64,000 nucleotides of DNA from assembly GCF_006335115.1 (NCBI RefSeq), contig NZ_VDMJ01000008.1, positions 1 through 64,000 on the forward strand. Reading direction: 5' to 3'. Made by a program: the position numbers and the translations under genes. Below, piece by piece: positions 1 through 64,000 of this stretch. This DNA comes from Streptomyces sp. NP160 (GTDB lineage: Bacteria; Actinomycetota; Actinomycetes; Actinomycetales; Quadrisphaeraceae). The stretch's first letter is position 1; each line of letters starts with the position of its first letter. The notes beneath the pieces are model-generated. The model saw only the letters and a program-made list of their open reading frames with translations, had not been told where the DNA came from and ran no database searches.

Positions 1-1780
1 GGACCCAGAGCGTGGTGGGGCCCCTGCCGTTGGCGACGGGCTCGACTCCCCGCCGGTGGGCTTCTCGCCGGTGAGCTTCTCGCCGGTGGGCAGGGTGCTG
101 TGCTCGTTGCTGGCGGGGCTGGGCCCCGACGGTGGCCCACCGTCATCCGGCCCCTCGTCGGGCCCGTCATCCGGCCCGTCCTCCGGCCCGTCATCCGGCC
201 CGTCATCCGGCTCGTCGTCCGGTCCGTCATCTGGCCCGTCCTCGGGGTCCTCGGGGTCCTCGGGGTCGGTCAGGTCCTCATCCGCGAGGTCGTCAGCGAG
301 GTCATCGGCGAGGTCATCGGCGAGGTCGTCAGCGAGCACCACGATGTGGACCTCGGACAGGTGGGCGCGCTGCTCCGGAGTGGGGATGCGCACCAGCCTG
401 CGGGTGTCCGGAGCGATCGGACCCACCGGCGACTGCCGGCGCTCAGCACCCCCACCAGCACCCCCACCGCCATCGCCGTCGTCCTCAAGGTCGTCCTCGT
501 CCTCGAGGTCGGCCTCGGCGTGGGCGTCGGTCTGGGCGTCAGTCTGGCCGTCGGACAGGGGCCGGCCCAGCGCCTGCGCGATGGTGTGCGGGGTCGGGAA
601 GAAGTCACCCACCACCAAGCTGACCAGCACATCAGCACGCAGCTGCGCCCGGGTGCGCCGCTCCTGCTCCTGCTCAGCGGCATCGGTATCGGTATCGGTG
701 TAGGTGTCCCCGTCCTGGGCGTTCGCCGCGATCTGGTTGATCACCTGCCACACCCGCGCCGCGTCCGCGGTCTCCAGGTCCGCCACCACCCGCCACCACC
801 CGCTGACACCCCGGCTTGGGCGAAGGCCGCAAGACCACGTCCCGCTCCTGCACCCCCGCGGCCATCGCCCGGGCCGCGTACCCCGGGTCAGCCTCCAGCG
901 CCGCCTCCTCCAACGCCTTCACCAAGCGGGCACGGCTCAACGTGGCCGCCGCAGCCACCGCCGTGGCCTCCACCACCCGCCGCGCCGCATCCCCAGCCGG
1001 GCCCTGCGGAAGGCGCCGGCACACCGTGGCCAGCTCCTGCAGCTGCGCCGGGGTCATCACCCCACCGGTCAACGCCGCCTCAGCAGCCGGCAGCTCACCG
1101 AGCTGACGAGCCAGACCCACCAACGCGGTTGCGGTGCCCCCCGCGATCCGCAGCACCGGCGCCAGCTCATCGGCGGCCGGGCGGCGGGAGTCCTTCGCCG
1201 CCGCCCGGGCGGGGTTCTCAGCCAGCTTGGCGGCGTCCAGACCCGAGACCGAGACCAGCTTGAGGGCGAACAGGTAGGAGGTGCACCGCTCCACCGCTGC
1301 GGTGACCTCGGTCCACTCCCTGCTGGTCAACCCCACCCCACCAGCACCGTCACCTCCACCGCCGAGGGCAGCGTGCAGGGCGTCCAGCGCAGCGACCTGA
1401 GCCGGGCACGGCTCCCCAGCCACCGCAGCCGCGATCGCCGGGCGGATCAGGCGCCGCTCAGCGATCGACCCCGTCAACGGGTCCTGGCTGAGGGCACGGA
1501 CCCACCAGGGGGCGCTGAAGCCGACCAGCACAGCCTCATCGCCCCCAGCACCGGGGTCACCGTCGAAGGGGGCGTGGAGCACGCCGTCCAGGTCGCCGTC
1601 CCAGAAGTCGTCCCAGAAGTCATTCCCCAGACCCTCAGCGAGGTCGACGACGCCCTCCTCCGCGCGCATGCGCCCGCGAAGGTGGTCGGCGTCATCGCCG
1701 ACCACCCACCGCGGGAGCGCGCTGGAGGTCATGTCGAGAACGCTAGAGGCCACCACCGACAGCCCGGTGGACCTCGTCAC
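1..1780 (-). pseudogene. DUF222 (HNH-endonuclease family) protein, frameshifted, runs off the window edge
   Basis: The first ~310 codons (GTG near 1780 down to about 830) read as an alanine-rich DUF222 domain, the N-terminal part of many actinobacterial HNH-endonuclease proteins. Near 815-835 the frame breaks. The original frame turns into glycine/arginine-rich nonsense and stops at 674, while the neighbouring frame resumes typical DUF222 text (WWRVVADLETADAARVW, then RRTRAQLRADVLVSLVVGD) and stays open to base 1. The break lies in a G/C-rich run (GCGGGTGGTGGCGGGTGG). It is either a real indel or a sequencing error. The resumed frame continues into an acidic tail with LADD repeats (about 290-345) and GPDD repeats (about 140-240). 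The HNH motif, if present, lies beyond the left edge. The family is probable; its cellular role is unknown. Confidence 0.7.
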
Positions 1781-1806
1781 TGCAGGTCAGAACCGTGATC
1801 GAAGCC

Positions 1807-3069
1807 TCACGCCGTGTGACGTCGCACCGCCACCAGGAGGTCGCCGGCCAGGTCTCCCCGAGGTGCCACCTCCACGTCGCCGAGGCCGAGCCAGGCGGCC
1901 ATCGTCGCCAGCTCCGCAGCCAGCTCGTCCGCCGTCTCCGGCGGCGCCCACGGCTCGCGGTGCGACGCGAGCACCACGAGGACGCCACGGGCCCGGTCGG
2001 CCTTGAGGTCCACCCGGCCGACCACCGCGTCCCCGAGGAGGAAGGGCAGCACGTAGTAGCCGTGCACCCGCTGCTCCGCGGGCGTGTACACCTCCAGCCG
2101 CACGCGCACGCCGAACAGCTCCTCCGTGCGCGGGCGGAAGAAGACGAGGGAGTCGAACGGCGAGAGCAGCGCGCGCGCTGCCACCCGCCGGGGCCGCGGC
2201 GCGTCGGCCCACCGGTAGGCGGGCCGCGCCCAGCCCGCCACCTCCACCGGCACGAGGCTGCCCGCCTCGACGAGCTCGGCGACCGCGCGGCGGCTCGCCT
2301 GCGGCTTGAGGCGGAAGTAGTCGCGCAGGGCCGGCTCGTCGGCCACGCCGAGCGCCCGCGCCGAGACCTCCACGAGCTCCCGGACGGCGTCGGCCTCGTC
2401 CGGGTCGGGGGCCGCGGCGACCTCGGGGGGCAGCACGCGCTCGGTGAGGTCGTACCGGCGCTCGAAGGAGGCCGTGCGCCCTGCGGCGGTCAGCTCACCG
2501 GTGAAGAAGAGGTGCTCGCACGCCCGCTTGACGGCGCTCCAGTTCCAGCCCCAGTGGTCGCGGGCCCGCGGCGCGTCGTGGGCGAGGGCCACCTCGAGCT
2601 CGCGCGCGCTCATGGCCCCGCCTGCGGCCACCTCGGCCCTCACCGCCTCGACCACCCCGGGGTGCTCGGTGACGACGCTGCGCACGCTGCCCCACGCGTC
2701 GGAGGCCGCCCGCGCCATCCGCCACCGCAGCAGCCGGTGGGTGGAGGGCGGCACGAAGCTGGCCTCGTGCGCCCAGTACTCGACGAGGCGCCGGGGCCGC
2801 TGCTCGGCGGCGCGGCGGAGCAGGTCGACGTCGTAGTCCCCGAGGCGGCTGAAGAGCGGCAGGGTGTGGCTGCGCGCGAGCACCTGGATGCTGTCGATCT
2901 GCAGCAGGCCCACCGCGTCGACGACGCGCTGCAGGTGGCGCAGCGTGGGCTCCCCCACCGGGCGCGGCGCCGCCAGGCCCTGGGCGGCGATCGCCGTGCG
3001 CCGCGCCTGCGCCGCCGTCCAGCGCTCGGCGGGGGTGGGGAGGAGGTCTGCTGCTGTGCGCGCCGTCAC
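1807..3069 (-). CDS. YcaQ/AlkX-family winged-helix DNA glycosylase
   Basis: About 420 aa from the GTG at 3069; an in-frame start at 3129 would add 20 residues. The family (HTH_42, formerly DUF1006) excises alkylated or crosslinked bases from DNA. Family hallmarks visible here are the Q-I-D triplet near residues 57-59, which matches the catalytic Q-hydrophobic-D motif of YcaQ-type enzymes, the segment RSHTLPLFSRLGDYD just after it, and YWAHEAS near residue 100. The C-terminal half has the usual RPxY and SPFDSLVFFR segments. Length fits the family (about 400 aa). It lies downstream of the response-regulator gene on the same strand with a gap of ~70 bases, so it could be read from the same transcript. 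No clear ribosome-binding site was seen, so the start is uncertain. Confidence 0.87.
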   Translation of the reverse strand: MTARTAADLLPTPAERWTAAQARRTAIAAQGLAAPRPVGEPTLRHLQRVVDAVGLLQIDSIQVLARSHTLPLFSRLGDYDVDLLRRAAEQRPRRLVEYWAHEASFVPPSTHRLLRWRMARAASDAWGSVRSVVTEHPGVVEAVRAEVAAGGAMSARELEVALAHDAPRARDHWGWNWSAVKRACEHLFFTGELTAAGRTASFERRYDLTERVLPPEVAAAPDPDEADAVRELVEVSARALGVADEPALRDYFRLKPQASRRAVAELVEAGSLVPVEVAGWARPAYRWADAPRPRRVAARALLSPFDSLVFFRPRTEELFGVRVRLEVYTPAEQRVHGYYVLPFLLGDAVVGRVDLKADRARGVLVVLASHREPWAPPETADELAAELATMAAWLGLGDVEVAPRGDLAGDLLVAVRRHTA

Positions 3070-3141
3070 CGGGCCGAGCCTGCCAGCGCCCGCCGACAGC
3101 CTCACCGGCCGCCCGGCGAGGCCCAGCACGATCCGGTGGTG

Positions 3142-3885
3142 TCAGCTGAACTCGATCATGCCTTCCTTGACCGCGTACATGACCGCCTCCATGCGCGAGT
3201 GGAGCTGCAGCTTCTCGAGGATGTTGCGCACGTGGTTCTTGACGGTGTTCTCGCTGATGAACAGCTCAGCGGCGATGTCGCGGTTGCCCATCCCGCGGGC
3301 GACCAGCCCCAGCACCTGGACCTCGCGGTCGGTCAGGCGCGGCACGGGCATCGAGGGCCGGGCCTCGCTGGCGCGCGACAGCGCGGCGAACTCCGACAGC
3401 AGCGCTCCCGCCATCGACGGGCTGATGAGCGACTGGCCGCCCATGACCGCGCGGAGCCCGTCGGCGATGTCCTCCCCGGGCACGTCCTTGAGCAGGTAGC
3501 CGTTCGCCCCCGCGCGGACGGCCTCGAAGAGGTCGGCCTCCTCGTCGCTCATCGTCAGCATGATGATCTTCGTGGAGGGAGCCACGGCCTTGATGGCCGA
3601 GCACGCCTCGGTCCCCGACCGGCGCGGCATCCGCAGGTCCATGAGCACGATGTCGGGGAGCAGGGCCCGAGCCTTGTTGATCGCCTCCAGGCCGTCACCG
3701 GCCTCGCCGACGATGTCGATGTCGTCCTCGGTGTCGAGGACCATCTCCAGACCGCGGCGGTACAGGGCGTGGTCGTCGGCCATGAGCACGCGGATCGTGT
3801 CGCCGGGCACGTAGGTGGACCGCACGTCGATGGCGTCACCCGCGGCGCCGCCTGCCACCTCGGCGCTCTTGCCAGACCCCGTCAC
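3142..3885 (-). CDS. NarL/FixJ (LuxR-type) response regulator
   Basis: About 247 aa from the GTG at 3885, which has GGGGGAC seven bases upstream; a longer start at 3987 only adds low-complexity residues. The receiver domain covers residues ~31-150, with the acidic pocket in LMADDHA and the phospho-acceptor Asp near residue 83 (LMDLRMP). A LuxR-type helix-turn-helix follows at ~185-240 (LTDREVQVL, ISENTVKNHVRNIL). This regulator sits next to hpf in Streptomyces as well, and the sequence closely resembles that conserved orthologue as I recall it. No histidine kinase gene is adjacent, so its partner and signal are unknown. Confidence 0.88.
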   Translation of the reverse strand: MTGSGKSAEVAGGAAGDAIDVRSTYVPGDTIRVLMADDHALYRRGLEMVLDTEDDIDIVGEAGDGLEAINKARALLPDIVLMDLRMPRRSGTEACSAIKAVAPSTKIIMLTMSDEEADLFEAVRAGANGYLLKDVPGEDIADGLRAVMGGQSLISPSMAGALLSEFAALSRASEARPSMPVPRLTDREVQVLGLVARGMGNRDIAAELFISENTVKNHVRNILEKLQLHSRMEAVMYAVKEGMIEFS

Positions 3886-4166
3886 CCGTCGTCCCCCGCT
3901 CACGCCCGCTGCCGTCGGTGCGCCCACCGCCGGGGTCGCCGGCGCCTGGGCCCTGATCGCGCGCTCCTCGCGCGTCGCACGGACCACAGCATCGTGCCAG
4001 CCGTAGCCTCCACACCCGGACGACTCGCCGACATCCGGTGCCGAACTGGCGGAAATCCGTCCGATCCGGGCGATCTGGACGGCGCACCGCGCACCGAGGA
4101 CCGGCGGCCCACCACGGCGCAGCCGCTGGGGCGGGCGCCCTGAGCAGGCACCCGCCCCAGGACGGC

Positions 4167-4958
4167 TCAGCGGTCGCCCACCCCCGCGGCGACGGGCTCC
4201 CGGCGCTCGACGGCGGCCCCCGCCGCGCCGTCCAGCGCGGCAGCCCCCTCGGCCGAGGTGGTGCCGTCGTCAGCGGTCTCCCCCTCGCCGGCGAGCCTCA
4301 GCACGCCGTAGCTCCAGCCGCGCCGGCGGTAGACGACGCTCGGCCGCCCGGTCCCGGCGTCGACGAAGAGGTAGAAGTCGTGCCCGACCAGCTCCATCTG
4401 CTCCAGGGCGGCCTCGAGGGTCATCGGGGTGGCCGGGTGCACCTTGTCGCGGATGACGACGGGTGACTCCCCCAGCACCCACTCGCCGTCCGCGACCTTC
4501 GGCGCCTCGCCGCGGTGCACGTGGTCGTCCAGGGCCAGCGGCGCCTCCTCGGCGTCCGCCGCAGCGGCGGGCGCGGGCGGTGCGGGTGCTGCGGCCGCGG
4601 GGGGCTGCACCGGCTCGGCAGCGCCCCGCACGTGGTTGCCGCCGTGGCTGCTCTTGTGGACCTTCTTGCGGTCGCTCGCCCGCCGGAGCCGTTCCATGAG
4701 CTTCGTGGTGGCCATGTCGAGGGCCGCGTAGGCGTCTCCGGCGCACGCCTCGGCGCGCACGACGGGTCCGGGGCCGCGCAGCGTCAGCTCGATGCGCTCG
4801 CACCGCTCCGACTGCCGCTTGTTGGCCTCGTGGCTGACGGCGACCTCGATGCGCTGCACCTTGGGCGCGAGCTGCTCGACCTTCGCGAGCTTCTCGTCAA
4901 GGTGCCGGCGGAACCGTCCGGGCACCTCGGTGTGCCGAGCGGTGACCACGATCTCCAC
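4167..4958 (-). CDS. hpf: Ribosome hibernation-promoting factor, long form
   Basis: 263 aa. The GTG start at 4958 is preceded by a strong ribosome-binding site (GGAGGAGA, about 4964-4971). Residues 1-100 form the HPF/YfiA S30AE domain, starting EIVVTARHTEVPGRFRRHL and containing LRGPGPVVRAEA and the DMATTKLMERLRR helix. A flexible Ala/Pro linker (~125-145) leads to the C-terminal dimerisation domain (MTLEAALEQMELVGHDFYLFVDAGTG, VVYRRRGWSYGVLRL). Long-form HPF joins two 70S ribosomes into inactive 100S dimers in stationary phase or stress. It lies downstream of comF, as in other actinobacteria (usually followed by secA, which is not here). Confidence 0.95.
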   Translation of the reverse strand: MEIVVTARHTEVPGRFRRHLDEKLAKVEQLAPKVQRIEVAVSHEANKRQSERCERIELTLRGPGPVVRAEACAGDAYAALDMATTKLMERLRRASDRKKVHKSSHGGNHVRGAAEPVQPPAAAAPAPPAPAAAADAEEAPLALDDHVHRGEAPKVADGEWVLGESPVVIRDKVHPATPMTLEAALEQMELVGHDFYLFVDAGTGRPSVVYRRRGWSYGVLRLAGEGETADDGTTSAEGAAALDGAAGAAVERREPVAAGVGDR

Positions 4959-5077
4959 GATGTCTCTCCTCCGATGCTGCAGGGGACGGATGGCGGTCCG
5001 GGCCTCGCGCAGGCTCCAGGGGTGAGCCGCGCCGGTGGCGGGGACCGGGAGGGCGCGCCGTGCGGCAGGCACGAGCA

Positions 5078-6127
5078 TCAGGCGCTCTGCACGGCGCTCA
5101 GGAAGACGGCGACCACCCCCTCGCGACGGCGGCGGGGGCGCCAGCGCTCGGCTCCACCACGGGGGTGGACGGCGAGGAGGCTGCCATGGACCGACGTTAG
5201 TCGGCCCCCTCCGGTCGTGACCACCCCCGGGCGCCACCCGTCACCCGGCGCGCCGTCGCCACGCCGCTGCGCGGCCGCGACCACCGCCGCCGCGACCACG
5301 GGGGCACCGGCCGCTCGCAGGGCCCGGGCGGCCTCGGCGAGGGTCGCGCCGGTGGTGGCCACGTCGTCGACGACGACGACGGGCGCCGGGAGCGACGTGC
5401 GGGCCGTGCCCCCGGGTCCGGGCCCTGGCCGGCTCCAGGGGTGGTCCGGGTCCCGGGTGCGGCCGTCGACGGCGACGAGCGCGCGCTCGAGGTTGCCCGC
5501 GCGGCTCGACGCGTCCAGGCCCGACTGGTCGCGCAGCCGGCGGGCGGGGCGCAGGAGCGGAGCCACCACCACCGGCAGGCCCTGCTGGCGCAGGCGCCGC
5601 GCCGCGCAGCGCGCCAGGTCCGCCACGACGTCGCGGCCACGCCGGCTGACCGCCCGCCGCCGGGACGGCACGGGGACCAGCAGCACCGGCGCGGCACCGC
5701 CGACCGTCCCGGCCGCAGCGGCGCCGGACAGGTGCTCGGTCTGCTCCAGCGCCGCGAGCACCGAGGCGGCCAGCCCCTGCGCCAGCCACCTGTCGAGGTC
5801 GCTCCGGTCCCGCTCCTTCCAAGCCACCAGCAGGCGGCGCACGGCCCCCTCGTAGGCGGTGGCGGCCCAGGTGGGCGGTGCCCCGCGCACCGTGGTGCCG
5901 GCCAGGGCGGGAGGCAGGCCCCGGCCGCGCAGGGCCGCCGCGCAGGCCCGGCAGACGGCCTCGTCCGGGGCGCCGCAGCCGGCGCAGACCGCGGGCCAGA
6001 CGGCTCCCGCGAGCGCCCGCAGCGGCCCCGGCCGGCGTCGGGCGCGCCCCGGTGCCGCGGGGAGGCGCACTGCGGGCTGTGCTGCGGACTGCGCTGCGCT
6101 GCCGGGTGCCGGGACGTCGGGGGCCAC
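5078..6127 (-). CDS. comF: ComF-family phosphoribosyltransferase-like protein
   Basis: About 349 aa if translation starts at the GTG at 6127. An N-terminal zinc ribbon is visible (C48, C51, C59, C62: CAGC and CRAC). The C-terminal half is a type-I PRTase fold, with VPVPSRRRAVSRRGRDVV and the PRPP-binding loop VVVVDDVATTGATL. The protein runs ~50 residues past the fold to the stop at 5078, longer than the usual ~240 aa family member, so either the start or the tail is atypical. In naturally competent bacteria ComF acts in DNA uptake. In actinobacteria the gene is conserved between lpqB and hpf, as here, without a settled role. Confidence 0.85.
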   Translation of the reverse strand: MAPDVPAPGSAAQSAAQPAVRLPAAPGRARRRPGPLRALAGAVWPAVCAGCGAPDEAVCRACAAALRGRGLPPALAGTTVRGAPPTWAATAYEGAVRRLLVAWKERDRSDLDRWLAQGLAASVLAALEQTEHLSGAAAAGTVGGAAPVLLVPVPSRRRAVSRRGRDVVADLARCAARRLRQQGLPVVVAPLLRPARRLRDQSGLDASSRAGNLERALVAVDGRTRDPDHPWSRPGPGPGGTARTSLPAPVVVVDDVATTGATLAEAARALRAAGAPVVAAAVVAAAQRRGDGAPGDGWRPGVVTTGGGRLTSVHGSLLAVHPRGGAERWRPRRRREGVVAVFLSAVQSA

Positions 6128-6270
6128 GGGTCCACCGTGCCCCCGGCCGGCCCGGGCCGGGACCTCAGCAGTCGTCGCTGTGGACGGCCGACGCACCTCC
6201 GGCGGCGCTGTGCACGCCTGTGGACGGCGCTGTGGACCGGTGGGACGAGCCGACCCGGGAGCGGGCCGGG

Positions 6271-8106
6271 TCAGCCGGGGTAGACCGGGTCGAACGCGGG
6301 CGCGGGCTGCGCCGCCAGCGGCAGCCACCGCGACCCCTCCCGCGGCCAGATCCGCCCGTCCGCGCCCCCCACCACGAGCGACTGCCGCCCCGACCCGCCG
6401 GCGATGGTCACGGCCTCGGCCTCGCGCGGCGGCCCGCCCAGGTAGGTCACGCGGCCCCCGTCGACGAGCCACACCGCAGGCGCCCCGAGCGTCGCGGGGT
6501 CGCCGCCCGCCTGGCCGGCGGACTCGGCCTGGGCGCTGCCGGGAGCGACGGTGCCGAGCACCGCCACACCGGTGGTCCCCACCCACACCGCACCGGACAC
6601 CGCGGACAGCCAGGGGGTGGGCGGCTCCTGCGCGGCGGTCAGCGACTGCGGCGTGCCGTCGTCGGCGCGCGCGATCCCCGCGACGTCGACGCGGACGGCG
6701 TCGGGCTGGCCCGGCTGCCCCGTCGAGGTGACGAGGGCTCGCACGCCGTCCTCGGCGACGCGAACGCCGAGCACGCGCCGTCCGGCCAGCCACGCGGCGG
6801 CCACCTGCACCGCGGCGCCGTCCGCGGAGACGGCGAGCACCGATCCGGTGCTCGCGGCGGGCGTCGTCCAGGTCCACCCGTCGGCGTCGATCGAGGGGGG
6901 CGTGAGCTCGGCGCCCAGCGGGAGGGGGGCGGGCATCGCCTCCGCTGCGCCGTCGAGCACGGCCGCACCGAGCCTCTGCAGGGCGGTGCGCCCCCCGACC
7001 AGGACGACGACGGTGTCGCCGCGGGCGGCCGGGGAGGCGGCACCGGGGACAGCCGGCAGCCCCTCGACCGGCACCAGCTGGGAACCGACCAGCTGGCACA
7101 CGCGGTCCTGGGACAGGACGAGGGGGGCGTCCGAGTCCGGGGGTGCGGGCAGCGGCAGGGCGCCCACCGGGGTGAGCTCGCCCCCGTCCAGGCTCGTCAC
7201 CACCTGGGTGATGCCCAGCCCGGAGGCCAGCAGGGTGGCGCTGAGCTGCTGCTGGAGCTGGCGGACCTGAGCCGGGCGCTGGCGCTGCAGCCCCGCGGGC
7301 AGGTCCACGGTGGCGATGCCCCCGGCGATGCTCACGCTGCCGTCCGGGAGCTCCGTGCCGGACGGGGCGCCGCTGCTGGTGGCCGCGGCGAGCTGCTCGG
7401 GAGGGCCGGCGAGCACCTGCTCCACGAGCGCGGTGGCGGTCGCGGGGCGGTCGAGCAGCCAGCGCGGATCGGGGACGAGGACGTCGGCAGCGGGCCTGGC
7501 GACGAACATGACGGGCCGCTGGGTGAAGGTCTGCTGGAAGCGGGCCTCGTCGAGCAGCAGCAGGTCGGGGGTGTCGTCGATGCGCCACTCCCCCCGCTCG
7601 CGCAGCAGCCGCACGGTGAAGTCCTGCCGCTGGCCCACCGCGGAGGGGCGGTAGGCACCGGTCGGGTCGACCTGGGCCAGCTCGGGCGCCCCCACGGCGA
7701 CCACCACGGCCCCGTCGGGCCCGGCGTCGGACTGCTGGTCCACCGAGAGCGTGCCGGCCGGGTGCACGACGGTGCGGGCCGTCGGCCGCCAGCTGGCCCG
7801 CCGCGAGGAGCTGAGGAAGGAGCGCGCCGCCTGGAACTCCTCGTCGACCCCGACCCCCGCCGCGAGGAACCCGCGCACCACCTCCACGGGGGTCGCCCCC
7901 GGCACCGGGCCCACGGGGTCGACGCGGTAGCCGGGCTCCGGGTCCGCCTGCACCACACCGCCCTGGCGCACGGGGCTGGAGACGGGGATCCGCGCGCACC
8001 CCGCCGCCGCCGTCCCCCACACGGCGGCCAGGGCCACGAGCACCGCGCGGCGGCTCGGGCGCGGCGGCGCGGTGCCGCCGGGCCCCCGTGGGACCGCGTC
8101 AGGCAC
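6271..8106 (-). CDS. lpqB: Lipoprotein LpqB, accessory protein of the MtrAB two-component system
   Basis: 611 aa. The GTG start at 8106 overlaps the end of mtrB by eight bases, so the two are translationally coupled. A short basic N-terminus and hydrophobic segment end in a lipobox (AAAGC, lipidated Cys37), so it is an exported membrane-anchored lipoprotein. A GerMN domain lies around residues 205-320, followed by a C-terminal beta-propeller-like LpqB region of repeated short strands. In mycobacteria LpqB modulates MtrA phosphorylation through the MtrB sensor. The order mtrA-mtrB-lpqB is the canonical one. Confidence 0.95.
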   Translation of the reverse strand: MPDAVPRGPGGTAPPRPSRRAVLVALAAVWGTAAAGCARIPVSSPVRQGGVVQADPEPGYRVDPVGPVPGATPVEVVRGFLAAGVGVDEEFQAARSFLSSSRRASWRPTARTVVHPAGTLSVDQQSDAGPDGAVVVAVGAPELAQVDPTGAYRPSAVGQRQDFTVRLLRERGEWRIDDTPDLLLLDEARFQQTFTQRPVMFVARPAADVLVPDPRWLLDRPATATALVEQVLAGPPEQLAAATSSGAPSGTELPDGSVSIAGGIATVDLPAGLQRQRPAQVRQLQQQLSATLLASGLGITQVVTSLDGGELTPVGALPLPAPPDSDAPLVLSQDRVCQLVGSQLVPVEGLPAVPGAASPAARGDTVVVLVGGRTALQRLGAAVLDGAAEAMPAPLPLGAELTPPSIDADGWTWTTPAASTGSVLAVSADGAAVQVAAAWLAGRRVLGVRVAEDGVRALVTSTGQPGQPDAVRVDVAGIARADDGTPQSLTAAQEPPTPWLSAVSGAVWVGTTGVAVLGTVAPGSAQAESAGQAGGDPATLGAPAVWLVDGGRVTYLGGPPREAEAVTIAGGSGRQSLVVGGADGRIWPREGSRWLPLAAQPAPAFDPVYPG

Positions 8107-9760
8107 GGGGCGCCGCCGTGATCTGCAGCATCGGGCGCAGCGGGAGCGGGGAGCCCGCTCCGAGCTGGGCGTCGCGGGTGCGGGGCAGGGTCAGGAGGAA
8201 GGTGGCACCCTCTCCGGGCCGTCCCACCACCTCCAGGCGCCCGCGGTGGAGCAGGGCGTCCTCGCGGGAGATCGCCAGGCCCAGCCCGGTGCCCCCCGTG
8301 GTCCGCGCCCGGGCGGGGTCGGCGCGCCAGAACCTGTCGAAGACCCGCGCCGCGTCCGCGGGGGCCAGCCCCACGCCGTGGTCGCGGACGCGGACGGCGA
8401 CCGCGACGTCGTCCGCGGCGACGTCCACCTCCACCGGCCGTCCCTCGCCGTGCTCGACGGCGTTGACCACGAGGTTGCGCAGCACGCGCTCCACGCGGCG
8501 GCGGTCGACCTCGGCGGTGCAGGACCCGTCCTCACCGTCCTCGCCCTGCGGGGCGGGGTGCACCAGCACCCGCACCTCGCTGCCGGTGCGCTCGGCCAGC
8601 GGCAGGGCGCCCTCGACGGCGCGGCGCGCGAGCAGGCCGACGTCCACGCGCTCCAGGTCGAGCGCGGCGGCCCCGGCGTCGTAGCGGCTGATCTCCAGCA
8701 GGTCGGCCAGGAGGTCCTCGAACCTGTCCAGCTGGGTGTAGAGCAGCTCCGCCGAGCGGGCCACAGCGGGTGGGAAGTCCTCCCGGGCGTCGTGGATGAC
8801 CTCCCCCGCCATGCGGATGGTGGTGAGCGGCGTGCGCAGCTCGTGGGAGACGTCGGAGACGAAGCGCTGCTGCAGCGTGCCCAGCTGCTCCAGCTCGGTG
8901 ATCTGCTGCTGCAGGCTGGCCGCCATCGTGTTGAAGGAGGCCGCCAGGCGCGCGAGGTCGTCCTCGCCCCGCACCACCATCCGCTCGCCGAGGTGCCCGT
9001 CACCCATCCTCGAGGCGACGGCCGCGGCCGTGCGCACGGGCTCCACCACCCCGTGGACGACGACGGCGGTGACCACGCCGACGAGCAGCACCAGCACGGA
9101 GGCCCCGACGAGCAGCGTGCGCTGCACGGCGTCGAGGGTGGCCTGCTCGCGCGAGAGGTCGAAGAGGAAGTAGAGCTCGTAGTCGCCGGCGATGGGCACC
9201 GACACCATGGACCCGACCGCCAGCCACGGGCGCTCCCGGCCACCGGCGTCCACGCTGATCGACTGGTACTGCTGCGTGTCGCCGCCGTCCCGGACGGCGG
9301 CGCGCAGCGCGTCGGGCACGGTGCGCGGTCCGTCGGAGGCGCTGAACAGCGCGGTGCCGATGGACGTCGACGGGTCGGCGCCGGGGGGCTGCAGCAGCAG
9401 CACGGTGCGGTCCAGGCCGACGCCGACGCCCTGCAGCTGCCCGAGCAGCGTCTGGGCCTGCAGCTGCACCTCGTCCTTGTTCTGGGCCGTGAACTGGTCG
9501 AACCGGGTCTGCGCGTCCTGCGCCCCCCGCAGCGCCTGTGTCAGCGCCTGGTCGCGGCGGCTGTCGAAGAGCTGGTCGCTGATGCGCCCGGCGAGGTAGG
9601 CGCCCGCGAGCGCCACCGCGAGCAGCGTGAGCAGGGTGGTGGTGGCGACCACGCGCAGCTGCAGCGACCGGCGCCAGCGCCGCCGCGGGCCGGGTCCCGA
9701 CAGCAGCGACCCCCACCACCGGCGCCACCGTCCCGGCGCACCGCTGGTGCGGCGCAGCAC
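8099..9760 (-). CDS. mtrB: Sensor histidine kinase MtrB
   Basis: About 553 aa from the GTG at 9760, 32 bases after the mtrA stop. The open frame extends upstream into mtrA, but those residues are not plausible. Two membrane helices (~37-57 and ~216-237) bracket an extracellular sensor region. Then come a HAMP linker, the HisKA helix with the phosphorylated His306 (SDVSHELRTPL), and the HATPase with N-box NLVVNAVEHG, DHGVGLAP and GGTGLGLAIS. MtrB phosphorylates MtrA and couples cell-wall and osmotic state to cell division and peptidoglycan-hydrolase genes. The start codon is uncertain because no strong ribosome-binding site is visible. Confidence 0.95.
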   Translation of the reverse strand: MLRRTSGAPGRWRRWWGSLLSGPGPRRRWRRSLQLRVVATTTLLTLLAVALAGAYLAGRISDQLFDSRRDQALTQALRGAQDAQTRFDQFTAQNKDEVQLQAQTLLGQLQGVGVGLDRTVLLLQPPGADPSTSIGTALFSASDGPRTVPDALRAAVRDGGDTQQYQSISVDAGGRERPWLAVGSMVSVPIAGDYELYFLFDLSREQATLDAVQRTLLVGASVLVLLVGVVTAVVVHGVVEPVRTAAAVASRMGDGHLGERMVVRGEDDLARLAASFNTMAASLQQQITELEQLGTLQQRFVSDVSHELRTPLTTIRMAGEVIHDAREDFPPAVARSAELLYTQLDRFEDLLADLLEISRYDAGAAALDLERVDVGLLARRAVEGALPLAERTGSEVRVLVHPAPQGEDGEDGSCTAEVDRRRVERVLRNLVVNAVEHGEGRPVEVDVAADDVAVAVRVRDHGVGLAPADAARVFDRFWRADPARARTTGGTGLGLAISREDALLHRGRLEVVGRPGEGATFLLTLPRTRDAQLGAGSPLPLRPMLQITAAPRA

Positions 9761-9792
9761 CGGCAGGGCGCCCTGCTGGTGGCGCTGGCCGG

Positions 9793-10470
9793 TCAGGGCG
9801 GGCCGGCCTTGTAGCCGACGCCGCGCACCGTCAGCACCACCTCGGGGTGCTCGGGGTCGGTCTCGACCTTGGAGCGCAGCCGCTGGACGTGGACGTTGAC
9901 CAGGCGGGTGTCGGCGGCGTGCCGGTACCCCCACACCTGCTCGAGGAGGACCTCGCGGCTGAACACCTGCCAGGGGCGGCGCGCGAGCGCCAGCAGCAGG
10001 TCGAACTCCAGCGGGGTGAGGTTGACGGGCTCCTCGCCGCGGTGCACGGCGTGGCCGGCGACGTCGATGGTGACCGGCCCGATCCGCAGCACCTCCTGCT
10101 CGGGGGCGTCGTTGCGGCGCAGCCGGGCGCGCACACGCGCGACGAGCTCCTTGGGCTTGAACGGCTTGGGCACGTAGTCGTCGGCGCCGGACTCCAGACC
10201 GGCGACCACGTCGATGCTGTCCGTGCGGGCCGTGAGCATGACGATCGGGACGCCGGACTCGGCGCGGATGCGGCGGCAGACCTCGATGCCGTCGATGCCG
10301 GGGAGCATGAGGTCGAGCAGGACCAGGTCGGGCCGCGACTCGCGGAACGCCGTGACGGCGCCGCTGCCCGTGGCGCAGAAGGAGACCTCGAGCCCCTCGG
10401 CGCCGAGCACGATGCCGATCATCTCTGCCAGCGCGGTGTCGTCATCCACGACGAGGACGCGTCCCTTCAC
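9793..10470 (-). CDS. mtrA: Response regulator MtrA
   Basis: 225 aa from the GTG at 10470 (VKGRVLVVDDD), close to the 228 aa of the mycobacterial protein. OmpR/PhoB architecture: a receiver with phospho-acceptor Asp53 (LVLLDLMLPGIDG) and the conserved YVPKPFKPKEL switch region, then a winged helix (LTPLEFDLLLAL, REVLLEQVWGYRH, VNVHVQRLRSKVE, VRGVGYKAG). MtrA is the essential actinobacterial regulator of cell-wall hydrolases and division. First gene of the mtrA-mtrB-lpqB operon. CAGACT lies six bases upstream of the GTG, so the transcript may be leaderless. Confidence 0.96.
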   Translation of the reverse strand: MKGRVLVVDDDTALAEMIGIVLGAEGLEVSFCATGSGAVTAFRESRPDLVLLDLMLPGIDGIEVCRRIRAESGVPIVMLTARTDSIDVVAGLESGADDYVPKPFKPKELVARVRARLRRNDAPEQEVLRIGPVTIDVAGHAVHRGEEPVNLTPLEFDLLLALARRPWQVFSREVLLEQVWGYRHAADTRLVNVHVQRLRSKVETDPEHPEVVLTVRGVGYKAGPP

Positions 10471-10562
10471 GCCGACAGTCTGCCTGACCCGGCTGAGTGC
10501 ACCCGGGTGCTCGCTCCCGTGGTGCACCCGGTCGGCGCTGGCGGGGTGCCACGATGGGCCGC

Positions 10563-11672
10563 ATGAGCGAGCCCCCCAGCTGGACGGCGCCCGGCGCAGG
10601 AGGCCAGCAGCCCCCGCCGCCGCCCCCGCAGGGCGGGCCGCCGGCGGCGCCCCCCGGACCCGGGTGGGGCCAGCCGGCGCCGGTGCCCGGCGGCTCGTGG
10701 GCGGCCCAGGCCCCCCGCCCCGGGATCATCCCGCTGCGCCCGCTGTCGCTGGGCGAGCTGTGGGACGGCGCCTTCCGGGCGGTGCGCTCCAACCCGAAGC
10801 CGCTGCTGGGCACCTCGGCCGTCGTCGTCGTCATCATCACGGTGGCGCAGCTGGTGACGCAGGGGGTGCTGCAGGGCAGCCTGCTGGCGTTCGAGCAGGA
10901 CCCCACCGCCACGCCCGACCAGGTCTTCGACTCCCTGGGGTCAGCGGTGCCGGGCTTCCTCGGCGGCTTCCTCCTCACCGCGCTGCTCTCCCTCGTGGCC
11001 ACCTCGGTCCTCACCGGCGTGGTGACCGTCTCGGTCAGCACCGCGGTGCTCGGGCGCCGCACGTCCGGCGCCGAGCTGTGGCGCCGCACGCGCGAGCGGC
11101 TGGGCGCGCTGGTCGGCCTGTCGCTGCTCATCTCGCTGGCGACCGGTCTCGCCTTCGCCGTGCTGCTGGCACCGGGCTTCCTGCTGCTCCTGGGAGGCGC
11201 CACCGGCGGCAGCGACGGGTCCGTCCTGGGCGGGGTCGGCCTGCTGCTGCTCGGGGCCCTGCTCGGGCTGCTGCTGAGCCTGTGGCTGAGCACCCGGCTC
11301 GTGCTGGCGCCGGCGGCGCTGGTGCTGGAGGGCCAGGGCGTCGGCGGGGCGGTCAGGCGCGCCTGGGGGCTGTCGCAGCGCGGCTTCTGGCGGCTGCTGG
11401 GCATCTGGCTGCTGACGGCGGTCTGCATCGCCGTGGTGTCGGCGGTGGTGACGACGCCGTTCGGGATCATCGCCACCGTGGTGGGCGCGGTCGTCGGACC
11501 CGAGAGCTCCTGGTACCTCCCGGTGACGCTGGCCGTCACGGGCCTCGGGACGGCGCTGGTCTCCACCGTGCTGTACCCGCTGCAGTCGGCGGTGACGGCC
11601 CTGCTGTACGTCGACCAGCGCATGCGCCAAGAGGGCCTGGACGTCGAGCTCGCACGCTCCGCAGCGCAGTGA
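10563..11672 (+). CDS. Multi-pass membrane protein with proline-rich N-terminus (glycerophosphodiester phosphodiesterase membrane-domain type)
   Basis: 369 aa from the ATG at 10563. The first ~55 residues are Pro/Gly/Gln-rich and probably cytosolic. The rest has about six hydrophobic helices, an IIPLRPLSLGELWDGAFRAVRSNP entry motif and a VRRAWGLSQRGFWRLLGI segment, both typical of the membrane-domain family adjacent to mtrA in actinobacteria. It is divergent from mtrA and leads a plus-strand cluster (spacing 4 bases, then three 4-base overlaps or short gaps). CACGAT lies seven bases before the ATG and could act as a -10 for a leaderless mRNA. Function unknown; a role in envelope assembly is suggested only by its neighbours. 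Confidence 0.82.
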   Translation: MSEPPSWTAPGAGGQQPPPPPPQGGPPAAPPGPGWGQPAPVPGGSWAAQAPRPGIIPLRPLSLGELWDGAFRAVRSNPKPLLGTSAVVVVIITVAQLVTQGVLQGSLLAFEQDPTATPDQVFDSLGSAVPGFLGGFLLTALLSLVATSVLTGVVTVSVSTAVLGRRTSGAELWRRTRERLGALVGLSLLISLATGLAFAVLLAPGFLLLLGGATGGSDGSVLGGVGLLLLGALLGLLLSLWLSTRLVLAPAALVLEGQGVGGAVRRAWGLSQRGFWRLLGIWLLTAVCIAVVSAVVTTPFGIIATVVGAVVGPESSWYLPVTLAVTGLGTALVSTVLYPLQSAVTALLYVDQRMRQEGLDVELARSAAQ

Positions 11673-11676
11673 CGGC

Positions 11677-12348
11677 GTGACGACGCTGCTCGCCGGGGCG
11701 CTGCTCGCCGGCGCCCCGCTGCAGCCGGGCGCCGACGAGGCGCGCCGCGCCGCCCAGCAGGAGCTGGCGAAGGGCGTCTACCGGGACGCCGAGCCCGGCC
11801 TGCTGCAGCGCGCCTGGGAGGCGCTGCTGGACGCGCTCTCCCGCGTCGAGGGGCCCTCGGGCGGCGGGGTGCTGCAGGCGGTGGTGGTGGTGCTGCTCGT
11901 CCTGGGCGTCCTCGTGGTGGTCGCGCTGCTGGTGCGCCGCACCGGGGCCGCCACCCGCCGCGCCGCCGCGGGGCCGCAGCCCGGCCTCACCGGACCGGTG
12001 GACGCCGCCGCGCTGCGCCGGGACGCCCGCGAGGCGGCGCGCGAGCAGCGCTGGGACGACGCCGTGCTGGTGGGTTTCCGCGCGCTCGTGCGGGGCCTGC
12101 AGGAGCGCGACCTCGTCGGCTCCGCCCCCGGCCTCACGGCCTCCGAGGCCGCCCGCGAGGCCGGCAGGTCCCTGCCCGCCCTGGCGGGACGCCTCACCGC
12201 AGCCGCCGACCTCTTCGACAGCGTGCTCTACGGCGGCCGGCGCGCGCGCCGCGAGGACGCCGAGGCCGTGGCAGCCCTCGACGACGCAGCGGTGGCGGCC
12301 CGTCCCGCCCGCCGGGCCGAGGTGGCCGCGGGAGGCGCCGCCCGATGA
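11677..12348 (+). CDS. DUF4129 domain protein
   Basis: 223 aa, GTG start four bases after the preceding stop. The N-terminal segment is hydrophobic enough to be a signal or anchor. A membrane helix covers ~70-86 (LQAVVVVLLVLGVLVVVALL). The cytosolic C-terminal DUF4129 domain holds the family pattern AREAAREQRWDDAVLVGFRALVRGL and LTASEAARE, followed by AADLFDSVLYGGR. DUF4129 genes sit beside MoxR and DUF58 genes in actinobacteria; the biochemical function is unknown. It ends in an ATGA overlap with the next gene. Confidence 0.85.
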   Translation: MTTLLAGALLAGAPLQPGADEARRAAQQELAKGVYRDAEPGLLQRAWEALLDALSRVEGPSGGGVLQAVVVVLLVLGVLVVVALLVRRTGAATRRAAAGPQPGLTGPVDAAALRRDAREAAREQRWDDAVLVGFRALVRGLQERDLVGSAPGLTASEAAREAGRSLPALAGRLTAAADLFDSVLYGGRRARREDAEAVAALDDAAVAARPARRAEVAAGGAAR

Positions 12349-13742
12349 CGACGACGACGGGGGCGGCCCCCGGCCGGGCCGGCGGGCCGACCCGCGGACG
12401 AGCTCGCGGGCGGTCCCGCGGGCGGCTGCTGGTGGCGCTCCTCGTGGTGCTCTTCGTCGCGGTGCCGGTGGTGGCGGGGCTGCTGGGCACGCGCTCCAGC
12501 GGACGCGCCCTCGACCCCGACAACCCCGCTCCGGACGGCGGCCGTGCGCTCGCGGCGCTGCTGGCGCAGGGCGGCGTGCCGGTGCAGCGCGTCGGCACGG
12601 CCGCGGCGGCCTCCACCGCCCTCGGGGACGCCGGCGCGGACGGGGCCACCCTGGTGGTGACCGACCCGCAGCTGCTGGCCCCGGCCCTGCTGACCGACCT
12701 GGTCGGCAGGTCCGCCGCGGTGGTCCTGCTCGGTGCGTCGCCGTCGGCGCTGGAGGCGACCGGCACCGGTCTGCGCCTGGCCCGTGACGCCTCCTCGCAG
12801 CAGGCCACCGAGACCACGGAGACCACGGAGACCGCCGTCCGGGCTGCGGCCGCGCGCCCGGCCTCCTCGCAGGACGACGCTCCCGGCGACGACCCGGTGC
12901 CGGCCCGCTGCGACGACCCCGCCGCCGCGGCCGCCGGCACCGTGGCCGACGAGGAGGCCGTCGAGGGCGCCGACGCGTTCGACCCCTCGGGCGGACTGCT
13001 CGCGGCGGCCCAGGACGGGGCCCGCACCACGACGTGCTTCGACGGCCTCTTCGGCTCCGGCACCGCACCCGGCGGCGCGCGGGTGAGCGTGCTCCCGCAG
13101 CCGGCCCTGGTCTCCAACGAGCTGCTCGACGAGGCCGGGGACGCCGCCCTCGGGCTCCGGGCCGCCGGCTCGCAGCCGAGGGTGGTCTGGCTCGTGGCCT
13201 CCTTCCTCGACACCGCCCCCGACACCGCGCCGTCGCCCGCGCAGCTGCTGCCGGGCTGGCTGGTGCCGCTCGTGGTGCAGCTGCTGCTCGCGGCCGTGGC
13301 GGCCGTGGTGTGGCGGGCCCGGCGCTTCGGGGCGCTCGTGGTCGAGCCGCTGCCCGTGGTGGTCCGCTCGGTGGAGACCGTGCGGGGCCGCGCCGCGCTG
13401 TACCGCGCCTCCCGCGACCCCGCCGCGGCCGGTGGCGCCCTGCGCGCCGCGCTGCGCTGGAGGCTGCAGCAGCGGCTCGGCCTGCCGCCCGGCACCGCGG
13501 CGTCCGTCCTCGCGGCCGGGACCGCGCACGCGCTGCGCACGACGGGGCCCGCCGCAGCGCCCCGCCGCTGGGACGCGGCCGCCGTGGAGCGGCTGCTCAC
13601 CGGGGCCCCGCCCTCCGACGACGCCGCGCTGGCGGCGCTGCTGCGCGACGTCGACGCCCTCGAGGCCGCCCTGGCCTCCCCCGCACCCGCGCCTCCCGCG
13701 CCCGCCGCCCGCACACCCCAGACCCCGGAGGACCTCCCGTGA
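12345..13742 (+). CDS. DUF4350 domain membrane protein
   Basis: 465 aa; the ATG at 12345 overlaps the DUF4129 stop. A basic N-terminus precedes a membrane helix (~28-47, LLVALLVVLFVAVPVVAGLL). An extracytoplasmic DUF4350 region follows, with NPAPDGGRALAALLAQGGVPVQ, LVVTDPQLL and WLVASF. A second helix lies near 305-325 and is followed by a cytosolic helical C-terminus. Residues ~150-210 are an Ala/Thr/Asp-rich insertion with TET repeats that looks unstructured. The gene is coupled to moxR downstream (GTGA overlap). Function unknown; it co-occurs with MoxR/DUF58/DUF4129 systems. Confidence 0.82.
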   Translation: MTTTTGAAPGRAGGPTRGRARGRSRGRLLVALLVVLFVAVPVVAGLLGTRSSGRALDPDNPAPDGGRALAALLAQGGVPVQRVGTAAAASTALGDAGADGATLVVTDPQLLAPALLTDLVGRSAAVVLLGASPSALEATGTGLRLARDASSQQATETTETTETAVRAAAARPASSQDDAPGDDPVPARCDDPAAAAAGTVADEEAVEGADAFDPSGGLLAAAQDGARTTTCFDGLFGSGTAPGGARVSVLPQPALVSNELLDEAGDAALGLRAAGSQPRVVWLVASFLDTAPDTAPSPAQLLPGWLVPLVVQLLLAAVAAVVWRARRFGALVVEPLPVVVRSVETVRGRAALYRASRDPAAAGGALRAALRWRLQQRLGLPPGTAASVLAAGTAHALRTTGPAAAPRRWDAAAVERLLTGAPPSDDAALAALLRDVDALEAALASPAPAPPAPAARTPQTPEDLP

Positions 13743-14761
13743 CCGACTCCCCCGCCGAGCCGTCGGCCGAGCTGGCCGCCCAGACCGGCGCGTCGTCGGC
13801 GTCCGGGTCCGACGAGCGCGCCCGTGCGGCGCTCGCCGCCGTCCGCGCCGAGGTCGGCAAGGCCGTGGTGGGGCAGGAGGGCGTGGTGACCGGCGTCGTC
13901 GTCGCCCTGCTGTGCGGCGGCCACGTGCTGCTGGAGGGCGTGCCCGGCACCGCGAAGACCCTGCTGGTGCGGGCGCTGTCGGCGTCGCTGTCGATGGGCA
14001 GCAAGCGGGTGCAGTTCACCCCCGACCTCATGCCCGGCGACGTGACCGGCTCCCTGGTCTACGACGCCCGCGCCGGGGAGTTCTCCTTCCGCCCCGGCCC
14101 GGTGTTCACCCAGCTCCTGCTGGCCGACGAGATCAACAGGACGCCGCCCAAGACGCAGGCGTCCCTGCTCGAGGCCATGGAGGAGCGGCAGGTCACCGTC
14201 GACGGCGCGACCCACCGGCTGCCCGAGCCGTTCCTCGTGGCCGCCACGCAGAACCCCGTGGAGCAGGAGGGCACCTACCCCCTCCCCGAGGCGCAGCTGG
14301 ACAGGTTCCTGCTGAAGCTCGTGGTGCCGCTGCCGCCGCGCGAGGCCGAGGTGGAGGTGCTCGCACGGCACGCCGCCGGGTTCGACCCGCGCGACCTGGC
14401 CGCGGCGGGCGTGCGGCCGGTCGCCGGTCCGGAGGACCTGGCCGCCGCCCGCGCGGCCGTGGCCCGCGTGCACGTGGCGCGCGAGGTGGTGGAGTACGTC
14501 GTCGACGTCGCCCGGGCCACCCGCACGGCACCCTCGCTGCGGCTGGGCGCCTCCCCGCGCGGCGCGACGGCGCTGCTGGCCGCGGCCCGCGCGTGGGCGT
14601 GGCTGACCGGGCGCGACTACGTGGTGCCCGACGACGTCAAGGCGTTCAGCCTGCCCGTGCTGCGCCACCGGGTGCAGCTGCGCCCCGAGGCCGAGCTGGA
14701 CGGCGCGAGCGTCGACGCCGTCCTCGAGAGCGTGCTGGCCGGCGTGCCGGTCCCCCGGTGA
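13739..14761 (+). CDS. MoxR-family AAA+ ATPase
   Basis: 340 aa from the GTG at 13739, overlapping the previous stop by four bases. Residues 1-30 are a variable lead. VGQEGVV precedes Walker A (GVPGTAKT, ~67-74). Walker B is LLADEINR near 126-133, followed by the MoxR signature PPKTQASLLEAMEERQVT, the sensor FLVAATQNPVEQEGTYPLPEAQLDRF, and a C-terminal lid with SPRGATALLAAARAWAWLTGRDYVVPDD. MoxR ATPases act as chaperones for metal insertion or protein-complex assembly, usually together with a von Willebrand-type or DUF58 partner, and the DUF58 gene is next. Confidence 0.95.
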   Translation: MTDSPAEPSAELAAQTGASSASGSDERARAALAAVRAEVGKAVVGQEGVVTGVVVALLCGGHVLLEGVPGTAKTLLVRALSASLSMGSKRVQFTPDLMPGDVTGSLVYDARAGEFSFRPGPVFTQLLLADEINRTPPKTQASLLEAMEERQVTVDGATHRLPEPFLVAATQNPVEQEGTYPLPEAQLDRFLLKLVVPLPPREAEVEVLARHAAGFDPRDLAAAGVRPVAGPEDLAAARAAVARVHVAREVVEYVVDVARATRTAPSLRLGASPRGATALLAAARAWAWLTGRDYVVPDDVKAFSLPVLRHRVQLRPEAELDGASVDAVLESVLAGVPVPR

Positions 14762-14806
14762 GGAGCCGGTGACGAGCCCGGTGGGGAGCCCGGTGGGGAC
14801 CGCGCC

Positions 14807-16147
14807 GTGGTGCTGACCGGCCGGTGGGTGCTGCTGGTGGCGCTCGGCGCGCTGCCGGCGGCGCTCGTGCCGGCGCTGCTCGTCGGCACGGGCGGCTGGC
14901 TGCGCTGGGCGGGCGTGCTGGGCTGGGCGCTCGTCGTCGTCCTGCTCACGGCGGTGGACCTGGTGCTGGCGGGCTCGCCGCGGGCGCTGTCGGTGCGTCG
15001 CGAGGAGCCCGGGCCGGTGCGCCTGGGCGAGCGGACCTCCGTGCCGCTGGTGGTGGAGAGCACCGGCCGCCGGCGGGTGCGCGGAGCCCTGCGGGACGCG
15101 TGGGGGCCGTCGGCGGGCGTCGTCGTCCCCGCTCGCGGCCGCCACCGGCTCGACGTGCCGCCCGGGGAGCGCCGCCGCCTGGTCACCGAGCTGGAACCCC
15201 GGCGGCGCGGTGACCGCGAGGCGGCCCGGGTGGTGGTGAGGTCCGCGGGCCCGCTGGGGCTGGCGGCCCGGCAGCGAGCGCTGCCCGCGCCCGGCCGGGT
15301 GCGGGTGCTGCCGCCCTTCACCTCCCGCCGGCACCTGCCCGCGGCGCTGGAGCGGCTGCGCACGCTGGACGGCTCCGCCAGCGTGCAGGTGCGCGGGCAG
15401 GGCACGGAGTTCGACAGCCTGCGGGAGTGGGTCGACGGCGACGACGCCCGCTCGGTCGACTGGCGCGCCACCGCTCGGCGCGGCTCGCTGGTGGTGCGCA
15501 CGTGGCGCCCCGAGCGCGACCGGCGGGTGCTCGTGGTGCTGGACACCTCGCGGACCTCCGCCGCGCGCATCGGCGACGCCCCGAGGCTGGACGCCGCGAT
15601 GGACGCCGCGCTGCTGCTCGCCGCCGTGGCCGCGGCTGCGGGCGACCGGGTGGACCTGCTCGCCGCCGACCGCGCGGTGCGCGCCGCCGTCACGGCGCAG
15701 CGCCCGCCCGCCCTGATGCCCGCCCTGGTGCAGGCGATGGCTCCGCTCGAGCCGGCGCTGGTGGAGGCCGACTGGCCGGCGCTGGTGGCGCAGGTGCGCC
15801 GGCGCCTGCCGCACCGGGGGCTGCTCGTGCTGCTGACGCCGCTGGAGCCGGCCGCCGAGGCGGGGCTCCTGCCCGTGCTGGCCGGCCTCACGGCGCTGCA
15901 CACCGTGGTGGTCGCCTCCGTGGCCGACCCCGCGCTGGACGAGCTGGCCTCCGCGCGCGGAGAGCGCGGCCCCGACGCCGCCGACGCGTACACGGCGGCC
16001 GCCGCGGAGCGCACCCGGCTGGAGCGTGCGGCGCTCACGGCGCTGGTCCGGCGGGCGGGGGCCGTGGTGGTGGACGCGGACCCCGAGCACCTGCCGCCCC
16101 GGCTCGCCGACGCCTACCTCTCGCTGAAGGCCGCCGGCCGCCTCTGA
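14807..16147 (+). CDS. DUF58 domain membrane protein, MoxR partner
   Basis: 446 aa, GTG start 45 bases after moxR. Two N-terminal membrane helices (~5-30 and ~35-55) are followed by a beta-rich extracytoplasmic part. The DUF58 signature is GQGTEFDSLREWVDGDDARSVDWRATARRGSLVVR. A von Willebrand A-like fold then starts at VLVVLDTSRTS. DUF58 proteins are believed to work with MoxR ATPases as a metal- or protein-assembly machine. The 45-base gap contains a near-duplicate GAGCCCGGTGGG pair of no obvious function. A plausible alternative is the next GTG, one codon later. Confidence 0.9.
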   Translation: MVLTGRWVLLVALGALPAALVPALLVGTGGWLRWAGVLGWALVVVLLTAVDLVLAGSPRALSVRREEPGPVRLGERTSVPLVVESTGRRRVRGALRDAWGPSAGVVVPARGRHRLDVPPGERRRLVTELEPRRRGDREAARVVVRSAGPLGLAARQRALPAPGRVRVLPPFTSRRHLPAALERLRTLDGSASVQVRGQGTEFDSLREWVDGDDARSVDWRATARRGSLVVRTWRPERDRRVLVVLDTSRTSAARIGDAPRLDAAMDAALLLAAVAAAAGDRVDLLAADRAVRAAVTAQRPPALMPALVQAMAPLEPALVEADWPALVAQVRRRLPHRGLLVLLTPLEPAAEAGLLPVLAGLTALHTVVVASVADPALDELASARGERGPDAADAYTAAAAERTRLERAALTALVRRAGAVVVDADPEHLPPRLADAYLSLKAAGRL

Positions 16148-16185
16148 CCCCTCGACCGGCCCCTCGACCAGCCCCTGCCAGTCAC

Positions 16186-16211
16186 GTGGATCTTGGAATG
16201 GCAAGATCCAC
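16186..16211. promoter_or_regulatory. Perfect inverted repeat, probable TetR operator
   Basis: Two perfect 10-base arms, GTGGATCTTG and CAAGATCCAC, are separated by the six bases GAATGG. The site lies 20 bases before the probable start of the TetR-family gene and overlaps its expected promoter region, the usual arrangement for autoregulation. GTGGATCT occurs once more at the start codon itself (16232-16239), which could be an extra half-site. Operator function is inferred from symmetry and position. Confidence 0.7.
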
Positions 16212-16231
16212 TGCTGGAGGTGAGGGACCCA

Positions 16232-16864
16232 GTGGATCTCATGGAGCGGCGGAGGCGGGCCACCCGGCTGGCCATCGAGCGCGCGGCGGTGGAGCTCTTC
16301 GAGGAGCACGGCTGCGGGGAGGTGACGGCCGAGCAGGTCGCCGCGGCCGCCGGCGTCCCACCGAGCACGTTCCACCGGTACTGCGCCGCTCCGGAGGACG
16401 CGGTCACCTGCCACATGGCGCTCTCGAGCGCCGACCTCGCGGACGCCGTCGAGCGCCGTCGGGGCACCCCCTTCCTGCAGGCGGTGCAGGACGGCGTGCT
16501 CGAGGTCCTCGCGTCCACGCAGGCGCCGGCGCTGGACATGCGGCGCACCATCGCCGTGTGCCTGCACCACGCACCGCTGCGGGCGCGGTGGGCGGCGTGC
16601 GGGCGGGACGGGCAGCACCTGCTCGCCGAGGTGCTCGCCGGGGAGCCCCCGGGCCAGGGCACGGCAGGGGCCGAGGTGCTCGCGGGCGTGGCGATGGCCG
16701 CGCTCCTGACGGCCTTCGAGCACTGGGCCCTGGACGGCGGGGACGTGGTGGAGCACCTCGCGCGGTGCTTCGCCGCGGTCGCGCCGCTGGACGTCCCGCT
16801 CGAGGTGCGGGACGCGCCGCCGGAGCCGGTGGACGCCGACGAGCAGCGGCCGGCCTCCGGCTGA
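16232..16864 (+). CDS. TetR-family transcriptional regulator
   Basis: About 210 aa. The GTG at 16232 is preferred because GGAGGTGAGGG lies ~6 bases upstream; an ATG at 16241 is the alternative. A TTG at 16193 would fall inside the operator palindrome and is unlikely. The N-terminal helix-turn-helix has the TetR pattern ATRLAIERAAVELFEEHG, VTAEQVAAAAGVPPSTFHRYC. The remainder is a helical ligand or dimer domain whose effector cannot be predicted. It lies between DUF58 and the convergent spoIIM-type gene, with no divergent partner, so the only apparent target nearby is itself. Confidence 0.9.
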   Translation: MDLMERRRRATRLAIERAAVELFEEHGCGEVTAEQVAAAAGVPPSTFHRYCAAPEDAVTCHMALSSADLADAVERRRGTPFLQAVQDGVLEVLASTQAPALDMRRTIAVCLHHAPLRARWAACGRDGQHLLAEVLAGEPPGQGTAGAEVLAGVAMAALLTAFEHWALDGGDVVEHLARCFAAVAPLDVPLEVRDAPPEPVDADEQRPASG

Positions 16865-16866
16865 GT

Positions 16867-16907
16867 CCCGTCCCCCGACGGGCGCCGGGGGGCGAGGTCG
16901 GGACGGG
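16867..16907. terminator. GC-rich hairpin between convergent genes
   Basis: Arms CCCGTCCC (16867-16874) and GGGACGGG (16900-16907) fall in the 51-base gap between the TetR stop and the SpoIIM-family stop. The position between convergent genes suggests a two-way terminator. There is no U-tract, which is normal in such GC-rich actinobacteria. Confidence 0.5.
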
Positions 16908-16915
16908 GGCGGCGT

Positions 16916-17911
16916 TCAGCCGGAGACGGGCTGCACGTCCTCGCGCTGCTCCTCGCGGACGTCACCGGTCTCCCCGGCGCGCGCGGCGCGGCGCCCGAGC
17001 ACGCCGCCGTAGGTCAGGAAGGCGGCCAGCGCGAGCGCCCCGATGCCGATCCGCGCCCAGGTGGGCAGGCCGCTGGGCGTGACGAAGCCCTCCACCGCAC
17101 CGGACAGCGCCAGCACCACCACGAGGCCCAGCGCCACCGTCACCAGCGCCCGCCCCTCCTCGGCGAGGGCCCGGGTGCGGGGGCGCGGACCGGGGTCGAC
17201 CAGGGCCCAGAACAGCTTCAGCCCGGCACCGGCGGCCACGAAGACGCTGGTCAGCTCCAGCAGGCCGTGCGGGAGGATGAGCCCGAAGAACAGCGGCCCC
17301 TGCCCGTAGCTGATCATCAGGCCCGCCGCCTGGCCGATGCCGACGGCGTTCTGGAACAGCACCCACGGGACCCAGAAGCCGCTGATGCCGAAGATGACGC
17401 ACTGCGCCGCGATCCAGGCGTTGTTGGTCCACACGCGCGCGGAGAACGCCGCGGCCGGGTCGGCGGAGTAGTAGCCGGCGAAGTCGGACTCGACGTACTG
17501 GCGCAGCTCCTCCGGCGTGCCCAGGGAGGCGAGCACCGCGGGGTCGCGCACGATCCACAGCGCCGTCGCCGCCCCCACGAGGAGCGTGAAGGCCGCCGCG
17601 CCCGCCGTCCACCAGCGCACGCGCCACAGCGCGGCGGGGAAGGAGGTGGTGGTGAAGCGCACGAGGTCGCGCCAGGCGGGCTCGCGCGCACCGGCGATGC
17701 GCGTGCGGGCGCGGGCCACCAGGCGCGACAGGTGGGCCGCGACGGCGGGGTCGCCGCCCGACGAGCGGACCTGCGACAGGTGCGTGGCGGTGCGCTGGTA
17801 GAGCAGGACCAGCCGGTCGGCCTGGGCACCGGTCAGCCGGCGGCTCCTCAGCAGCCGGTCGAGCTCGTCCCACTCGTCGGAGTGCACGGCCGCGAAGGCC
17901 TCGGCGTCCAC
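16916..17911 (-). CDS. Stage II sporulation protein M (DUF95) family membrane protein
   Basis: 331 aa, GTG start at 17911. The N-terminal ~95 residues are a soluble helical region (FAAVHSDEWDELDRLLRSRRLTGAQADRLVLLYQR). They are followed by at least five membrane helices with the family pattern VWTNNAWIAAQCVIFGISG and GLILPHGLLELTSVF. The family is named after a Bacillus engulfment protein, but in non-spore-forming actinobacteria it pairs with an RDD protein and with MoxR/DUF58. Here it is divergent from the RDD gene with ~60 bases between starts, so the two may share a regulatory region. Confidence 0.9.
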   Translation of the reverse strand: MDAEAFAAVHSDEWDELDRLLRSRRLTGAQADRLVLLYQRTATHLSQVRSSGGDPAVAAHLSRLVARARTRIAGAREPAWRDLVRFTTTSFPAALWRVRWWTAGAAAFTLLVGAATALWIVRDPAVLASLGTPEELRQYVESDFAGYYSADPAAAFSARVWTNNAWIAAQCVIFGISGFWVPWVLFQNAVGIGQAAGLMISYGQGPLFFGLILPHGLLELTSVFVAAGAGLKLFWALVDPGPRPRTRALAEEGRALVTVALGLVVVLALSGAVEGFVTPSGLPTWARIGIGALALAAFLTYGGVLGRRAARAGETGDVREEQREDVQPVSG

Positions 17912-17973
17912 CCGCCCAGTGTGCCGTGCCGGCGACCCGTCAGACTGCCGTCACACCCGGTGGAGGAGGGCGA

Positions 17974-18804
17974 GTGGCTGACCGCGACGACGACGCGCTG
18001 GCCCTGCCGCCCGCGCTGGTCACCGGCGAGGCCGTGGAGCTGGAGGTCCGCACCGCGGGCCTTCTCTCGCGCGTGCTCGCGCTCGCGCTGGACGTCGTCG
18101 TCCAGCTGGGGCTGCTGGTCGCCGGCTTCGTCGTCCTCGCCGTGGCCACCGACGGCGCGGACGAGGCGACGCTGGCCGCCACCGGGCTGGCGCTGTCGGT
18201 GCTGGCGCTGGTGGTGCTGCCGGTGGCGTGGGAGACGCTGACGCGCGGCCGCTCCCCCGGCAAGGCCGCCGCGGGGCTCCGCGTGGTCCGCGACGACGGC
18301 GGGCCGGTCCGCGCCCGGCAGGCGCTGGTGCGCGCGCTGGCCGGGGTGGGCGAGCTGTGGATCACCGGCGGCTCGGTGGCGGCCATCGCCTCCCTGGTCT
18401 CCAGCCGCGGCAAGCGCGTGGGGGACCAGCTCGCGGGGACCGTGGTGGTGCGCGACCGCGTGCCCCGGCCGCGCCCGCGGCCGCTGCCGCAGGCGCCCGA
18501 GCTGGCGGACTGGGCGCGCAGCGCCGACGTCGGCATGCTCCCCGGCCGGCTCGCGGTGGCCGCGCGCACCGCGCTGTCCCGCGCGGACCGGCTGCACCCG
18601 GCCTCGCGGGAGCGGGTGCTGGGCGCGCTGGCGGCCGAGGTGTCGGCGCTCGTGGCTCCCCCACCGCCCCCGGGGACGCCGCCGGAGCGGCTGCTCGCCG
18701 CCGTCCTGACCGAGCGCCGCGACCGCGACACGGCCCGGGCGCAGCGCGAGCGGGCCCGGCGCGACGCCCTCCAGGAGCAGTCCCGCCGCCTCACCGGCCT
18801 CTGA
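17974..18804 (+). CDS. RDD-family membrane protein
   Basis: 276 aa from the GTG at 17974, chosen because GGAGGAGGGCGA sits immediately upstream; longer in-frame starts lack a binding site. The RDD domain occupies roughly 20-165: [19 protein letters not shown], then [20 protein letters not shown] and [19 protein letters not shown]. It has about three membrane helices. The cytosolic C-terminus (165-276) is Pro/Arg-rich and helical, ending in a charged [19 protein letters not shown] stretch. RDD proteins are often assigned to transport, mostly without direct proof. Divergent from the SpoIIM-type gene. Confidence 0.9.
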
Positions 18805-18858
18805 CGCCGTCCGCGGCGACGGCCGAGCGCCCGCTGCGCTTCGAAGGGGGACGACGGC

Positions 18859-18890
18859 GGGCCGCCCCCTCCTCGAGGAGGGAGCGGCCC
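18859..18890. terminator. Hairpin terminator between RDD gene and ahcY
   Basis: GGGCCGC (18859-18865) pairs with GCGGCCC (18884-18890), with an inner CCTCCTC/GAGGAGG stem between them. The only mismatch is CC against GA. It lies between convergent genes and probably terminates both. Confidence 0.65.
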
Positions 18891-18935
18891 GACGGGACGC
18901 CTCGCGCCGGCGCGGAGCCGGCCCGGGGAGGCGGC

Positions 18936-20381
<1,446 letters not shown>

Positions 20382-20502
20382 AGGGGTCTCCAGAGGGGTG
20401 GGCGAGCGACGGCCGCCGGGCCCCAGGGGGCGAGCGGATCCGTCGATGACCTGCCGGCGCGGCCCCTCTGGGCCTCGGTCAGCACCGACGCCGGACGACC
20501 CG

Positions 20503-20508
20503 AGTCTA
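20503..20508 (-). promoter_or_regulatory. -10 box of ahcY (TAGACT)
   Basis: TAGACT on the minus strand would place the transcription start near 20496, giving a GC-rich leader of about 115 bases before the ahcY GTG. The leader can fold into several stems, including one around GGCCCAGAGGGGCC, but it does not match a riboswitch family that I recognise. Confidence 0.45.
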
Positions 20509-20627
20509 CGCGCGAGGTCCCCGCCCCGCTGCCGTCACCACCCTCAAGGACCCCGGGTCCGCTGCCGATGCCAACGGCCTGGTCCATCGAGGGGCCACCG
20601 CGACGACGCACTCCACCTGGAGGTCCC

Positions 20628-22223
20628 GTGCCGACCACTCCTGCCACCCGCCGTCTGTCCGACGCGCCGCTCGGCGTCAAGCTCGGCGCCTCCGTCGCGG
20701 TCCTGGGCCTGGTGAGCACCGGACTGACCGTCCTCGCCGTCGACCGCATCAGCGCCCTCGAGGACGGCCAGCAGCGCCTGTACGCCGAGGCCGTCGTCCC
20801 GATGAGCCGCCTCAACGACCTGCAGCGCGCCTACCAGGGCGACCGCGCCCGCTACGCCTCCTACGGGCTGCTGGACGCCGAGGACCGCGCCGACGTCACC
20901 GCGGAGCTGGCCGAGCGCAAGGCCAAGCTCGACGCCGCGCTCGCCGACTACCAGGAGGTCGCGGACGACCCGGCGACCGCGGAGCAGCTGGGCGACGACC
21001 TCGCCGCCTACTACGCCGTCGCCACGGGGCAGCTGGTGCCCGCGGCCGACGCTGGTGACACCGCCGCGGTGGGCGCGGTGGTCACGGGCCCGCTGCAGGA
21101 CGCCGTCGACGTCGTCATGGACGACGTCCAGGCCGAGGCCGACGGCAACCGCGACCGCGCCGCCGCCGTCAACGCCGAGGGCGCGGCGACGGCCGCCCGG
21201 GCCGAGCTGGTGATGTGGCTGGCCCTGCTGCTCGGCGTGCTCGCGGCCGGAGCCGTCGCCGTCGTCGTGGTCCGGCGGGCCCTGCGCACGGTCCGGGAGG
21301 TGCGCGCCTCGGTGGAGGCGCTGGCCGGCGGTGACCTCACCGCGGCACCGGAGGTGACCAGCCGCGACGAGCTCGGCGCCACGGCAGAGGCCCTCGGCCG
21401 GGCGCTGGCGTCCCTGCGCTCGGTGATGGGCTCCGTGGTCCGCTCCGCTGACGCCGTGGCCGCGGCCTCCGAGGAGCTCTCGGCGACGACGACGCAGATC
21501 AGCGCCTCGGCCGACGAGACCAGCGCGCAGTCCGGCGTGGTCAGCGGGGCGGCCACCGAGGTGGCCGGCAGCGTGCAGACGGTCGCCGCGGGCGCCGAGG
21601 AGATGGGCGCCGCGATCCGCGAGATCGCCAGGTCGACGACCGAGGCGACCCAGGTGGCCACCAGCGCGGTGGCCGCGGCCGGCGCCGCCAACGACACGGT
21701 GCTCCGGCTGGGCGCCTCCAGCCGCGAGATCGGCGACGTCGTCAAGGTCATCACGAGCATCGCCGAGCAGACCAACCTGCTGGCGCTCAACGCCACCATC
21801 GAGGCCGCCCGCGCCGGGGAGGCCGGCAAGGGCTTCGCCGTGGTGGCCACCGAGGTCAAGGAGCTCGCGCAGGGCACGGCCCGCGCCACGGAGGACATCG
21901 TCCGCCGGGTCGCGGCGATCCAGCAGGACTCCACGGGCGCCGCGGAGGCCATCGCGGGGATCGCCGAGGTCATCGAGCGGATCTCCGGCTACCAGACCGC
22001 CATCGCCTCGGCGGTGGAGGAGCAGACCGCCACCACCCAGGAGATGTCCCGCGCGGTGGCGGAGGCCGCCGGCGGCACCGACCAGATCGCCGACAACATC
22101 AGCGGCGTGACGCGCGCCGCCTCGGCGACCAGCTCCGCGCTGGCGCAGACGGGGACCGCCGTCGAGGAGCTGGCGCGCATGGCGTCCTCGCTGCGCTCCG
22201 ACGTCTCGGTGTTCCGCTTCTGA
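20628..22223 (+). CDS. Methyl-accepting chemotaxis protein
   Basis: 531 aa. The GTG at 20628 is preceded by GGAGG four bases upstream. Topology is a first membrane helix at ~15-37, an all-helical periplasmic sensor (four-helix bundle, ~40-195), a second helix at ~200-222, a HAMP linker, and a cytoplasmic signalling coiled coil. The conserved hairpin tip is [20 protein letters not shown] near residue 380, where CheA and CheW bind. No C-terminal receptor-methylase docking pentapeptide is visible. No che or flagellar genes are in the window, so its array partners are encoded elsewhere. The ligand is unknown. Confidence 0.95.
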
Positions 22224-22237
22224 CCCCCGTCCCCGCC

Positions 22238-22266
22238 CCCGCACGGCCGAGGACCGGTCGTGCGGG
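22238..22266. terminator. Hairpin between convergent chemoreceptor and SIS genes
   Basis: CCCGCACG (22238-22245) pairs with CGTGCGGG (22259-22266) around a 13-base loop, in the 51-base gap between two converging genes. Probably a two-way terminator. Confidence 0.6.
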
Positions 22267-22274
22267 AGCCGGGG

Positions 22275-23402
22275 TCAGCGCAGGGCGTCGCGCAGGTCGG
22301 CCACGTGCGGGCTGGAGCCCGGGTCCGTCCCGGAGCCCAGCGCGAGGTAGGTGGCCGCGAAGTCCGTGCGGGCGATGAGCAGCCCGAGCCGCTGCAGCGG
22401 CGTCTCGCCCTCCACCGACACCTGCGAGACGCGCACGCCGGCGCGCTCGGCGATGGCGACGACGGCGGAGCTGGCGGGCGCCTCCAGCTCGCGCAGCAGC
22501 ATGAGCCGCAGCTTGGGACCGCCGGGGCCGTCGAGGAACGGGTCCGCGAAGACGTCGTCGGGCGTGGTGGCGAACGGGCCGCCGAAGGTCGCGACCACGT
22601 CGCCGGCGTCGTCCGGGAGCGTGCCCGCCAGGGCCGGCACCCGCGCCGAGCGGGCCAGCACGGTGGCGGCGCGGCGCGCGGCCACCGCGGAGACCGGCCC
22701 GTCGCCCAGCACCACGGGCACCGACCCGTCCAGCTCCACGGCCAGGGTCTTGGCGGGGTTGACGAACGTGTCCGAGGACGGCCGGTCCTCGCGGGCCTCC
22801 TCGTCGAGGGCGTCGGCGAGCGCCGCCAGCTCCGACGGCCCGGCGCTCAGCAGCCCCAGCCGGTCGAAGGCCAGCAGCACCGGCGTCAGGAGCGACCACA
22901 GCGCGGTGCGGGTGGTGGGGACGGCCACCGCGTCGCGCCCCGGCGAGGGGGTCTCGACGTGCAGGCCGCGGACCTGCTGGCTGACGCGCGCCAGGGCCGA
23001 GCCCTCGCGCGAGACGGTCAGCACGCGCGCGCCCCGTCGTCCTGCCTCGGCGACCACGGGGATCGCCGGGCTCTGGGACCCGGACAGCGACACGGACACC
23101 ACCATGTCCAGCGGTCCGACCCAGCCGGGCAGCACGTCGCCGGTGCGGGAGATCACCGGCACCGGGGAGGCGGCGCCGGCGAGCGCGGTGACGGCGTCGG
23201 CCACCACCTCCGAGCCGCCCCGGGCGGCCACGAGGACGGCGCGCGGGCGGTCGGACGGGTCGAGCCTGGCGATGCCCGACTCCAGGGCGTGGTCGGTGGC
23301 GCGGCGCACCTGCGCGCCGGCTCCCGCCAGCGCGCGCAGCACGCCGAGGGGGTCGCCGGCCTCGAGGCCGGCGGGGTCGTCGAGGAGGGCTTCGTCGATC
23401 AT
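22275..23402 (-). CDS. SIS-domain sugar-phosphate isomerase-like protein
   Basis: 375 aa, the position held by Rv3256c-type genes downstream of manB. It resembles the bifunctional phosphoglucose/phosphomannose isomerase fold: a first SIS-like half (AVLVAARGGSEVVADAVTAL, VVSVSLSGSQSPAIPVVAEA, GARVLTVSREGSALA) and a second half with LDEEAREDRPSSDTFVNPAKTLA. Isomerase activity is not certain because several actinobacterial members are diverged at catalytic positions. It likely supplies or senses mannose-6-phosphate for the phosphomannomutase encoded upstream in the same operon. It starts 18 bases after the membrane-protein gene. Confidence 0.82.
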   Translation of the reverse strand: MIDEALLDDPAGLEAGDPLGVLRALAGAGAQVRRATDHALESGIARLDPSDRPRAVLVAARGGSEVVADAVTALAGAASPVPVISRTGDVLPGWVGPLDMVVSVSLSGSQSPAIPVVAEAGRRGARVLTVSREGSALARVSQQVRGLHVETPSPGRDAVAVPTTRTALWSLLTPVLLAFDRLGLLSAGPSELAALADALDEEAREDRPSSDTFVNPAKTLAVELDGSVPVVLGDGPVSAVAARRAATVLARSARVPALAGTLPDDAGDVVATFGGPFATTPDDVFADPFLDGPGGPKLRLMLLRELEAPASSAVVAIAERAGVRVSQVSVEGETPLQRLGLLIARTDFAATYLALGSGTDPGSSPHVADLRDALR

Positions 23403-23420
23403 CGCGGCATCACGACCCCA

Positions 23421-24032
23421 TCATCGGGGACGGGCCCGTCCGCCGTCGGCCGGCCGGAGTCCCGGAGCCTCGAGGTGGCGGCGCGCCGCCTGCTCCTGCG
23501 CGGCCCGCAGCGCCTCGGCGGCCAGCTCGCGGCTCCAGTACTGGACGCGCGGGTCGAAGAGCTTGGGCAGCGCCAGCGCCAGGAAGGTCGCCGGGCCGCC
23601 GAGGACGCCGAGCAGGAGGATCAGGAGCGCGAGGCCGATCTGCCCGCGGTCGGCCGCCAGGTCGCACGCCAGGAGCCCGCCGCAGAGCACCACGGCGCCC
23701 AGGACGAGCCCCGCCCTGGCGTGACCGAGCTCGTAGTCGTCGGGGGCCGGCGGGAGGCGGTCGGGGCCGTGCGCCCGGCCGGCCCTCCCGGCCGTCACCG
23801 CCGCCCAGCTGGCGAGCTCGGCGGGCACGGCGGGGCCCAGGCCCGCCGGCGCACCGGCGCTGGCGGCCCCGTCGGCCGCGGCGCGTCCGCGGCGGCGCGC
23901 CTCGGCGCGCAGCGACTCCCCCCGGCGCGCCTCGGCGCGGCGCCGGTCCTGGCGCGCCCGCGCGCGGCGCTGGAGCCAGCTGCTTCCCCGCTCGTGCGTC
24001 GAGGGCGGGCCCGGCTGCGGTGAGGCGTCCAT
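23421..24032 (-). CDS. Small membrane protein of unknown function in the manB operon
   Basis: 203 aa, ATG start at 24032. The N-terminal half is soluble and rich in Arg, Ala and Gln (QRRARARQDRRRAEARRGE, likely helical). Two adjacent hydrophobic helices follow (~108-125 and ~132-155), then a C-terminal helix RVQYWSRELAAEALRAAQEQAARR. I do not recognise a named family. Codon use and strand match the operon manB, Trm112-like gene, this gene, SIS gene. The gap of ~60 bases to the preceding gene contains no clear ribosome-binding site. Confidence 0.65.
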   Translation of the reverse strand: MDASPQPGPPSTHERGSSWLQRRARARQDRRRAEARRGESLRAEARRRGRAAADGAASAGAPAGLGPAVPAELASWAAVTAGRAGRAHGPDRLPPAPDDYELGHARAGLVLGAVVLCGGLLACDLAADRGQIGLALLILLLGVLGGPATFLALALPKLFDPRVQYWSRELAAEALRAAQEQAARRHLEAPGLRPADGGRARPR

Positions 24033-24091
24033 GACGGCACCCTCACCGCGAGGGCTTGCCAGGACGTTGCAGGTCGCCTGCGAGGACCGCG

Positions 24092-24313
24092 TCAGCGCAG
24101 CGGGACGGCGTCGCCGGCGAGCAGCACCGGCACCCCGTCGACCACCGGGTACGCCACCGGCCGGGCCGGGTCCGCCTGCGGCTGCGGGGCCAGGCCCGCG
24201 CGGCCGTCGGGCAGGACGACGTCGACCAGCTCAGCCCCGGTGACCGGGTCGCGCAGGAGGGAGCGGACCCACTCCTCGCGCCACGGCTCGCCGGCGGCGC
24301 CCGCAGCGCTCAC
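24092..24313 (-). CDS. Trm112-family small protein
   Basis: 73 aa. The GTG at 24313 overlaps the manB stop (GTGA). The pattern is RSLLRDPVTGAELVDVVLPDGRAG, ending in YPVVDGVPVLLAGDAVPLR, the typical compact Trm112/YcaR fold. The usual first cysteines (CPxC) are absent: the site reads RDPVTG, so zinc is probably not bound there. In eukaryotes Trm112 activates methyltransferases. In bacteria these small proteins are of uncertain role and are commonly found next to manB. Confidence 0.8.
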   Translation of the reverse strand: MSAAGAAGEPWREEWVRSLLRDPVTGAELVDVVLPDGRAGLAPQPQADPARPVAYPVVDGVPVLLAGDAVPLR

Positions 24314-25746
24314 GAGGCGCCCCCGCCTCGGACCTGGGCCAGCACCTCGTCGCGCACGCGCTCCATCGTGCCAGCGTCCTCGCCCTCGGCGTTGAGGCGC
24401 AGCAGCGGCTCGGTGTTGGACGGGCGGAGGTTGAACCACCACGTCGGGCTCTCGCCCTCGGGCGAGGAGATGGTGAGGCCGTCCATGGTGTCGACGACGC
24501 CGCCGCGGGCCACCCAGCGCTCGCGCACGGCCGCGGTCGTCCCCGCGACGTCGGTGACCGTGGAGTTGATCTCACCGCTGGCGGTGTACGGGTCGTAGTC
24601 CGCGACGAGCGCCGACAGCGCGCCGTCCTGCTCGCCGAGGGCGGCGAGCACGTGCATCGCGGCGAGCATGCCTGTGTCCGCGCCCCAGAAGTCCTTGAAG
24701 TAGAAGTGCGCGGAGTGCTCCCCGCCGAACACGGCCCCCGTGCGGGCCATCTCGGCCTTGATGAAGGAGTGGCCCACGCGCGTGCGCACCGGCACACCGC
24801 CGGCGGCGGCGATCTGCTCCGGCACGGCGCGCGAGCAGATGAGGTTGTGCAGCACCGTGGCGCCCGGGGTCTTGGCCAGCTCGCGCAGCGCCACCATCGC
24901 GGTCACCGCGGACGGGCTCACCGGCTCACCGCGCTCGTCCACCACGAACACGCGGTCGGCGTCGCCGTCGAAGGCCAGGCCGATGTCCGCGCCGTGCTCC
25001 ACGACCGCCCTCTGCAGGTCGACGAGGTTGGCGGGCTCCAGCGGGTTGGCCTCGTGGTTGGGGAAGGTGCCGTCCAGCTCGAAGTACATCGGGACCACGT
25101 CGAGGGGCAGCGCCGGCAGGCCCGCCTCCGCGCCGAGGACGGCCGGGGCGGTCAGGCCCGCCATGCCGTTGCCGGCGTCGACGACCACCTTCAGCCGGCG
25201 CGAGCCGGACAGGTCCACCAGGGAGCGCAGGTGCGCGGCGTACTCGGCGAGCATCCCGCGGTCGCTGCGGGTGCCGGTCGCGGCGGCGGTCGGCAGCTCC
25301 CCGGAGTCGAGGTACTGCTGCGCGAGCGTGCGCACGTCGTCCAGGCCGGTGCCGGTGCCGACGGGCTTGGCGCCGGCGAAGCACATCTTGATGCCGTTGT
25401 AGGCGGCCGGGTTGTGGCTGGCCGTGAACATGGCCCCCGGGGCGTCGAGGTGGCCGGAGGCGAAGTAGAGGCCGTCGGTGGAGCACAGGCCGATGACGAG
25501 CACGTCGCCACCGCGGTCGGTGACGCCGCGGGCGAACGCGTCGACCAGCACCGGGCTGGTCGGGCGCATGTCGTGCCCGATGACGAGGGTCCCCCCGGGC
25601 CTGCCGGTGCGGCCGGCGACGCCGAGGACGTCGGCGGCGGCAGCTCCGAGGGCGTGGGCCACCGTCTCGTCGAGCTGCTCCGGGGCGAGGCCCCGGACGT
25701 CGTACGCCTTGACGATGGTGGCCAGGTCGATCCGCTGGGTCGGCAC
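24310..25746 (-). CDS. manB: Phosphomannomutase/phosphoglucomutase
   Basis: 478 aa, GTG start at 25746. It interconverts mannose-6-phosphate and mannose-1-phosphate, feeding GDP-mannose synthesis and thus the GDP-mannose dehydratases encoded at 39.6-41.6 kb. Alpha-D-phosphohexomutase hallmarks are the N-terminal VKAYDVRGL, the catalytic phosphoserine loop FTASHNPAAYNGIK, the metal-binding loop AFDGDADRVFVVD, the sugar-binding GGEHSAHFYFKDFWGADTGM, and the phosphate-binding RPSNTEPLLRLNAE. First gene of a four-gene operon with downstream GTGA coupling. The start is probably leaderless (see the TACGCT box). Confidence 0.96.
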   Translation of the reverse strand: MPTQRIDLATIVKAYDVRGLAPEQLDETVAHALGAAAADVLGVAGRTGRPGGTLVIGHDMRPTSPVLVDAFARGVTDRGGDVLVIGLCSTDGLYFASGHLDAPGAMFTASHNPAAYNGIKMCFAGAKPVGTGTGLDDVRTLAQQYLDSGELPTAAATGTRSDRGMLAEYAAHLRSLVDLSGSRRLKVVVDAGNGMAGLTAPAVLGAEAGLPALPLDVVPMYFELDGTFPNHEANPLEPANLVDLQRAVVEHGADIGLAFDGDADRVFVVDERGEPVSPSAVTAMVALRELAKTPGATVLHNLICSRAVPEQIAAAGGVPVRTRVGHSFIKAEMARTGAVFGGEHSAHFYFKDFWGADTGMLAAMHVLAALGEQDGALSALVADYDPYTASGEINSTVTDVAGTTAAVRERWVARGGVVDTMDGLTISSPEGESPTWWFNLRPSNTEPLLRLNAEGEDAGTMERVRDEVLAQVRGGGAS

Positions 25747-25754
25747 GAGCCGGA

Positions 25755-25760
25755 AGCGTA
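25755..25760 (-). promoter_or_regulatory. -10 box TACGCT, eight bases before manB
   Basis: TACGCT reads toward manB with an eight-base spacer to the GTG at 25746. That puts the transcription start at or next to the start codon, so the mRNA is probably leaderless. Confidence 0.5.
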
Positions 25761-25925
25761 GCCACGCGGGGGCCGGTCCCGGGCGCTCGGCAGCGCCCAG
25801 AGGCCCGGAGGAACCCCTCAGGGAGCAGTGCGCTGCGCCGATGGGATGACTGCCGCAGCGCGCGCACCGGCGCTGCCGCCCCGCTCACCAGCGGCGCACC
25901 TGGCACTTCCCCGCCGAGGAGGACC

Positions 25926-26255
25926 GTGGTCACGTCCACCACCACCCTGCCGTCCACGCCGATCAGCACCGCACCCGGCGCTGCTCCCCGCGGGACGGCG
26001 AGCCCCACCGGTGGTCCGCGCCGCCGTCGGCGCCAGGGCGCCGCGACCCCGCCGCTGGGCTCGCTGCTGCAGGCGACGTCCGCGCGGCCCGCCTGCCCCG
26101 CGTGCGGCGGCGACCAGCTGACCGTCCTGTCGATGGTCCTGACCGACGGCACCGCCGTGCGCTTCAGCTCATGCCGGGGCTGCGAGCACCGCCAGTGGGA
26201 CGCCCAGGACACCACCCTGAGCATCACCGAGGTGCTGGAGCGCAGCCGGGGCTGA
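25926..26255 (+). CDS. Small zinc-ribbon protein
   Basis: 109 aa. The GTG at 25926 has a GAGGAGGACC ribosome-binding site directly upstream. The first ~50 residues are Thr/Pro/Arg-rich and probably disordered. The C-terminal part carries two CxxC pairs (CPACGG and CRGCEH, ~30 residues apart), consistent with one zinc site in a rubredoxin-like ribbon, and then DTTLSITEVLERSRG. It has no named family that I recognise. It is divergent from manB and is followed by a strong palindromic terminator. Role unknown; small zinc ribbons of this kind often regulate or bind nucleic acid or protein. Confidence 0.72.
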   Translation: MVTSTTTLPSTPISTAPGAAPRGTASPTGGPRRRRRQGAATPPLGSLLQATSARPACPACGGDQLTVLSMVLTDGTAVRFSSCRGCEHRQWDAQDTTLSITEVLERSRG

Positions 26256-26279
26256 GCCCCGCCCGAGACGCCCGCCAGC

Positions 26280-26317
26280 ACGGAGCCCCGCCGAGCAGCT
26301 GCTCGGCGGGGCTCCGT
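26280..26317. terminator. Perfect 38-bp palindromic terminator
   Basis: Two perfect 19-base arms with no loop (left arm ACGGAGCCCCGCCGAGCAG). It lies between the convergent zinc-ribbon and DUF3499 genes and is the clearest bidirectional terminator in the first half of the window. Confidence 0.85.
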
Positions 26318-26330
26318 CGCGTGCGGGGGG

Positions 26331-26699
26331 TCAGTCGCGCAGCACCCTCAGGTGCCCGCGCCGGCCGGGGCCGCTGCCCGCGGCGGGACCGACGGAGACG
26401 GGCTCGCGCACCGGCACCGGCTCGGGAGCCGGACGCGCCGCCTCACGGACGGCGTCGGCCAGGGCCAGCAGGTCGTCGTGGCTCTGCCGGTGCTCATAGG
26501 CCTCCGGCTGCAGCCGGACCACCTCCCAGCCGCGCGGTGCGGTGAGCCGCTCCGCGTGCGCCGAGCACAGGTCGTAGCAGTGGGGCTCGGCCGCCAGCGC
26601 CAGCGGGCCGAGCACGGCCGTGGAGTCCGCGTACACGTACGTCAGCGTGGCGATCGCGGGAGCCCCGCACCCTGTCCTGCTGCACCGTCGCGACGCCAT
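26331..26699 (-). CDS. DUF3499 family protein
   Basis: 122 aa, ATG start at 26699 with TACCGT six bases upstream (leaderless). Conserved cysteine pattern: C6, C11, C41 and C45 with H48 (SRRCSRTGCGAPAIATLTYVYADSTAVLGPL, CYDLCSAHAERL), suggesting a zinc site. The N-terminal two-thirds match the DUF3499 family (Rv3258c-type). The C-terminal ~35 residues are Pro/Arg/Val-rich and variable. The gene is found between manB and whiB2 in many actinobacteria, as here. No function is established. Confidence 0.87.
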   Translation of the reverse strand: MASRRCSRTGCGAPAIATLTYVYADSTAVLGPLALAAEPHCYDLCSAHAERLTAPRGWEVVRLQPEAYEHRQSHDDLLALADAVREAARPAPEPVPVREPVSVGPAAGSGPGRRGHLRVLRD

Positions 26700-26705
26700 G
26701 ACCTG

Positions 26706-26711
26706 ACGGTA
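26706..26711 (-). promoter_or_regulatory. -10 box TACCGT of the DUF3499 gene
   Basis: TACCGT on the minus strand is separated by six bases from the ATG at 26699, predicting a leaderless transcript. The region out to 26760 is slightly AT-richer than its surroundings and is shared with the divergent zincin-fold gene. Confidence 0.5.
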
Positions 26712-26847
26712 CTCCTGCGCACTCCGCGTGACGGGTATTCGCCACGACTCGCCGTGTTCGCGTCGTCACGATCCCGGGCGCGTCGGCTCCCCCCGCGGTG
26801 GCGCTCCGGCACCGCGCGGCCGTCCCAGCACGCCTCCGGGCGCCGTC

Positions 26848-26853
26848 TAGGGT
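26848..26853 (+). promoter_or_regulatory. -10 box TAGGGT of the zincin-fold gene
   Basis: TAGGGT lies six bases before the GTG at 26860, fitting the -10-to-start spacing of a leaderless transcript. Confidence 0.5.
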
Positions 26854-26859
26854 CGGGTG

Positions 26860-27297
26860 GTGCCCAGCACCCGCGGAGTCCGACGCCGCCGCCGCGACCG
26901 CCACGGCCGCGGGCTGCGCGGGCCGCTCATGCCGCCGGAGCTGCCCGGCACCCGCACGCGGGCGGAGCGCTTCGACGACGTGGTGCTGGACGCCGTCGAG
27001 CGCCTCGAGCACCGGTGGGCGGAGCAGATGGCCGCCATCGAGTTCGCCGTCGAGGACGTGCCGCCCGGTGACTCGGCGGCGTGGGAGCGGCCGGAGGTCG
27101 CCCTGGGGCGGTTCTTCCCCGCCACCCGCACGCAGCGCGCGCGCATCGTGCTGTACCGCCGGCCGCTCGAGACGCGGGGCACCGACGAGGCCGACCTCGC
27201 CTCGCTCGTGCACGAGGTGGTGGTCGAGCAGGTGGCCGCGGCCACGGGCATGACCCCGGAGCAGGTCGACCCCCGCTACCGCACCGACGACGACTGA
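26860..27297 (+). CDS. Zincin-fold (metallopeptidase-like, DUF1025/Zincin_1) protein with degenerate active site
   Basis: 145 aa from the GTG at 26860; an in-frame GTG one codon earlier is possible. It opens with the family's basic lead RRDRHGRGLRGPL, followed by TRAERFDDVVLDAVERLEHRW, which is strongly conserved in actinobacterial members. The position of the HExxH zinc motif reads H118-E-V-V-V, so the second zinc-binding His is missing, and Gln/Ala follow. Peptidase activity is therefore doubtful. It occupies the Rv3259-type position between the DUF3499 and whiB2 regions. Confidence 0.83.
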   Translation: MPSTRGVRRRRRDRHGRGLRGPLMPPELPGTRTRAERFDDVVLDAVERLEHRWAEQMAAIEFAVEDVPPGDSAAWERPEVALGRFFPATRTQRARIVLYRRPLETRGTDEADLASLVHEVVVEQVAAATGMTPEQVDPRYRTDDD

Positions 27298-27314
27298 GCC
27301 GCCGGCCCGGCGGC
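27298..27314. terminator. Short GC hairpin between convergent genes
   Basis: GCCGCCGG (27298-27305) and CCGGCGGC (27307-27314) form a tight stem directly after the zincin-fold stop, facing the DUF5719 stop at 27359. Weak support beyond position and symmetry. Confidence 0.4.
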
Positions 27315-27358
27315 GGGCACAGCCCGCGCCCAGCAGCCGCGGTGGTGGCCGCGCCGGC

Positions 27359-29053
27359 TCAGGGGCCGGTGAGCGTGACCGGCACCGACGACGGCGCTGC
27401 GGCCCCGGCGCCCACGGGCGCAGCGGACACGAGGTCCCCCCCGCCGCCGGCCGCGGCGGTGACGCGCGAGGTCAGCGCGGCGACGACCTGCCCCGCGCCG
27501 TCGTCCTCCCCCGCACCCGCCGCGGGGGCCACCGGGGTGAGGAGCAGGGCGACCGGGGTGCCCTGGGCGCCGGCGGCGCGGGCGAGGTCGTCGACGTCGG
27601 CGGCGGTGGTGGTGGACGCCGGCAGCTCCACGCGCCGCGCGGGGCTGGTCCGGCCGTCGGCGCCGACGACCGCGACGTCGACCTGCGACGCCCCCCGCGA
27701 GCTGAGCACCAGGCGCACGTCGGGGGTGGTGGCGCCGCTCTGGCGGCCCTGCTTCGCCGGGGGCGGCAGGGCGACCAGCGCGGGGCCCGCCAGCGGCGGG
27801 ACGGCCGCGGTCCAGGCGAGGTCGCCGGGCTGGCTGCCGTCGTCGGTCGGCGCCGTGTCGGTGCGGACACCGGCGAGCACCGGCCCGTCCGCCTCCACCG
27901 ACAGCGCCACGCCGCCGGAGGGCAGGCCCGGAAGGGCCACGTCCACCACGGACTGCGGCGGCACGGCCGTGGCCGGGGCGGTGCCCGAGGGGACGCTCGC
28001 ACCGGACGCCCCGACCACCGCGAAGCGGGCGACCACCGGGTCGGTGCCGGGGTTGGCCAGGCGCAGCACGGCGGGCTGCGCGCCGGTCGACGCAATGCCG
28101 GGCACCACGAGCGAGGCCGCGGGCGCGGCTGCGGGGCCCACCACCTCGGTGCCGCCGGGCACCAGCCCGTGCAGCACGGACTCCACCAGCCAGGCGGCCA
28201 CGGGGCCCGCGGAGGACCGGACCTGCACGGCCAGCGGAGCACCGCCCGCCGCACCGCCGTCGGACGAGCCGTCGAGCACGCCCTCCAGCAGCACCGACCG
28301 CTGCTCGCCGGGCCCCAGGGACAGGCCCTGCAGCGCGCTCGGCTGCTGCGGGCCCTGGGCGGTCAGCACGGTCACGTCGACCGTGGTGGGGGTCTGCGCC
28401 ACGTCGGCGAGCACCAGGCGGGTGGACCTGCCGGCGCCGCTCGCGCCGCCCACCAGCCACGCCTGCTCCTGCGGCGCCGCGCACGCGGGCGTGGACAGGC
28501 CGCGCAGGTCCCCGCCGGGAGCCAGCGACGTCGAGGCCCCGGCGAGCAGGGGGGCCCGCCTGTCCACCGGACCGGAGGACAGCGCCGTGCCGGTGCCCGC
28601 GACGGCGGTGGCGGGGTCGGCGTCGACGCGCTGGAGGTCGCCGAGGACCTTGGACGAGGTGGCGCGCGGGGCCGCCGCGCCCGTGGCGGTGCTGCTGCCA
28701 GGGCTCGCGCCGGGGTCGGCGCCGGCGTCGGACGTGCGCTGCATGAGCGGCTGCCCGCTGAGCACGGGCGCGCCGCTGGCCACCACGAGCCCGGTGGTCC
28801 CGCTCAGGGCGGCGGAGGCGGATCCGCGACGGCCGCCGTCCGCGCCGGTGACGGGGACGGGAGCGCCCGGGCACACCAGCTGCGCGCCGGAGGCGGGCAC
28901 CGGCACGGCCACGGCCGCCGGGGACGAGCCGCCCGCCGCGGGGGACGCCGCCCCGCCGGGGGCCGCGACGGCGCCCAGGGCCAGGCCGCCGGCCACGAGG
29001 GCCGCGGCCCCCACCGCGCTGAGGGCGGCCGCGGCACGGCCCGCGCGGCTCAC
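27359..29053 (-). CDS. DUF5719 family secreted or anchored protein
   Basis: 564 aa. The GTG at 29053 overlaps the stop of the glycosyltransferase (GTGA). The N-terminus has a basic start and a hydrophobic helix (AAALSAVGAAALVAGGLALGAVA), i.e. an export signal or anchor. The rest is Ala/Gly/Pro/Val-rich with many short beta strands and repeated blocks of the type LRLANPGTDPVVARF and VALLLTPVAP, matching the DUF5719 family. Such proteins lie beside the large membrane glycosyltransferase and whiB2 in actinobacteria. Function unknown; a periplasmic partner of the glycosyltransferase is an inference from tight coupling. Confidence 0.8.
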   Translation of the reverse strand: MSRAGRAAAALSAVGAAALVAGGLALGAVAAPGGAASPAAGGSSPAAVAVPVPASGAQLVCPGAPVPVTGADGGRRGSASAALSGTTGLVVASGAPVLSGQPLMQRTSDAGADPGASPGSSTATGAAAPRATSSKVLGDLQRVDADPATAVAGTGTALSSGPVDRRAPLLAGASTSLAPGGDLRGLSTPACAAPQEQAWLVGGASGAGRSTRLVLADVAQTPTTVDVTVLTAQGPQQPSALQGLSLGPGEQRSVLLEGVLDGSSDGGAAGGAPLAVQVRSSAGPVAAWLVESVLHGLVPGGTEVVGPAAAPAASLVVPGIASTGAQPAVLRLANPGTDPVVARFAVVGASGASVPSGTAPATAVPPQSVVDVALPGLPSGGVALSVEADGPVLAGVRTDTAPTDDGSQPGDLAWTAAVPPLAGPALVALPPPAKQGRQSGATTPDVRLVLSSRGASQVDVAVVGADGRTSPARRVELPASTTTAADVDDLARAAGAQGTPVALLLTPVAPAAGAGEDDGAGQVVAALTSRVTAAAGGGGDLVSAAPVGAGAAAPSSVPVTLTGP

Positions 29054-32000
29054 GACCTGCTCCGCCCGCGCACGGGCACGGGCACCGCGACCATGGCGGT
29101 GAGCAGCAGCACCGCGCCCTGCAGCCAGTCCCACACGAGGGCCGCCGGGGCTGCCCTCGTGATGACGAGGTGCCCGCCCTGGGCCGGCACCTCCACGCCG
29201 AGCGCCCACCCGTCCACGGTCACCACGGGCAGCCGGCGGCCGTCCAGGTGCGCGCTCCAGCCGCTGTCGGAGCGCTCGGCGACCACGGCCGTGCGCTCGT
29301 CCTGCCCCGCCGCGGCCTGGTCGGCGCTGACGGCGGGGACCTGCGCGTCGACGTCCTGCCCGTCCGAGGCCAGCGCCGCCAGCACGGTGCCGTCGGAGGC
29401 CACGAGCCGCGCGCGGGAGGGGCGGTCAGCGGCGGTGTCACCGCCGCCGCTGGCGGGGAGCACGCGGTACAGCACGCCCGCGGCGGTGCTGCCGGCCCGC
29501 GACAGGCCCGCGACCGCGTCGAGCCTGGCGGTGGCGCGCTCCGGGACGGCCGGACCGGCGTCCTGCCCGGGCTGCTCACCGGGCTGCTCACCGGGCTCGG
29601 GAGCCGCCCCCGCACCGGTGGGCGGCGGCTCCAGCAGCACGTAGCCCACGCCGAGGGCGGCGAGCGCCTGCCGGGGGTCGGCCGAGCCGGCCACCAGCGC
29701 GGCTGCCGCGGAGCGCAGCACCCCGTCGGCGGCGGCCCGCGACGCGGTGGCGCTCGCACCGGCCACCGGGCTGCCCTCGGCCGCCAGCCCGGCGACGACC
29801 GAGGTGCTCGACAGCGTCAGCGGGCCGCGCCGGAGCAGGGCGCGCACGTCGCCGTCGTCGTCGACCTGGAGGTGCAGGGTGCTCACGGCGTCCGGCGAGC
29901 GCGCCGCGTCGAGGGCCACGGCGGGCACCTGGTCCGTGGAGCGGGTGGTGGTGGTCCCGGGGGCGCCGGCCTGCTGGAGCGCCCACGCGCCGAGCAGCAG
30001 CGCGGGAGCGGTCAGGGCCGCGACCGCGGCGACCGCCGCGAGGGCGGTCCCGCGGGCGGGCCGAGCGGAGCGGGGTGCGGCCTCGAGGGGCTCGGGGGTC
30101 TCGTCGTCGTCGAGCAGGGGGTCTGGAGCGGGCGCCCGCAGCACCCGGGGGGCGCGGGCGAGGGCAGCGGTCCCCAGCCCGAGCAGCACGAGGCTCGCGG
30201 CCGGGCCGGCCCACCCGCCGGCTGCGGCGGCGGCCACCGCGGCCAGCAGCCCGGCGCCGGCAGCCCACCAGCCGGCGCGCGCGACCCGCGCCCGCGGTCC
30301 ACGGGCGGCAGCTCCGACCAGCGCGAGCACGAGCAGCACGGTCCCCGGGAGCGCGGCGAGGACCGTTGCAAGGGGCGCGGCGCCGAGCAGGGCCGGCGCT
30401 GCGGTCCCCGTGAGCGGGTCGCCGAGGGCGGCGCCCGGGTCTGCCAGGAGCAGCTGCCACGAGGGCGCGGCGGGTGCGGCGAGCGGCAGCCCGGGGCCGA
30501 GGAGCAGCGCTCGGGGGTCGGCGAGGGCGGGCGCCAGCAGGGGCCCGGTCACGGCCAGCGGCGCGAGCACCGCCCAGAGCACGGCCCCCGGCCAGCGCCT
30601 CGCGGTGAGGGCCACCACCACGACCACCAGCAGCAGCGGCACCAGCAGCTGCGGCGCCGCGGCCACCGCGAGGGCGCCGGCCAGTCCCGCCAGCGCCCCG
30701 GCGGCCACCGCGGGCCGGCGCGCGGAGACCGTGGCTGTGCGGGCCAGCCCGAGCGCGACCCAGGGCAGCGCCAGGTGCGCCACGAGGGCGCCGAGCCGTC
30801 CGGTGGCCGAGGCGGCCAGCAGGGGCGCGGCGCCCGCCCAGGTGAGGGCGGCGGCCGCGCGCAGCAGGCGGGAGCGGGTGGCGGCGCCTGCGGCGGCCCA
30901 CCCGCCGAGCGCGGCCAGCGGCAGCGACAGGAGGAGCAGGGCCACCACGGCCAGGTGCGGGGAGCCGCCCACCGGCAGGCTCAGCAGCGCCAGGGCCGAC
31001 AGCCAGGGGTCGGCCGGGGCGGCGGTGCCCAGGCCCAGGGGCTGCCAGTCGGAGCGCGCCGCGGACCACAGGTCGGCCAGCCCGGGGGCCGCCGCCAGCG
31101 CGCCCCCGGTCACCTGCGCGCCGGGGGCCAGCGCCCCCAGCAGCGGGTGCAGGGCCGCCACCGCGACCACGGCGAGCGCGGCCAGCAGCGGCAGCAGCAC
31201 GCCCAGGCCCCGGCGCACGGGCCCGGCGGGGCTGCCGTCGGGCTCGGCAGCGAACTCGTGCTCCGCGGCCGGTGGCGCCGAGGGGTCCTGCAGCGCCCGG
31301 TCGAACCCCTCGCGGGGGGCGGGGACCTCCGGCAGCCGCACCACCGGGACCCCGGACGGCGGGGTGGTGGCCACCGCCAGCGCCCGCGCCGCCACCACCG
31401 GCAGCACGCCGGTGGCCGGCGCGATGCCCGTGCGCGCCCAGCGGTCGCGGTGCCAGCGCACCACCTCCCGGCGCGGCACGAGCAGGGGCCGCAGGGAGCT
31501 GCGCGGGCGCACCGCCGTGCGGGCGGCGGCGCGGCGGGCGGCGAGCACGCGGTCGGGGCGGGCCAGCGCCGCCAGCACCGCGGTGAGCTCCCCGCCGGCG
31601 CTGCTCGGCTGCTTGGCGGCCACGCGCACGAGCAGGCGCGCCAGGCCTCCCAGCAGCACGGCGAGGGCGACGAGCGGCAGCGCGGCCGGGGCGGCGGCGG
31701 CCAGCCGGGCGTGCGCCTCGTGGCGGCGCTCGGTCCAGCGGACGGACCGGGCCGCGCGGGTGCTGCGCGCGCCCGCGCGCGTCGCGTCGACGTGGCGGAC
31801 CACGGCGCTGGGGACCACGACGACGCGCGAGCCCGCGAGCCGGGCGCGGCGGCACAGGTCGAGGTCCTCCCCGAGGACGGGCAGGGCCGGGTCCCCTCCG
31901 AGCCGCTCGAGCAGGTCGCGGCGCACGAGCATGCCGGCGCTCGACACGGCCAGGACGTCGTCGCGGTGGTCGCGCTGCCCCTGGTCGCGGTCGCCGAGCT

Positions 32001-32508
32001 CCACGCCGGTCAGGCGCCGCCCCAGGGCGGACGTGCTGAAGCCGACCTGGTGGAGCAGGCCCTCGTCGTGCCAGTCGACCACCTTGCAGCCGGCCACCCC
32101 CACGGACGGCGCCACCTCCACCGCGGCGAGCAGCTGCTCGAGCGCGTCGGGGGCGGGGGCGCAGTCGTCGTGGAGCAGCCAGACCCAGCGCAGCGCCGCG
32201 GGGACGGAGGTGTGGTCGCGCCCGCGGGAGGTGAGGGCGCTGGCGTCCGTGGCGGCCAGGGCGGCGCGCGCGGCGTCCAGGAGCCCTGCGCGGCGGCGCA
32301 GCGGGAGCACGCCCACGGCGGTGGTCCCGCCGAGCGCGCGGGAGCGGCGGGCGTGCGCCGCCAGCAGGGCGGCGCTGCCGTCGGTCGACGCGGCGTCGAG
32401 CAGCACCACCCGGTCGGGGGCGCGGGTCTGCGCGTCCAGCGCGTCCAGCGCGCCGGGCAGCCAGCGCTCGCCGTCGCAGGCGAGCAGCACGGCGTCGACG
32501 TGGGCCAC
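29050..32508 (-). CDS. Large membrane glycosyltransferase (GT2 domain plus multi-spanning region)
   Basis: About 1152 aa from the GTG at 32508; the open frame continues upstream to the whiB stop without a convincing start. The N-terminal GT-A domain (~1-260) has VDAVLLACDGERWLPGAL, the nucleotide-sugar segment WVWLLHDDCAPAPDALEQLL, and LGEDLDLCRRARLAG. About twelve or more membrane helices follow (from ~285), and a Val/Thr/Ala-rich extracytoplasmic segment precedes the final helix WDWLQGAVLLLTAMVAVPV. This layout is seen in actinobacterial proteins encoded next to whiB2 and DUF5719. The transferred sugar and acceptor are unknown; an envelope glycan is likely. Confidence 0.83.
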   Translation of the reverse strand: MAHVDAVLLACDGERWLPGALDALDAQTRAPDRVVLLDAASTDGSAALLAAHARRSRALGGTTAVGVLPLRRRAGLLDAARAALAATDASALTSRGRDHTSVPAALRWVWLLHDDCAPAPDALEQLLAAVEVAPSVGVAGCKVVDWHDEGLLHQVGFSTSALGRRLTGVELGDRDQGQRDHRDDVLAVSSAGMLVRRDLLERLGGDPALPVLGEDLDLCRRARLAGSRVVVVPSAVVRHVDATRAGARSTRAARSVRWTERRHEAHARLAAAAPAALPLVALAVLLGGLARLLVRVAAKQPSSAGGELTAVLAALARPDRVLAARRAAARTAVRPRSSLRPLLVPRREVVRWHRDRWARTGIAPATGVLPVVAARALAVATTPPSGVPVVRLPEVPAPREGFDRALQDPSAPPAAEHEFAAEPDGSPAGPVRRGLGVLLPLLAALAVVAVAALHPLLGALAPGAQVTGGALAAAPGLADLWSAARSDWQPLGLGTAAPADPWLSALALLSLPVGGSPHLAVVALLLLSLPLAALGGWAAAGAATRSRLLRAAAALTWAGAAPLLAASATGRLGALVAHLALPWVALGLARTATVSARRPAVAAGALAGLAGALAVAAAPQLLVPLLLVVVVVALTARRWPGAVLWAVLAPLAVTGPLLAPALADPRALLLGPGLPLAAPAAPSWQLLLADPGAALGDPLTGTAAPALLGAAPLATVLAALPGTVLLVLALVGAAARGPRARVARAGWWAAGAGLLAAVAAAAAGGWAGPAASLVLLGLGTAALARAPRVLRAPAPDPLLDDDETPEPLEAAPRSARPARGTALAAVAAVAALTAPALLLGAWALQQAGAPGTTTTRSTDQVPAVALDAARSPDAVSTLHLQVDDDGDVRALLRRGPLTLSSTSVVAGLAAEGSPVAGASATASRAAADGVLRSAAAALVAGSADPRQALAALGVGYVLLEPPPTGAGAAPEPGEQPGEQPGQDAGPAVPERATARLDAVAGLSRAGSTAAGVLYRVLPASGGGDTAADRPSRARLVASDGTVLAALASDGQDVDAQVPAVSADQAAAGQDERTAVVAERSDSGWSAHLDGRRLPVVTVDGWALGVEVPAQGGHLVITRAAPAALVWDWLQGAVLLLTAMVAVPVPVRGRSRS

Positions 32509-32678
32509 GAGCGCGTCGGCGCCGCGCTCGCGCGCCGGCTGCCGCAGCCGACCGGTGCGCTCGGGGTGCTCCCCGGCGACCCGCTCACTGCTGGCGGTGG
32601 CGGTGGCGCCGCGCTCCCCCGCGCCCCGGCGGGCGTGCCGGGGCTGCGGCGACAGGGGCGCCGAGGAGGTGCTGGGGC

Positions 32679-33179
32679 TCAGACCGCGCGGCGCTTGACG
32701 CGGCGCCGCTCGCGCTCGGAGAGCCCGCCCCAGATGCCGAAGCGCTCGTCGTTGGCCAGCGCGTACTCGAGGCACGGGACGCGCACCTCGCAGCTCATGC
32801 AGACGCGCTTGGCCTCGCGGGTGCTCCCGCCCTTCTCGGGGAAGAAGGACTCCGGGTCGGTCTGCGCGCACAGGGCGCGCTCCTGCCAGTCGGCCGCGGC
32901 GTCGGCGTCGCCCTCGCCGAGGACCAGCTCCAGCGCGGGGTCGCCGTCGCTGAGCTCGGCGTCCTCGTCGTCGTCGACGTCGTCGGACAGGTCGTCCAGC
33001 TCGGCCTCGAGCTCGGTGTCGAGCTCCTCCAGCGAGGGGCCGGTCAGCGCCTCGAGCGAGCTGCGGGGGGCGATGAGGCCCGCGTTCGCCACCGCGACGA
33101 CGGGGATGGAGCCCGTCTCGGTGGGGAGGGCCGTCCGCGGGCGCGGAAGGCCGAGGGAGACGGTGGTGCTCTCGCTCAT
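32679..33179 (-). CDS. whiB2: WhiB-family iron-sulfur transcription factor, WhiB2/WhmD type
   Basis: 166 aa. The ATG at 33179 is preceded by AAGGAG at ~33184-33189. An acidic N-terminal extension (~45-95, runs of Asp/Glu) precedes the core. The four Fe-S ligands are C104, C127, C130 and C136 (CAQTDP, VCMSCEVRVPC), followed by the G[I/V]WGG turn (FGIWGGLSERERRRVKRRAV) and the basic DNA-binding tail. The match to WhiB2/WhmD, which controls septation in mycobacteria and streptomycetes, is close over the last 65 residues. Its location beside fbiA and fbiB is the conserved one. Confidence 0.95.
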   Translation of the reverse strand: MSESTTVSLGLPRPRTALPTETGSIPVVAVANAGLIAPRSSLEALTGPSLEELDTELEAELDDLSDDVDDDEDAELSDGDPALELVLGEGDADAAADWQERALCAQTDPESFFPEKGGSTREAKRVCMSCEVRVPCLEYALANDERFGIWGGLSERERRRVKRRAV

Positions 33180-33580
33180 CTCGACTCCTTGGATCAGTCT
33201 GTGCGAGCCCCGCGGAGGAGCTCCCGCCCTGCGAGGCGGTGACTGAATTACATACGTGCGACTACGCGACGTGCAGGCGAAACGCAGGAAGCGGCGGCAC
33301 GTGTTTGCGGCGCTGGGCGTGTCGCGCCCTGCGCGCCGCGGGGCAGAACGGACACCACCGGACACTCCGGGCCAGCGCGGGCCCGGGGATGGAACGGGCG
33401 GATCGGGCGGGCGACACCACCGACGGACATGGTCGGCGCTCTGACCAGCGCCGATGCCTCACGAGTCACACACGTACCACTGATCACATACGTCACGGCG
33501 AGCCGTCAGGAGCACGGTCGCACCCGCCACCGACAGCCCGTCACCCAGCGCAACCGCGCGCACCCGCCGCTGGCCTTCGG
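33180..33580. other. 401-base intergenic region upstream of whiB2
   Basis: I see no convincing gene here. Both ends are unusually AT-rich for this DNA: GACTGAATTACATACGTGCG near 33241 and a CACACACGTACC...GATCACATACGTCAC stretch near 33468-33497. The octamer ACATACGT occurs at 33250-33257 and again at 33486-33493. This is probably an extended whiB2 control region, with room for two promoters. A 62-codon open frame at 33256-33444 has no coding features. Confidence 0.5.
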
Positions 33581-34723
33581 TCAGGAGCGCTCGCCCACGC
33601 GCAGCTCGACGGCCACCGAGGCGTCCACCAGCTCCTCGCCGTCCACCGAGCGCACGGCGCCCGGGACCACGTCGACGTCCAGCCGCTCCGCCCACAGGGC
33701 GGCGCGCAGGCGCTCCACGGCGGCCCCCACGTCGTACGGCGGGCCGCTGACCGCGAGCGCCGCGCCGTCCGACGAGGCCTGCGCGGACACGGCGGCGTGG
33801 CCGAGCCCGGGCCCGGCGGCCGCCACGTCCACGGCCCGCGCGACCCGCGCGGGCACGGGGCCGCCGGGGGCGATGGGAGGCGGCGCCACCTCGCGCTCCG
33901 CGAGCCCGAGCGCGGCGCGCACCGCCTCGACGTGCCCGAAGGCGAACCAGTCCCCCGGGCCGGTCCGCACCAGCCGCGCGGCGCCGGAGCCGTCGTCGTC
34001 GGTGACGTGGGCGCCCAGCCCGCGCACCACGGCCACCGGGGTGCCGGCGGCCTTGCCCTTGACGAGGTCCGCGAGCGCGGCGACCTCGTCGGCCACGCCG
34101 CGCACGGTCACCTCCATGACGCGGCCGGACCGGTCCAGGCGGCCGCGGGCGTCGTCGAGGACCTCCAGGCCGGCGGCTCCCAGCGCGAAGTCGGTGACGC
34201 CGTCGCGCCACGGCCGGCCGCTGGTGTCGCTGACCACCACCGCCGGCGCTCCCCCGCCCAGGGCCGGCTCCAGCAGCGCCCGCAGCCGGGTGCGCAGCGC
34301 GCGGGCCGAGGCGTCCGGGTCGGCGGGCAGCAGCAGCACCGTGCCCTCGGCGACGTCGGAGGCGTCGATGCCCGCGGCCGCCATGACGGGCCCGGAGCGC
34401 GACTGCACCACCCGCGTGGTCCGCCCGTCCGGCAGCCCCCGCTCGGCCACCAGCCGCACGGACTGCTCGTCGAGGGCCTGCTCGCGGGTCTCGGCCGGGA
34501 CGGCCCTGCCCTCCGCCTTGGCGACCACCTTGCTGGCGACGACGACGACGTCCCCGGCGCCCAGCGCGATCCCGGCCGCGGCGCACGCCCGGGCGACCAG
34601 GCCGGCGAGGTCGTCACCGGCCCCGACCTCGGGCAGGCCGGGCACGGACAGCGCGAGGACCTCCGGGGGCGGCGGCTGCGGGGTGGTCGCGGGAGCACCG
34701 GGGTGGGGGGCCGGTGCGCTCAC
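33581..34723 (-). CDS. fbiB: Coenzyme F420:L-glutamate ligase (CofE/FbiB), without nitroreductase domain
   Basis: 380 aa. The GTG at 34723 overlaps the stop of the preceding gene (GTGA). Residues ~20-250 are the CofE ligase fold: ALSVPGLPEVGAGDDLAGL, VVVVASKVVAKAEGR, VVVSDTSGRPWRDGVTDFALG and the final VKGKAAGTPVAVVRGL. The enzyme adds gamma-linked glutamates to F420-0. Mycobacterial FbiB carries a further ~200-residue FMN-binding nitroreductase domain that reduces dehydro-F420-0. Here only ~130 residues follow (WFAFGHVEAVRAALGL, then Ala/Val-rich), with no flavin-binding arginine motif, so that activity is probably encoded elsewhere. Confidence 0.9.
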   Translation of the reverse strand: MSAPAPHPGAPATTPQPPPPEVLALSVPGLPEVGAGDDLAGLVARACAAAGIALGAGDVVVVASKVVAKAEGRAVPAETREQALDEQSVRLVAERGLPDGRTTRVVQSRSGPVMAAAGIDASDVAEGTVLLLPADPDASARALRTRLRALLEPALGGGAPAVVVSDTSGRPWRDGVTDFALGAAGLEVLDDARGRLDRSGRVMEVTVRGVADEVAALADLVKGKAAGTPVAVVRGLGAHVTDDDGSGAARLVRTGPGDWFAFGHVEAVRAALGLAEREVAPPPIAPGGPVPARVARAVDVAAAGPGLGHAAVSAQASSDGAALAVSGPPYDVGAAVERLRAALWAERLDVDVVPGAVRSVDGEELVDASVAVELRVGERS

Positions 34724-35145
34724 GCGTAGCCCCCGTCGCGCAGGCCGGCGGCGGCCTCGAAGCGGTTCCGGGTGGGGTCGCCGCCGGCGCGGAGCTCGGC
34801 GAGGCCGTAGAGCAGCGGCAGCAGCAGCCCCCAGCGCCGCCACTGGAGCACGTGGACGGCCTCGTGGCGCAGCCGGTCACCGGCGCAGGTGCGGGCGTCG
34901 GCGCCGGTGACGTACGTGGTGCCGTAGGTGGTGCCGCCGCGCGCGAAGGTGCGCCCGCGGGCGCCGGAGCAGACGCGCACCCGCACGAGCTCCCCCGCGC
35001 CGGCACCGGGAACACCCGGCACCTCCACGGTCCGGCAGGTCGCGCCGTCGGCCCGCGCGAGCGCCGCGGCCAGCAGCCCGACGCCCTCGGCCACCAGGCG
35101 CCCCGCGACCCCCAACACCGCGGTCGCGGTCGGGTGGAGGGTCAC
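34720..35145 (-). CDS. Small HExxH protein embedded between fbiA and fbiB
   Basis: 141 aa. Its GTG at 35145 overlaps the fbiA stop and its stop overlaps the fbiB start, both by GTGA, so all three genes are translationally coupled. The N-terminal part is helical (TAVLGVAGRLVAEGVGLLAAAL). A middle beta-rich part holds two Cys (C37, C59) and GTTYGTTYVTGADARTC. The C-terminal part has H94-E-A-V-H98 in RLRHEAVHVLQW, then LLLPLLYGLAEL and an Asn-Arg-Phe-E130 that could be a third ligand. This is a complete zincin-like motif of the HExxHxxQ type found in some surface peptidase-like families. I recognise no named family. Confidence 0.75.
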   Translation of the reverse strand: MTLHPTATAVLGVAGRLVAEGVGLLAAALARADGATCRTVEVPGVPGAGAGELVRVRVCSGARGRTFARGGTTYGTTYVTGADARTCAGDRLRHEAVHVLQWRRWGLLLPLLYGLAELRAGGDPTRNRFEAAAGLRDGGYA

Positions 35146-36176
35146 GACGGCCTCCGGCCGGTGGCCAGCGCGGCGTCGAGGGCGGCACCGGCGAGGTCGG
35201 CGGCGGCCTGCGGCGAGCTCATGAGCAGCGGCCGGGCCAGCACCCGACCCCGGCCCGGCGCGGCGCCGGGGACGGTGCTCCCGTGCAGGGCGCCGTCGGC
35301 GTCGTCGTCGACGAGCCAGGTGTCGAGCAGGTCGGCGTAGAGGCCGGCCACCCCCAGGGCGGACGTCTCCACCCCGATCGCGCTCAGGCAGGCGTCGGCC
35401 ATCCCCCGGACCACGCGGCCTCCCAGCACCGGGGAGACCCCGACGACGGGCGCTCCCCCGTCGCGCAGCGCCTCGCGGACGCCCGGGACCCCCAGCACCG
35501 TGCCGATGCTCACCACGGGGTTGGACGGCGGCAGGAGGACGGCGTCCGCCTCCCGCAGCGCGTCCAGCACGCCCGGCGCGGGCTTGGCGCCGTCGACGCC
35601 CACCTGCGTGAAGCCGGTCGCCGGCACGGAGGCGCGCAGCCGCACCCACCACTCCTGGAAGTGCACGGTCCGGCCGTCGGCGAGGTGGACGTGGGTCTCG
35701 ACGTCGTCGTCGCTCATGGGGAGCAGCCGCACGGTAGGCCCGTCCGGCGCGACAGCGGGGTGACCGCCGGGGAGCCACCGCTCGCACAGCCGCTCCACCA
35801 CGCCCGACAGCGGCAGGCCCTCCCGCAGCAGCTGGGTGCGGAAGACGTGGGTGCCGAGGTCGCGGTCTCCGAGGGTGAACCAGTCCGGACCCGTGCCGTA
35901 GGCGGCGAGCTCGGAGGAGACCACGCGGCTCTCGTCGCGCCGGCCCCAGCCCTGCTCCTCGTGGACCGCGCCGCCGAGGGTGTACATGACCGTGTCGAGG
36001 TCGGGCGTGATGCGCAGGCCGTGCATGGTGGTGTCGTCACCGGTGTTGACGACGGCGGTCACGCGGGCGCTGCGGCGGGCGGGGTCGGGCGAGGCCGCGA
36101 GGTGGGCGAGCAGCCCGCGCAGGAAGCGCGCACCGCCCACACCGCCGGCGATGGCCGAGATGTGCACGTCGCCCAT
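35142..36176 (-). CDS. fbiA: 2-phospho-L-lactate (or phosphoenolpyruvate) transferase CofD/FbiA
   Basis: 344 aa from the ATG at 36176; a GTG two codons earlier is possible. It transfers the lactyl-phosphate (in actinobacteria enolpyruvyl-phosphate) group from its guanosine carrier to Fo, forming (dehydro-)F420-0. Conserved elements are HISAIAGGVGGARFLRGL at the N-terminus (nucleotide loop), VVNTGDDTTMHGLRITPDLDTVMYTL, FTLGDRDLGTHVFRTQLL, LLPPSNPVVSIGTVLGVPGVREAL and GVSPVLGGRVVRGMADACLSAIG. First gene of fbiA, the HExxH gene, fbiB. It is divergent from the SDR gene, with 41 bases between starts. Confidence 0.96.
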   Translation of the reverse strand: MGDVHISAIAGGVGGARFLRGLLAHLAASPDPARRSARVTAVVNTGDDTTMHGLRITPDLDTVMYTLGGAVHEEQGWGRRDESRVVSSELAAYGTGPDWFTLGDRDLGTHVFRTQLLREGLPLSGVVERLCERWLPGGHPAVAPDGPTVRLLPMSDDDVETHVHLADGRTVHFQEWWVRLRASVPATGFTQVGVDGAKPAPGVLDALREADAVLLPPSNPVVSIGTVLGVPGVREALRDGGAPVVGVSPVLGGRVVRGMADACLSAIGVETSALGVAGLYADLLDTWLVDDDADGALHGSTVPGAAPGRGRVLARPLLMSSPQAAADLAGAALDAALATGRRPS

Positions 36177-36217
36177 CTTCACACCGGCCCCGGACCCGGT
36201 CTGGCCCGCTCTGGCCG

Positions 36218-37150
36218 ATGAGCTGCCCCTCGACCAGCATGGTGGGGGTGCGCCTCCCCAAGCTGCCGCTCGGCGACCTCGCAGACCGCGTCTCGGACCA
36301 GCTGGCCAACCGGCTGACCGGCCGCGACGACGTCCCCGCGGCCGGTGGCGGCGCTGCACCCCGCGCGCTGCCGGTCCGGCCCGCCCACGAGCCGCAGCGG
36401 GTCGTGCTGCTGGGCGGCACCTCCGACATCGGCCTGGCGCTCGTGCGCCGCCTGGGCCGCGAGCGCCCCCTCGACGTGGTGCTCGCCGGGCGTCCCGGGC
36501 CGCGGCTGTCCGAGGCCGTGGCGGCCCTGGTCGCCGAGGGGCACACCGCCCGCGCCGTGCCGCTGGACGCCCGCGCGCCGTCCACCTGGTCGCCGGCGCT
36601 GGCGGAGGCCTTCGGCTCCCGCGGCGTGGCCGCCGGGGTGCCGGTGGGGCCCGTCGACGTGGTGGTCCTCGCGGTGGGGGTGCTGCCGGACGGCAAGCGG
36701 TCCTGGCAGGACCCGACGGCCGCCGCCGACCTCGTGCAGGTCAACACCGCCGCGCCGGTGGCGCTCGCGGCGGAGGCGGCGCAGCGGCTGCGGGCGCAGC
36801 GCGGCGGCGCGCTGGTGGTGCTCTCCAGCGCCGCGGCGGTGCGGGCGCGCTCCACCGACTTCGCCTACGGCGCCAGCAAGGCCGGGCTGGACGCCTTCGC
36901 GTCGGGGCTGCGCGAGGCGGTCCGCGGCGACGGCGTGCGCGTGGTGGTGGTGCGCCCGGGCTTCGTGCGCACCCGCATGACGGCGGGGCGCTCGGCGTGG
37001 CTGGCGACCACCAAGGAGGCCGTCGCGGACCTGACGGTCCAGGGCCTGGAGCTCGAGCGCGACGTGGTCTGGGCCCCGCCGGGCGCGCAGGCGGTCACCG
37101 AGGTGCTGCGGTGGGCGCCGCCGCGGCTGCTGCGCCGCCTGCGCCTCTGA
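36218..37150 (+). CDS. Short-chain dehydrogenase, DprE2-like
   Basis: 310 aa from the ATG at 36218 (ATG at 36239 also possible). The SDR core begins near residue 60 with RVVLLGGTSDIGLALVRRLG, the coenzyme loop typical of DprE2 proteins. Later come VVVLAVGVLPD, the catalytic Ser (LVVLSSAAAVRARS) and Tyr-x-x-x-Lys (FAYGASKAG), and VRPGFVRTRMT. DprE2 reduces the keto intermediate that leads to decaprenyl-phosphoryl-arabinose, the donor for arabinan. The context (UbiA- and Emb-type genes at 46-54 kb) supports this, but the gene is 10 kb away and dprE1 is not in the window. The extra N-terminal 55 residues are unusual for the ~254-aa family. Confidence 0.75.
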   Translation: MSCPSTSMVGVRLPKLPLGDLADRVSDQLANRLTGRDDVPAAGGGAAPRALPVRPAHEPQRVVLLGGTSDIGLALVRRLGRERPLDVVLAGRPGPRLSEAVAALVAEGHTARAVPLDARAPSTWSPALAEAFGSRGVAAGVPVGPVDVVVLAVGVLPDGKRSWQDPTAAADLVQVNTAAPVALAAEAAQRLRAQRGGALVVLSSAAAVRARSTDFAYGASKAGLDAFASGLREAVRGDGVRVVVVRPGFVRTRMTAGRSAWLATTKEAVADLTVQGLELERDVVWAPPGAQAVTEVLRWAPPRLLRRLRL

Positions 37151-37181
37151 GCGACCGGCGTCGGGGCGACGGCGGCGGCCG

Positions 37182-38219
37182 TCAGCTGCGCATGCCGGTG
37201 GCCACGGGCACGTGGCTGGGCAGCGTCATGCGGGCGGCGCGCCTCGGCCGCGCGATCCCGTCGAGCTCCAGCAGCCGCTGCACCCGGTAGCGGTGGCCGC
37301 GGTAGCACTCGATGACCTCGGCGCAGCCGGCGTCGTCGAGGACCTGCCCGGTCAGGGCGTAGGAGACGTTCTTGGCCACGTGGTAGTCGGCGAAGGAGAA
37401 GGCGTCCGGGTCGCCGTGGGCGCGGTGGCGCACCTCGGCGGCCGTCCACACGCCCACCCCGGGCAGCGTGCGCAGCGCCGGCTCGACGCGCTCGGGCGGC
37501 AGGTGCACCGTGCGCTCCAGCGCCGGGGCGCAGCGGGCGGCGTGCAGCACCACGCGGCGGCGGCGCTCCTCCACCCCGGCGCGCAGCCACTCCCAGCTGG
37601 GGATGCCCGCCCAGTCGCGGGCGCTCGGCGGCACCCGCATCCCCTCGGCGGGGCCGCCCGGTGCCGACGGGCCGCCCGGCCCGGCGTCGTGCAGGCCTCC
37701 GGGGGCCGGCTCGCCGAAGCGGCGCAGCAGGTCGCGCCAGGCGCGGTGCGCCTCCACGCCGGTCACCACCTGCTCGACGGCGGCGCCGGCCAGGGCCTCG
37801 AAGACCGCGCGGGTGCGGGGCACGCGCACGCCCCGGTGGCGGCGCCAGGCGGAGACGAGCACGGCGTGCTCCGGGCGCGGGACGAAGGCGCTGGCGTCCT
37901 GGTCCTCCCCCAGCAGCTCCGCCGCGCCGTCGACGGCGCAGGCGGCGCCCTCGCCCCATGCCGCGGCCTCGACCACGCCGTGCGGACCACCGCCGAGCAC
38001 GCCGGGAGGCAGGTGGCGCAGCCTCACCAGCGCGGTGCCGTGCGCGGTGCGGGTGGCCCACCACCACGCCGCCCACGGGCCGGCACCCTCGCGGCGCACC
38101 GCCGGGTCCCCACCGCCGCGGCGCAGCGGGCCGAGCGTGGCCGACAGGTCCAGCGGCTGCCGCAGCACCAGCACGCCGTGCGCCGCCGGCGCGCCGCCCC
38201 CGCCCGGACCTCCTGCCAC
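37182..38219 (-). CDS. AlkA-type HhH-GPD DNA-3-methyladenine glycosylase
   Basis: 345 aa, GTG start at 38219. The C-terminal helix-hairpin-helix is visible as TLPGVGVWTAAEVRHRAHGDPDAF, followed by the GPD catalytic Asp in SFADYHVAKNV. The DNA-repair role is removal of alkylated purines. The N-terminal ~150 residues correspond to the AlkA accessory domain (RGVRVPRTRAVFEALAGAAVEQ before the helical core) and include a Gly/Pro/Ala-rich linker near 190-215. It is convergent with the DprE2-like gene, with 31 bases between stops. Confidence 0.87.
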   Translation of the reverse strand: MAGGPGGGGAPAAHGVLVLRQPLDLSATLGPLRRGGGDPAVRREGAGPWAAWWWATRTAHGTALVRLRHLPPGVLGGGPHGVVEAAAWGEGAACAVDGAAELLGEDQDASAFVPRPEHAVLVSAWRRHRGVRVPRTRAVFEALAGAAVEQVVTGVEAHRAWRDLLRRFGEPAPGGLHDAGPGGPSAPGGPAEGMRVPPSARDWAGIPSWEWLRAGVEERRRRVVLHAARCAPALERTVHLPPERVEPALRTLPGVGVWTAAEVRHRAHGDPDAFSFADYHVAKNVSYALTGQVLDDAGCAEVIECYRGHRYRVQRLLELDGIARPRRAARMTLPSHVPVATGMRS

Positions 38220-38284
38220 CCCACCATCCTGCGGCCTGCTCCGGACGGCTCGGAACCCCCGGGCGGCGCGTCGGGGGCGGCGCC

Positions 38285-38290
38285 TACCGT
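38285..38290 (+). promoter_or_regulatory. -10 box TACCGT of the TIGR03089 gene
   Basis: TACCGT ends seven bases before the GTG at 38298, the spacing of a leaderless transcript. Confidence 0.5.
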
Positions 38291-38297
38291 CGTCGTC

Positions 38298-38957
38298 GTG
38301 AGCTCCCCCAGCGCCCGCGTCGACGTCACCCGACTCCTGGACCGCCTCCGGGCGCAGGACTCCGGCCGCCCCCGCGTCACCTGGTACGGCGCCGACGGCG
38401 AGCGTGTGGAGCTGTCCGCCCGGGTGCTGGAGAACTGGGTGGCGAAGACCGCCAACCTCCTCGTGGAGGAGCTCGACGTGGAGACCGGCGACGGCGTGCT
38501 GCTCGCCCTGCCCGCGCACTGGCGGACGGTGGCCTGGCGGCTCGCGCTCGGTGCGGTGGGCGCCGAGCTGGTCGAGGACGACGACGACGCGCGCGTCGCG
38601 GTCGTCGCTGACGGCGCGCCCGCGCCCACCGGGGCCGAGCAGGTGGTGGTGCAGGCGCTGGGGGCGCTGGCGCTGCGCGCGACCTCCGTGCCGGCGGGGG
38701 CGCTGGACGCCGCCGCGGTGGTGGCGGGCTTCGGCGACGCCCTGCCCTTCGTGCCGGACGCACCGGGTCTGCAGGTCAGCGCCGCGGCGTCGCCGGGGGC
38801 GCGGGTGCTGGTCGACGTGCGCGAGGTCGGTGACGCCGCCGCGCTCGACGCGGTGCTGTCGGCCCTGGCCGGCGGCGGCAGCGCCGTGCTGCTCGGCCCC
38901 GGAGCCCCCGACGCCGACCGGATCGCCGCCCAGGAGGGCACCGCCCCCTCCGCCTAG
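38298..38957 (+). CDS. TIGR03089 family protein
   Basis: 219 aa. It is a short protein resembling the N-terminal part of acyl-CoA synthetase (AMP-binding) proteins without their catalytic core: VTWYGADGERVELSARVLENWVAKTANLLVEELDVETGDGVLLALPAHWRTVAWRLALGAVGAELVED. This is the TIGR03089 pattern, conserved in actinobacteria near the rhamnose and mannose pathway genes. No enzyme activity is known. The promoter box predicts a leaderless mRNA. Its end overlaps a small convergent gene by four bases. Confidence 0.85.
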   Translation: MSSPSARVDVTRLLDRLRAQDSGRPRVTWYGADGERVELSARVLENWVAKTANLLVEELDVETGDGVLLALPAHWRTVAWRLALGAVGAELVEDDDDARVAVVADGAPAPTGAEQVVVQALGALALRATSVPAGALDAAAVVAGFGDALPFVPDAPGLQVSAAASPGARVLVDVREVGDAAALDAVLSALAGGGSAVLLGPGAPDADRIAAQEGTAPSA

Positions 38958-39088
38958 GAGGCGGACCACACCTCGTCGGCGCTGCAGCCGACGTCGGTGT
39001 CCGGACCGACCTCCCTCGCGGTCGCGCACGGACCCGCAGCACACCCGGCCAGCAGGAGCGTCGTGGGGAGGGCGGGCGCGCGTCGCAC
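38954..39088 (-). CDS. Possible 44-aa lipoprotein
   Basis: Short open frame from the GTG at 39088: basic start (VRRAPALP), short hydrophobic run and a good lipobox (TTLLLAGCA) with lipidated Cys18, then a Cys-containing acidic mature part of ~26 residues (GPDTDVGCSADEVW). Two Cys remain in the mature part. There is no clear ribosome-binding site, and the frame continues upstream without a better start. It is convergent with the TIGR03089 gene (4-base overlap). It could be chance, but the signal is specific. Confidence 0.35.
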   Translation of the reverse strand: MRRAPALPTTLLLAGCAAGPCATAREVGPDTDVGCSADEVWSAS

Positions 39089-39144
39089 ACCCGCAGGACG
39101 CTCGCCCGCCGCCGCCCGTTGCAGCCCCGGCCGCCGTGCCGGGG

Positions 39145-39459
39145 TCAGTGGACGAGCTTGAGGCCGACCACGCCGCCGACGATCATCGTCAGGAACACCA
39201 CCTTGGGCACCGACACCGGCTCGGTGCCGGTCACCATCGCGTACGCCACGGTGAGGGTCGCGCCGATGCCCACCCACACCGCGTACGACGTGCCCACGGG
39301 GAGCTCGCGCATGGCGTACGCGAGCCCGGCCATGCTCGCGAGGATCGCGACGGCGAAGACCACGGTCGGGCCGGGGCGGGTGAAGCCCTCGGAGCGGCCC
39401 AGGGCGGTGGCCCAGACGGCCTCCAGCACACCGGACAGGACGAGCACGAGCCAGGACAC
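39145..39459 (-). CDS. Small multidrug resistance family guanidinium exporter (Gdx/SugE type)
   Basis: 104 aa, GTG start at 39459 behind CTGGAGG. Four membrane helices. The Gdx subtype is indicated by Glu13 with Trp16 (SGVLEAVWATAL), by GFTRPGPT in loop 1, by the helix-3 segment LPVGTSYAVWVGIGAT and by the ending VGLKLVH. Gdx proteins export guanidinium in exchange for protons as antiparallel dimers. A guanidine-III riboswitch lies 30 bases upstream (39490-39532), which strongly supports guanidinium as substrate. It has no adjacent SMR partner, so it should be a homodimer. It is divergent from the GDP-mannose dehydratase gene. Confidence 0.93.
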   Translation of the reverse strand: MSWLVLVLSGVLEAVWATALGRSEGFTRPGPTVVFAVAILASMAGLAYAMRELPVGTSYAVWVGIGATLTVAYAMVTGTEPVSVPKVVFLTMIVGGVVGLKLVH

Positions 39460-39489
39460 GACGGGCCTCCAGGGTCGAGGGAGCAGGAG

Positions 39490-39532
39490 CACGGCCGTCT
39501 TGTCGCTGTCCGGGTACGGCGCCCTCGTCCGG
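39490..39532 (-). promoter_or_regulatory. Guanidine-III (ykkC-III) riboswitch
   Basis: On the minus strand the region reads CCGGACGAGGGCGCCG, then TACCCGGACAG, then CGACAAGACGGCC. It matches the class-III guanidine aptamer, for example the characterised Thermobifida fusca RNA, in its key blocks: CCGGACGAGG, GCGCCGUACCCGG and ACAAGACGGC. The blocks allow stem 1 (CCGG with CCGG), stem 2 (GCCGU with ACGGC) and the pseudoknot. It ends about 20 bases before the CTGGAGG ribosome-binding site of the Gdx exporter, so control is probably translational: guanidine binding frees the site. Confidence 0.85.
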
Positions 39533-39603
39533 GGACCCGGTCGGGGCCCGCCCACAGGGTGGCACAGGAGAGCACTGCGAGGACGACGACGCGGGCCGTC
39601 CCC

Positions 39604-39609
39604 TAGGGT
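39604..39609 (+). promoter_or_regulatory. -10 box TAGGGT of gmd
   Basis: TAGGGT ends seven bases before the ATG at 39617, the exact distance for a transcript that starts on the A of the start codon. It lies within a CCCTAGGG palindrome. Confidence 0.55.
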
Positions 39610-39616
39610 CGCCCCC

Positions 39617-40602
<986 letters not shown>

Positions 40603-40606
<4 letters not shown>

Positions 40607-41595
40607 CCGCCGACCAGGCCGTGACGGGTCGCACCGCGCTGGTCACCGGCGTCACCGGGCAGGACGGCGGCTACCTCGCCGAGCTGCTCGCCGCCGAGGG
40701 CACCCTCGTGCACGGCGTGCGCCGCGGCACCGGCCCGCTGCCCTACCACCTGGCAGCGCTGGGCGACCGGCTCGTCGTCCACACCGCCGACCTGCTCGAC
40801 CCCAGCGCCGCGGCCGCGCTGGTGCGCGAGGTCCGCCCCGACGAGGTCTACAACCTCGCCGCCGAGAGCTCCGTCGCGCGCTCGTGGGAGGAGCCCGTCG
40901 AGACGGCGCTGCTCGACGCGGTCCTGCCGGCCGCGATCCTGCACGCGGCAGCGAGCACCACCGGCACCGGCGGCGGTCCGGTCCGCGTGCTGCAGGCCTC
41001 CAGCGCCGAGGTGTTCGCCGGCGCCGGCGTGACCCCCCAGGACGAGACGACGCCCGTCGTCCCCGTCACCCCGTACGGGGCGGCGAAGGCGTACGCGCAC
41101 CACCTGGTGCAGCTGCACCGCGCCGGCGGCGCCTTCGCGGTCAACGCGGTGCTGTACCCGCACGAGTCGCCGCGCCGCCCGGCGCGCTTCGTGACGCGCA
41201 AGATCACGTCCACGGTGGCGGCGATCGCCCGTGGCCGCGCCGACGAGCTGGTGCTCGGCAACACCGCCGCCCGCCGCGACTGGGGCTGGGCCCCTGACAC
41301 CGTGCGCGCGCTCGTCGCAGCCCTGCGGCACGACGAGCCGCTCGACGTGGTGGTGGCCACCGGCACGTCGCACTCCGTGGAGGACTTCGTGGCGGCCGCC
41401 TTCGCCCGCGCCGGGGTCGCCGAGTGGCGCCACCTCGTGCGCACCGACCCGGCGTTCGTGCGCCCCAACGACGCCGCCGACCTCGTCGGCGACCCGCGCC
41501 TTGCGCGCGAGGTGCTCGGGTGGACCCCGACGCGCTCCTTCGCCGACGTGGTCGGCGCCATGGTCGACGCCGACCTGGCCGCCCTCGACGCCTGA
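40603..41595 (+). CDS. Second GDP-mannose 4,6-dehydratase-like protein
   Basis: 330 aa. The GTG at 40603 overlaps the upstream gmd stop (GTGA). It is a diverged tandem copy of the same fold: LVTGVTGQDGGYLAELLAAEG, LQASSAEVFAG, YGAAKAYAHH and YPHESPRRPARFVTRKITSTVA. It keeps the GMD signature rather than that of the 4-reductases (RMD/GMER), so it looks like a second dehydratase or a diverged member of unknown specificity. Relative to gmd it has several substitutions around the sugar-binding loop. The two proteins may form a heteromer. Confidence 0.85.
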
Positions 41596-41634
41596 CCGTC
41601 CTCCCGCCGCACTGCGGCGCCTCCCCCGCAGAGC

Positions 41635-41698
41635 CGCACTCGCGTGCCCCAGTGCTTCTTCGCGCGCCCCCGAAGGCGCACTCGGGTGCGCGAGTGCG
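41635..41698. repeat. 64-bp intergenic inverted-repeat element, copy 1
   Basis: Outer arms CGCACTCGCG (41635-41644) and CGCGAGTGCG (41689-41698) are followed inward by CAGTGC, with an inner GCACTCGGG at 41678. The same element with identical spacing recurs at 48998-49061. Copy 1 lies between convergent gmd2 and the amidase gene, so a terminator role is plausible. The rest of 41596-41771 contains no gene. Confidence 0.7.
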
Positions 41699-41771
41699 CC
41701 GACGAGACGGCCCGGCCCCGCAGCGCGGGACCGGGCCGTCGTCGTGAGCGCCTCGGGGGCGCGTCAGCTCG

Positions 41772-43925
41772 TCAGGGCCAGGTTCGCCAGACGCCGACGC
41801 CGTCACCGCGGTCGCGGGTGACGCCGGTCGCGGCGTCGCCGTCGCCGGTGCCCTCGCTGCCGCCGCCGGAACCGGTCTCCGTGCTCGCCGACGGCGTGAG
41901 CCCGCTGACGTCCCACCGGCCCACGACGGGCCTGTCGGTGGCGGCGCCGTAGCCGAACAGGGAGTCCGGCTGGCCGGGGGTGATGGTGTTGCGCAGCCAC
42001 CACGTGCCAGTGGCGTAGACGCCGACGGTGTCCCGGCCGTCGCCGTCCCAGTCGCCCGTCATCGGGGTGGCCTGCGGCCAGCCGTACTGGAACACCGCGC
42101 CGGCGCCGCCGGGGGTCGCCGTGCCGCGCAGCCACCAGCGGTAGCCGTCGTAGACGCCGATCCCGGAGCGGCCCACGCCGTCCCAGTCGCCGGCCACGGG
42201 CCTGACGCCCTTGAACCCGTAGGCGAACTTGCGGTCCGGGGCTCCCGGGGTGGCCGTCTCGCGCAGCCACCAGGTGTACGTGGCCGGGTCGTAGACGCCG
42301 ATGCCGGCCACACCGTCCCCGTTCCAGTCGCCGCAGACGGGGAGCATGGTCGCCGAGCCGTAGCTGAAGGCGAGGTCCTCGTCGTCGTTCCCAGGGGTCT
42401 GCTTGATGGACCAGCGGCCGGCGGTGTACACGGCGAGGCCGTCGGTGCCGTCGCCGTCCCAGTCGCACGACAGCGCCGTGCCCTTCTGGTCGCCGAAGTA
42501 GGCGGTGCCGTCCGGGGCGCCGGGCGTCGAGGTGGTCCGCAGGTCCCACTCCTTCTCGCTCATGAGCTGCGCGACCTTGGTGCGCAGCGCCGGGAGCTGG
42601 GAGTAGAGGTTGGCGCCGGGGCAGGCGGTGGCGCCGACGTCGCGGTGGCCGGAGATCGTGTTGAGCGTGACCGCCGCCCCCGCCGGGTGGCGGAGGTTGG
42701 TGCCGCCGAGGCCGGCGCTGTAGAGCACGCCCTTGCCGGTCGGGTCGGTCTGCGACAGCGAGAACTTCCAGGCGATCACCCGGGCCAGCGCGTCGAGGAC
42801 GGCCGACGTCGGCTTGGCGGTCTCGTAGTTGCCGAGCACGGAGACGCCGAAGCTGTTGGCGTTGAAGCCGCCGGCGTGAGCGCCGAGCACGGCCTTGTCC
42901 ATGCCGCCGTAGCGGCCCTCGAAGACCTGGCCGTACTTGTCGACGAGGAAGTTGTAGCCGATGTCGCACCAGCCCTGGACCACCGTGTGCTGGTAGTAGA
43001 TGCCGCGCACGATCGCCGCCGACTCCGCGGCGGTGTAGGTGTTCGACCCTGCCGTGTGGTGCACGAAGGCGACCTTCGGCGTGCCGGTGTAGGTGGGTGC
43101 GCTGCACTTCGACAGGCGCAGCGACTCGTCGGCGCCCCACTGGGCGCGGGAGATGACGCCCGGCATCGCCGAGGCGGCCTGCGCGGACGCGGCCGGGTTC
43201 GCGGCGGCGGGCTGGGTGCCGACGGACGCCTTCGGGTCCACGAGGCTGGTGCGGACGTCGGAGACGGCCGGCTCGCCGTCGGGGGTCGTGGCGTCGGACG
43301 GCACCGAGACGCGCACGTCCACGGCGTCGGCGCCGCCGGAGACCCACAGCGGGCTGGTGCTGCCCTTCTCGGCGGCCTGCCGCGCCTCCTTCGTCCCGGG
43401 GTCCGGGGCGGAGTCCTCCACGGCGAGCGCCTGCCAGCCGGACCAGCCGTCGTCGGTGCGCACGCGCACCTGCACGTCGACGTCGGCGTCGGGGTCGCCG
43501 TCCCACTGCACGGAGACGAGGTTGAAGTCCTCGGTCCGGACCGGGCCGGTGGCCAGCTCCTCGACGGGCTCGTCCCCCGGCTCGGCCGGGACCGTCTGCC
43601 GCCCGGTGGCCGCGGGACCGCCGGACGACGGCGTGCCCGACGGCGTGCCCGACGGCGTCGCCGACGCGCTCGCGGAGGGCTGGGAGGACGACGACGAAGG
43701 CTTGCCCGTCGGCGTGCCGTCCACGGCCACGACGGGCACCTCGAGCACCTGGGAGGTGGGGGTGACGGGCTCCGGGGCCGCGCCGGCGCTCACCACGGGC
43801 ACCACGCCGGCGCCGGAGGCGAGCACGGCCAGGGCGCCGCACCTCAGCGCCCAGCGACCGCCCCACCACCTGCTGGCCCGGGTGGCCCGGGTGGCCCGGG
43901 TGGCGGCTGACGGGGGTGTTCTCAC
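41772..43925 (-). CDS. Secreted N-acetylmuramoyl-L-alanine amidase with C-terminal repeat domain
   Basis: 717 aa. A signal peptide with a basic start and the hydrophobic stretch GALAVLASGAGVVPVVSAGAA (cleavage near AGA-AP) is followed by a Ser/Pro-rich linker. The Amidase_2/PGRP domain (~250-430) has ligand-type residues FVHHTAGSN, GWCDIGYNFLVDKYGQVFEGR, and HRDVGATACPG (His and Cys zinc ligands). The C-terminus (~455-700) has about five repeats of GDWDGDGxDxxGVY plus WWLRxTxTPGxPDxxFxYG, FG-GAP/VCBS-like and probably calcium-binding. It cleaves the peptide from peptidoglycan or recognises it. The same repeats occur in the next gene. Confidence 0.93.
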   Translation of the reverse strand: MRTPPSAATRATRATRASRWWGGRWALRCGALAVLASGAGVVPVVSAGAAPEPVTPTSQVLEVPVVAVDGTPTGKPSSSSSQPSASASATPSGTPSGTPSSGGPAATGRQTVPAEPGDEPVEELATGPVRTEDFNLVSVQWDGDPDADVDVQVRVRTDDGWSGWQALAVEDSAPDPGTKEARQAAEKGSTSPLWVSGGADAVDVRVSVPSDATTPDGEPAVSDVRTSLVDPKASVGTQPAAANPAASAQAASAMPGVISRAQWGADESLRLSKCSAPTYTGTPKVAFVHHTAGSNTYTAAESAAIVRGIYYQHTVVQGWCDIGYNFLVDKYGQVFEGRYGGMDKAVLGAHAGGFNANSFGVSVLGNYETAKPTSAVLDALARVIAWKFSLSQTDPTGKGVLYSAGLGGTNLRHPAGAAVTLNTISGHRDVGATACPGANLYSQLPALRTKVAQLMSEKEWDLRTTSTPGAPDGTAYFGDQKGTALSCDWDGDGTDGLAVYTAGRWSIKQTPGNDDEDLAFSYGSATMLPVCGDWNGDGVAGIGVYDPATYTWWLRETATPGAPDRKFAYGFKGVRPVAGDWDGVGRSGIGVYDGYRWWLRGTATPGGAGAVFQYGWPQATPMTGDWDGDGRDTVGVYATGTWWLRNTITPGQPDSLFGYGAATDRPVVGRWDVSGLTPSASTETGSGGGSEGTGDGDAATGVTRDRGDGVGVWRTWP

Positions 43926-44064
43926 GGCTGCTGCTCCTCGCGCTCGGCCGCCGCCCGCGGGCGGGCGGGGGCCGGGTCGTCTCGGTGGGCGGTTCGTGCG
44001 GTCTGGCTGACGACGGGGTCGTCAGCGGTGCGGCTCGGCGCCTGGCGAGCCGGGGCGGTGGGGC

Positions 44065-46089
44065 TCACGCGGTCGGGCGGGTGATGCCGGCGCCGTCGGA
44101 GCCGGTCGTCCAGCGGCCGGCCACGGGGGCGTCTCCGGGCACCCCGTAGTCGAACAGCCGGTGCGGGTCGCCCGGTGACACGGTGTCACGGAGCATCCAC
44201 CGACCGCCGGAGAACACGCCGATACCAGACGCACCGCTGCCGACCCAGTCACCGGTCACCGGCGTGGCGCCCTTCCAGCCGTACTGGACGGTGGTGTCGG
44301 GGCGGCCCGGGGTGGCGGTGTTGCGCACCATCCAGGTGCCGGCGTGGTAGACGCCGGTGGAGTCCTTGCCGTCGCCGTCCCAGTCGCCCACCACGGGGAG
44401 CGCTGCGGACCAGCCGTACTGGAACTTCAGCTCCGGCGCGCCGCCCGAGAAGGAGTTGCGCAGGTACCAGTCGCCGGTGCGGGTGTCGTAGACGCCGACG
44501 CCGTCCTTGCCGTCGCCGTCCCAGTCACCGCACACGGGCAGCATCCAGGGGGCTCCGTAGGAGATGGTCGCGTCGGGAGCGGCCACGGCTGCCGCGTCCG
44601 GGGTGGAGGCGTCGTCGCGCTCCGTCCACGCGCCGCCCCGGTAGGTGGTGAGGCCGTCACGCCCGGAGCCGTCGAAGTCGCAGGCCAGGGTGGTGTCCTT
44701 CGGCCCGCCGAAGCGGGAGGTGACCGCGGGGGCGCCGCCGTCGGTCGAACCGCGCAGCATCCACACCTGGGTGGACGGCGTCACGACGGAGAACCAGTCC
44801 GAGCGCAGGCCGAGGCGGCTGCGCACGTCGCTGCCGGTGGTGGTCACCGAGCCGGAGCTCCCGGTGACGACCACCTTGGTGGCGCGGCCGCCGTCGGCGC
44901 CCAGGCCGTTGCGGGCGGTCACCTGCATGCTGGAGAAGGCGCCGATCTGCGGCCAGGCGCGGGTGATGGCCGGGCCGTCGACCGTGACCTTCCAGTCGTG
45001 GTACGGCGAGCGGGTGTCGCCGGCGTCCTCCACCGCGGGGAAGGCGCCGCCGGCGGTCCAGCCTCCGGTGGAGGCGCTGAACTCGGTGCGCACCACGGCG
45101 CCGCGGGAGTCCAGGCGGACCACCCCGGCGGTGTTCCGGATGGCGGTGTCGGTGCGGCGGTCCTCGCGGGCCGTGCCGCCGTAGACCTGGCAGGCGGTGG
45201 TGTCGCAGGTCTGGGCGTAGCCGTAGCGGTTCTCGGAGCGCGAGTAGGAGCGCGCGGCCACGGCCTGCGCCTCGAGCGCCGCCATGCCGGCGCCGCCAGC
45301 GGCGTCGCCCCAGGCCGCGGGCGACTCGTTCGGCACCACGCCGCGCAGGTACTGCTCGATGGCCACGAAGTTGACCAGGTGGGACGCGCCGGAGGCGTCG
45401 ATGACGGGGCGGAAGTTGCCGCGGTAGGTGGCGCCGTTGTTGCAGACCGTGAACATCCTGGAGCGGTCGTCACCGGCGTCGTTCGCGAGCCACACGGCGG
45501 GGCTGGCGCCCACGTCCACCGGGGAGGCCGACGGCGAGGCGGTCGAGCCGGCCGGCGCGGAGCAGCCGCCGGGCGCGGTCGTCAGCGCCCAGGTGCCGCC
45601 GGTGCGGGTGAAGCGGGCGGCGGTGCCGGCCGGGACGGCGGTCCCCTCGACGTAGTAGTCAGCGCCGGACACCAGGGTGATGGTGGAGGCGCCGTCCAGG
45701 GCCATGAGGCGGACGGAGACCTCGTCGTTGCGGATGCCGCCGGCGCGGGTGCCGCCGTAGAAGTGGTCGAGGATGCGCGCCGAGCTCCAGCCCCTGTCCA
45801 CGGCGTAGCCGTAGGAGCCCCACTGGCTCAGGCCGCGGCCGTGGCCGAAGCCGTGCCCGGTGAGCGTCAGCTGGCTGGTGTCGGCCTGGGCGGCCTCCCC
45901 GCGGGCCAGCTGCACCCCGCCGGCGCCGGCGGCCACCACGGCCAGGAGCGCCGCGGGCCTGTGCCACCAGCGACCGCGCCGGTGGCGCGCTCCCCCACCG
46001 GCCGGGCCCTGCGCAGCTCCCTCGTCGGAGCGGCGGGCGTGGCGGGCGGCGGGCTGGGTGTCGCGGTCGTGGTGGTGCACACCTATCAC
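44065..46089 (-). CDS. Secreted SpoIID/LytB-domain protein with the same C-terminal repeats
   Basis: 674 aa, GTG start at 46089. A signal peptide (WHRPAALLAVVAAGAGGVQLARGEAAQA) is followed by the SpoIID/LytB region: LTGHGFGHGRGLSQWGSYGYA, LVNFVAIEQYLRGVVPNESPAAWG and LEAQAVAARSYSRSENRYGYA. The Glu of PNESP matches the active-site position in lytic transglycosylases of this family. The C-terminal ~200 residues repeat GDWDGDGKDxxGVY and WMVRNTATPGRPDTTVQYGW blocks like the amidase at 41.8 kb. SpoIID-type proteins act on peptidoglycan glycan strands. Both proteins may be anchored to the same surface polymer. Confidence 0.92.
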   Translation of the reverse strand: MIGVHHHDRDTQPAARHARRSDEGAAQGPAGGGARHRRGRWWHRPAALLAVVAAGAGGVQLARGEAAQADTSQLTLTGHGFGHGRGLSQWGSYGYAVDRGWSSARILDHFYGGTRAGGIRNDEVSVRLMALDGASTITLVSGADYYVEGTAVPAGTAARFTRTGGTWALTTAPGGCSAPAGSTASPSASPVDVGASPAVWLANDAGDDRSRMFTVCNNGATYRGNFRPVIDASGASHLVNFVAIEQYLRGVVPNESPAAWGDAAGGAGMAALEAQAVAARSYSRSENRYGYAQTCDTTACQVYGGTAREDRRTDTAIRNTAGVVRLDSRGAVVRTEFSASTGGWTAGGAFPAVEDAGDTRSPYHDWKVTVDGPAITRAWPQIGAFSSMQVTARNGLGADGGRATKVVVTGSSGSVTTTGSDVRSRLGLRSDWFSVVTPSTQVWMLRGSTDGGAPAVTSRFGGPKDTTLACDFDGSGRDGLTTYRGGAWTERDDASTPDAAAVAAPDATISYGAPWMLPVCGDWDGDGKDGVGVYDTRTGDWYLRNSFSGGAPELKFQYGWSAALPVVGDWDGDGKDSTGVYHAGTWMVRNTATPGRPDTTVQYGWKGATPVTGDWVGSGASGIGVFSGGRWMLRDTVSPGDPHRLFDYGVPGDAPVAGRWTTGSDGAGITRPTA

Positions 46090-46206
46090 CTCGGCAGGTC
46101 CAGGGGCAGCCTTGACCGCCGTCGACGTCGGAGCGCGTCACCCCTCCGGCCGACCCTCCGGCCCGGGGCGACCGGCCGGTCGGGGGACCGCGCTCGCCTC
46201 AACGGG

Positions 46207-46212
46207 TACTGT
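46207..46212 (+). promoter_or_regulatory. -10 box TACTGT of the PAP2-ubiA operon
   Basis: TACTGT lies eight bases before the GTG at 46221, in the usual range for a leaderless mRNA. Confidence 0.45.
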
Positions 46213-46220
46213 CCCAGGAC

Positions 46221-46763
46221 GTGACGTCCCGCGATGCGCTTTCGCTGAGAGGTGCAGAGACCTCCCTGCTCGTGGCCCTCCAGCGGAGGACGCAGCAGCC
46301 CGGCGTGGTCGCAGCCGCCACCCAGCTCGGCCGCTTCGGCGACCACGCGGCCGGGTGGCTGGTCATCGGCGCCGCCGGCTGGCTGCTGGACGCGCCCCGG
46401 CGCGCCCAGTGGGCGCGCGCGCTGGTGTCCGTCCTCGGCGCGCACGCGGCCACCGTCGTCCTCAAGCGGGTGGTGCGCCGCCTGCGGCCCGGCACCGACG
46501 GCTCCCCGGGCGACGCCGCGGTGCAGGTGCGCTCCACCTCCCCCTCGCGCCTGAGCTTCCCCTCCTCCCACGCGGCCTCGACGACCGCGGCGGCGCTGGC
46601 CTACGGCCGGCTGCTGCGCCTGCCGCTGGCCCCCGTCGTCGTCCCCGCCCAGGGGGTCTCGCGGGTGCTGCTGGGGCTGCACTTCCCCACCGACGTGCTG
46701 GTCGGCGCCCTGACGGGCCTGCTCAGCGACCGGCTCGTCGCGGCGAAGGGCGGCCGGCGGTGA
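46221..46763 (+). CDS. PAP2-family phosphatase, decaprenyl-phosphoryl-5-phosphoribose phosphatase type
   Basis: 180 aa, GTG start at 46221. The PAP2 signature is K-x6-RP (KRVVRRLRP), SFPSSHA and SRVLLGLHFPTDVL, across four to five membrane helices. In mycobacteria the equivalent protein (Rv3807c type) removes the 5-phosphate from decaprenyl-phosphoryl-5-phosphoribose. The match is supported by the overlap (GTGA) with the DPPR-synthase gene downstream. Substrate assignment rests on context; PAP2 enzymes are diverse. Confidence 0.85.
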   Translation: MTSRDALSLRGAETSLLVALQRRTQQPGVVAAATQLGRFGDHAAGWLVIGAAGWLLDAPRRAQWARALVSVLGAHAATVVLKRVVRRLRPGTDGSPGDAAVQVRSTSPSRLSFPSSHAASTTAAALAYGRLLRLPLAPVVVPAQGVSRVLLGLHFPTDVLVGALTGLLSDRLVAAKGGRR

Positions 46764-47698
46764 GCTCGGGGGTGGACACCCCCGTGCGCCGCACCCCGCA
46801 GGGCGCGGCGCTCGGCGTGCTGCGCACGATGCGGCCGCGCCAGTGGGTGAAGAACGTGCTGGTGGGGGCGGCGCCGCTGTCGGCGGGTCTCATCCTCGAC
46901 GGTCCCGTCATCGTCACCACGGTCCTGGCCTTCGTGAGCTTCTGCCTGGCCGCCTCGGCGGTCTACCTGCTCAACGACACCCTCGACGTCGAGGCCGACC
47001 GCGCTCACCCCACCAAGCGGAACCGCCCCATCGCCGCGGGCGTGGTGCCGGTGCCGGCGGCGGGTGCCACGGCCGCGCTGCTGGCGGTGGCGTCCCTCGC
47101 CGTGGCCTGGGCGGCGTCGTGGCAGCTGGTGGTGCTCATGGCCGTCTACCTGGCCGTGCAGGTGGGCTACTGCGTGCGCCTCAAGCACGAGCCGGTGCTC
47201 GACATCGCCATCGTCGCCTCGGGCTTCCTGCTCCGCGCCATCGCCGGCGGCGTGGCGAGCGGCATCCCCCTGTCGCAGTGGTTCCTGCTGGTGACCGCGT
47301 TCGGGTCGCTGTTCATGGTGGCCGGCAAGCGGTACAGCGAGATCCGCCTGGCCGAGGCGGCCGGCGGCACGACGCGCGCGTCGCTGCTGCGGTACACGCC
47401 CACCTACCTGCGCTTCGTGTGGAGCCTCGCGGCCAGCGTCATGGTCACCGCCTACGCCCTGTGGGCGTTCGAGATCCGCGAGGGGGACACGGCCGCGGTG
47501 GTCTCGGCGGGCGGGTCGACGTGGTCGGCCATCTCCATCGTGCCGTTCGTGCTGGCCGTGCTGCGCTACGCCGTCGACGTCGACGGCGGCCGCGCTGGCG
47601 CCCCGGAGGACATCGCGCTGCGCGACCGGGTGCTGCAGGTGGTGGCGCTGGCGTGGGTCGCGAGCTTCGCCCTGGGCGTCTACCTGCCCCTGCTGTGA
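46760..47698 (+). CDS. ubiA: Decaprenyl-phosphate phosphoribosyltransferase (UbiA superfamily)
   Basis: 312 aa, GTG at 46760 inside the PAP2 stop. It transfers phosphoribose from PRPP to decaprenyl phosphate (Rv3806c type), the first committed step to the arabinose donor. UbiA motifs are YLLNDTLDVEADRAHPTKRNRP (first Asp-rich) with GKRYSEIR (second region). About nine helices. MRPRQWVKNVLV near the N-terminus is characteristic of DPPR synthases rather than of menaquinone prenyltransferases. The EmbC-type enzyme at 50.5 kb is the expected user of the final donor. Confidence 0.93.
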   Translation: MSSGVDTPVRRTPQGAALGVLRTMRPRQWVKNVLVGAAPLSAGLILDGPVIVTTVLAFVSFCLAASAVYLLNDTLDVEADRAHPTKRNRPIAAGVVPVPAAGATAALLAVASLAVAWAASWQLVVLMAVYLAVQVGYCVRLKHEPVLDIAIVASGFLLRAIAGGVASGIPLSQWFLLVTAFGSLFMVAGKRYSEIRLAEAAGGTTRASLLRYTPTYLRFVWSLAASVMVTAYALWAFEIREGDTAAVVSAGGSTWSAISIVPFVLAVLRYAVDVDGGRAGAPEDIALRDRVLQVVALAWVASFALGVYLPLL

Positions 47699-47720
47699 CC
47701 GCGGCCGACCGGCCAGGAGG

Positions 47721-48911
47721 TCAGCGGCGGCGGGCGGCGTCCCGTGCGGCGTCGAAGACGCGCTCGTAGGAGTCGACGGTCAGCTCCACCCCGTAGACCT
47801 CGCGGGCCCGCTCGGCCAGCGCGGGCCTGTCGATCGACCGCGCCACGTGCTGGTCGCGCAGCTGGGCCAGGCCGCGCGTGATCGCGGGCGCGTCCTTCGG
47901 GGGCACGATGACGCCCTCCCCCACCCGCTGCACGGGCACCCGGACGCCGGGGAGGTCGCTGGCCAGCGCCGGGACGCCCAGCATCATCGCCTCGACCTGC
48001 ACGATGCCGAACGCTTCGAACGCGTTCACCGACGGCAGCGCGAACGCGTCGATGGAGGCGTACAGGTCGGGCAGCGCGTCGTCGGGGACGAAGCCCAGCA
48101 CGCGGATCCGGTCGTCGTCGCCGATGGCGGCGCGGACCCGCTCGATGACGCTGCCCCCGGCGATCTTGGCGAAGTCTCCGGCGATGATGAGGCGGGCGTC
48201 GTCGTCGTCGAGCGCGCGGAAGCCCTCCACCAGCCAGGGCACGCCCTTCTCCTCCACGATGCGGCCGAGGAAGCCGACGTGGAAGCCGTCGCCGTCGCGG
48301 AAGCGGGGGCTGCCGCCGGACCTGTCGTGGCAGGCGGCCGGGATCCCCTCCACCTTGCCGCGCATGGACGCGAAGAGGCGGCTGTGCTCGGCGTAGTCGA
48401 TGGAGGTGGTGCACACCGTCGTCGCGAGGCGCATCGCGACCCGCGAGGAGGCGTCGACCACGACCTTCTGGACCTCGCCGGCGATGCCGGGCGGCAGGTC
48501 GACGTCGCACTGGTAGGTCAGGAGGACGGGTGCGCCCGCCCCGCGGGCGGCCGCGGCGAGCACGCCGGCCTCCAGCAGCGGCAGGTGGAGGTTGACGACG
48601 CCGGCGCCCTTGGAGGCCGCGGCCAGCCACACGGGCAGCGCGGGGGCGATGGTGCCCTTGCCGACGCGCGCCACCACGGGCGCGCGCAGCACCCGGACGC
48701 CGTTGAGGACCTCCTCGACGGGCAGCGCGTCGTCGTGGCGGGTGGTCACCACGGTGACCGAGCGGCCCCGGCGCACCAGGCCCTCCGCGACGTCGCGCGC
48801 GGCGTTCGTCAGGCCCGAGACGTACGGCGTGTAGTACGTGAGGCCCATGACGACGTCCGGTGGCGCCGACCCAGCGGGAGCGGGCGGCGGCATCACGGAG
48901 AGACGAGGCAC
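47721..48911 (-). CDS. GT4-family glycosyltransferase
   Basis: 396 aa, GTG start at 48911 (leaderless; TAGCGT box at 48918-48923). GT-B fold: GLTYYTPYVSGLTNAARDVAEGLVRRG at the N-terminus, and in the C-terminal half FHVGFLGRIVEEKGVPWLVEGF, RIRVLGFVPDDALPDLYASIDAFALPS, and the sugar-nucleotide EAFGIVQVEAMMLGVPALASDLPG. It probably adds a sugar to a lipid-linked or polysaccharide acceptor. Donor unknown. It lies downstream of the polysaccharide flippase gene on the same strand, with the 64-bp repeat copy 2 between them. Confidence 0.9.
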   Translation of the reverse strand: MPRLSVMPPPAPAGSAPPDVVMGLTYYTPYVSGLTNAARDVAEGLVRRGRSVTVVTTRHDDALPVEEVLNGVRVLRAPVVARVGKGTIAPALPVWLAAASKGAGVVNLHLPLLEAGVLAAAARGAGAPVLLTYQCDVDLPPGIAGEVQKVVVDASSRVAMRLATTVCTTSIDYAEHSRLFASMRGKVEGIPAACHDRSGGSPRFRDGDGFHVGFLGRIVEEKGVPWLVEGFRALDDDDARLIIAGDFAKIAGGSVIERVRAAIGDDDRIRVLGFVPDDALPDLYASIDAFALPSVNAFEAFGIVQVEAMMLGVPALASDLPGVRVPVQRVGEGVIVPPKDAPAITRGLAQLRDQHVARSIDRPALAERAREVYGVELTVDSYERVFDAARDAARRR

Positions 48912-48917
48912 CGGAGC

Positions 48918-48923
48918 ACGCTA
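48918..48923 (-). promoter_or_regulatory. -10 box TAGCGT of the GT4 gene
   Basis: TAGCGT on the minus strand lies six bases before the GTG at 48911, predicting a leaderless transcript. Confidence 0.45.
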
Positions 48924-48997
48924 GCGGCTGTCGCCCGCCACGCCCTGCGGGCGCTGCAGGGCACTGCCTTCCGCACTCGCGCACCCCCTCCCGAACC

Positions 48998-49061
48998 CGC
49001 ACTCGCGCACTCCAGTGCGTCATCAGGGGCTCACGAAATAGCACTCGGGTGCGCGAGTGCG
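48998..49061. repeat. 64-bp intergenic inverted-repeat element, copy 2
   Basis: Arms CGCACTCGCGCAC (48998-49010) and GTGCGCGAGTGCG (49049-49061) are perfect complements of 13 bases. An extra arm copy, CGCACTCGCGCAC, is present at 48972-48984. Relative to copy 1 the internal spacing is identical while the loop differs. It sits right after the flippase stop, so it may terminate that gene. Confidence 0.7.
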
Positions 49062-49073
49062 GGCAGGGGTGGG

Positions 49074-50426
49074 TCAGGCGGAGACGGCGACCGCCCGGCG
49101 GGGGCGCTGCACGAGGACGAGCACCGACAGCAGCCACGCCACCGCGGAGCCCGCCGTGAAGCCACCGGCCACCGACCAGGCCGCCCCGGTCCCGACCACC
49201 AGCTGGGTGAGGGCGATCCACGCGGCGGCCGCGACCAGCCCTGCGACCCAGCACGTCAGCACGGCCCGCTCGCGGCCGGTGGCGACCAGCGCCTGCGTGC
49301 CGACCACGAGCCCCGCGTGCACGAGGCACCCGCCCACCATGAGGGCCATGAGGCCGGGAGGGACCTCGAGCTTGCCCGCGGTGAAGACCTCCATGGCCAG
49401 GTCCGACAGCAGCGCCCCCGCGCCGGCGCCCACGGCCGCCAGCACCACGACCGCCGCGGAGAAGTGCGCCATCCGCACCCGCAGCTCGTGGAGGCGCCCC
49501 TCGGCCACCATCCGGGTGAGCGGGGGCACGAGCACCGCCTGGGCGGGGACGACGACGAACAGCGGCGCCCGGGCCAGCGTGAACGCCGCGCCGTAGGCGG
49601 CCAGCACCGCGGGTCCGCCCGGCTCGAGGCCGACGACGATCGGTCCGGCGTTGAGCAGCAGCTGGCCGGCGACGCTGGCCGCCAGCAGCGTGAGCACCGC
49701 CCGCGTCATGGTGCGCGAGGAGGGCGCGCCTTCCGGCCTGCGGGGCCCGCGGGCCAGGCCGAGGTCGCCGGCGTCGTGCAGCTCGGCAGGGACCGGGTCG
49801 CCCGCACCCCCGCGGGACGAGCGCGGCCGGCGGACCAGGAGCAGCAGCGCGACGTGCGCAGCGAGCGCGCTGGCCACCACGAAGGAGGCGAACAGCCAGG
49901 CCGGCGGCTGGAACACGAGGACCGTCGCGAGCAGCGCGGCCGTTCCGCGCAGCCCGGCGTCAGCGGCCAGCGCGCCCGCGTAGGGGCCCAGCCGGCCGCG
50001 CCCGAGCGCCAACCCGCGGGCGGCGTACTGGAGGGCGCTGACGCCGGCCAGCGCCACGAGAGCGGTCACCACCCAGGCGCGGGTGCCGGGGTCGTCGCCG
50101 AGCAGCGGCGAGGCGAGGAGCACACCGCCCACGGCCACCGCGACCAGCACGAGGGCGGGCCGCAGCACGGCGGCGCCGCGCAGCCGGCCCTCCGTGGCGG
50201 CGCGGGACACCACCTGCTCCAGGGGCAGGAAGACGCCGAAGCTGACGATCAGCGCGCCGTACCAGAAGAGGTTGAAGGCGGCCTGCTGCTCCTGGGTGGT
50301 CGACCCGCGGAAGACCGCGGAGTTCAGCAGGAGCGTGAAGACGGCAGCGGCGGCGGTGGCCACCGCCACGCCGAGGAAGCCGCCGCGCACGAGCGGCCAC
50401 ACTACGGGCCGGACGCCCGCCCGCAC
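49074..50426 (-). CDS. Multi-spanning polysaccharide flippase-type membrane protein
   Basis: About 450 aa from the GTG at 50426; the open frame continues upstream but without a good start. Roughly 12-14 hydrophobic helices, including GGFLGVAVATAAAAVFTLLL, LLASPLLGD, ALLATVLVF and TRAVLTLLAASVAGQLLL, with Arg/Gly-rich loops (RRPRSSRGGAG). This is the layout of Wzx/MurJ-type lipid-linked oligosaccharide flippases, with a final cluster of helices near VWLLSVLVLVQRPRR. The neighbouring glycosyltransferases point to export of an envelope glycan. Sequence identity to a specific flippase is not obvious by eye. Confidence 0.75.
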   Translation of the reverse strand: MRAGVRPVVWPLVRGGFLGVAVATAAAAVFTLLLNSAVFRGSTTQEQQAAFNLFWYGALIVSFGVFLPLEQVVSRAATEGRLRGAAVLRPALVLVAVAVGGVLLASPLLGDDPGTRAWVVTALVALAGVSALQYAARGLALGRGRLGPYAGALAADAGLRGTAALLATVLVFQPPAWLFASFVVASALAAHVALLLLVRRPRSSRGGAGDPVPAELHDAGDLGLARGPRRPEGAPSSRTMTRAVLTLLAASVAGQLLLNAGPIVVGLEPGGPAVLAAYGAAFTLARAPLFVVVPAQAVLVPPLTRMVAEGRLHELRVRMAHFSAAVVVLAAVGAGAGALLSDLAMEVFTAGKLEVPPGLMALMVGGCLVHAGLVVGTQALVATGRERAVLTCWVAGLVAAAAWIALTQLVVGTGAAWSVAGGFTAGSAVAWLLSVLVLVQRPRRAVAVSA

Positions 50427-50536
50427 CGCCGTGCGGGCCGCCGCCGCGCCTGGACCGTGCTCTCGGCAACTCCCGTTACGGTGGCGCGGGAAAGAGCAGC
50501 ACCGGGCGCCCCGCGGCGCCGGCGACCGGCGGGAGC

Positions 50537-53500
50537 GTGGCACAGGCAGTGGGGGGTCCGCAGCGTCCGGAGGCACCGGCGAACCCCGACGGGCCCGACC
50601 GTCCGGTGGAGCCCGCGGGCAGCGGCACGGGCGCCGGGTCGACGGCGGCCGGACCGGCGGGGCGCCGCAGGGACCTGCTGCTGCCGCTGCTGGCCCTGCT
50701 GGGCCTGGTGGCCCTGGTCTGCGCCGCCGCCCTGCCTCTCGCGCCGGTGCGCCACGAGCGCCCCGTGGTGTCCTGGCCGCAGGACCCCTCCGCCCCGGTG
50801 AGCAGCAGCCTGGTGCTGGCCGCGCAGACGCCCGCCGCGATGCGCATCGCCGCGAACTGCGCGGCCGCCCGCGCGGCGGGCTCCACCGCCGACGGGGTCC
50901 TGTTCTCCACGCAGCGCCCCGACGTGGCCCGCGCCACGCAGGAGTCGCTGCTGTGGGAGGTGCGCGACGGCCGTGCGGTGCTGACCGCCCAGGGCGACCA
51001 GGTCGCCGAGGTCGCCGTGCCCGCCACCGGCGACTGCGAGCTGGTGGCGGACCTGCGCGGCGGACGCCTCGTGGCCACCCTCGACGGCCAGCAGGTCGGC
51101 GAGCGGCCGGGCACCGCCCCGCGCCTGGACTCCCTCGCCACGGACCTCACCTCGGCCACGCAGGGCACCGGCCAGCAGCTGCAGGTGCAGGTGGCCGTGG
51201 ACGACGAGTTCGCCAGCTCCCCCACCCCCCTGAAGCTGGTGCTCGTCGGGCTCCTCGTGGCCAGCGGCCTGCTGCTGCTGGGCGGCGTGTGGCTCCTCGA
51301 CCGCCGCGGCCACCCGGTCCGCGCCGGCCCCGCCGGGGAGAGCGCCCTGCCGCTGCCGCGCCGGCGCGCAGCGCTGCGGCCGGTGTCCGCGCACGTCGTC
51401 GTCGTCCTCGGCCTGGCGGTGTGGACGGCGCTGGCCCCGATGACCGACGACGACGGCTACTACGCCGCGATGGCCCGCAACGTGCCGCACAGCGGCTTCG
51501 TGGGGCAGTACTACCAGCTCTACGACCAGTCGTTCGTGCCGCTGACGTGGCCCTGGTACGTGCTGGCGTGGTGGGAGCAGCTGGGCGGTGGCCCGCTGTT
51601 CCTGCGCATCCCGGCGTTCGTGCTGTGCGTCGCCACCTGGTTCGCGCTGCGGCGCGCCCTGGACCTCGTCCTCCCGCTGGTGCCTGCCTGGCGGCGCGGC
51701 GGGGCCTCCTCCGACGGCAGCTCCGGCGCGCGCCACGGCGCGGTGTGGCTGCTCGCGGTCGTGTACGCAGCCGCCTCCTCCCCCTTCGTCATGGGGGTGC
51801 GCCCGGAGGGCGTGGTGGCGGCGCTGTCCGCGTGGACCCTGGTCGGGGTGCTCACCGCGCTGCGCTCGCGCCGCCTGCTGCCGCTGGCGGTGGCCGTGGT
51901 GCTGGCGGCGTTCTCCTGCGCCTCCCACCCCACCGGCCTGGTGGCGGTCGCACCGCTGGTGGCGTTCCTCCCCCGGCTGTGGGCGCTGGTCAGCCCCGGC
52001 GCCGCGGCCGGGGTGGGCCGGGTCGCCGGGTGGGTGCGCGCGCTCGCCGTCATCGCCCCTGGCGCGATGGCCAGCGCCGCCGGCTTCGCCGACGGCACGC
52101 TCTTCGACTACCGCGAGGGCCGCCGGGTCTTCACGGCCATCGAGGAGCCGCTGCGCTGGACCGACGAGTACGTCAGGTACAGCTTCCTGCTGAACCCCAA
52201 CATCCCGATGGGCGCCTACGCCAAGCGCACCACCGTGCTCGTGGGGCTGCTGGCGGTGCTGTGCGCGCTGCTGCTGACCGCGGCCGCCCGACGGCGGAAC
52301 GCGAGCGGGACGGGGGCCGCGGCGCTGCCCGCCGAGCTCGGGACGCTGGGGCTCACCGGCCTGGTCGCCTACCTCGCGCTGTGGATCACGCCCAGCAAGT
52401 GGACCCACCACTTCGGCAGCCTGTCGGGCCTGCTGCCGCTGCTCGTGGTGGTGCTCGTGCTCGTCGGGCCGGCGGTGGCCGCCCGGGTGTGGCCCCGGAC
52501 GGCGCTGGCGCCGCGCCTGGGCCTGCTGCTCGCGGCGGTGGTGGTGGCCGCGCTGTCGTTCCGGGGACCCAACCTCTGGCCGTACAGCTGGCAGCTGGGC
52601 CTGCCCTTCCAGCAGGACTCCCTGGTCGGGCGCGGCCCGCTGTCGTCGCCGGCGGTGTGGGTGCTCGTGGCGGTGGTCTGCGTGCTCGTGGCCCGCGCGC
52701 TGCTGCGCCGCGGGCGCGGGCGGCAGGAGGACGCCGCCGCGCAGGAGCAGCCTGCCGACGTGTCCGCCCCGCAGACGGCGTCCGAGCCCGCCTTCGGGCC
52801 GGCGCCGGCGACCGAGCCGGCGCGCTCGGACCCGCTGGTGGTCGGGGCTGCCGCGACGGCCGTCGTGGCGCTGGCCCTGACCACCGCGGTGCTGGGCGGG
52901 ACCTTCGCGGCGTCGGTGTACGGCACCTGGGACACCTACTCGGCGCCGCAGTCGCGCGTGAAGGACCCCTTCAACCACCGGTGCGACGCCGCCGGCGCCA
53001 TCCAGGTGGCCGACCCCGACCGCTCCACCCCGCTGACCGCGCTCGACGGCGCCGCGGGCCGCGCGCAGGCCGCCGGCTTCGACGCCCAGGGCGGCTGGTG
53101 GAACGGCGACCCGCTGCCGGGCACGCCCGGCCAGGGCGCCTTCACCCAGGTCTGGGGCAGCCTGACGCGCGAGGGCGACGACGGCACGGGCGACCTCACC
53201 ACGGGCTGGTACGACATCTCCGACCGCCCGGACGACGAGTACGTGACCATCACCGTGGCCGGGCGCCTCGACGAGGGCAACACCCTCGAGGTCGAGTACG
53301 GCCGGCGGTCGGCCGGCGGGACCGTCGAGGTGCTGCGCAGCCGTCCCGTCGACGACGAGATCAGCTCGCCGGAGTGGCGCTCTCTGCTGCTCCTGCGTCC
53401 CGGGCAGGACGCCCGCGGCGGCGCCGACGCGGTCCGCCTCGTCGCCCGTGACGCCTCCGGTGGCACCGGCGCCTGGCTCGCGGTCTCCGCCCCGGTGGCC

Positions 53501-53902
53501 CAGCCGGCGGTGCGCCTCGCGGACTGGATCCCCTCCGGTGCGGTGACCGTCACGTCGTGGCAGTTCACCTACCTGTTCAGCTGCCAGCAGCAGCCGACCA
53601 TCGCGCGCGGCGTGGTGGAGCGGCCGGACTTCGCCGTGCTCTGGGGGCCCGGGTCCCTCGAGGGCACCAACGACTCCATCTGGCAGTACGGCCGCGGCGG
53701 CATCGCCGCTCCCCTGCCCGACGCCGCCACGCTGTTCCAGCCGGTCAGCGAGTTCACCTACGCCAACGCCCGGGAGGCGGTGGGCCAGTGGGGGCAGGTG
53801 GTGGAGCTGCAGTACCCGTACGCGCCGGCCGCGTACGACGTGGCGCTGGAGGAGCAGACGGCGCCGGGCTGGCAGGGCCCGACGGTCCCCCCGCTCGGCT
53901 GA
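50537..53902 (+). CDS. EmbC-type arabinosyltransferase
   Basis: 1121 aa, GTG start at 50537. Emb architecture: a first membrane helix and N-terminal extracytoplasmic domain (~60-225), then about 12 membrane helices. The catalytic Asp motif (MTDDDGYYAAMARN, D304-D306) opens the GT-C loop. Later come SKWTHHFGSLSGLL, KDPFNHRCDAAGAIQVAD and a C-terminal carbohydrate-binding-like domain. The enzyme adds arabinofuranose from decaprenyl-phosphoryl-arabinose to arabinan. Mycobacteria have three such genes (EmbA, B and C); only one is seen here. Convergent with wzt through a 40-bp palindrome. Confidence 0.93.
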   Translation: MAQAVGGPQRPEAPANPDGPDRPVEPAGSGTGAGSTAAGPAGRRRDLLLPLLALLGLVALVCAAALPLAPVRHERPVVSWPQDPSAPVSSSLVLAAQTPAAMRIAANCAAARAAGSTADGVLFSTQRPDVARATQESLLWEVRDGRAVLTAQGDQVAEVAVPATGDCELVADLRGGRLVATLDGQQVGERPGTAPRLDSLATDLTSATQGTGQQLQVQVAVDDEFASSPTPLKLVLVGLLVASGLLLLGGVWLLDRRGHPVRAGPAGESALPLPRRRAALRPVSAHVVVVLGLAVWTALAPMTDDDGYYAAMARNVPHSGFVGQYYQLYDQSFVPLTWPWYVLAWWEQLGGGPLFLRIPAFVLCVATWFALRRALDLVLPLVPAWRRGGASSDGSSGARHGAVWLLAVVYAAASSPFVMGVRPEGVVAALSAWTLVGVLTALRSRRLLPLAVAVVLAAFSCASHPTGLVAVAPLVAFLPRLWALVSPGAAAGVGRVAGWVRALAVIAPGAMASAAGFADGTLFDYREGRRVFTAIEEPLRWTDEYVRYSFLLNPNIPMGAYAKRTTVLVGLLAVLCALLLTAAARRRNASGTGAAALPAELGTLGLTGLVAYLALWITPSKWTHHFGSLSGLLPLLVVVLVLVGPAVAARVWPRTALAPRLGLLLAAVVVAALSFRGPNLWPYSWQLGLPFQQDSLVGRGPLSSPAVWVLVAVVCVLVARALLRRGRGRQEDAAAQEQPADVSAPQTASEPAFGPAPATEPARSDPLVVGAAATAVVALALTTAVLGGTFAASVYGTWDTYSAPQSRVKDPFNHRCDAAGAIQVADPDRSTPLTALDGAAGRAQAAGFDAQGGWWNGDPLPGTPGQGAFTQVWGSLTREGDDGTGDLTTGWYDISDRPDDEYVTITVAGRLDEGNTLEVEYGRRSAGGTVEVLRSRPVDDEISSPEWRSLLLLRPGQDARGGADAVRLVARDASGGTGAWLAVSAPVAQPAVRLADWIPSGAVTVTSWQFTYLFSCQQQPTIARGVVERPDFAVLWGPGSLEGTNDSIWQYGRGGIAAPLPDAATLFQPVSEFTYANAREAVGQWGQVVELQYPYAPAAYDVALEEQTAPGWQGPTVPPLG

Positions 53903-53942
53903 CCCCCCTGCGCACTTTCCCCAGGAACTGCGCCACTCGAGA

Positions 53943-53982
53943 CCTCCTCCTCGCACTTTCCGCGGAAAGTGCGAGGAGGAGG
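53943..53982. terminator. Perfect 40-bp palindrome between convergent emb and wzt genes
   Basis: Two perfect 20-base arms with left arm CCTCCTCCTCGCACTTTCCG. A second, imperfect CGCACTTTCC...GGAACTGCG hairpin lies just before it (about 53910-53932). The location indicates bidirectional termination. Confidence 0.8.
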
Positions 53983-53990
53983 GCGAGGGG

Positions 53991-54761
53991 TCAGAGGGAG
54001 CGCAGGTGCGCGACCGCGTCGGCGGCGCTGCCGTCGAAGACCTGGTTGCCGCGCTGGAGCACGATCCCGCGCGAGCACAGCTCGGAGACCATGTTGAGGT
54101 CGTGGGAGACGACGACGAGCGTGCGGCCCTCGTCCTTGAGCTCGCGGATGCGGTCGAGGCACTTGCGCTGGAACGGCTCGTCGCCCACCGAGAGGATCTC
54201 GTCGATGAGGAAGATCTCCGGGTCGGTGTGCACCGCCACGGAGAACGCCAGGCGCAGGAACATGCCCGAGGAGTAGTGCTTGACCTCGGTGTCGATGAAG
54301 CGCTCGATCTCGCTGAAGGCGACGATCTCGTCGAACCGAGCGCGGATCGAGGCCTCGTCCATGCCGAGGATCGCGCCGTTGAGGTAGACGTTCTCCCGCC
54401 CCGTGAGGTCGGGGTGGAAACCGGCGCCCACCTCGATGAGCCCGGCGATCCGCCCGCGCAGCCGCACGGAGCCCGACGTCGGGTGCATGACGCCGGAGAT
54501 GAGCTTGAGCAGCGTCGACTTGCCCGAGCCGTTGTGCCCGAGCAGCGCGACGGTCTCACCGGAGTCGACCTGGAGCGAGACGCCGTCCAGCGCCATGAAG
54601 GTGTTGCCCAGGTCCTTGCCGCGCACCGCCGCCATGGCCAGCTCCTTGAGGGAGCGGTTGTGGCGCAGCACGAACTGCATGCGGACGTCGTCGACGACGA
54701 TGCGCGCGTTGGGCCGCGCGCCCGCGGGCGCGCCGCCGGTGGTGGTGCTCATCGAGGTCAT
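53991..54761 (-). CDS. wzt: ABC transporter ATP-binding protein, O-antigen/galactan export type (Wzt)
   Basis: 256 aa from the ATG at 54761. Walker A is GHNGSGKST, the signature YSSGMFLRLAFS, Walker B EIFLIDEILS, and the H-loop VVVSHDLN. The front part (RMQFVLRHNRSLKELAMAAVRG) resembles the Wzt extension. There is no C-terminal carbohydrate-binding domain, unlike enteric Wzt, as in mycobacterial galactan exporters. Encoded 17 bases downstream of the permease stop at 54779, and in the same operon as glf and glfT2, so the substrate is probably lipid-linked galactan. Confidence 0.93.
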   Translation of the reverse strand: MTSMSTTTGGAPAGARPNARIVVDDVRMQFVLRHNRSLKELAMAAVRGKDLGNTFMALDGVSLQVDSGETVALLGHNGSGKSTLLKLISGVMHPTSGSVRLRGRIAGLIEVGAGFHPDLTGRENVYLNGAILGMDEASIRARFDEIVAFSEIERFIDTEVKHYSSGMFLRLAFSVAVHTDPEIFLIDEILSVGDEPFQRKCLDRIRELKDEGRTLVVVSHDLNMVSELCSRGIVLQRGNQVFDGSAADAVAHLRSL

Positions 54762-54778
54762 CGTGCTCTCATCCGGGC

Positions 54779-55647
54779 TCAGAGGTCGATGGCGAAGCGG
54801 CCCTCGACCCGGCGGAAGACCAGCTGGCCCACCACGAGGACGACGGCGGCGATGACCACGGCGACCAGCGAGTTGACCAGCATGTCCGGTGGGAGCTGGT
54901 TCGGGTCGCGGACGGTGCCCGGCCACCAGAAGGCGTAGTGGTAGAGCTCGACGGCCACCGTGACGGGGTTCAGCTGGTAGACGACCGCCAGCCACCCGGG
55001 GACCACCTCGACCACCTGCCGCCACTGGTACAGCACCGGTGAGAGCCAGACGACCACCATGTTCGCGAGGTCGACGAAGTTCTCCATGTCGCGGAAGACC
55101 ACGTTGAGCGACCCGAAGAGCAGCCCCAGGCCCGTGGCCAGGGCCGCGATGATGAGCGTCGCGAGGACGGCCCCCAGCAGGGGCAGCGCCATCGGCCGCC
55201 ACCCGGAGATGACCGCCCCGACCATGAGGACCACCAGCTGCGGCACGAAGTGGACCCCGGCCACCCACACGCTGGCCACCGGGAACAGCTCCCGCGGCAG
55301 GAAGATCTTCTTGACCAGCGGGGCGTTCCACACCACCGCCCGGGTCGCGTTGCCGAACGCCTCGCTGAAGACGTTCACCACCACGAGGCCGGAGAACAGG
55401 TAGACCGGGAAGTCCTCGATGTTCCGCGACTGCTGCAGGAAGATGCCCAGCGCGAGGAAGTACACGACGTACTGCACACCGGGCTTGACGTAGCTCCACG
55501 CCAGCCCCAGCACCGACCCGCGGTAGCGGACCCGCAGCTCCTTGCGGACGAGCAGCTTGAGCAGGTACCGCCGCCGGACGACGTCGAGCAGCCCGGCGCC
55601 CCTCCCCGGTTCGGTCCAGGGCTGGTCGACGAGCGGTGCCGGTGCGC

Positions 55648-55651
<4 letters not shown>
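54779..55651 (-). CDS. wzm: ABC-2 type permease for galactan export (Wzm)
   Basis: 290 aa. The GTG at 55651 overlaps the GlfT2 stop (GTGA). ABC-2 permease fold with six helices (VKPGVQYVVYFLALGIFLQQS, FVPQLVVLMVGAVISGW, ALATGLGLLFGSLNVVFRDMENFVDLANMVVVWLSP) and an N-terminal amphipathic KELRVRYRGSVLGLAWSYVKPG typical of Wzm. Works with Wzt to move undecaprenyl- or decaprenyl-linked galactan across the membrane. Confidence 0.93.
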
Positions 55652-58943
<3,292 letters not shown>

Positions 58944-59011
58944 ACGGCGCATCCGGGACCGCTCGCCCGTTTGGCCAGGCTCGTCCCCTCCAGCTCCCCG
59001 CCCGCCCGGGA

Positions 59012-59923
59012 TCAGGACGACGACGGGGGCCGCCGTGTGAACACCGCGCGGTACGCCAGGCGGCGCAGCCCCTGCGGCACGGCCCGGTACCCGCCGCGCA
59101 CCAGCACGTTGCGCACGAACTGCGCCGGGGTGGTGAACCCCTCCGCCACCAGGTGGCGCTGCAGCACCAGCTCGCTGCGCAGCAGACGCAGCCCCCCGCG
59201 GCGGGCGTACGCACCCGCCCCGACGCGGTAGCGCACCAGCGGCTGCTGGACGTTGGCGGCCTTGGCCCCGGTGGCGATCATGCGTGTGAACAGCCAGTAG
59301 TCCTCGAGCAGCGGCAGGTCGCGGTACCCGCCGGCGCGGGCCACGGCCGAGCGCCGGTACACCACCGTGGGGTGGTTGAAGGGGCTGTGGAAGCGCGCCC
59401 GCACAGCGATGGCGTCGTGACCGGCGGGCGGGGTGCGCACCGCGAGCGTGGTCTCCCCGGCACCGGCCGCACCCTCGTCGTCGTCCACCTCGCCCACGGC
59501 GTCCTCGGCGGGACCGCCGGAGAACTCCTCCAGCGCCGAGCCGACCACGTCGCAGGTGTCGACCCCGCCGTCGAGCAGCGGGAGCTGCACCGCGAAGCGG
59601 TGCGGGAGGGACACGTCGTCAGCGTCCATGCGGGCCACCAGCTCGTGCGAGCAGCGCGCGAGGCCCTCCTCCAGGGCCACGGCGAGGCCGCGGTTGGCGG
59701 GCAGGTCCACCCGCACCACGGGGACGCTCGAGGTGGCCGTGAGCTCGTCCAGCGCTCGTGCCAGGGCGTCCGGCACCGGGCCGTCGCGCACGAGCACGAC
59801 CTCGGCGGGGGGCCGGGTCTGCAGGTGCGTGGCGGAGCGGAACGCCCGCCGCAGGAAGGCGGGGCTGTCGCGGCGGTAGACCGGCAGGAGCAGGGAGAAC
59901 GGCTCGCCCGCCGGTCCGCTCAT
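59012..59923 (-). CDS. GT2-family glycosyltransferase
   Basis: 303 aa, ATG at 59923 overlapping the GlfT1 stop (ATGA). GT-A fold: SLLLPVYRRDSPAFLRRAFRSATHLQT, VVLVRDGPV, the metal-binding RMDADDVSLPHRF, then PFNHPTVVYRRSAVARAGGYRDLPLLEDYWLFTRM and RYRVGAGAYARRGG. Residues ~140-160 contain an acidic insertion (EEFSGGPAEDAVGEVDDDEGA). It closely resembles other inverting GT2 enzymes of cell-wall polysaccharide loci; donor and acceptor are unknown. It is probably co-transcribed with glfT1. Confidence 0.9.
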   Translation of the reverse strand: MSGPAGEPFSLLLPVYRRDSPAFLRRAFRSATHLQTRPPAEVVLVRDGPVPDALARALDELTATSSVPVVRVDLPANRGLAVALEEGLARCSHELVARMDADDVSLPHRFAVQLPLLDGGVDTCDVVGSALEEFSGGPAEDAVGEVDDDEGAAGAGETTLAVRTPPAGHDAIAVRARFHSPFNHPTVVYRRSAVARAGGYRDLPLLEDYWLFTRMIATGAKAANVQQPLVRYRVGAGAYARRGGLRLLRSELVLQRHLVAEGFTTPAQFVRNVLVRGGYRAVPQGLRRLAYRAVFTRRPPSSS

Positions 59924-60897
59924 CGCCAGGTCCCGGCCTCCAGGCCGGCTGCCTGCTCGCTGACGGGGCCGAGCCCGGCGAGGACCTGCGCGGTGGTCCG
60001 GGGCGGCCGCAGGGACTGCAGCGCCCCGGCGCGGGCCGCCGCCCACAGCACCTGAGGCGACTCCGACCGCCGGAAGGTCCTCACCCAGCGCCGGGCGCTG
60101 GAGCCGCCGTAGGCGACCTTCTCCCACCAGGCGAGGCTGCTGGAGCGCGTGAACATCCAGAGCTTGTTGCGCACCTCCCAGCGGAAGCGCTGCCCGGGGT
60201 CGGCGTCGGTGGAGCCGAAGGTCTTCGTGCGGTGCTCGACCACGGACGTCGGGACCCACAGGCCCACGCCGTGCCGCAGCAGGCGGGTGGAGTACTCGAA
60301 GTCGTCGTTCCAGAGGAAGTAGTCGGCCACGGGCAGGCCGTGGCGGCGGACCGCGGAGGCGTCCACCAGCATCGACACGAACGACGACGAGCGCACCGGC
60401 ACCGCACCGGCCCGCGCCGCGAGGCGCTGGTCGGCCTGCCGCGCCAGGGGGCGCCGGCGGGGGGTGTTCATGGGGTGGTCGCGCCCGTCGGTCCACACCA
60501 CCCGGCTCGCGGTGACCGCGGGGCGGGCGCCCCCGAGCCACTGGTAGCGCTCGTCCACCGCGAGCAGCTCACCCAGCGCCGTCGGGGTGGGGATGGTGTC
60601 GTCGTCCATGAGCCAGACGCGGTCGGCGGCGTGACCGGCCACGGCGCGCGCCAGGCCGGCCGCGAAGCCGCCCGCGCCGCCGGTGTTGCGGACCAGGCGG
60701 ATCGCGTCGAGCGGGAGGTCGAGCTCGTGCGCGAGGTCCACCGCGGCGTCGGCGGACCCGTCGTGGGAGGCGTTGTCGACGACGACGACGAGGTCGACCG
60801 GGCGCGTCTGCTGCGCCAGCGCCCTCAGACAGGCCAGGAGCAGCTCGCGCCTCTCGTGCGCGACCACGACGGCGACGACGCGGAGCTGTGCGGACAC
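59920..60897 (-). CDS. glfT1: Galactofuranosyltransferase GlfT1
   Basis: 325 aa, GTG start at 60897, leaderless. GlfT1 adds the first galactofuranoses to the rhamnosyl-GlcNAc lipid. The GT-A fold has AVVVAHERRELLLACLRAL, VVVVDNASHDGS, IRLVRNTGGAGGFAAGL, the metal site VWLMDDDTIP, and DYFLWNDDFEYSTRLLRHG. Length and motifs match the Rv3782 type. In mycobacteria it is flanked by wzm and wzt genes; here they lie ~5 kb away with glfT2, in a variant order. Confidence 0.93.
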   Translation of the reverse strand: MSAQLRVVAVVVAHERRELLLACLRALAQQTRPVDLVVVVDNASHDGSADAAVDLAHELDLPLDAIRLVRNTGGAGGFAAGLARAVAGHAADRVWLMDDDTIPTPTALGELLAVDERYQWLGGARPAVTASRVVWTDGRDHPMNTPRRRPLARQADQRLAARAGAVPVRSSSFVSMLVDASAVRRHGLPVADYFLWNDDFEYSTRLLRHGVGLWVPTSVVEHRTKTFGSTDADPGQRFRWEVRNKLWMFTRSSSLAWWEKVAYGGSSARRWVRTFRRSESPQVLWAAARAGALQSLRPPRTTAQVLAGLGPVSEQAAGLEAGTWR

Positions 60898-60903
60898 GGG
60901 CCC

Positions 60904-60909
60904 ACCGTA
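60904..60909 (-). promoter_or_regulatory. -10 box TACGGT of glfT1
   Basis: TACGGT on the minus strand lies six bases from the GTG at 60897, predicting a leaderless transcript. Confidence 0.5.
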
Positions 60910-60979
60910 GACGGAGCGCCCGCCGGCGGCGCGGAGCACTCGATCTCCTCCACCGCCGGCGCCGCCGTGACGCCGGGAG

Positions 60980-62038
60980 TCAGCGGGCGAGGGCGCCGAC
61001 AGCGGCGTCGAGCACCGCGTCCGGCAGGGCACCGGAGCGCCCGACGCCCACCAGCGAACGGACCCCCGTGCCGGGCAGCACCGAGCGCGTCGCGTCGGCG
61101 AGCGCGTCGGGTCCGGTGACGAAGAGGGGGCGGCGCGCCAGGCCGGCGAGCGGACCGCAGGCCAGGGCGTCGGGGAAGCGGGCGCCGTTGGCGAGGTAGC
61201 CGGTGGTGGCGGAGTCGAAGGGGATGCCGAAGCCGCCGACCTCGCCGTCCTCCGCGCCGCTGTCCAGCTGCGGGGCGCAGGCGAGCGCCAGGAGCACCGC
61301 GGAGGTGTCGAACCTGTCGGCGCCGCGCACGGGCAGCACGGCCAGGCCCATGGCGTCGAGGGCGTCGAGCACCGCCGTCCCGATGGCCGCCGGACCGCCG
61401 AGGGTCACCACCTGGCGCACCGCCATCGACCTCAGCGCGGTGCGCGTGGCGTCGGGGAGGGAGTCGCGCGCGGTCAGCAGGAGGGGCACCCGCGCCGCGC
61501 ACGCCAGCGGTCCGGCCGAGAGGGCGTCGGCCGGGTTGGTGCCGCTGGCGATGATCGCGGTGCGCTGCGCCGACGTGCCGCCGGAGGCGCCCACCAGCGC
61601 GTACGTGCGGGCGGACGGTGCACCGATGGCGGCTGCCGCGGCGGCGGTGCCGTACCTGTCGTCCCCGGCGACGCGGACGGTCCGGGCGCCGAGGGCCTCG
61701 ACCGCGCGGACCACGTCCGCGGGGACGACGGCCGGGCCGCCCATGACGTGCACGACGGGGGTCCCGCTGGCGTCGCGCGGGAGTCCCGGCAGCAGGTCGC
61801 GCAGCGCCGCAGCGGTGGGGGCCGGCAGACCGCCGCGGGCGGTCAGCAGCAGCGGCGCCGACAGGTGACCGGCGAGGAAGGACGCCGACAGGGCGTCGAT
61901 GCCGCCGGGGGCGTCCTCACCGCTGGCCAGGAGCACCCCTCCGGGAGCGGACCCACCAGCGCGCAGCGCGGCCACGACCTGCGCGGCCACGAGAGCGGCG
62001 GTGCCGTAGCGGTCCTCGCCGCCGGTCCTCTCGGCCAC
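60980..62038 (-). CDS. Cell-wall-binding repeat (CWB2) protein without an export signal
   Basis: 352 aa. The GTG at 62038 is chosen because GAGGAGG is positioned right upstream. At least three CWB2 units are visible (EDRYGTAALVAAQVV, DDRYGTAAAAAAIG, ADRFDTSAVLLAL; each followed by SGxxxxDALSAxxLA-type helices and a PLLLT strand). CWB2 proteins anchor to wall polymers in clostridia. Here no signal peptide precedes the first unit. The frame continues upstream to 62143, but that lead is Arg/Pro-rich and not a signal. It is divergent from the DUF1800 gene. Confidence 0.85.
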   Translation of the reverse strand: MAERTGGEDRYGTAALVAAQVVAALRAGGSAPGGVLLASGEDAPGGIDALSASFLAGHLSAPLLLTARGGLPAPTAAALRDLLPGLPRDASGTPVVHVMGGPAVVPADVVRAVEALGARTVRVAGDDRYGTAAAAAAIGAPSARTYALVGASGGTSAQRTAIIASGTNPADALSAGPLACAARVPLLLTARDSLPDATRTALRSMAVRQVVTLGGPAAIGTAVLDALDAMGLAVLPVRGADRFDTSAVLLALACAPQLDSGAEDGEVGGFGIPFDSATTGYLANGARFPDALACGPLAGLARRPLFVTGPDALADATRSVLPGTGVRSLVGVGRSGALPDAVLDAAVGALAR

Positions 62039-62144
62039 GTCCGTCCTCCTCGCAGGCGGGCGGCGTCCTGTCGGGGGGCGCCGGGGGTGGGCGACTCGCC
62101 GCGCGGATCGTCCAGAAGTGCACAGATCGTCACACGGCATCACC

Positions 62145-62150
62145 TAGCGT
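62145..62150 (+). promoter_or_regulatory. -10 box TAGCGT of the DUF1800-DUF1501 operon
   Basis: TAGCGT sits 51 bases before the GTG at 62202, leaving a short leader that contains the GGGGAGGACCCC ribosome-binding site. Confidence 0.5.
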
Positions 62151-62201
62151 CGGGACCGGACACGCGAAGACCATCCACGGACGAGCTTGGGGAGGACCCC
62201 T

Positions 62202-63680
62202 GTGGCGCTCAGCGCGCAGCTCACCGCCCTGCACGACCGCGTCCGCCTCTACGAGCCCGGCGGCCTGCCGCTGCCGCTCGACGCGGCCGGTGTCCGCCAC
62301 CTCGTGCGGCGCCTCACGTGGGGCGAGACCCCCGGGCTCGTCGACGAGGTGCGCCGCGACCCGCAGGCGTGGTTCGACGCCCAGCTGGACCCGGCGCGGA
62401 TCGACGACTCCGCCTGCGACGGGTACGCGGCCCGCTTCACCAAGGTCCACCGATCGATCGGCGAGGTCAGGGCGCAGGAAGAGAACGCCAACTGGAACAC
62501 CATGCTGCAGCTGGGCATGGTCACCACCGCCCGCTACACCTGGAGCCGCCGGCAGCTCTTCGAGGTGCTCTGCGACTTCTGGTCCAACCACCTCAACGTC
62601 ACCTGCCCCAGCTCCGACGTCTGGGACTCCCGCCACGACTACGACGCCGCCGTCATCCGGCGCCACGCGCTCGGCTCCTTCGAGGAGATGCTCGTGGCCT
62701 CGGCCAAGCACCCGGCGATGCTCCGCTACCTCGACAACGCCTCCTCCACCAAGAAGGCACCCAACGAGAACTACGCGCGCGAGGTCATGGAGCTGCACAC
62801 CGTCGGCATCGCTGCGGGCTACGGGGAGTCCGGGGTGCGCGCCGCCGCCCGCGTCCTCACGGGCCTGACGGTGGGCAAGGACGGTCTCTACACCTTCGAC
62901 GCCAACCGCCACGACACCTCCGCGGCCACCGTGCTGGGGTGGTCGGCGCCGGCCCACAGCGCCGCGGAGGGAGAGGCGACGGCCACCTCCCTCCTGCGCC
63001 ACCTCGCACGGCACAGGGCCACGGCGACGTCGCTCGCGCGGAAGCTGGCCGTCCGCTTCGTCAGCGACGACCCCCCGGCGTCCCTGGTCGGCCGCCTCGC
63101 CGACGTCTACACGGCCAGCGGCACGCAGGTGGTGCCCGTGCTGAGAGCGCTGTTCACCTCCGAGGAGTTCTGGTCGTCCGCCGGCAAGAAGACGCGCAGG
63201 CCGCTGGAGGGCTACCTCGCGGTGGTGCGGATGACGGGGTCGACCCCCGGTCCCGAGGGCCTCGGCGGTGTGGACGACCTCCACTGGCAGACCCGCGAGG
63301 TCGGGCACATGCCGCTGGCCTGGGCACCGCCCAACGGCTACCCGGACGTCGCCGCCGCCTGGCGCTCCGCCGGCGGCACGATGACGCGCTGGAACGCCAG
63401 CACCAGCGTCGTCAACGGCTGGTGGCCCAAGAAGCTCGTCCGACCGGCCACTGCGACCGTCCTGCCCGACCCGCTGCCCTCCACGTTCGGTGGGCTCGTG
63501 GACGCCCTCGTGCTGCGGCTGCTGGGGCGGCCTGCCACCGGTACCGAGCGGGCTGCGCTGCTCGCCTTCACCGAGCACGCCGCCGGGGACGCGCTCAAGC
63601 CGAACGACCAGTGGCTCGGCTGGCGGCTGGGCAGCGTGGTGACCACCATCCTCAACTCGCCCGGACACATGGAGCGCTGA
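62202..63680 (+). CDS. DUF1800 family protein
   Basis: 492 aa. The GTG at 62202 is preferred over an upstream TTG because GGGGAGGACCCCT precedes it. DUF1800 pattern: AGVRHLVRRLTWGETPGLVDEV, RRQLFEVLCDFWSNHLNVTCPSS, DYDAAVIRRHALGSFEEMLVASAKHPAMLRYLDNASS and NENYAREVMELHTVG. The family often pairs with DUF1501, as here (stop and start overlap by one base). It is probably a secreted or periplasmic partner of the DUF1501 protein, though no clear signal peptide is visible. Enzymatic function unknown. Confidence 0.92.
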   Translation: MALSAQLTALHDRVRLYEPGGLPLPLDAAGVRHLVRRLTWGETPGLVDEVRRDPQAWFDAQLDPARIDDSACDGYAARFTKVHRSIGEVRAQEENANWNTMLQLGMVTTARYTWSRRQLFEVLCDFWSNHLNVTCPSSDVWDSRHDYDAAVIRRHALGSFEEMLVASAKHPAMLRYLDNASSTKKAPNENYAREVMELHTVGIAAGYGESGVRAAARVLTGLTVGKDGLYTFDANRHDTSAATVLGWSAPAHSAAEGEATATSLLRHLARHRATATSLARKLAVRFVSDDPPASLVGRLADVYTASGTQVVPVLRALFTSEEFWSSAGKKTRRPLEGYLAVVRMTGSTPGPEGLGGVDDLHWQTREVGHMPLAWAPPNGYPDVAAAWRSAGGTMTRWNASTSVVNGWWPKKLVRPATATVLPDPLPSTFGGLVDALVLRLLGRPATGTERAALLAFTEHAAGDALKPNDQWLGWRLGSVVTTILNSPGHMER

Positions 63681-64000
63681 TGGACCGACCCGTGCCGCTC
63701 CCCCGCGCCGGCAGCACCCCGTCGTCGACGACGTCGGTGGACGGCTGCGGCTGCCCTGACGGCCCCGGCGGCCGCGGCGCTGGGAGCTTCTCGCGCCGCT
63801 CGCTGCTCAAGGCCCTCGGCGTGGGCGCGATGACCCTCGCGGCCACCGAGCAGGTCCACACGCAGGTGGCCTTCGCCGCTCCCGGCTACACCGGTGACGT
63901 GCTCGTGGTGCTCAGCCTGCGCGGCGGCATGGACGGCCTGTCCGCCGTCGTCCCCGGCGGCGACCCCGACTACTACCGGCTGCGGCCGACCATCGCTGTG
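63680..64000 (+). CDS. DUF1501 family protein with twin-arginine signal (partial, continues beyond window)
   Basis: The first 107 codons are present; the gene runs off the right edge. The N-terminus is variable, with a Cys-rich patch (DGCGCPDG). A twin-arginine motif (FSRRSLLK) then leads a hydrophobic stretch ending near VAFAAPG, so export through Tat is likely. The mature protein begins YTGDVLVVLSLRGGMDGLSAVVPGGDPDYYRLRP, the DUF1501 start. Overlaps the DUF1800 stop by one base. DUF1501 resembles sulfatase/alkaline-phosphatase folds; its substrate is unknown. Confidence 0.9.
   Translation, partial: MDRPVPLPRAGSTPSSTTSVDGCGCPDGPGGRGAGSFSRRSLLKALGVGAMTLAATEQVHTQVAFAAPGYTGDVLVVLSLRGGMDGLSAVVPGGDPDYYRLRPTIAV

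Follow-up and report, generated by a model that had tools for sequence, protein, structure and literature searches.

The minus-strand leader upstream of a small transporter gene raises the question of whether the gene is under riboswitch control and, if so, which ligand is sensed, what the transporter exports and how binding would be passed on to expression. The initial annotation had placed a Guanidine-III riboswitch directly upstream of a Gdx-type exporter. An Rfam covariance search (guanidine-III/ykkC-III) of the window, i.e. the whole analysed stretch of 64,000 nucleotides, gave a significant match to RF01763 on the minus strand at 39552-39488, with a score of 54.9 bits against a gathering threshold of 36 and covering model positions 1-67 of 67. 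The E-value was 1.3e-8 over the 64 kb window and 2.2e-10 for the local kilobase. This was the sole Rfam match over threshold in the window, and a scan with permissive E-values returned only chance matches besides RF01763. A single Guanidine-III copy was found by covariance search in the 4.77 Mb genome. Minus-strand positions 39552-39488 were thereby confirmed as a full-length Guanidine-III aptamer. The three sequence blocks quoted earlier from the leader, CCGGACGAGG (39532-39523), GCGCCGUACCCGG (39522-39510) and ACAAGACGGC (39503-39494), were all found exactly on the minus strand. The leader 39490-39532 had thus been correctly identified as an aptamer, but its extent was drawn too short and the 5' hairpin was missed. 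The parts of the aptamer are as follows.

39488..39552, minus strand: Guanidine-III (ykkC-III) riboswitch aptamer, whole element including the 5' hairpin (Rfam RF01763)
39535..39547, minus strand: 5' accessory hairpin of the aptamer model, GCCC-CGACC-GGGU (cmscan alignment)
39510..39532, minus strand: pseudoknot helix, CCGG 39532-39529 with CCGG 39513-39510 (sequence)
39491..39522, minus strand: P1 helix, 39522-39516 with 39498-39491, one bulged C at 39494 (cmscan alignment and covariation)

In the crystal structure of the Thermobifida fusca aptamer, guanidinium contacts the Hoogsteen edges of G7 and G17 as well as the 2'-OH of the C6 ribose, and it stacks on C6 (PMC5696562). By match to T. 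fusca, the equivalents of these bases are present on the minus strand at 39527 (C6), 39526 (G7) and 39517 (G17), and all ligand-contact bases and invariant columns were retained when compared with an alignment of 40 aptamers. The matched segment has a G+C content of 78%, and a GC-rich sequence mimicking the aptamer by chance was therefore considered. The E-value over the window, the single match in the genome and the presence of the aptamer at the orthologous site next to gmd in three other members of the genus make the probability of such mimicry practically negligible. The bulged C in P1, together with a linker longer than in most relatives, could also point to an aptamer that is only Guanidine-III-like, with a changed ligand or a lost function. 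This was judged extremely unlikely in view of the retained ligand-contact bases and invariant columns, the Gdx-type nature of the adjoining gene and a score equal to that of the genus relatives (54.8-55.8 bits).

The P1 and pseudoknot pairs were scored for covariation in the 40 aligned aptamers from relatives, and the result was compared with shuffled and slid versions. In total 99.2% of cells were paired, and 37 cells had changed on both sides against a shuffled mean of 7.2. The covariation score was 0.341 versus 0.079 for shuffled versions and 0.002-0.111 for slid versions, and none of 500 shuffles reached the score. Of the four pairs of the pseudoknot, the outer one alternates between C-G, G-C and U-A among the relatives; the other three show no variation and are therefore uninformative with regard to covariation.

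The transporter gene and its ribosome binding site are located immediately downstream, with 28 nt between the aptamer and the start of the gene.

39145..39459, minus strand: gdx/sugE-type SMR transporter gene, 104 aa, GTG start (PF00893, 79.3 bits)
39466..39470, minus strand: Shine-Dalgarno sequence GGAGG, 6 nt before the GTG start (sequence)

The transporter had been described as otherwise anonymous. This description does not hold, as Pfam and NCBIfam place the gene in the SMR family with SugE as the best NCBIfam model. Glu13, Trp16 and a GFTR motif had been put forward as hallmarks of guanidinium exporters; all are present, with GFTR at residues 25-28, but EmrE aligns with both GFTR and the central Glu, and these two features alone are therefore no mark of a guanidinium exporter. 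Trp16 appears to be the more telling residue. The closest PDB sequence is Gdx-Clo (6wk5), with 79.8 bits, an E-value of 1.5e-21 and 41 of 104 residues identical. Residues E13, W16, S42, Y59 and W62 and the Gly-Ile-Gly hinge (Gly64-Ile-Gly66), whose roles have been described (PMC9574504), are retained relative to Gdx-Clo. A multidrug pump of the Qac/EmrE type, and no guanidinium exporter, would be the other reading of the gene; SMR subtypes share about 40% identity with each other (PMC7695847), and the SugE score of 95.8 bits lies below the curated cut-off of 126. Such a pump is nevertheless very unlikely, since EmrE scored only 32-38 bits, the Qac models reached at most 52.7 bits, W16 and S42 are retained and the gene is riboswitch-linked. 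By these comparisons the protein is closer to Gdx/SugE than to Qac/EmrE, with a SugE score under the curated cut-off, and guanidinium/H+ antiport is its predicted activity.

The reading frame of the exporter is open through the whole riboswitch leader, giving a 181-aa ORF from a TTG at 39690 (39145-39690, minus strand). The start conserved in relatives is 39459, and the longer frame is therefore likely a by-product of high G+C content. A second SMR locus, a tandem pair, is present in the same genome on contig C115 (28119-28705; L056 and L057). The first match of the pair spans one in-frame TAG, and no Rfam riboswitch was found at this pair.

Guanidine-III was found over the cut-off in 25 of 59 related genomes, and the next gene after the aptamer was an SMR gene in all 25 loci examined, which include the window's own genome; some of the loci carry a tandem SMR pair. 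In the sample of the class, 169 of 395 genomes had a Guanidine-III match over the cut-off. Within the genus, riboswitch and SMR gene are both present in four genomes and both absent in two. Guanidine-III has been described as a largely actinobacterial riboswitch associated with efflux genes (PMC12186494), and the linkage observed here is therefore the expected picture. The covariance match, the ligand-contact bases, the Gdx-like transporter and the conserved SMR linkage agree in supporting a riboswitch directly upstream of a Gdx-type exporter, as the initial annotation had it.

The locus is best read, with a probability of about 0.88, as a gene for a Gdx-type guanidinium/H+ antiporter whose 5' leader carries a Guanidine-III riboswitch acting as a translational ON switch by strand exchange; the identity of the ligand, the direction of the switch and the activity of the transporter are predictions here. 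Rising guanidinium would bind between the Hoogsteen edges of G7 (39526) and G17 (39517) and stabilize the H-type pseudoknot and P1. In the ligand-free state the aptamer would give up the 3' strand of P1, which would then pair with the stretch immediately preceding and spanning the start codon, while a CUCC in the linker would mask the Shine-Dalgarno sequence, resulting in low translation. With ligand bound, the P1 strand would be withdrawn, the ribosome binding site exposed and the exporter turned on. Translational control had earlier been suggested from the short spacing to the ribosome binding site; it fits the anatomy of the leader and agrees with earlier work on the class, which proposes that guanidine makes the ribosome binding site accessible (PMC5696562, PMC12186494).

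The hairpin proposed for the state without ligand is the following.

39455..39504, minus strand: proposed OFF-state hairpin (expression platform), covering the Shine-Dalgarno sequence and the GUG start (unconstrained MFE and class-wide support)

In this hairpin GACA.A.GACGG (39504-39495) pairs with CCGUC.G.UGUC (39464-39455), which contains the GUG start, and the linker CUCC (39489-39486) pairs with GGAG of the Shine-Dalgarno sequence (39470-39467). The linker from the conserved GAC to the start is 37 nt long, compared to 17-22 nt typical of the order. The unconstrained MFE of the 103-nt leader, which contains the OFF-state hairpin, was -48.2 kcal/mol versus -40.0 kcal/mol with P1 forced, the latter value leaving out the ligand and the pseudoknot helix (about -4.9). 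The local hairpin of this leader was not beyond shuffles (z of -0.74). When 40 nt of coding sequence were included and the aptamer was forced, Shine-Dalgarno exposure went from 0.21 to 0.21 and the opening energy from 8.7 to 8.4. For this leader strand exchange is proposed as the best-supported candidate mechanism.

The SMR-linked leaders of 117-118 relatives were searched for a competitor of P1. A candidate was found in the start region, where the stretch immediately preceding and spanning the start codon is complementary to the P1 3' strand (GACGG, with GACAA in front of it). Of 118 SMR-linked leaders, 63 had GUC immediately before the start, compared to 13 of 207 candidate starts with a Shine-Dalgarno sequence in the window. 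The duplex energy between the P1 3' strand and the pre-start bases of its own leader was -7.0 kcal/mol, compared to -5.8 (sd 0.2) for shuffled sequences and -6.64 (sd 0.16) for swapped leaders, of which 47 in 5000 were at least as low. Positional pairing between the P1 3' strand and the start region was 0.647 versus 0.616 (sd 0.009), a value reached by none of 1000 permutations, and kinship among the leaders inflates these permutation tests of start-region pairing. Local folds of the 118 leaders had a mean z of -1.44, and forcing the aptamer lowered the opening energy from Shine-Dalgarno to start from 10.2 to 7.3 kcal/mol, with a decrease in 93 of 118 leaders. The mean unpaired probability of the Shine-Dalgarno sequence across relatives did not rise with the aptamer (0.47 free, 0.40 bound). 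In the relatives' leaders, P1 and the start region had no more exact complements of five and six bases than under permutation, and extension of the helix beyond GAC/GUC in the GUC-ending subset of leaders did not exceed permutation either; the platform claim therefore rests on the energy and positional tests. The predicted re-pairing of the P1 strand with the start region is statistically supported across the 117-118 relatives. A more general proposal, given even odds, is that actinobacterial Guanidine-III has a conserved strand-exchange platform, in which the near-invariant GACAAGAC would pair around the start codon and make the coding start (GUC-AUG-UC or GUC-GUG-UC) part of the switch, with the inserted linker adding an anti-Shine-Dalgarno element in this genus.

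Further upstream, a putative promoter element and the divergent neighbour were noted.

39556..39566, minus strand: putative extended -10 element, TGTGCCACCCT (positioned by analogy with relatives; weak match)
39617..40606, plus strand: gmd-family gene (GDP-mannose 4,6-dehydratase), divergent neighbour outside the switch (PF16363, 403.6 bits)

A scan of the locus for the sigma-70 consensus and for terminators found nothing. In the relatives, TANNNT occurred at -45..-22 from the CGGACGA core in 50 of 117 leaders, compared to 4 of 117 at -75..-52, and this -10-like element was mostly located 28-37 nt before the core. From this position the mRNA would start at the aptamer, and transcription here would begin near 39549, at the 5' end of the aptamer. 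Such a start is also what an effect on mRNA stability would predict, where the liganded pseudoknot at the extreme 5' end blocks RNase E scanning and translation is secondary. The Guanidine-III aptamer reportedly blocks RNase E scanning (Richards and Belasco 2021, as cited in PMC12186494). However, complementarity to the start region is conserved, which points to a translational component, and mRNA stability as the primary effect is considered possible but rather unlikely. Translational control by strand exchange is the preferred reading.

The aptamer had also been placed within the promoter zone of the divergent gmd gene. It is indeed located in the 157-nt gap to gmd, whose ATG is at 39617 on the plus strand; the gmd promoter, however, is putative, and there is no sign of gmd being under the control of the riboswitch. 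The divergent gmd neighbour is common to all four riboswitch-bearing genomes of the genus (the window's and three others). A riboswitch shared with gmd was set aside, as gmd is on the opposite strand and was a neighbour in this genus only. Two related gmd-like genes are found in tandem at 39617-41595 on the plus strand, scoring 402 and 257 bits against TIGR01472, whose cut-off of 415 neither reaches.

Outside the window, Guanidine-III was also observed before other genes. In six genomes from five families a match over the cut-off was located directly upstream of a gene for a membrane protein of about 85 aa of the CBU_0592 family (NF047864). The loci are L064 (G174), L087 (G275), L121 (G264), L045/L158 (G140, frame interrupted), L145/L155 (G168) and L164 (G141). 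All six riboswitch-linked proteins have a GFLLLEGxW motif, which recalls the E-x-x-W of Gdx. The Glu of this motif is missing in four family members with no riboswitch nearby (L146-L149), and some Glu-bearing members are likewise found without a riboswitch. The SMR gene is absent from four of the six genomes. A literature search on CBU_0592 found no paper. The CBU_0592-family protein is a candidate for a new guanidine-linked membrane protein, and this arrangement looks more interesting and unusual than the element of the window. In one family (f22) Guanidine-III precedes a gene of the arginase/agmatinase family in place of an exporter gene (L027, L031, L033, L035, L036, L043 and L108); the product is plausibly a guanidine hydrolase. 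In a further genome (G340), which has three Guanidine-III matches, one match of 47 bits (L135) lies upstream of a gene that by eye resembles a hydrolase of the metallo-beta-lactamase fold; a scan of the fragment of this gene gave no Pfam match.

Compared with known systems, the element resembles Guanidine-III (RF01763) and the T. fusca aptamer (5NWQ) in its full-length match, H-type pseudoknot, P1 and C6/G7/G17 pocket, and like members of RF01763 it is located just upstream of the ribosome binding site of an SMR gene. It differs by the one bulged C in P1. In contrast to most aptamers of the order, its linker between aptamer and start is 15-20 nt longer and carries the CUCC able to pair with the Shine-Dalgarno sequence. 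The exporter shares with Gdx-Clo the residues and hinge named above, and differs in TM3, where positions 63, 70 and 74 are V, T and A as opposed to T, A and G; V, T and A are also found in most relatives examined. The functional mechanism of Guanidine-III has been called "less well established" (Huang et al. 2017, PMC5696562), and the comparison of leaders offers the class a concrete candidate for its expression platform that can be put to the test. For one SMR gene the element gives a firm functional prediction, namely guanidine-inducible guanidinium export. Gene type, riboswitch class and order of parts are those of the riboswitch-controlled sugE/gdx genes of Actinobacteria (PMC12186494, PMC7695847), from which the locus differs in nothing of substance, the divergent gmd neighbour having been observed in this genus only. 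The element of the window is a well-supported instance of a known and common actinobacterial arrangement, and as such of little surprise.
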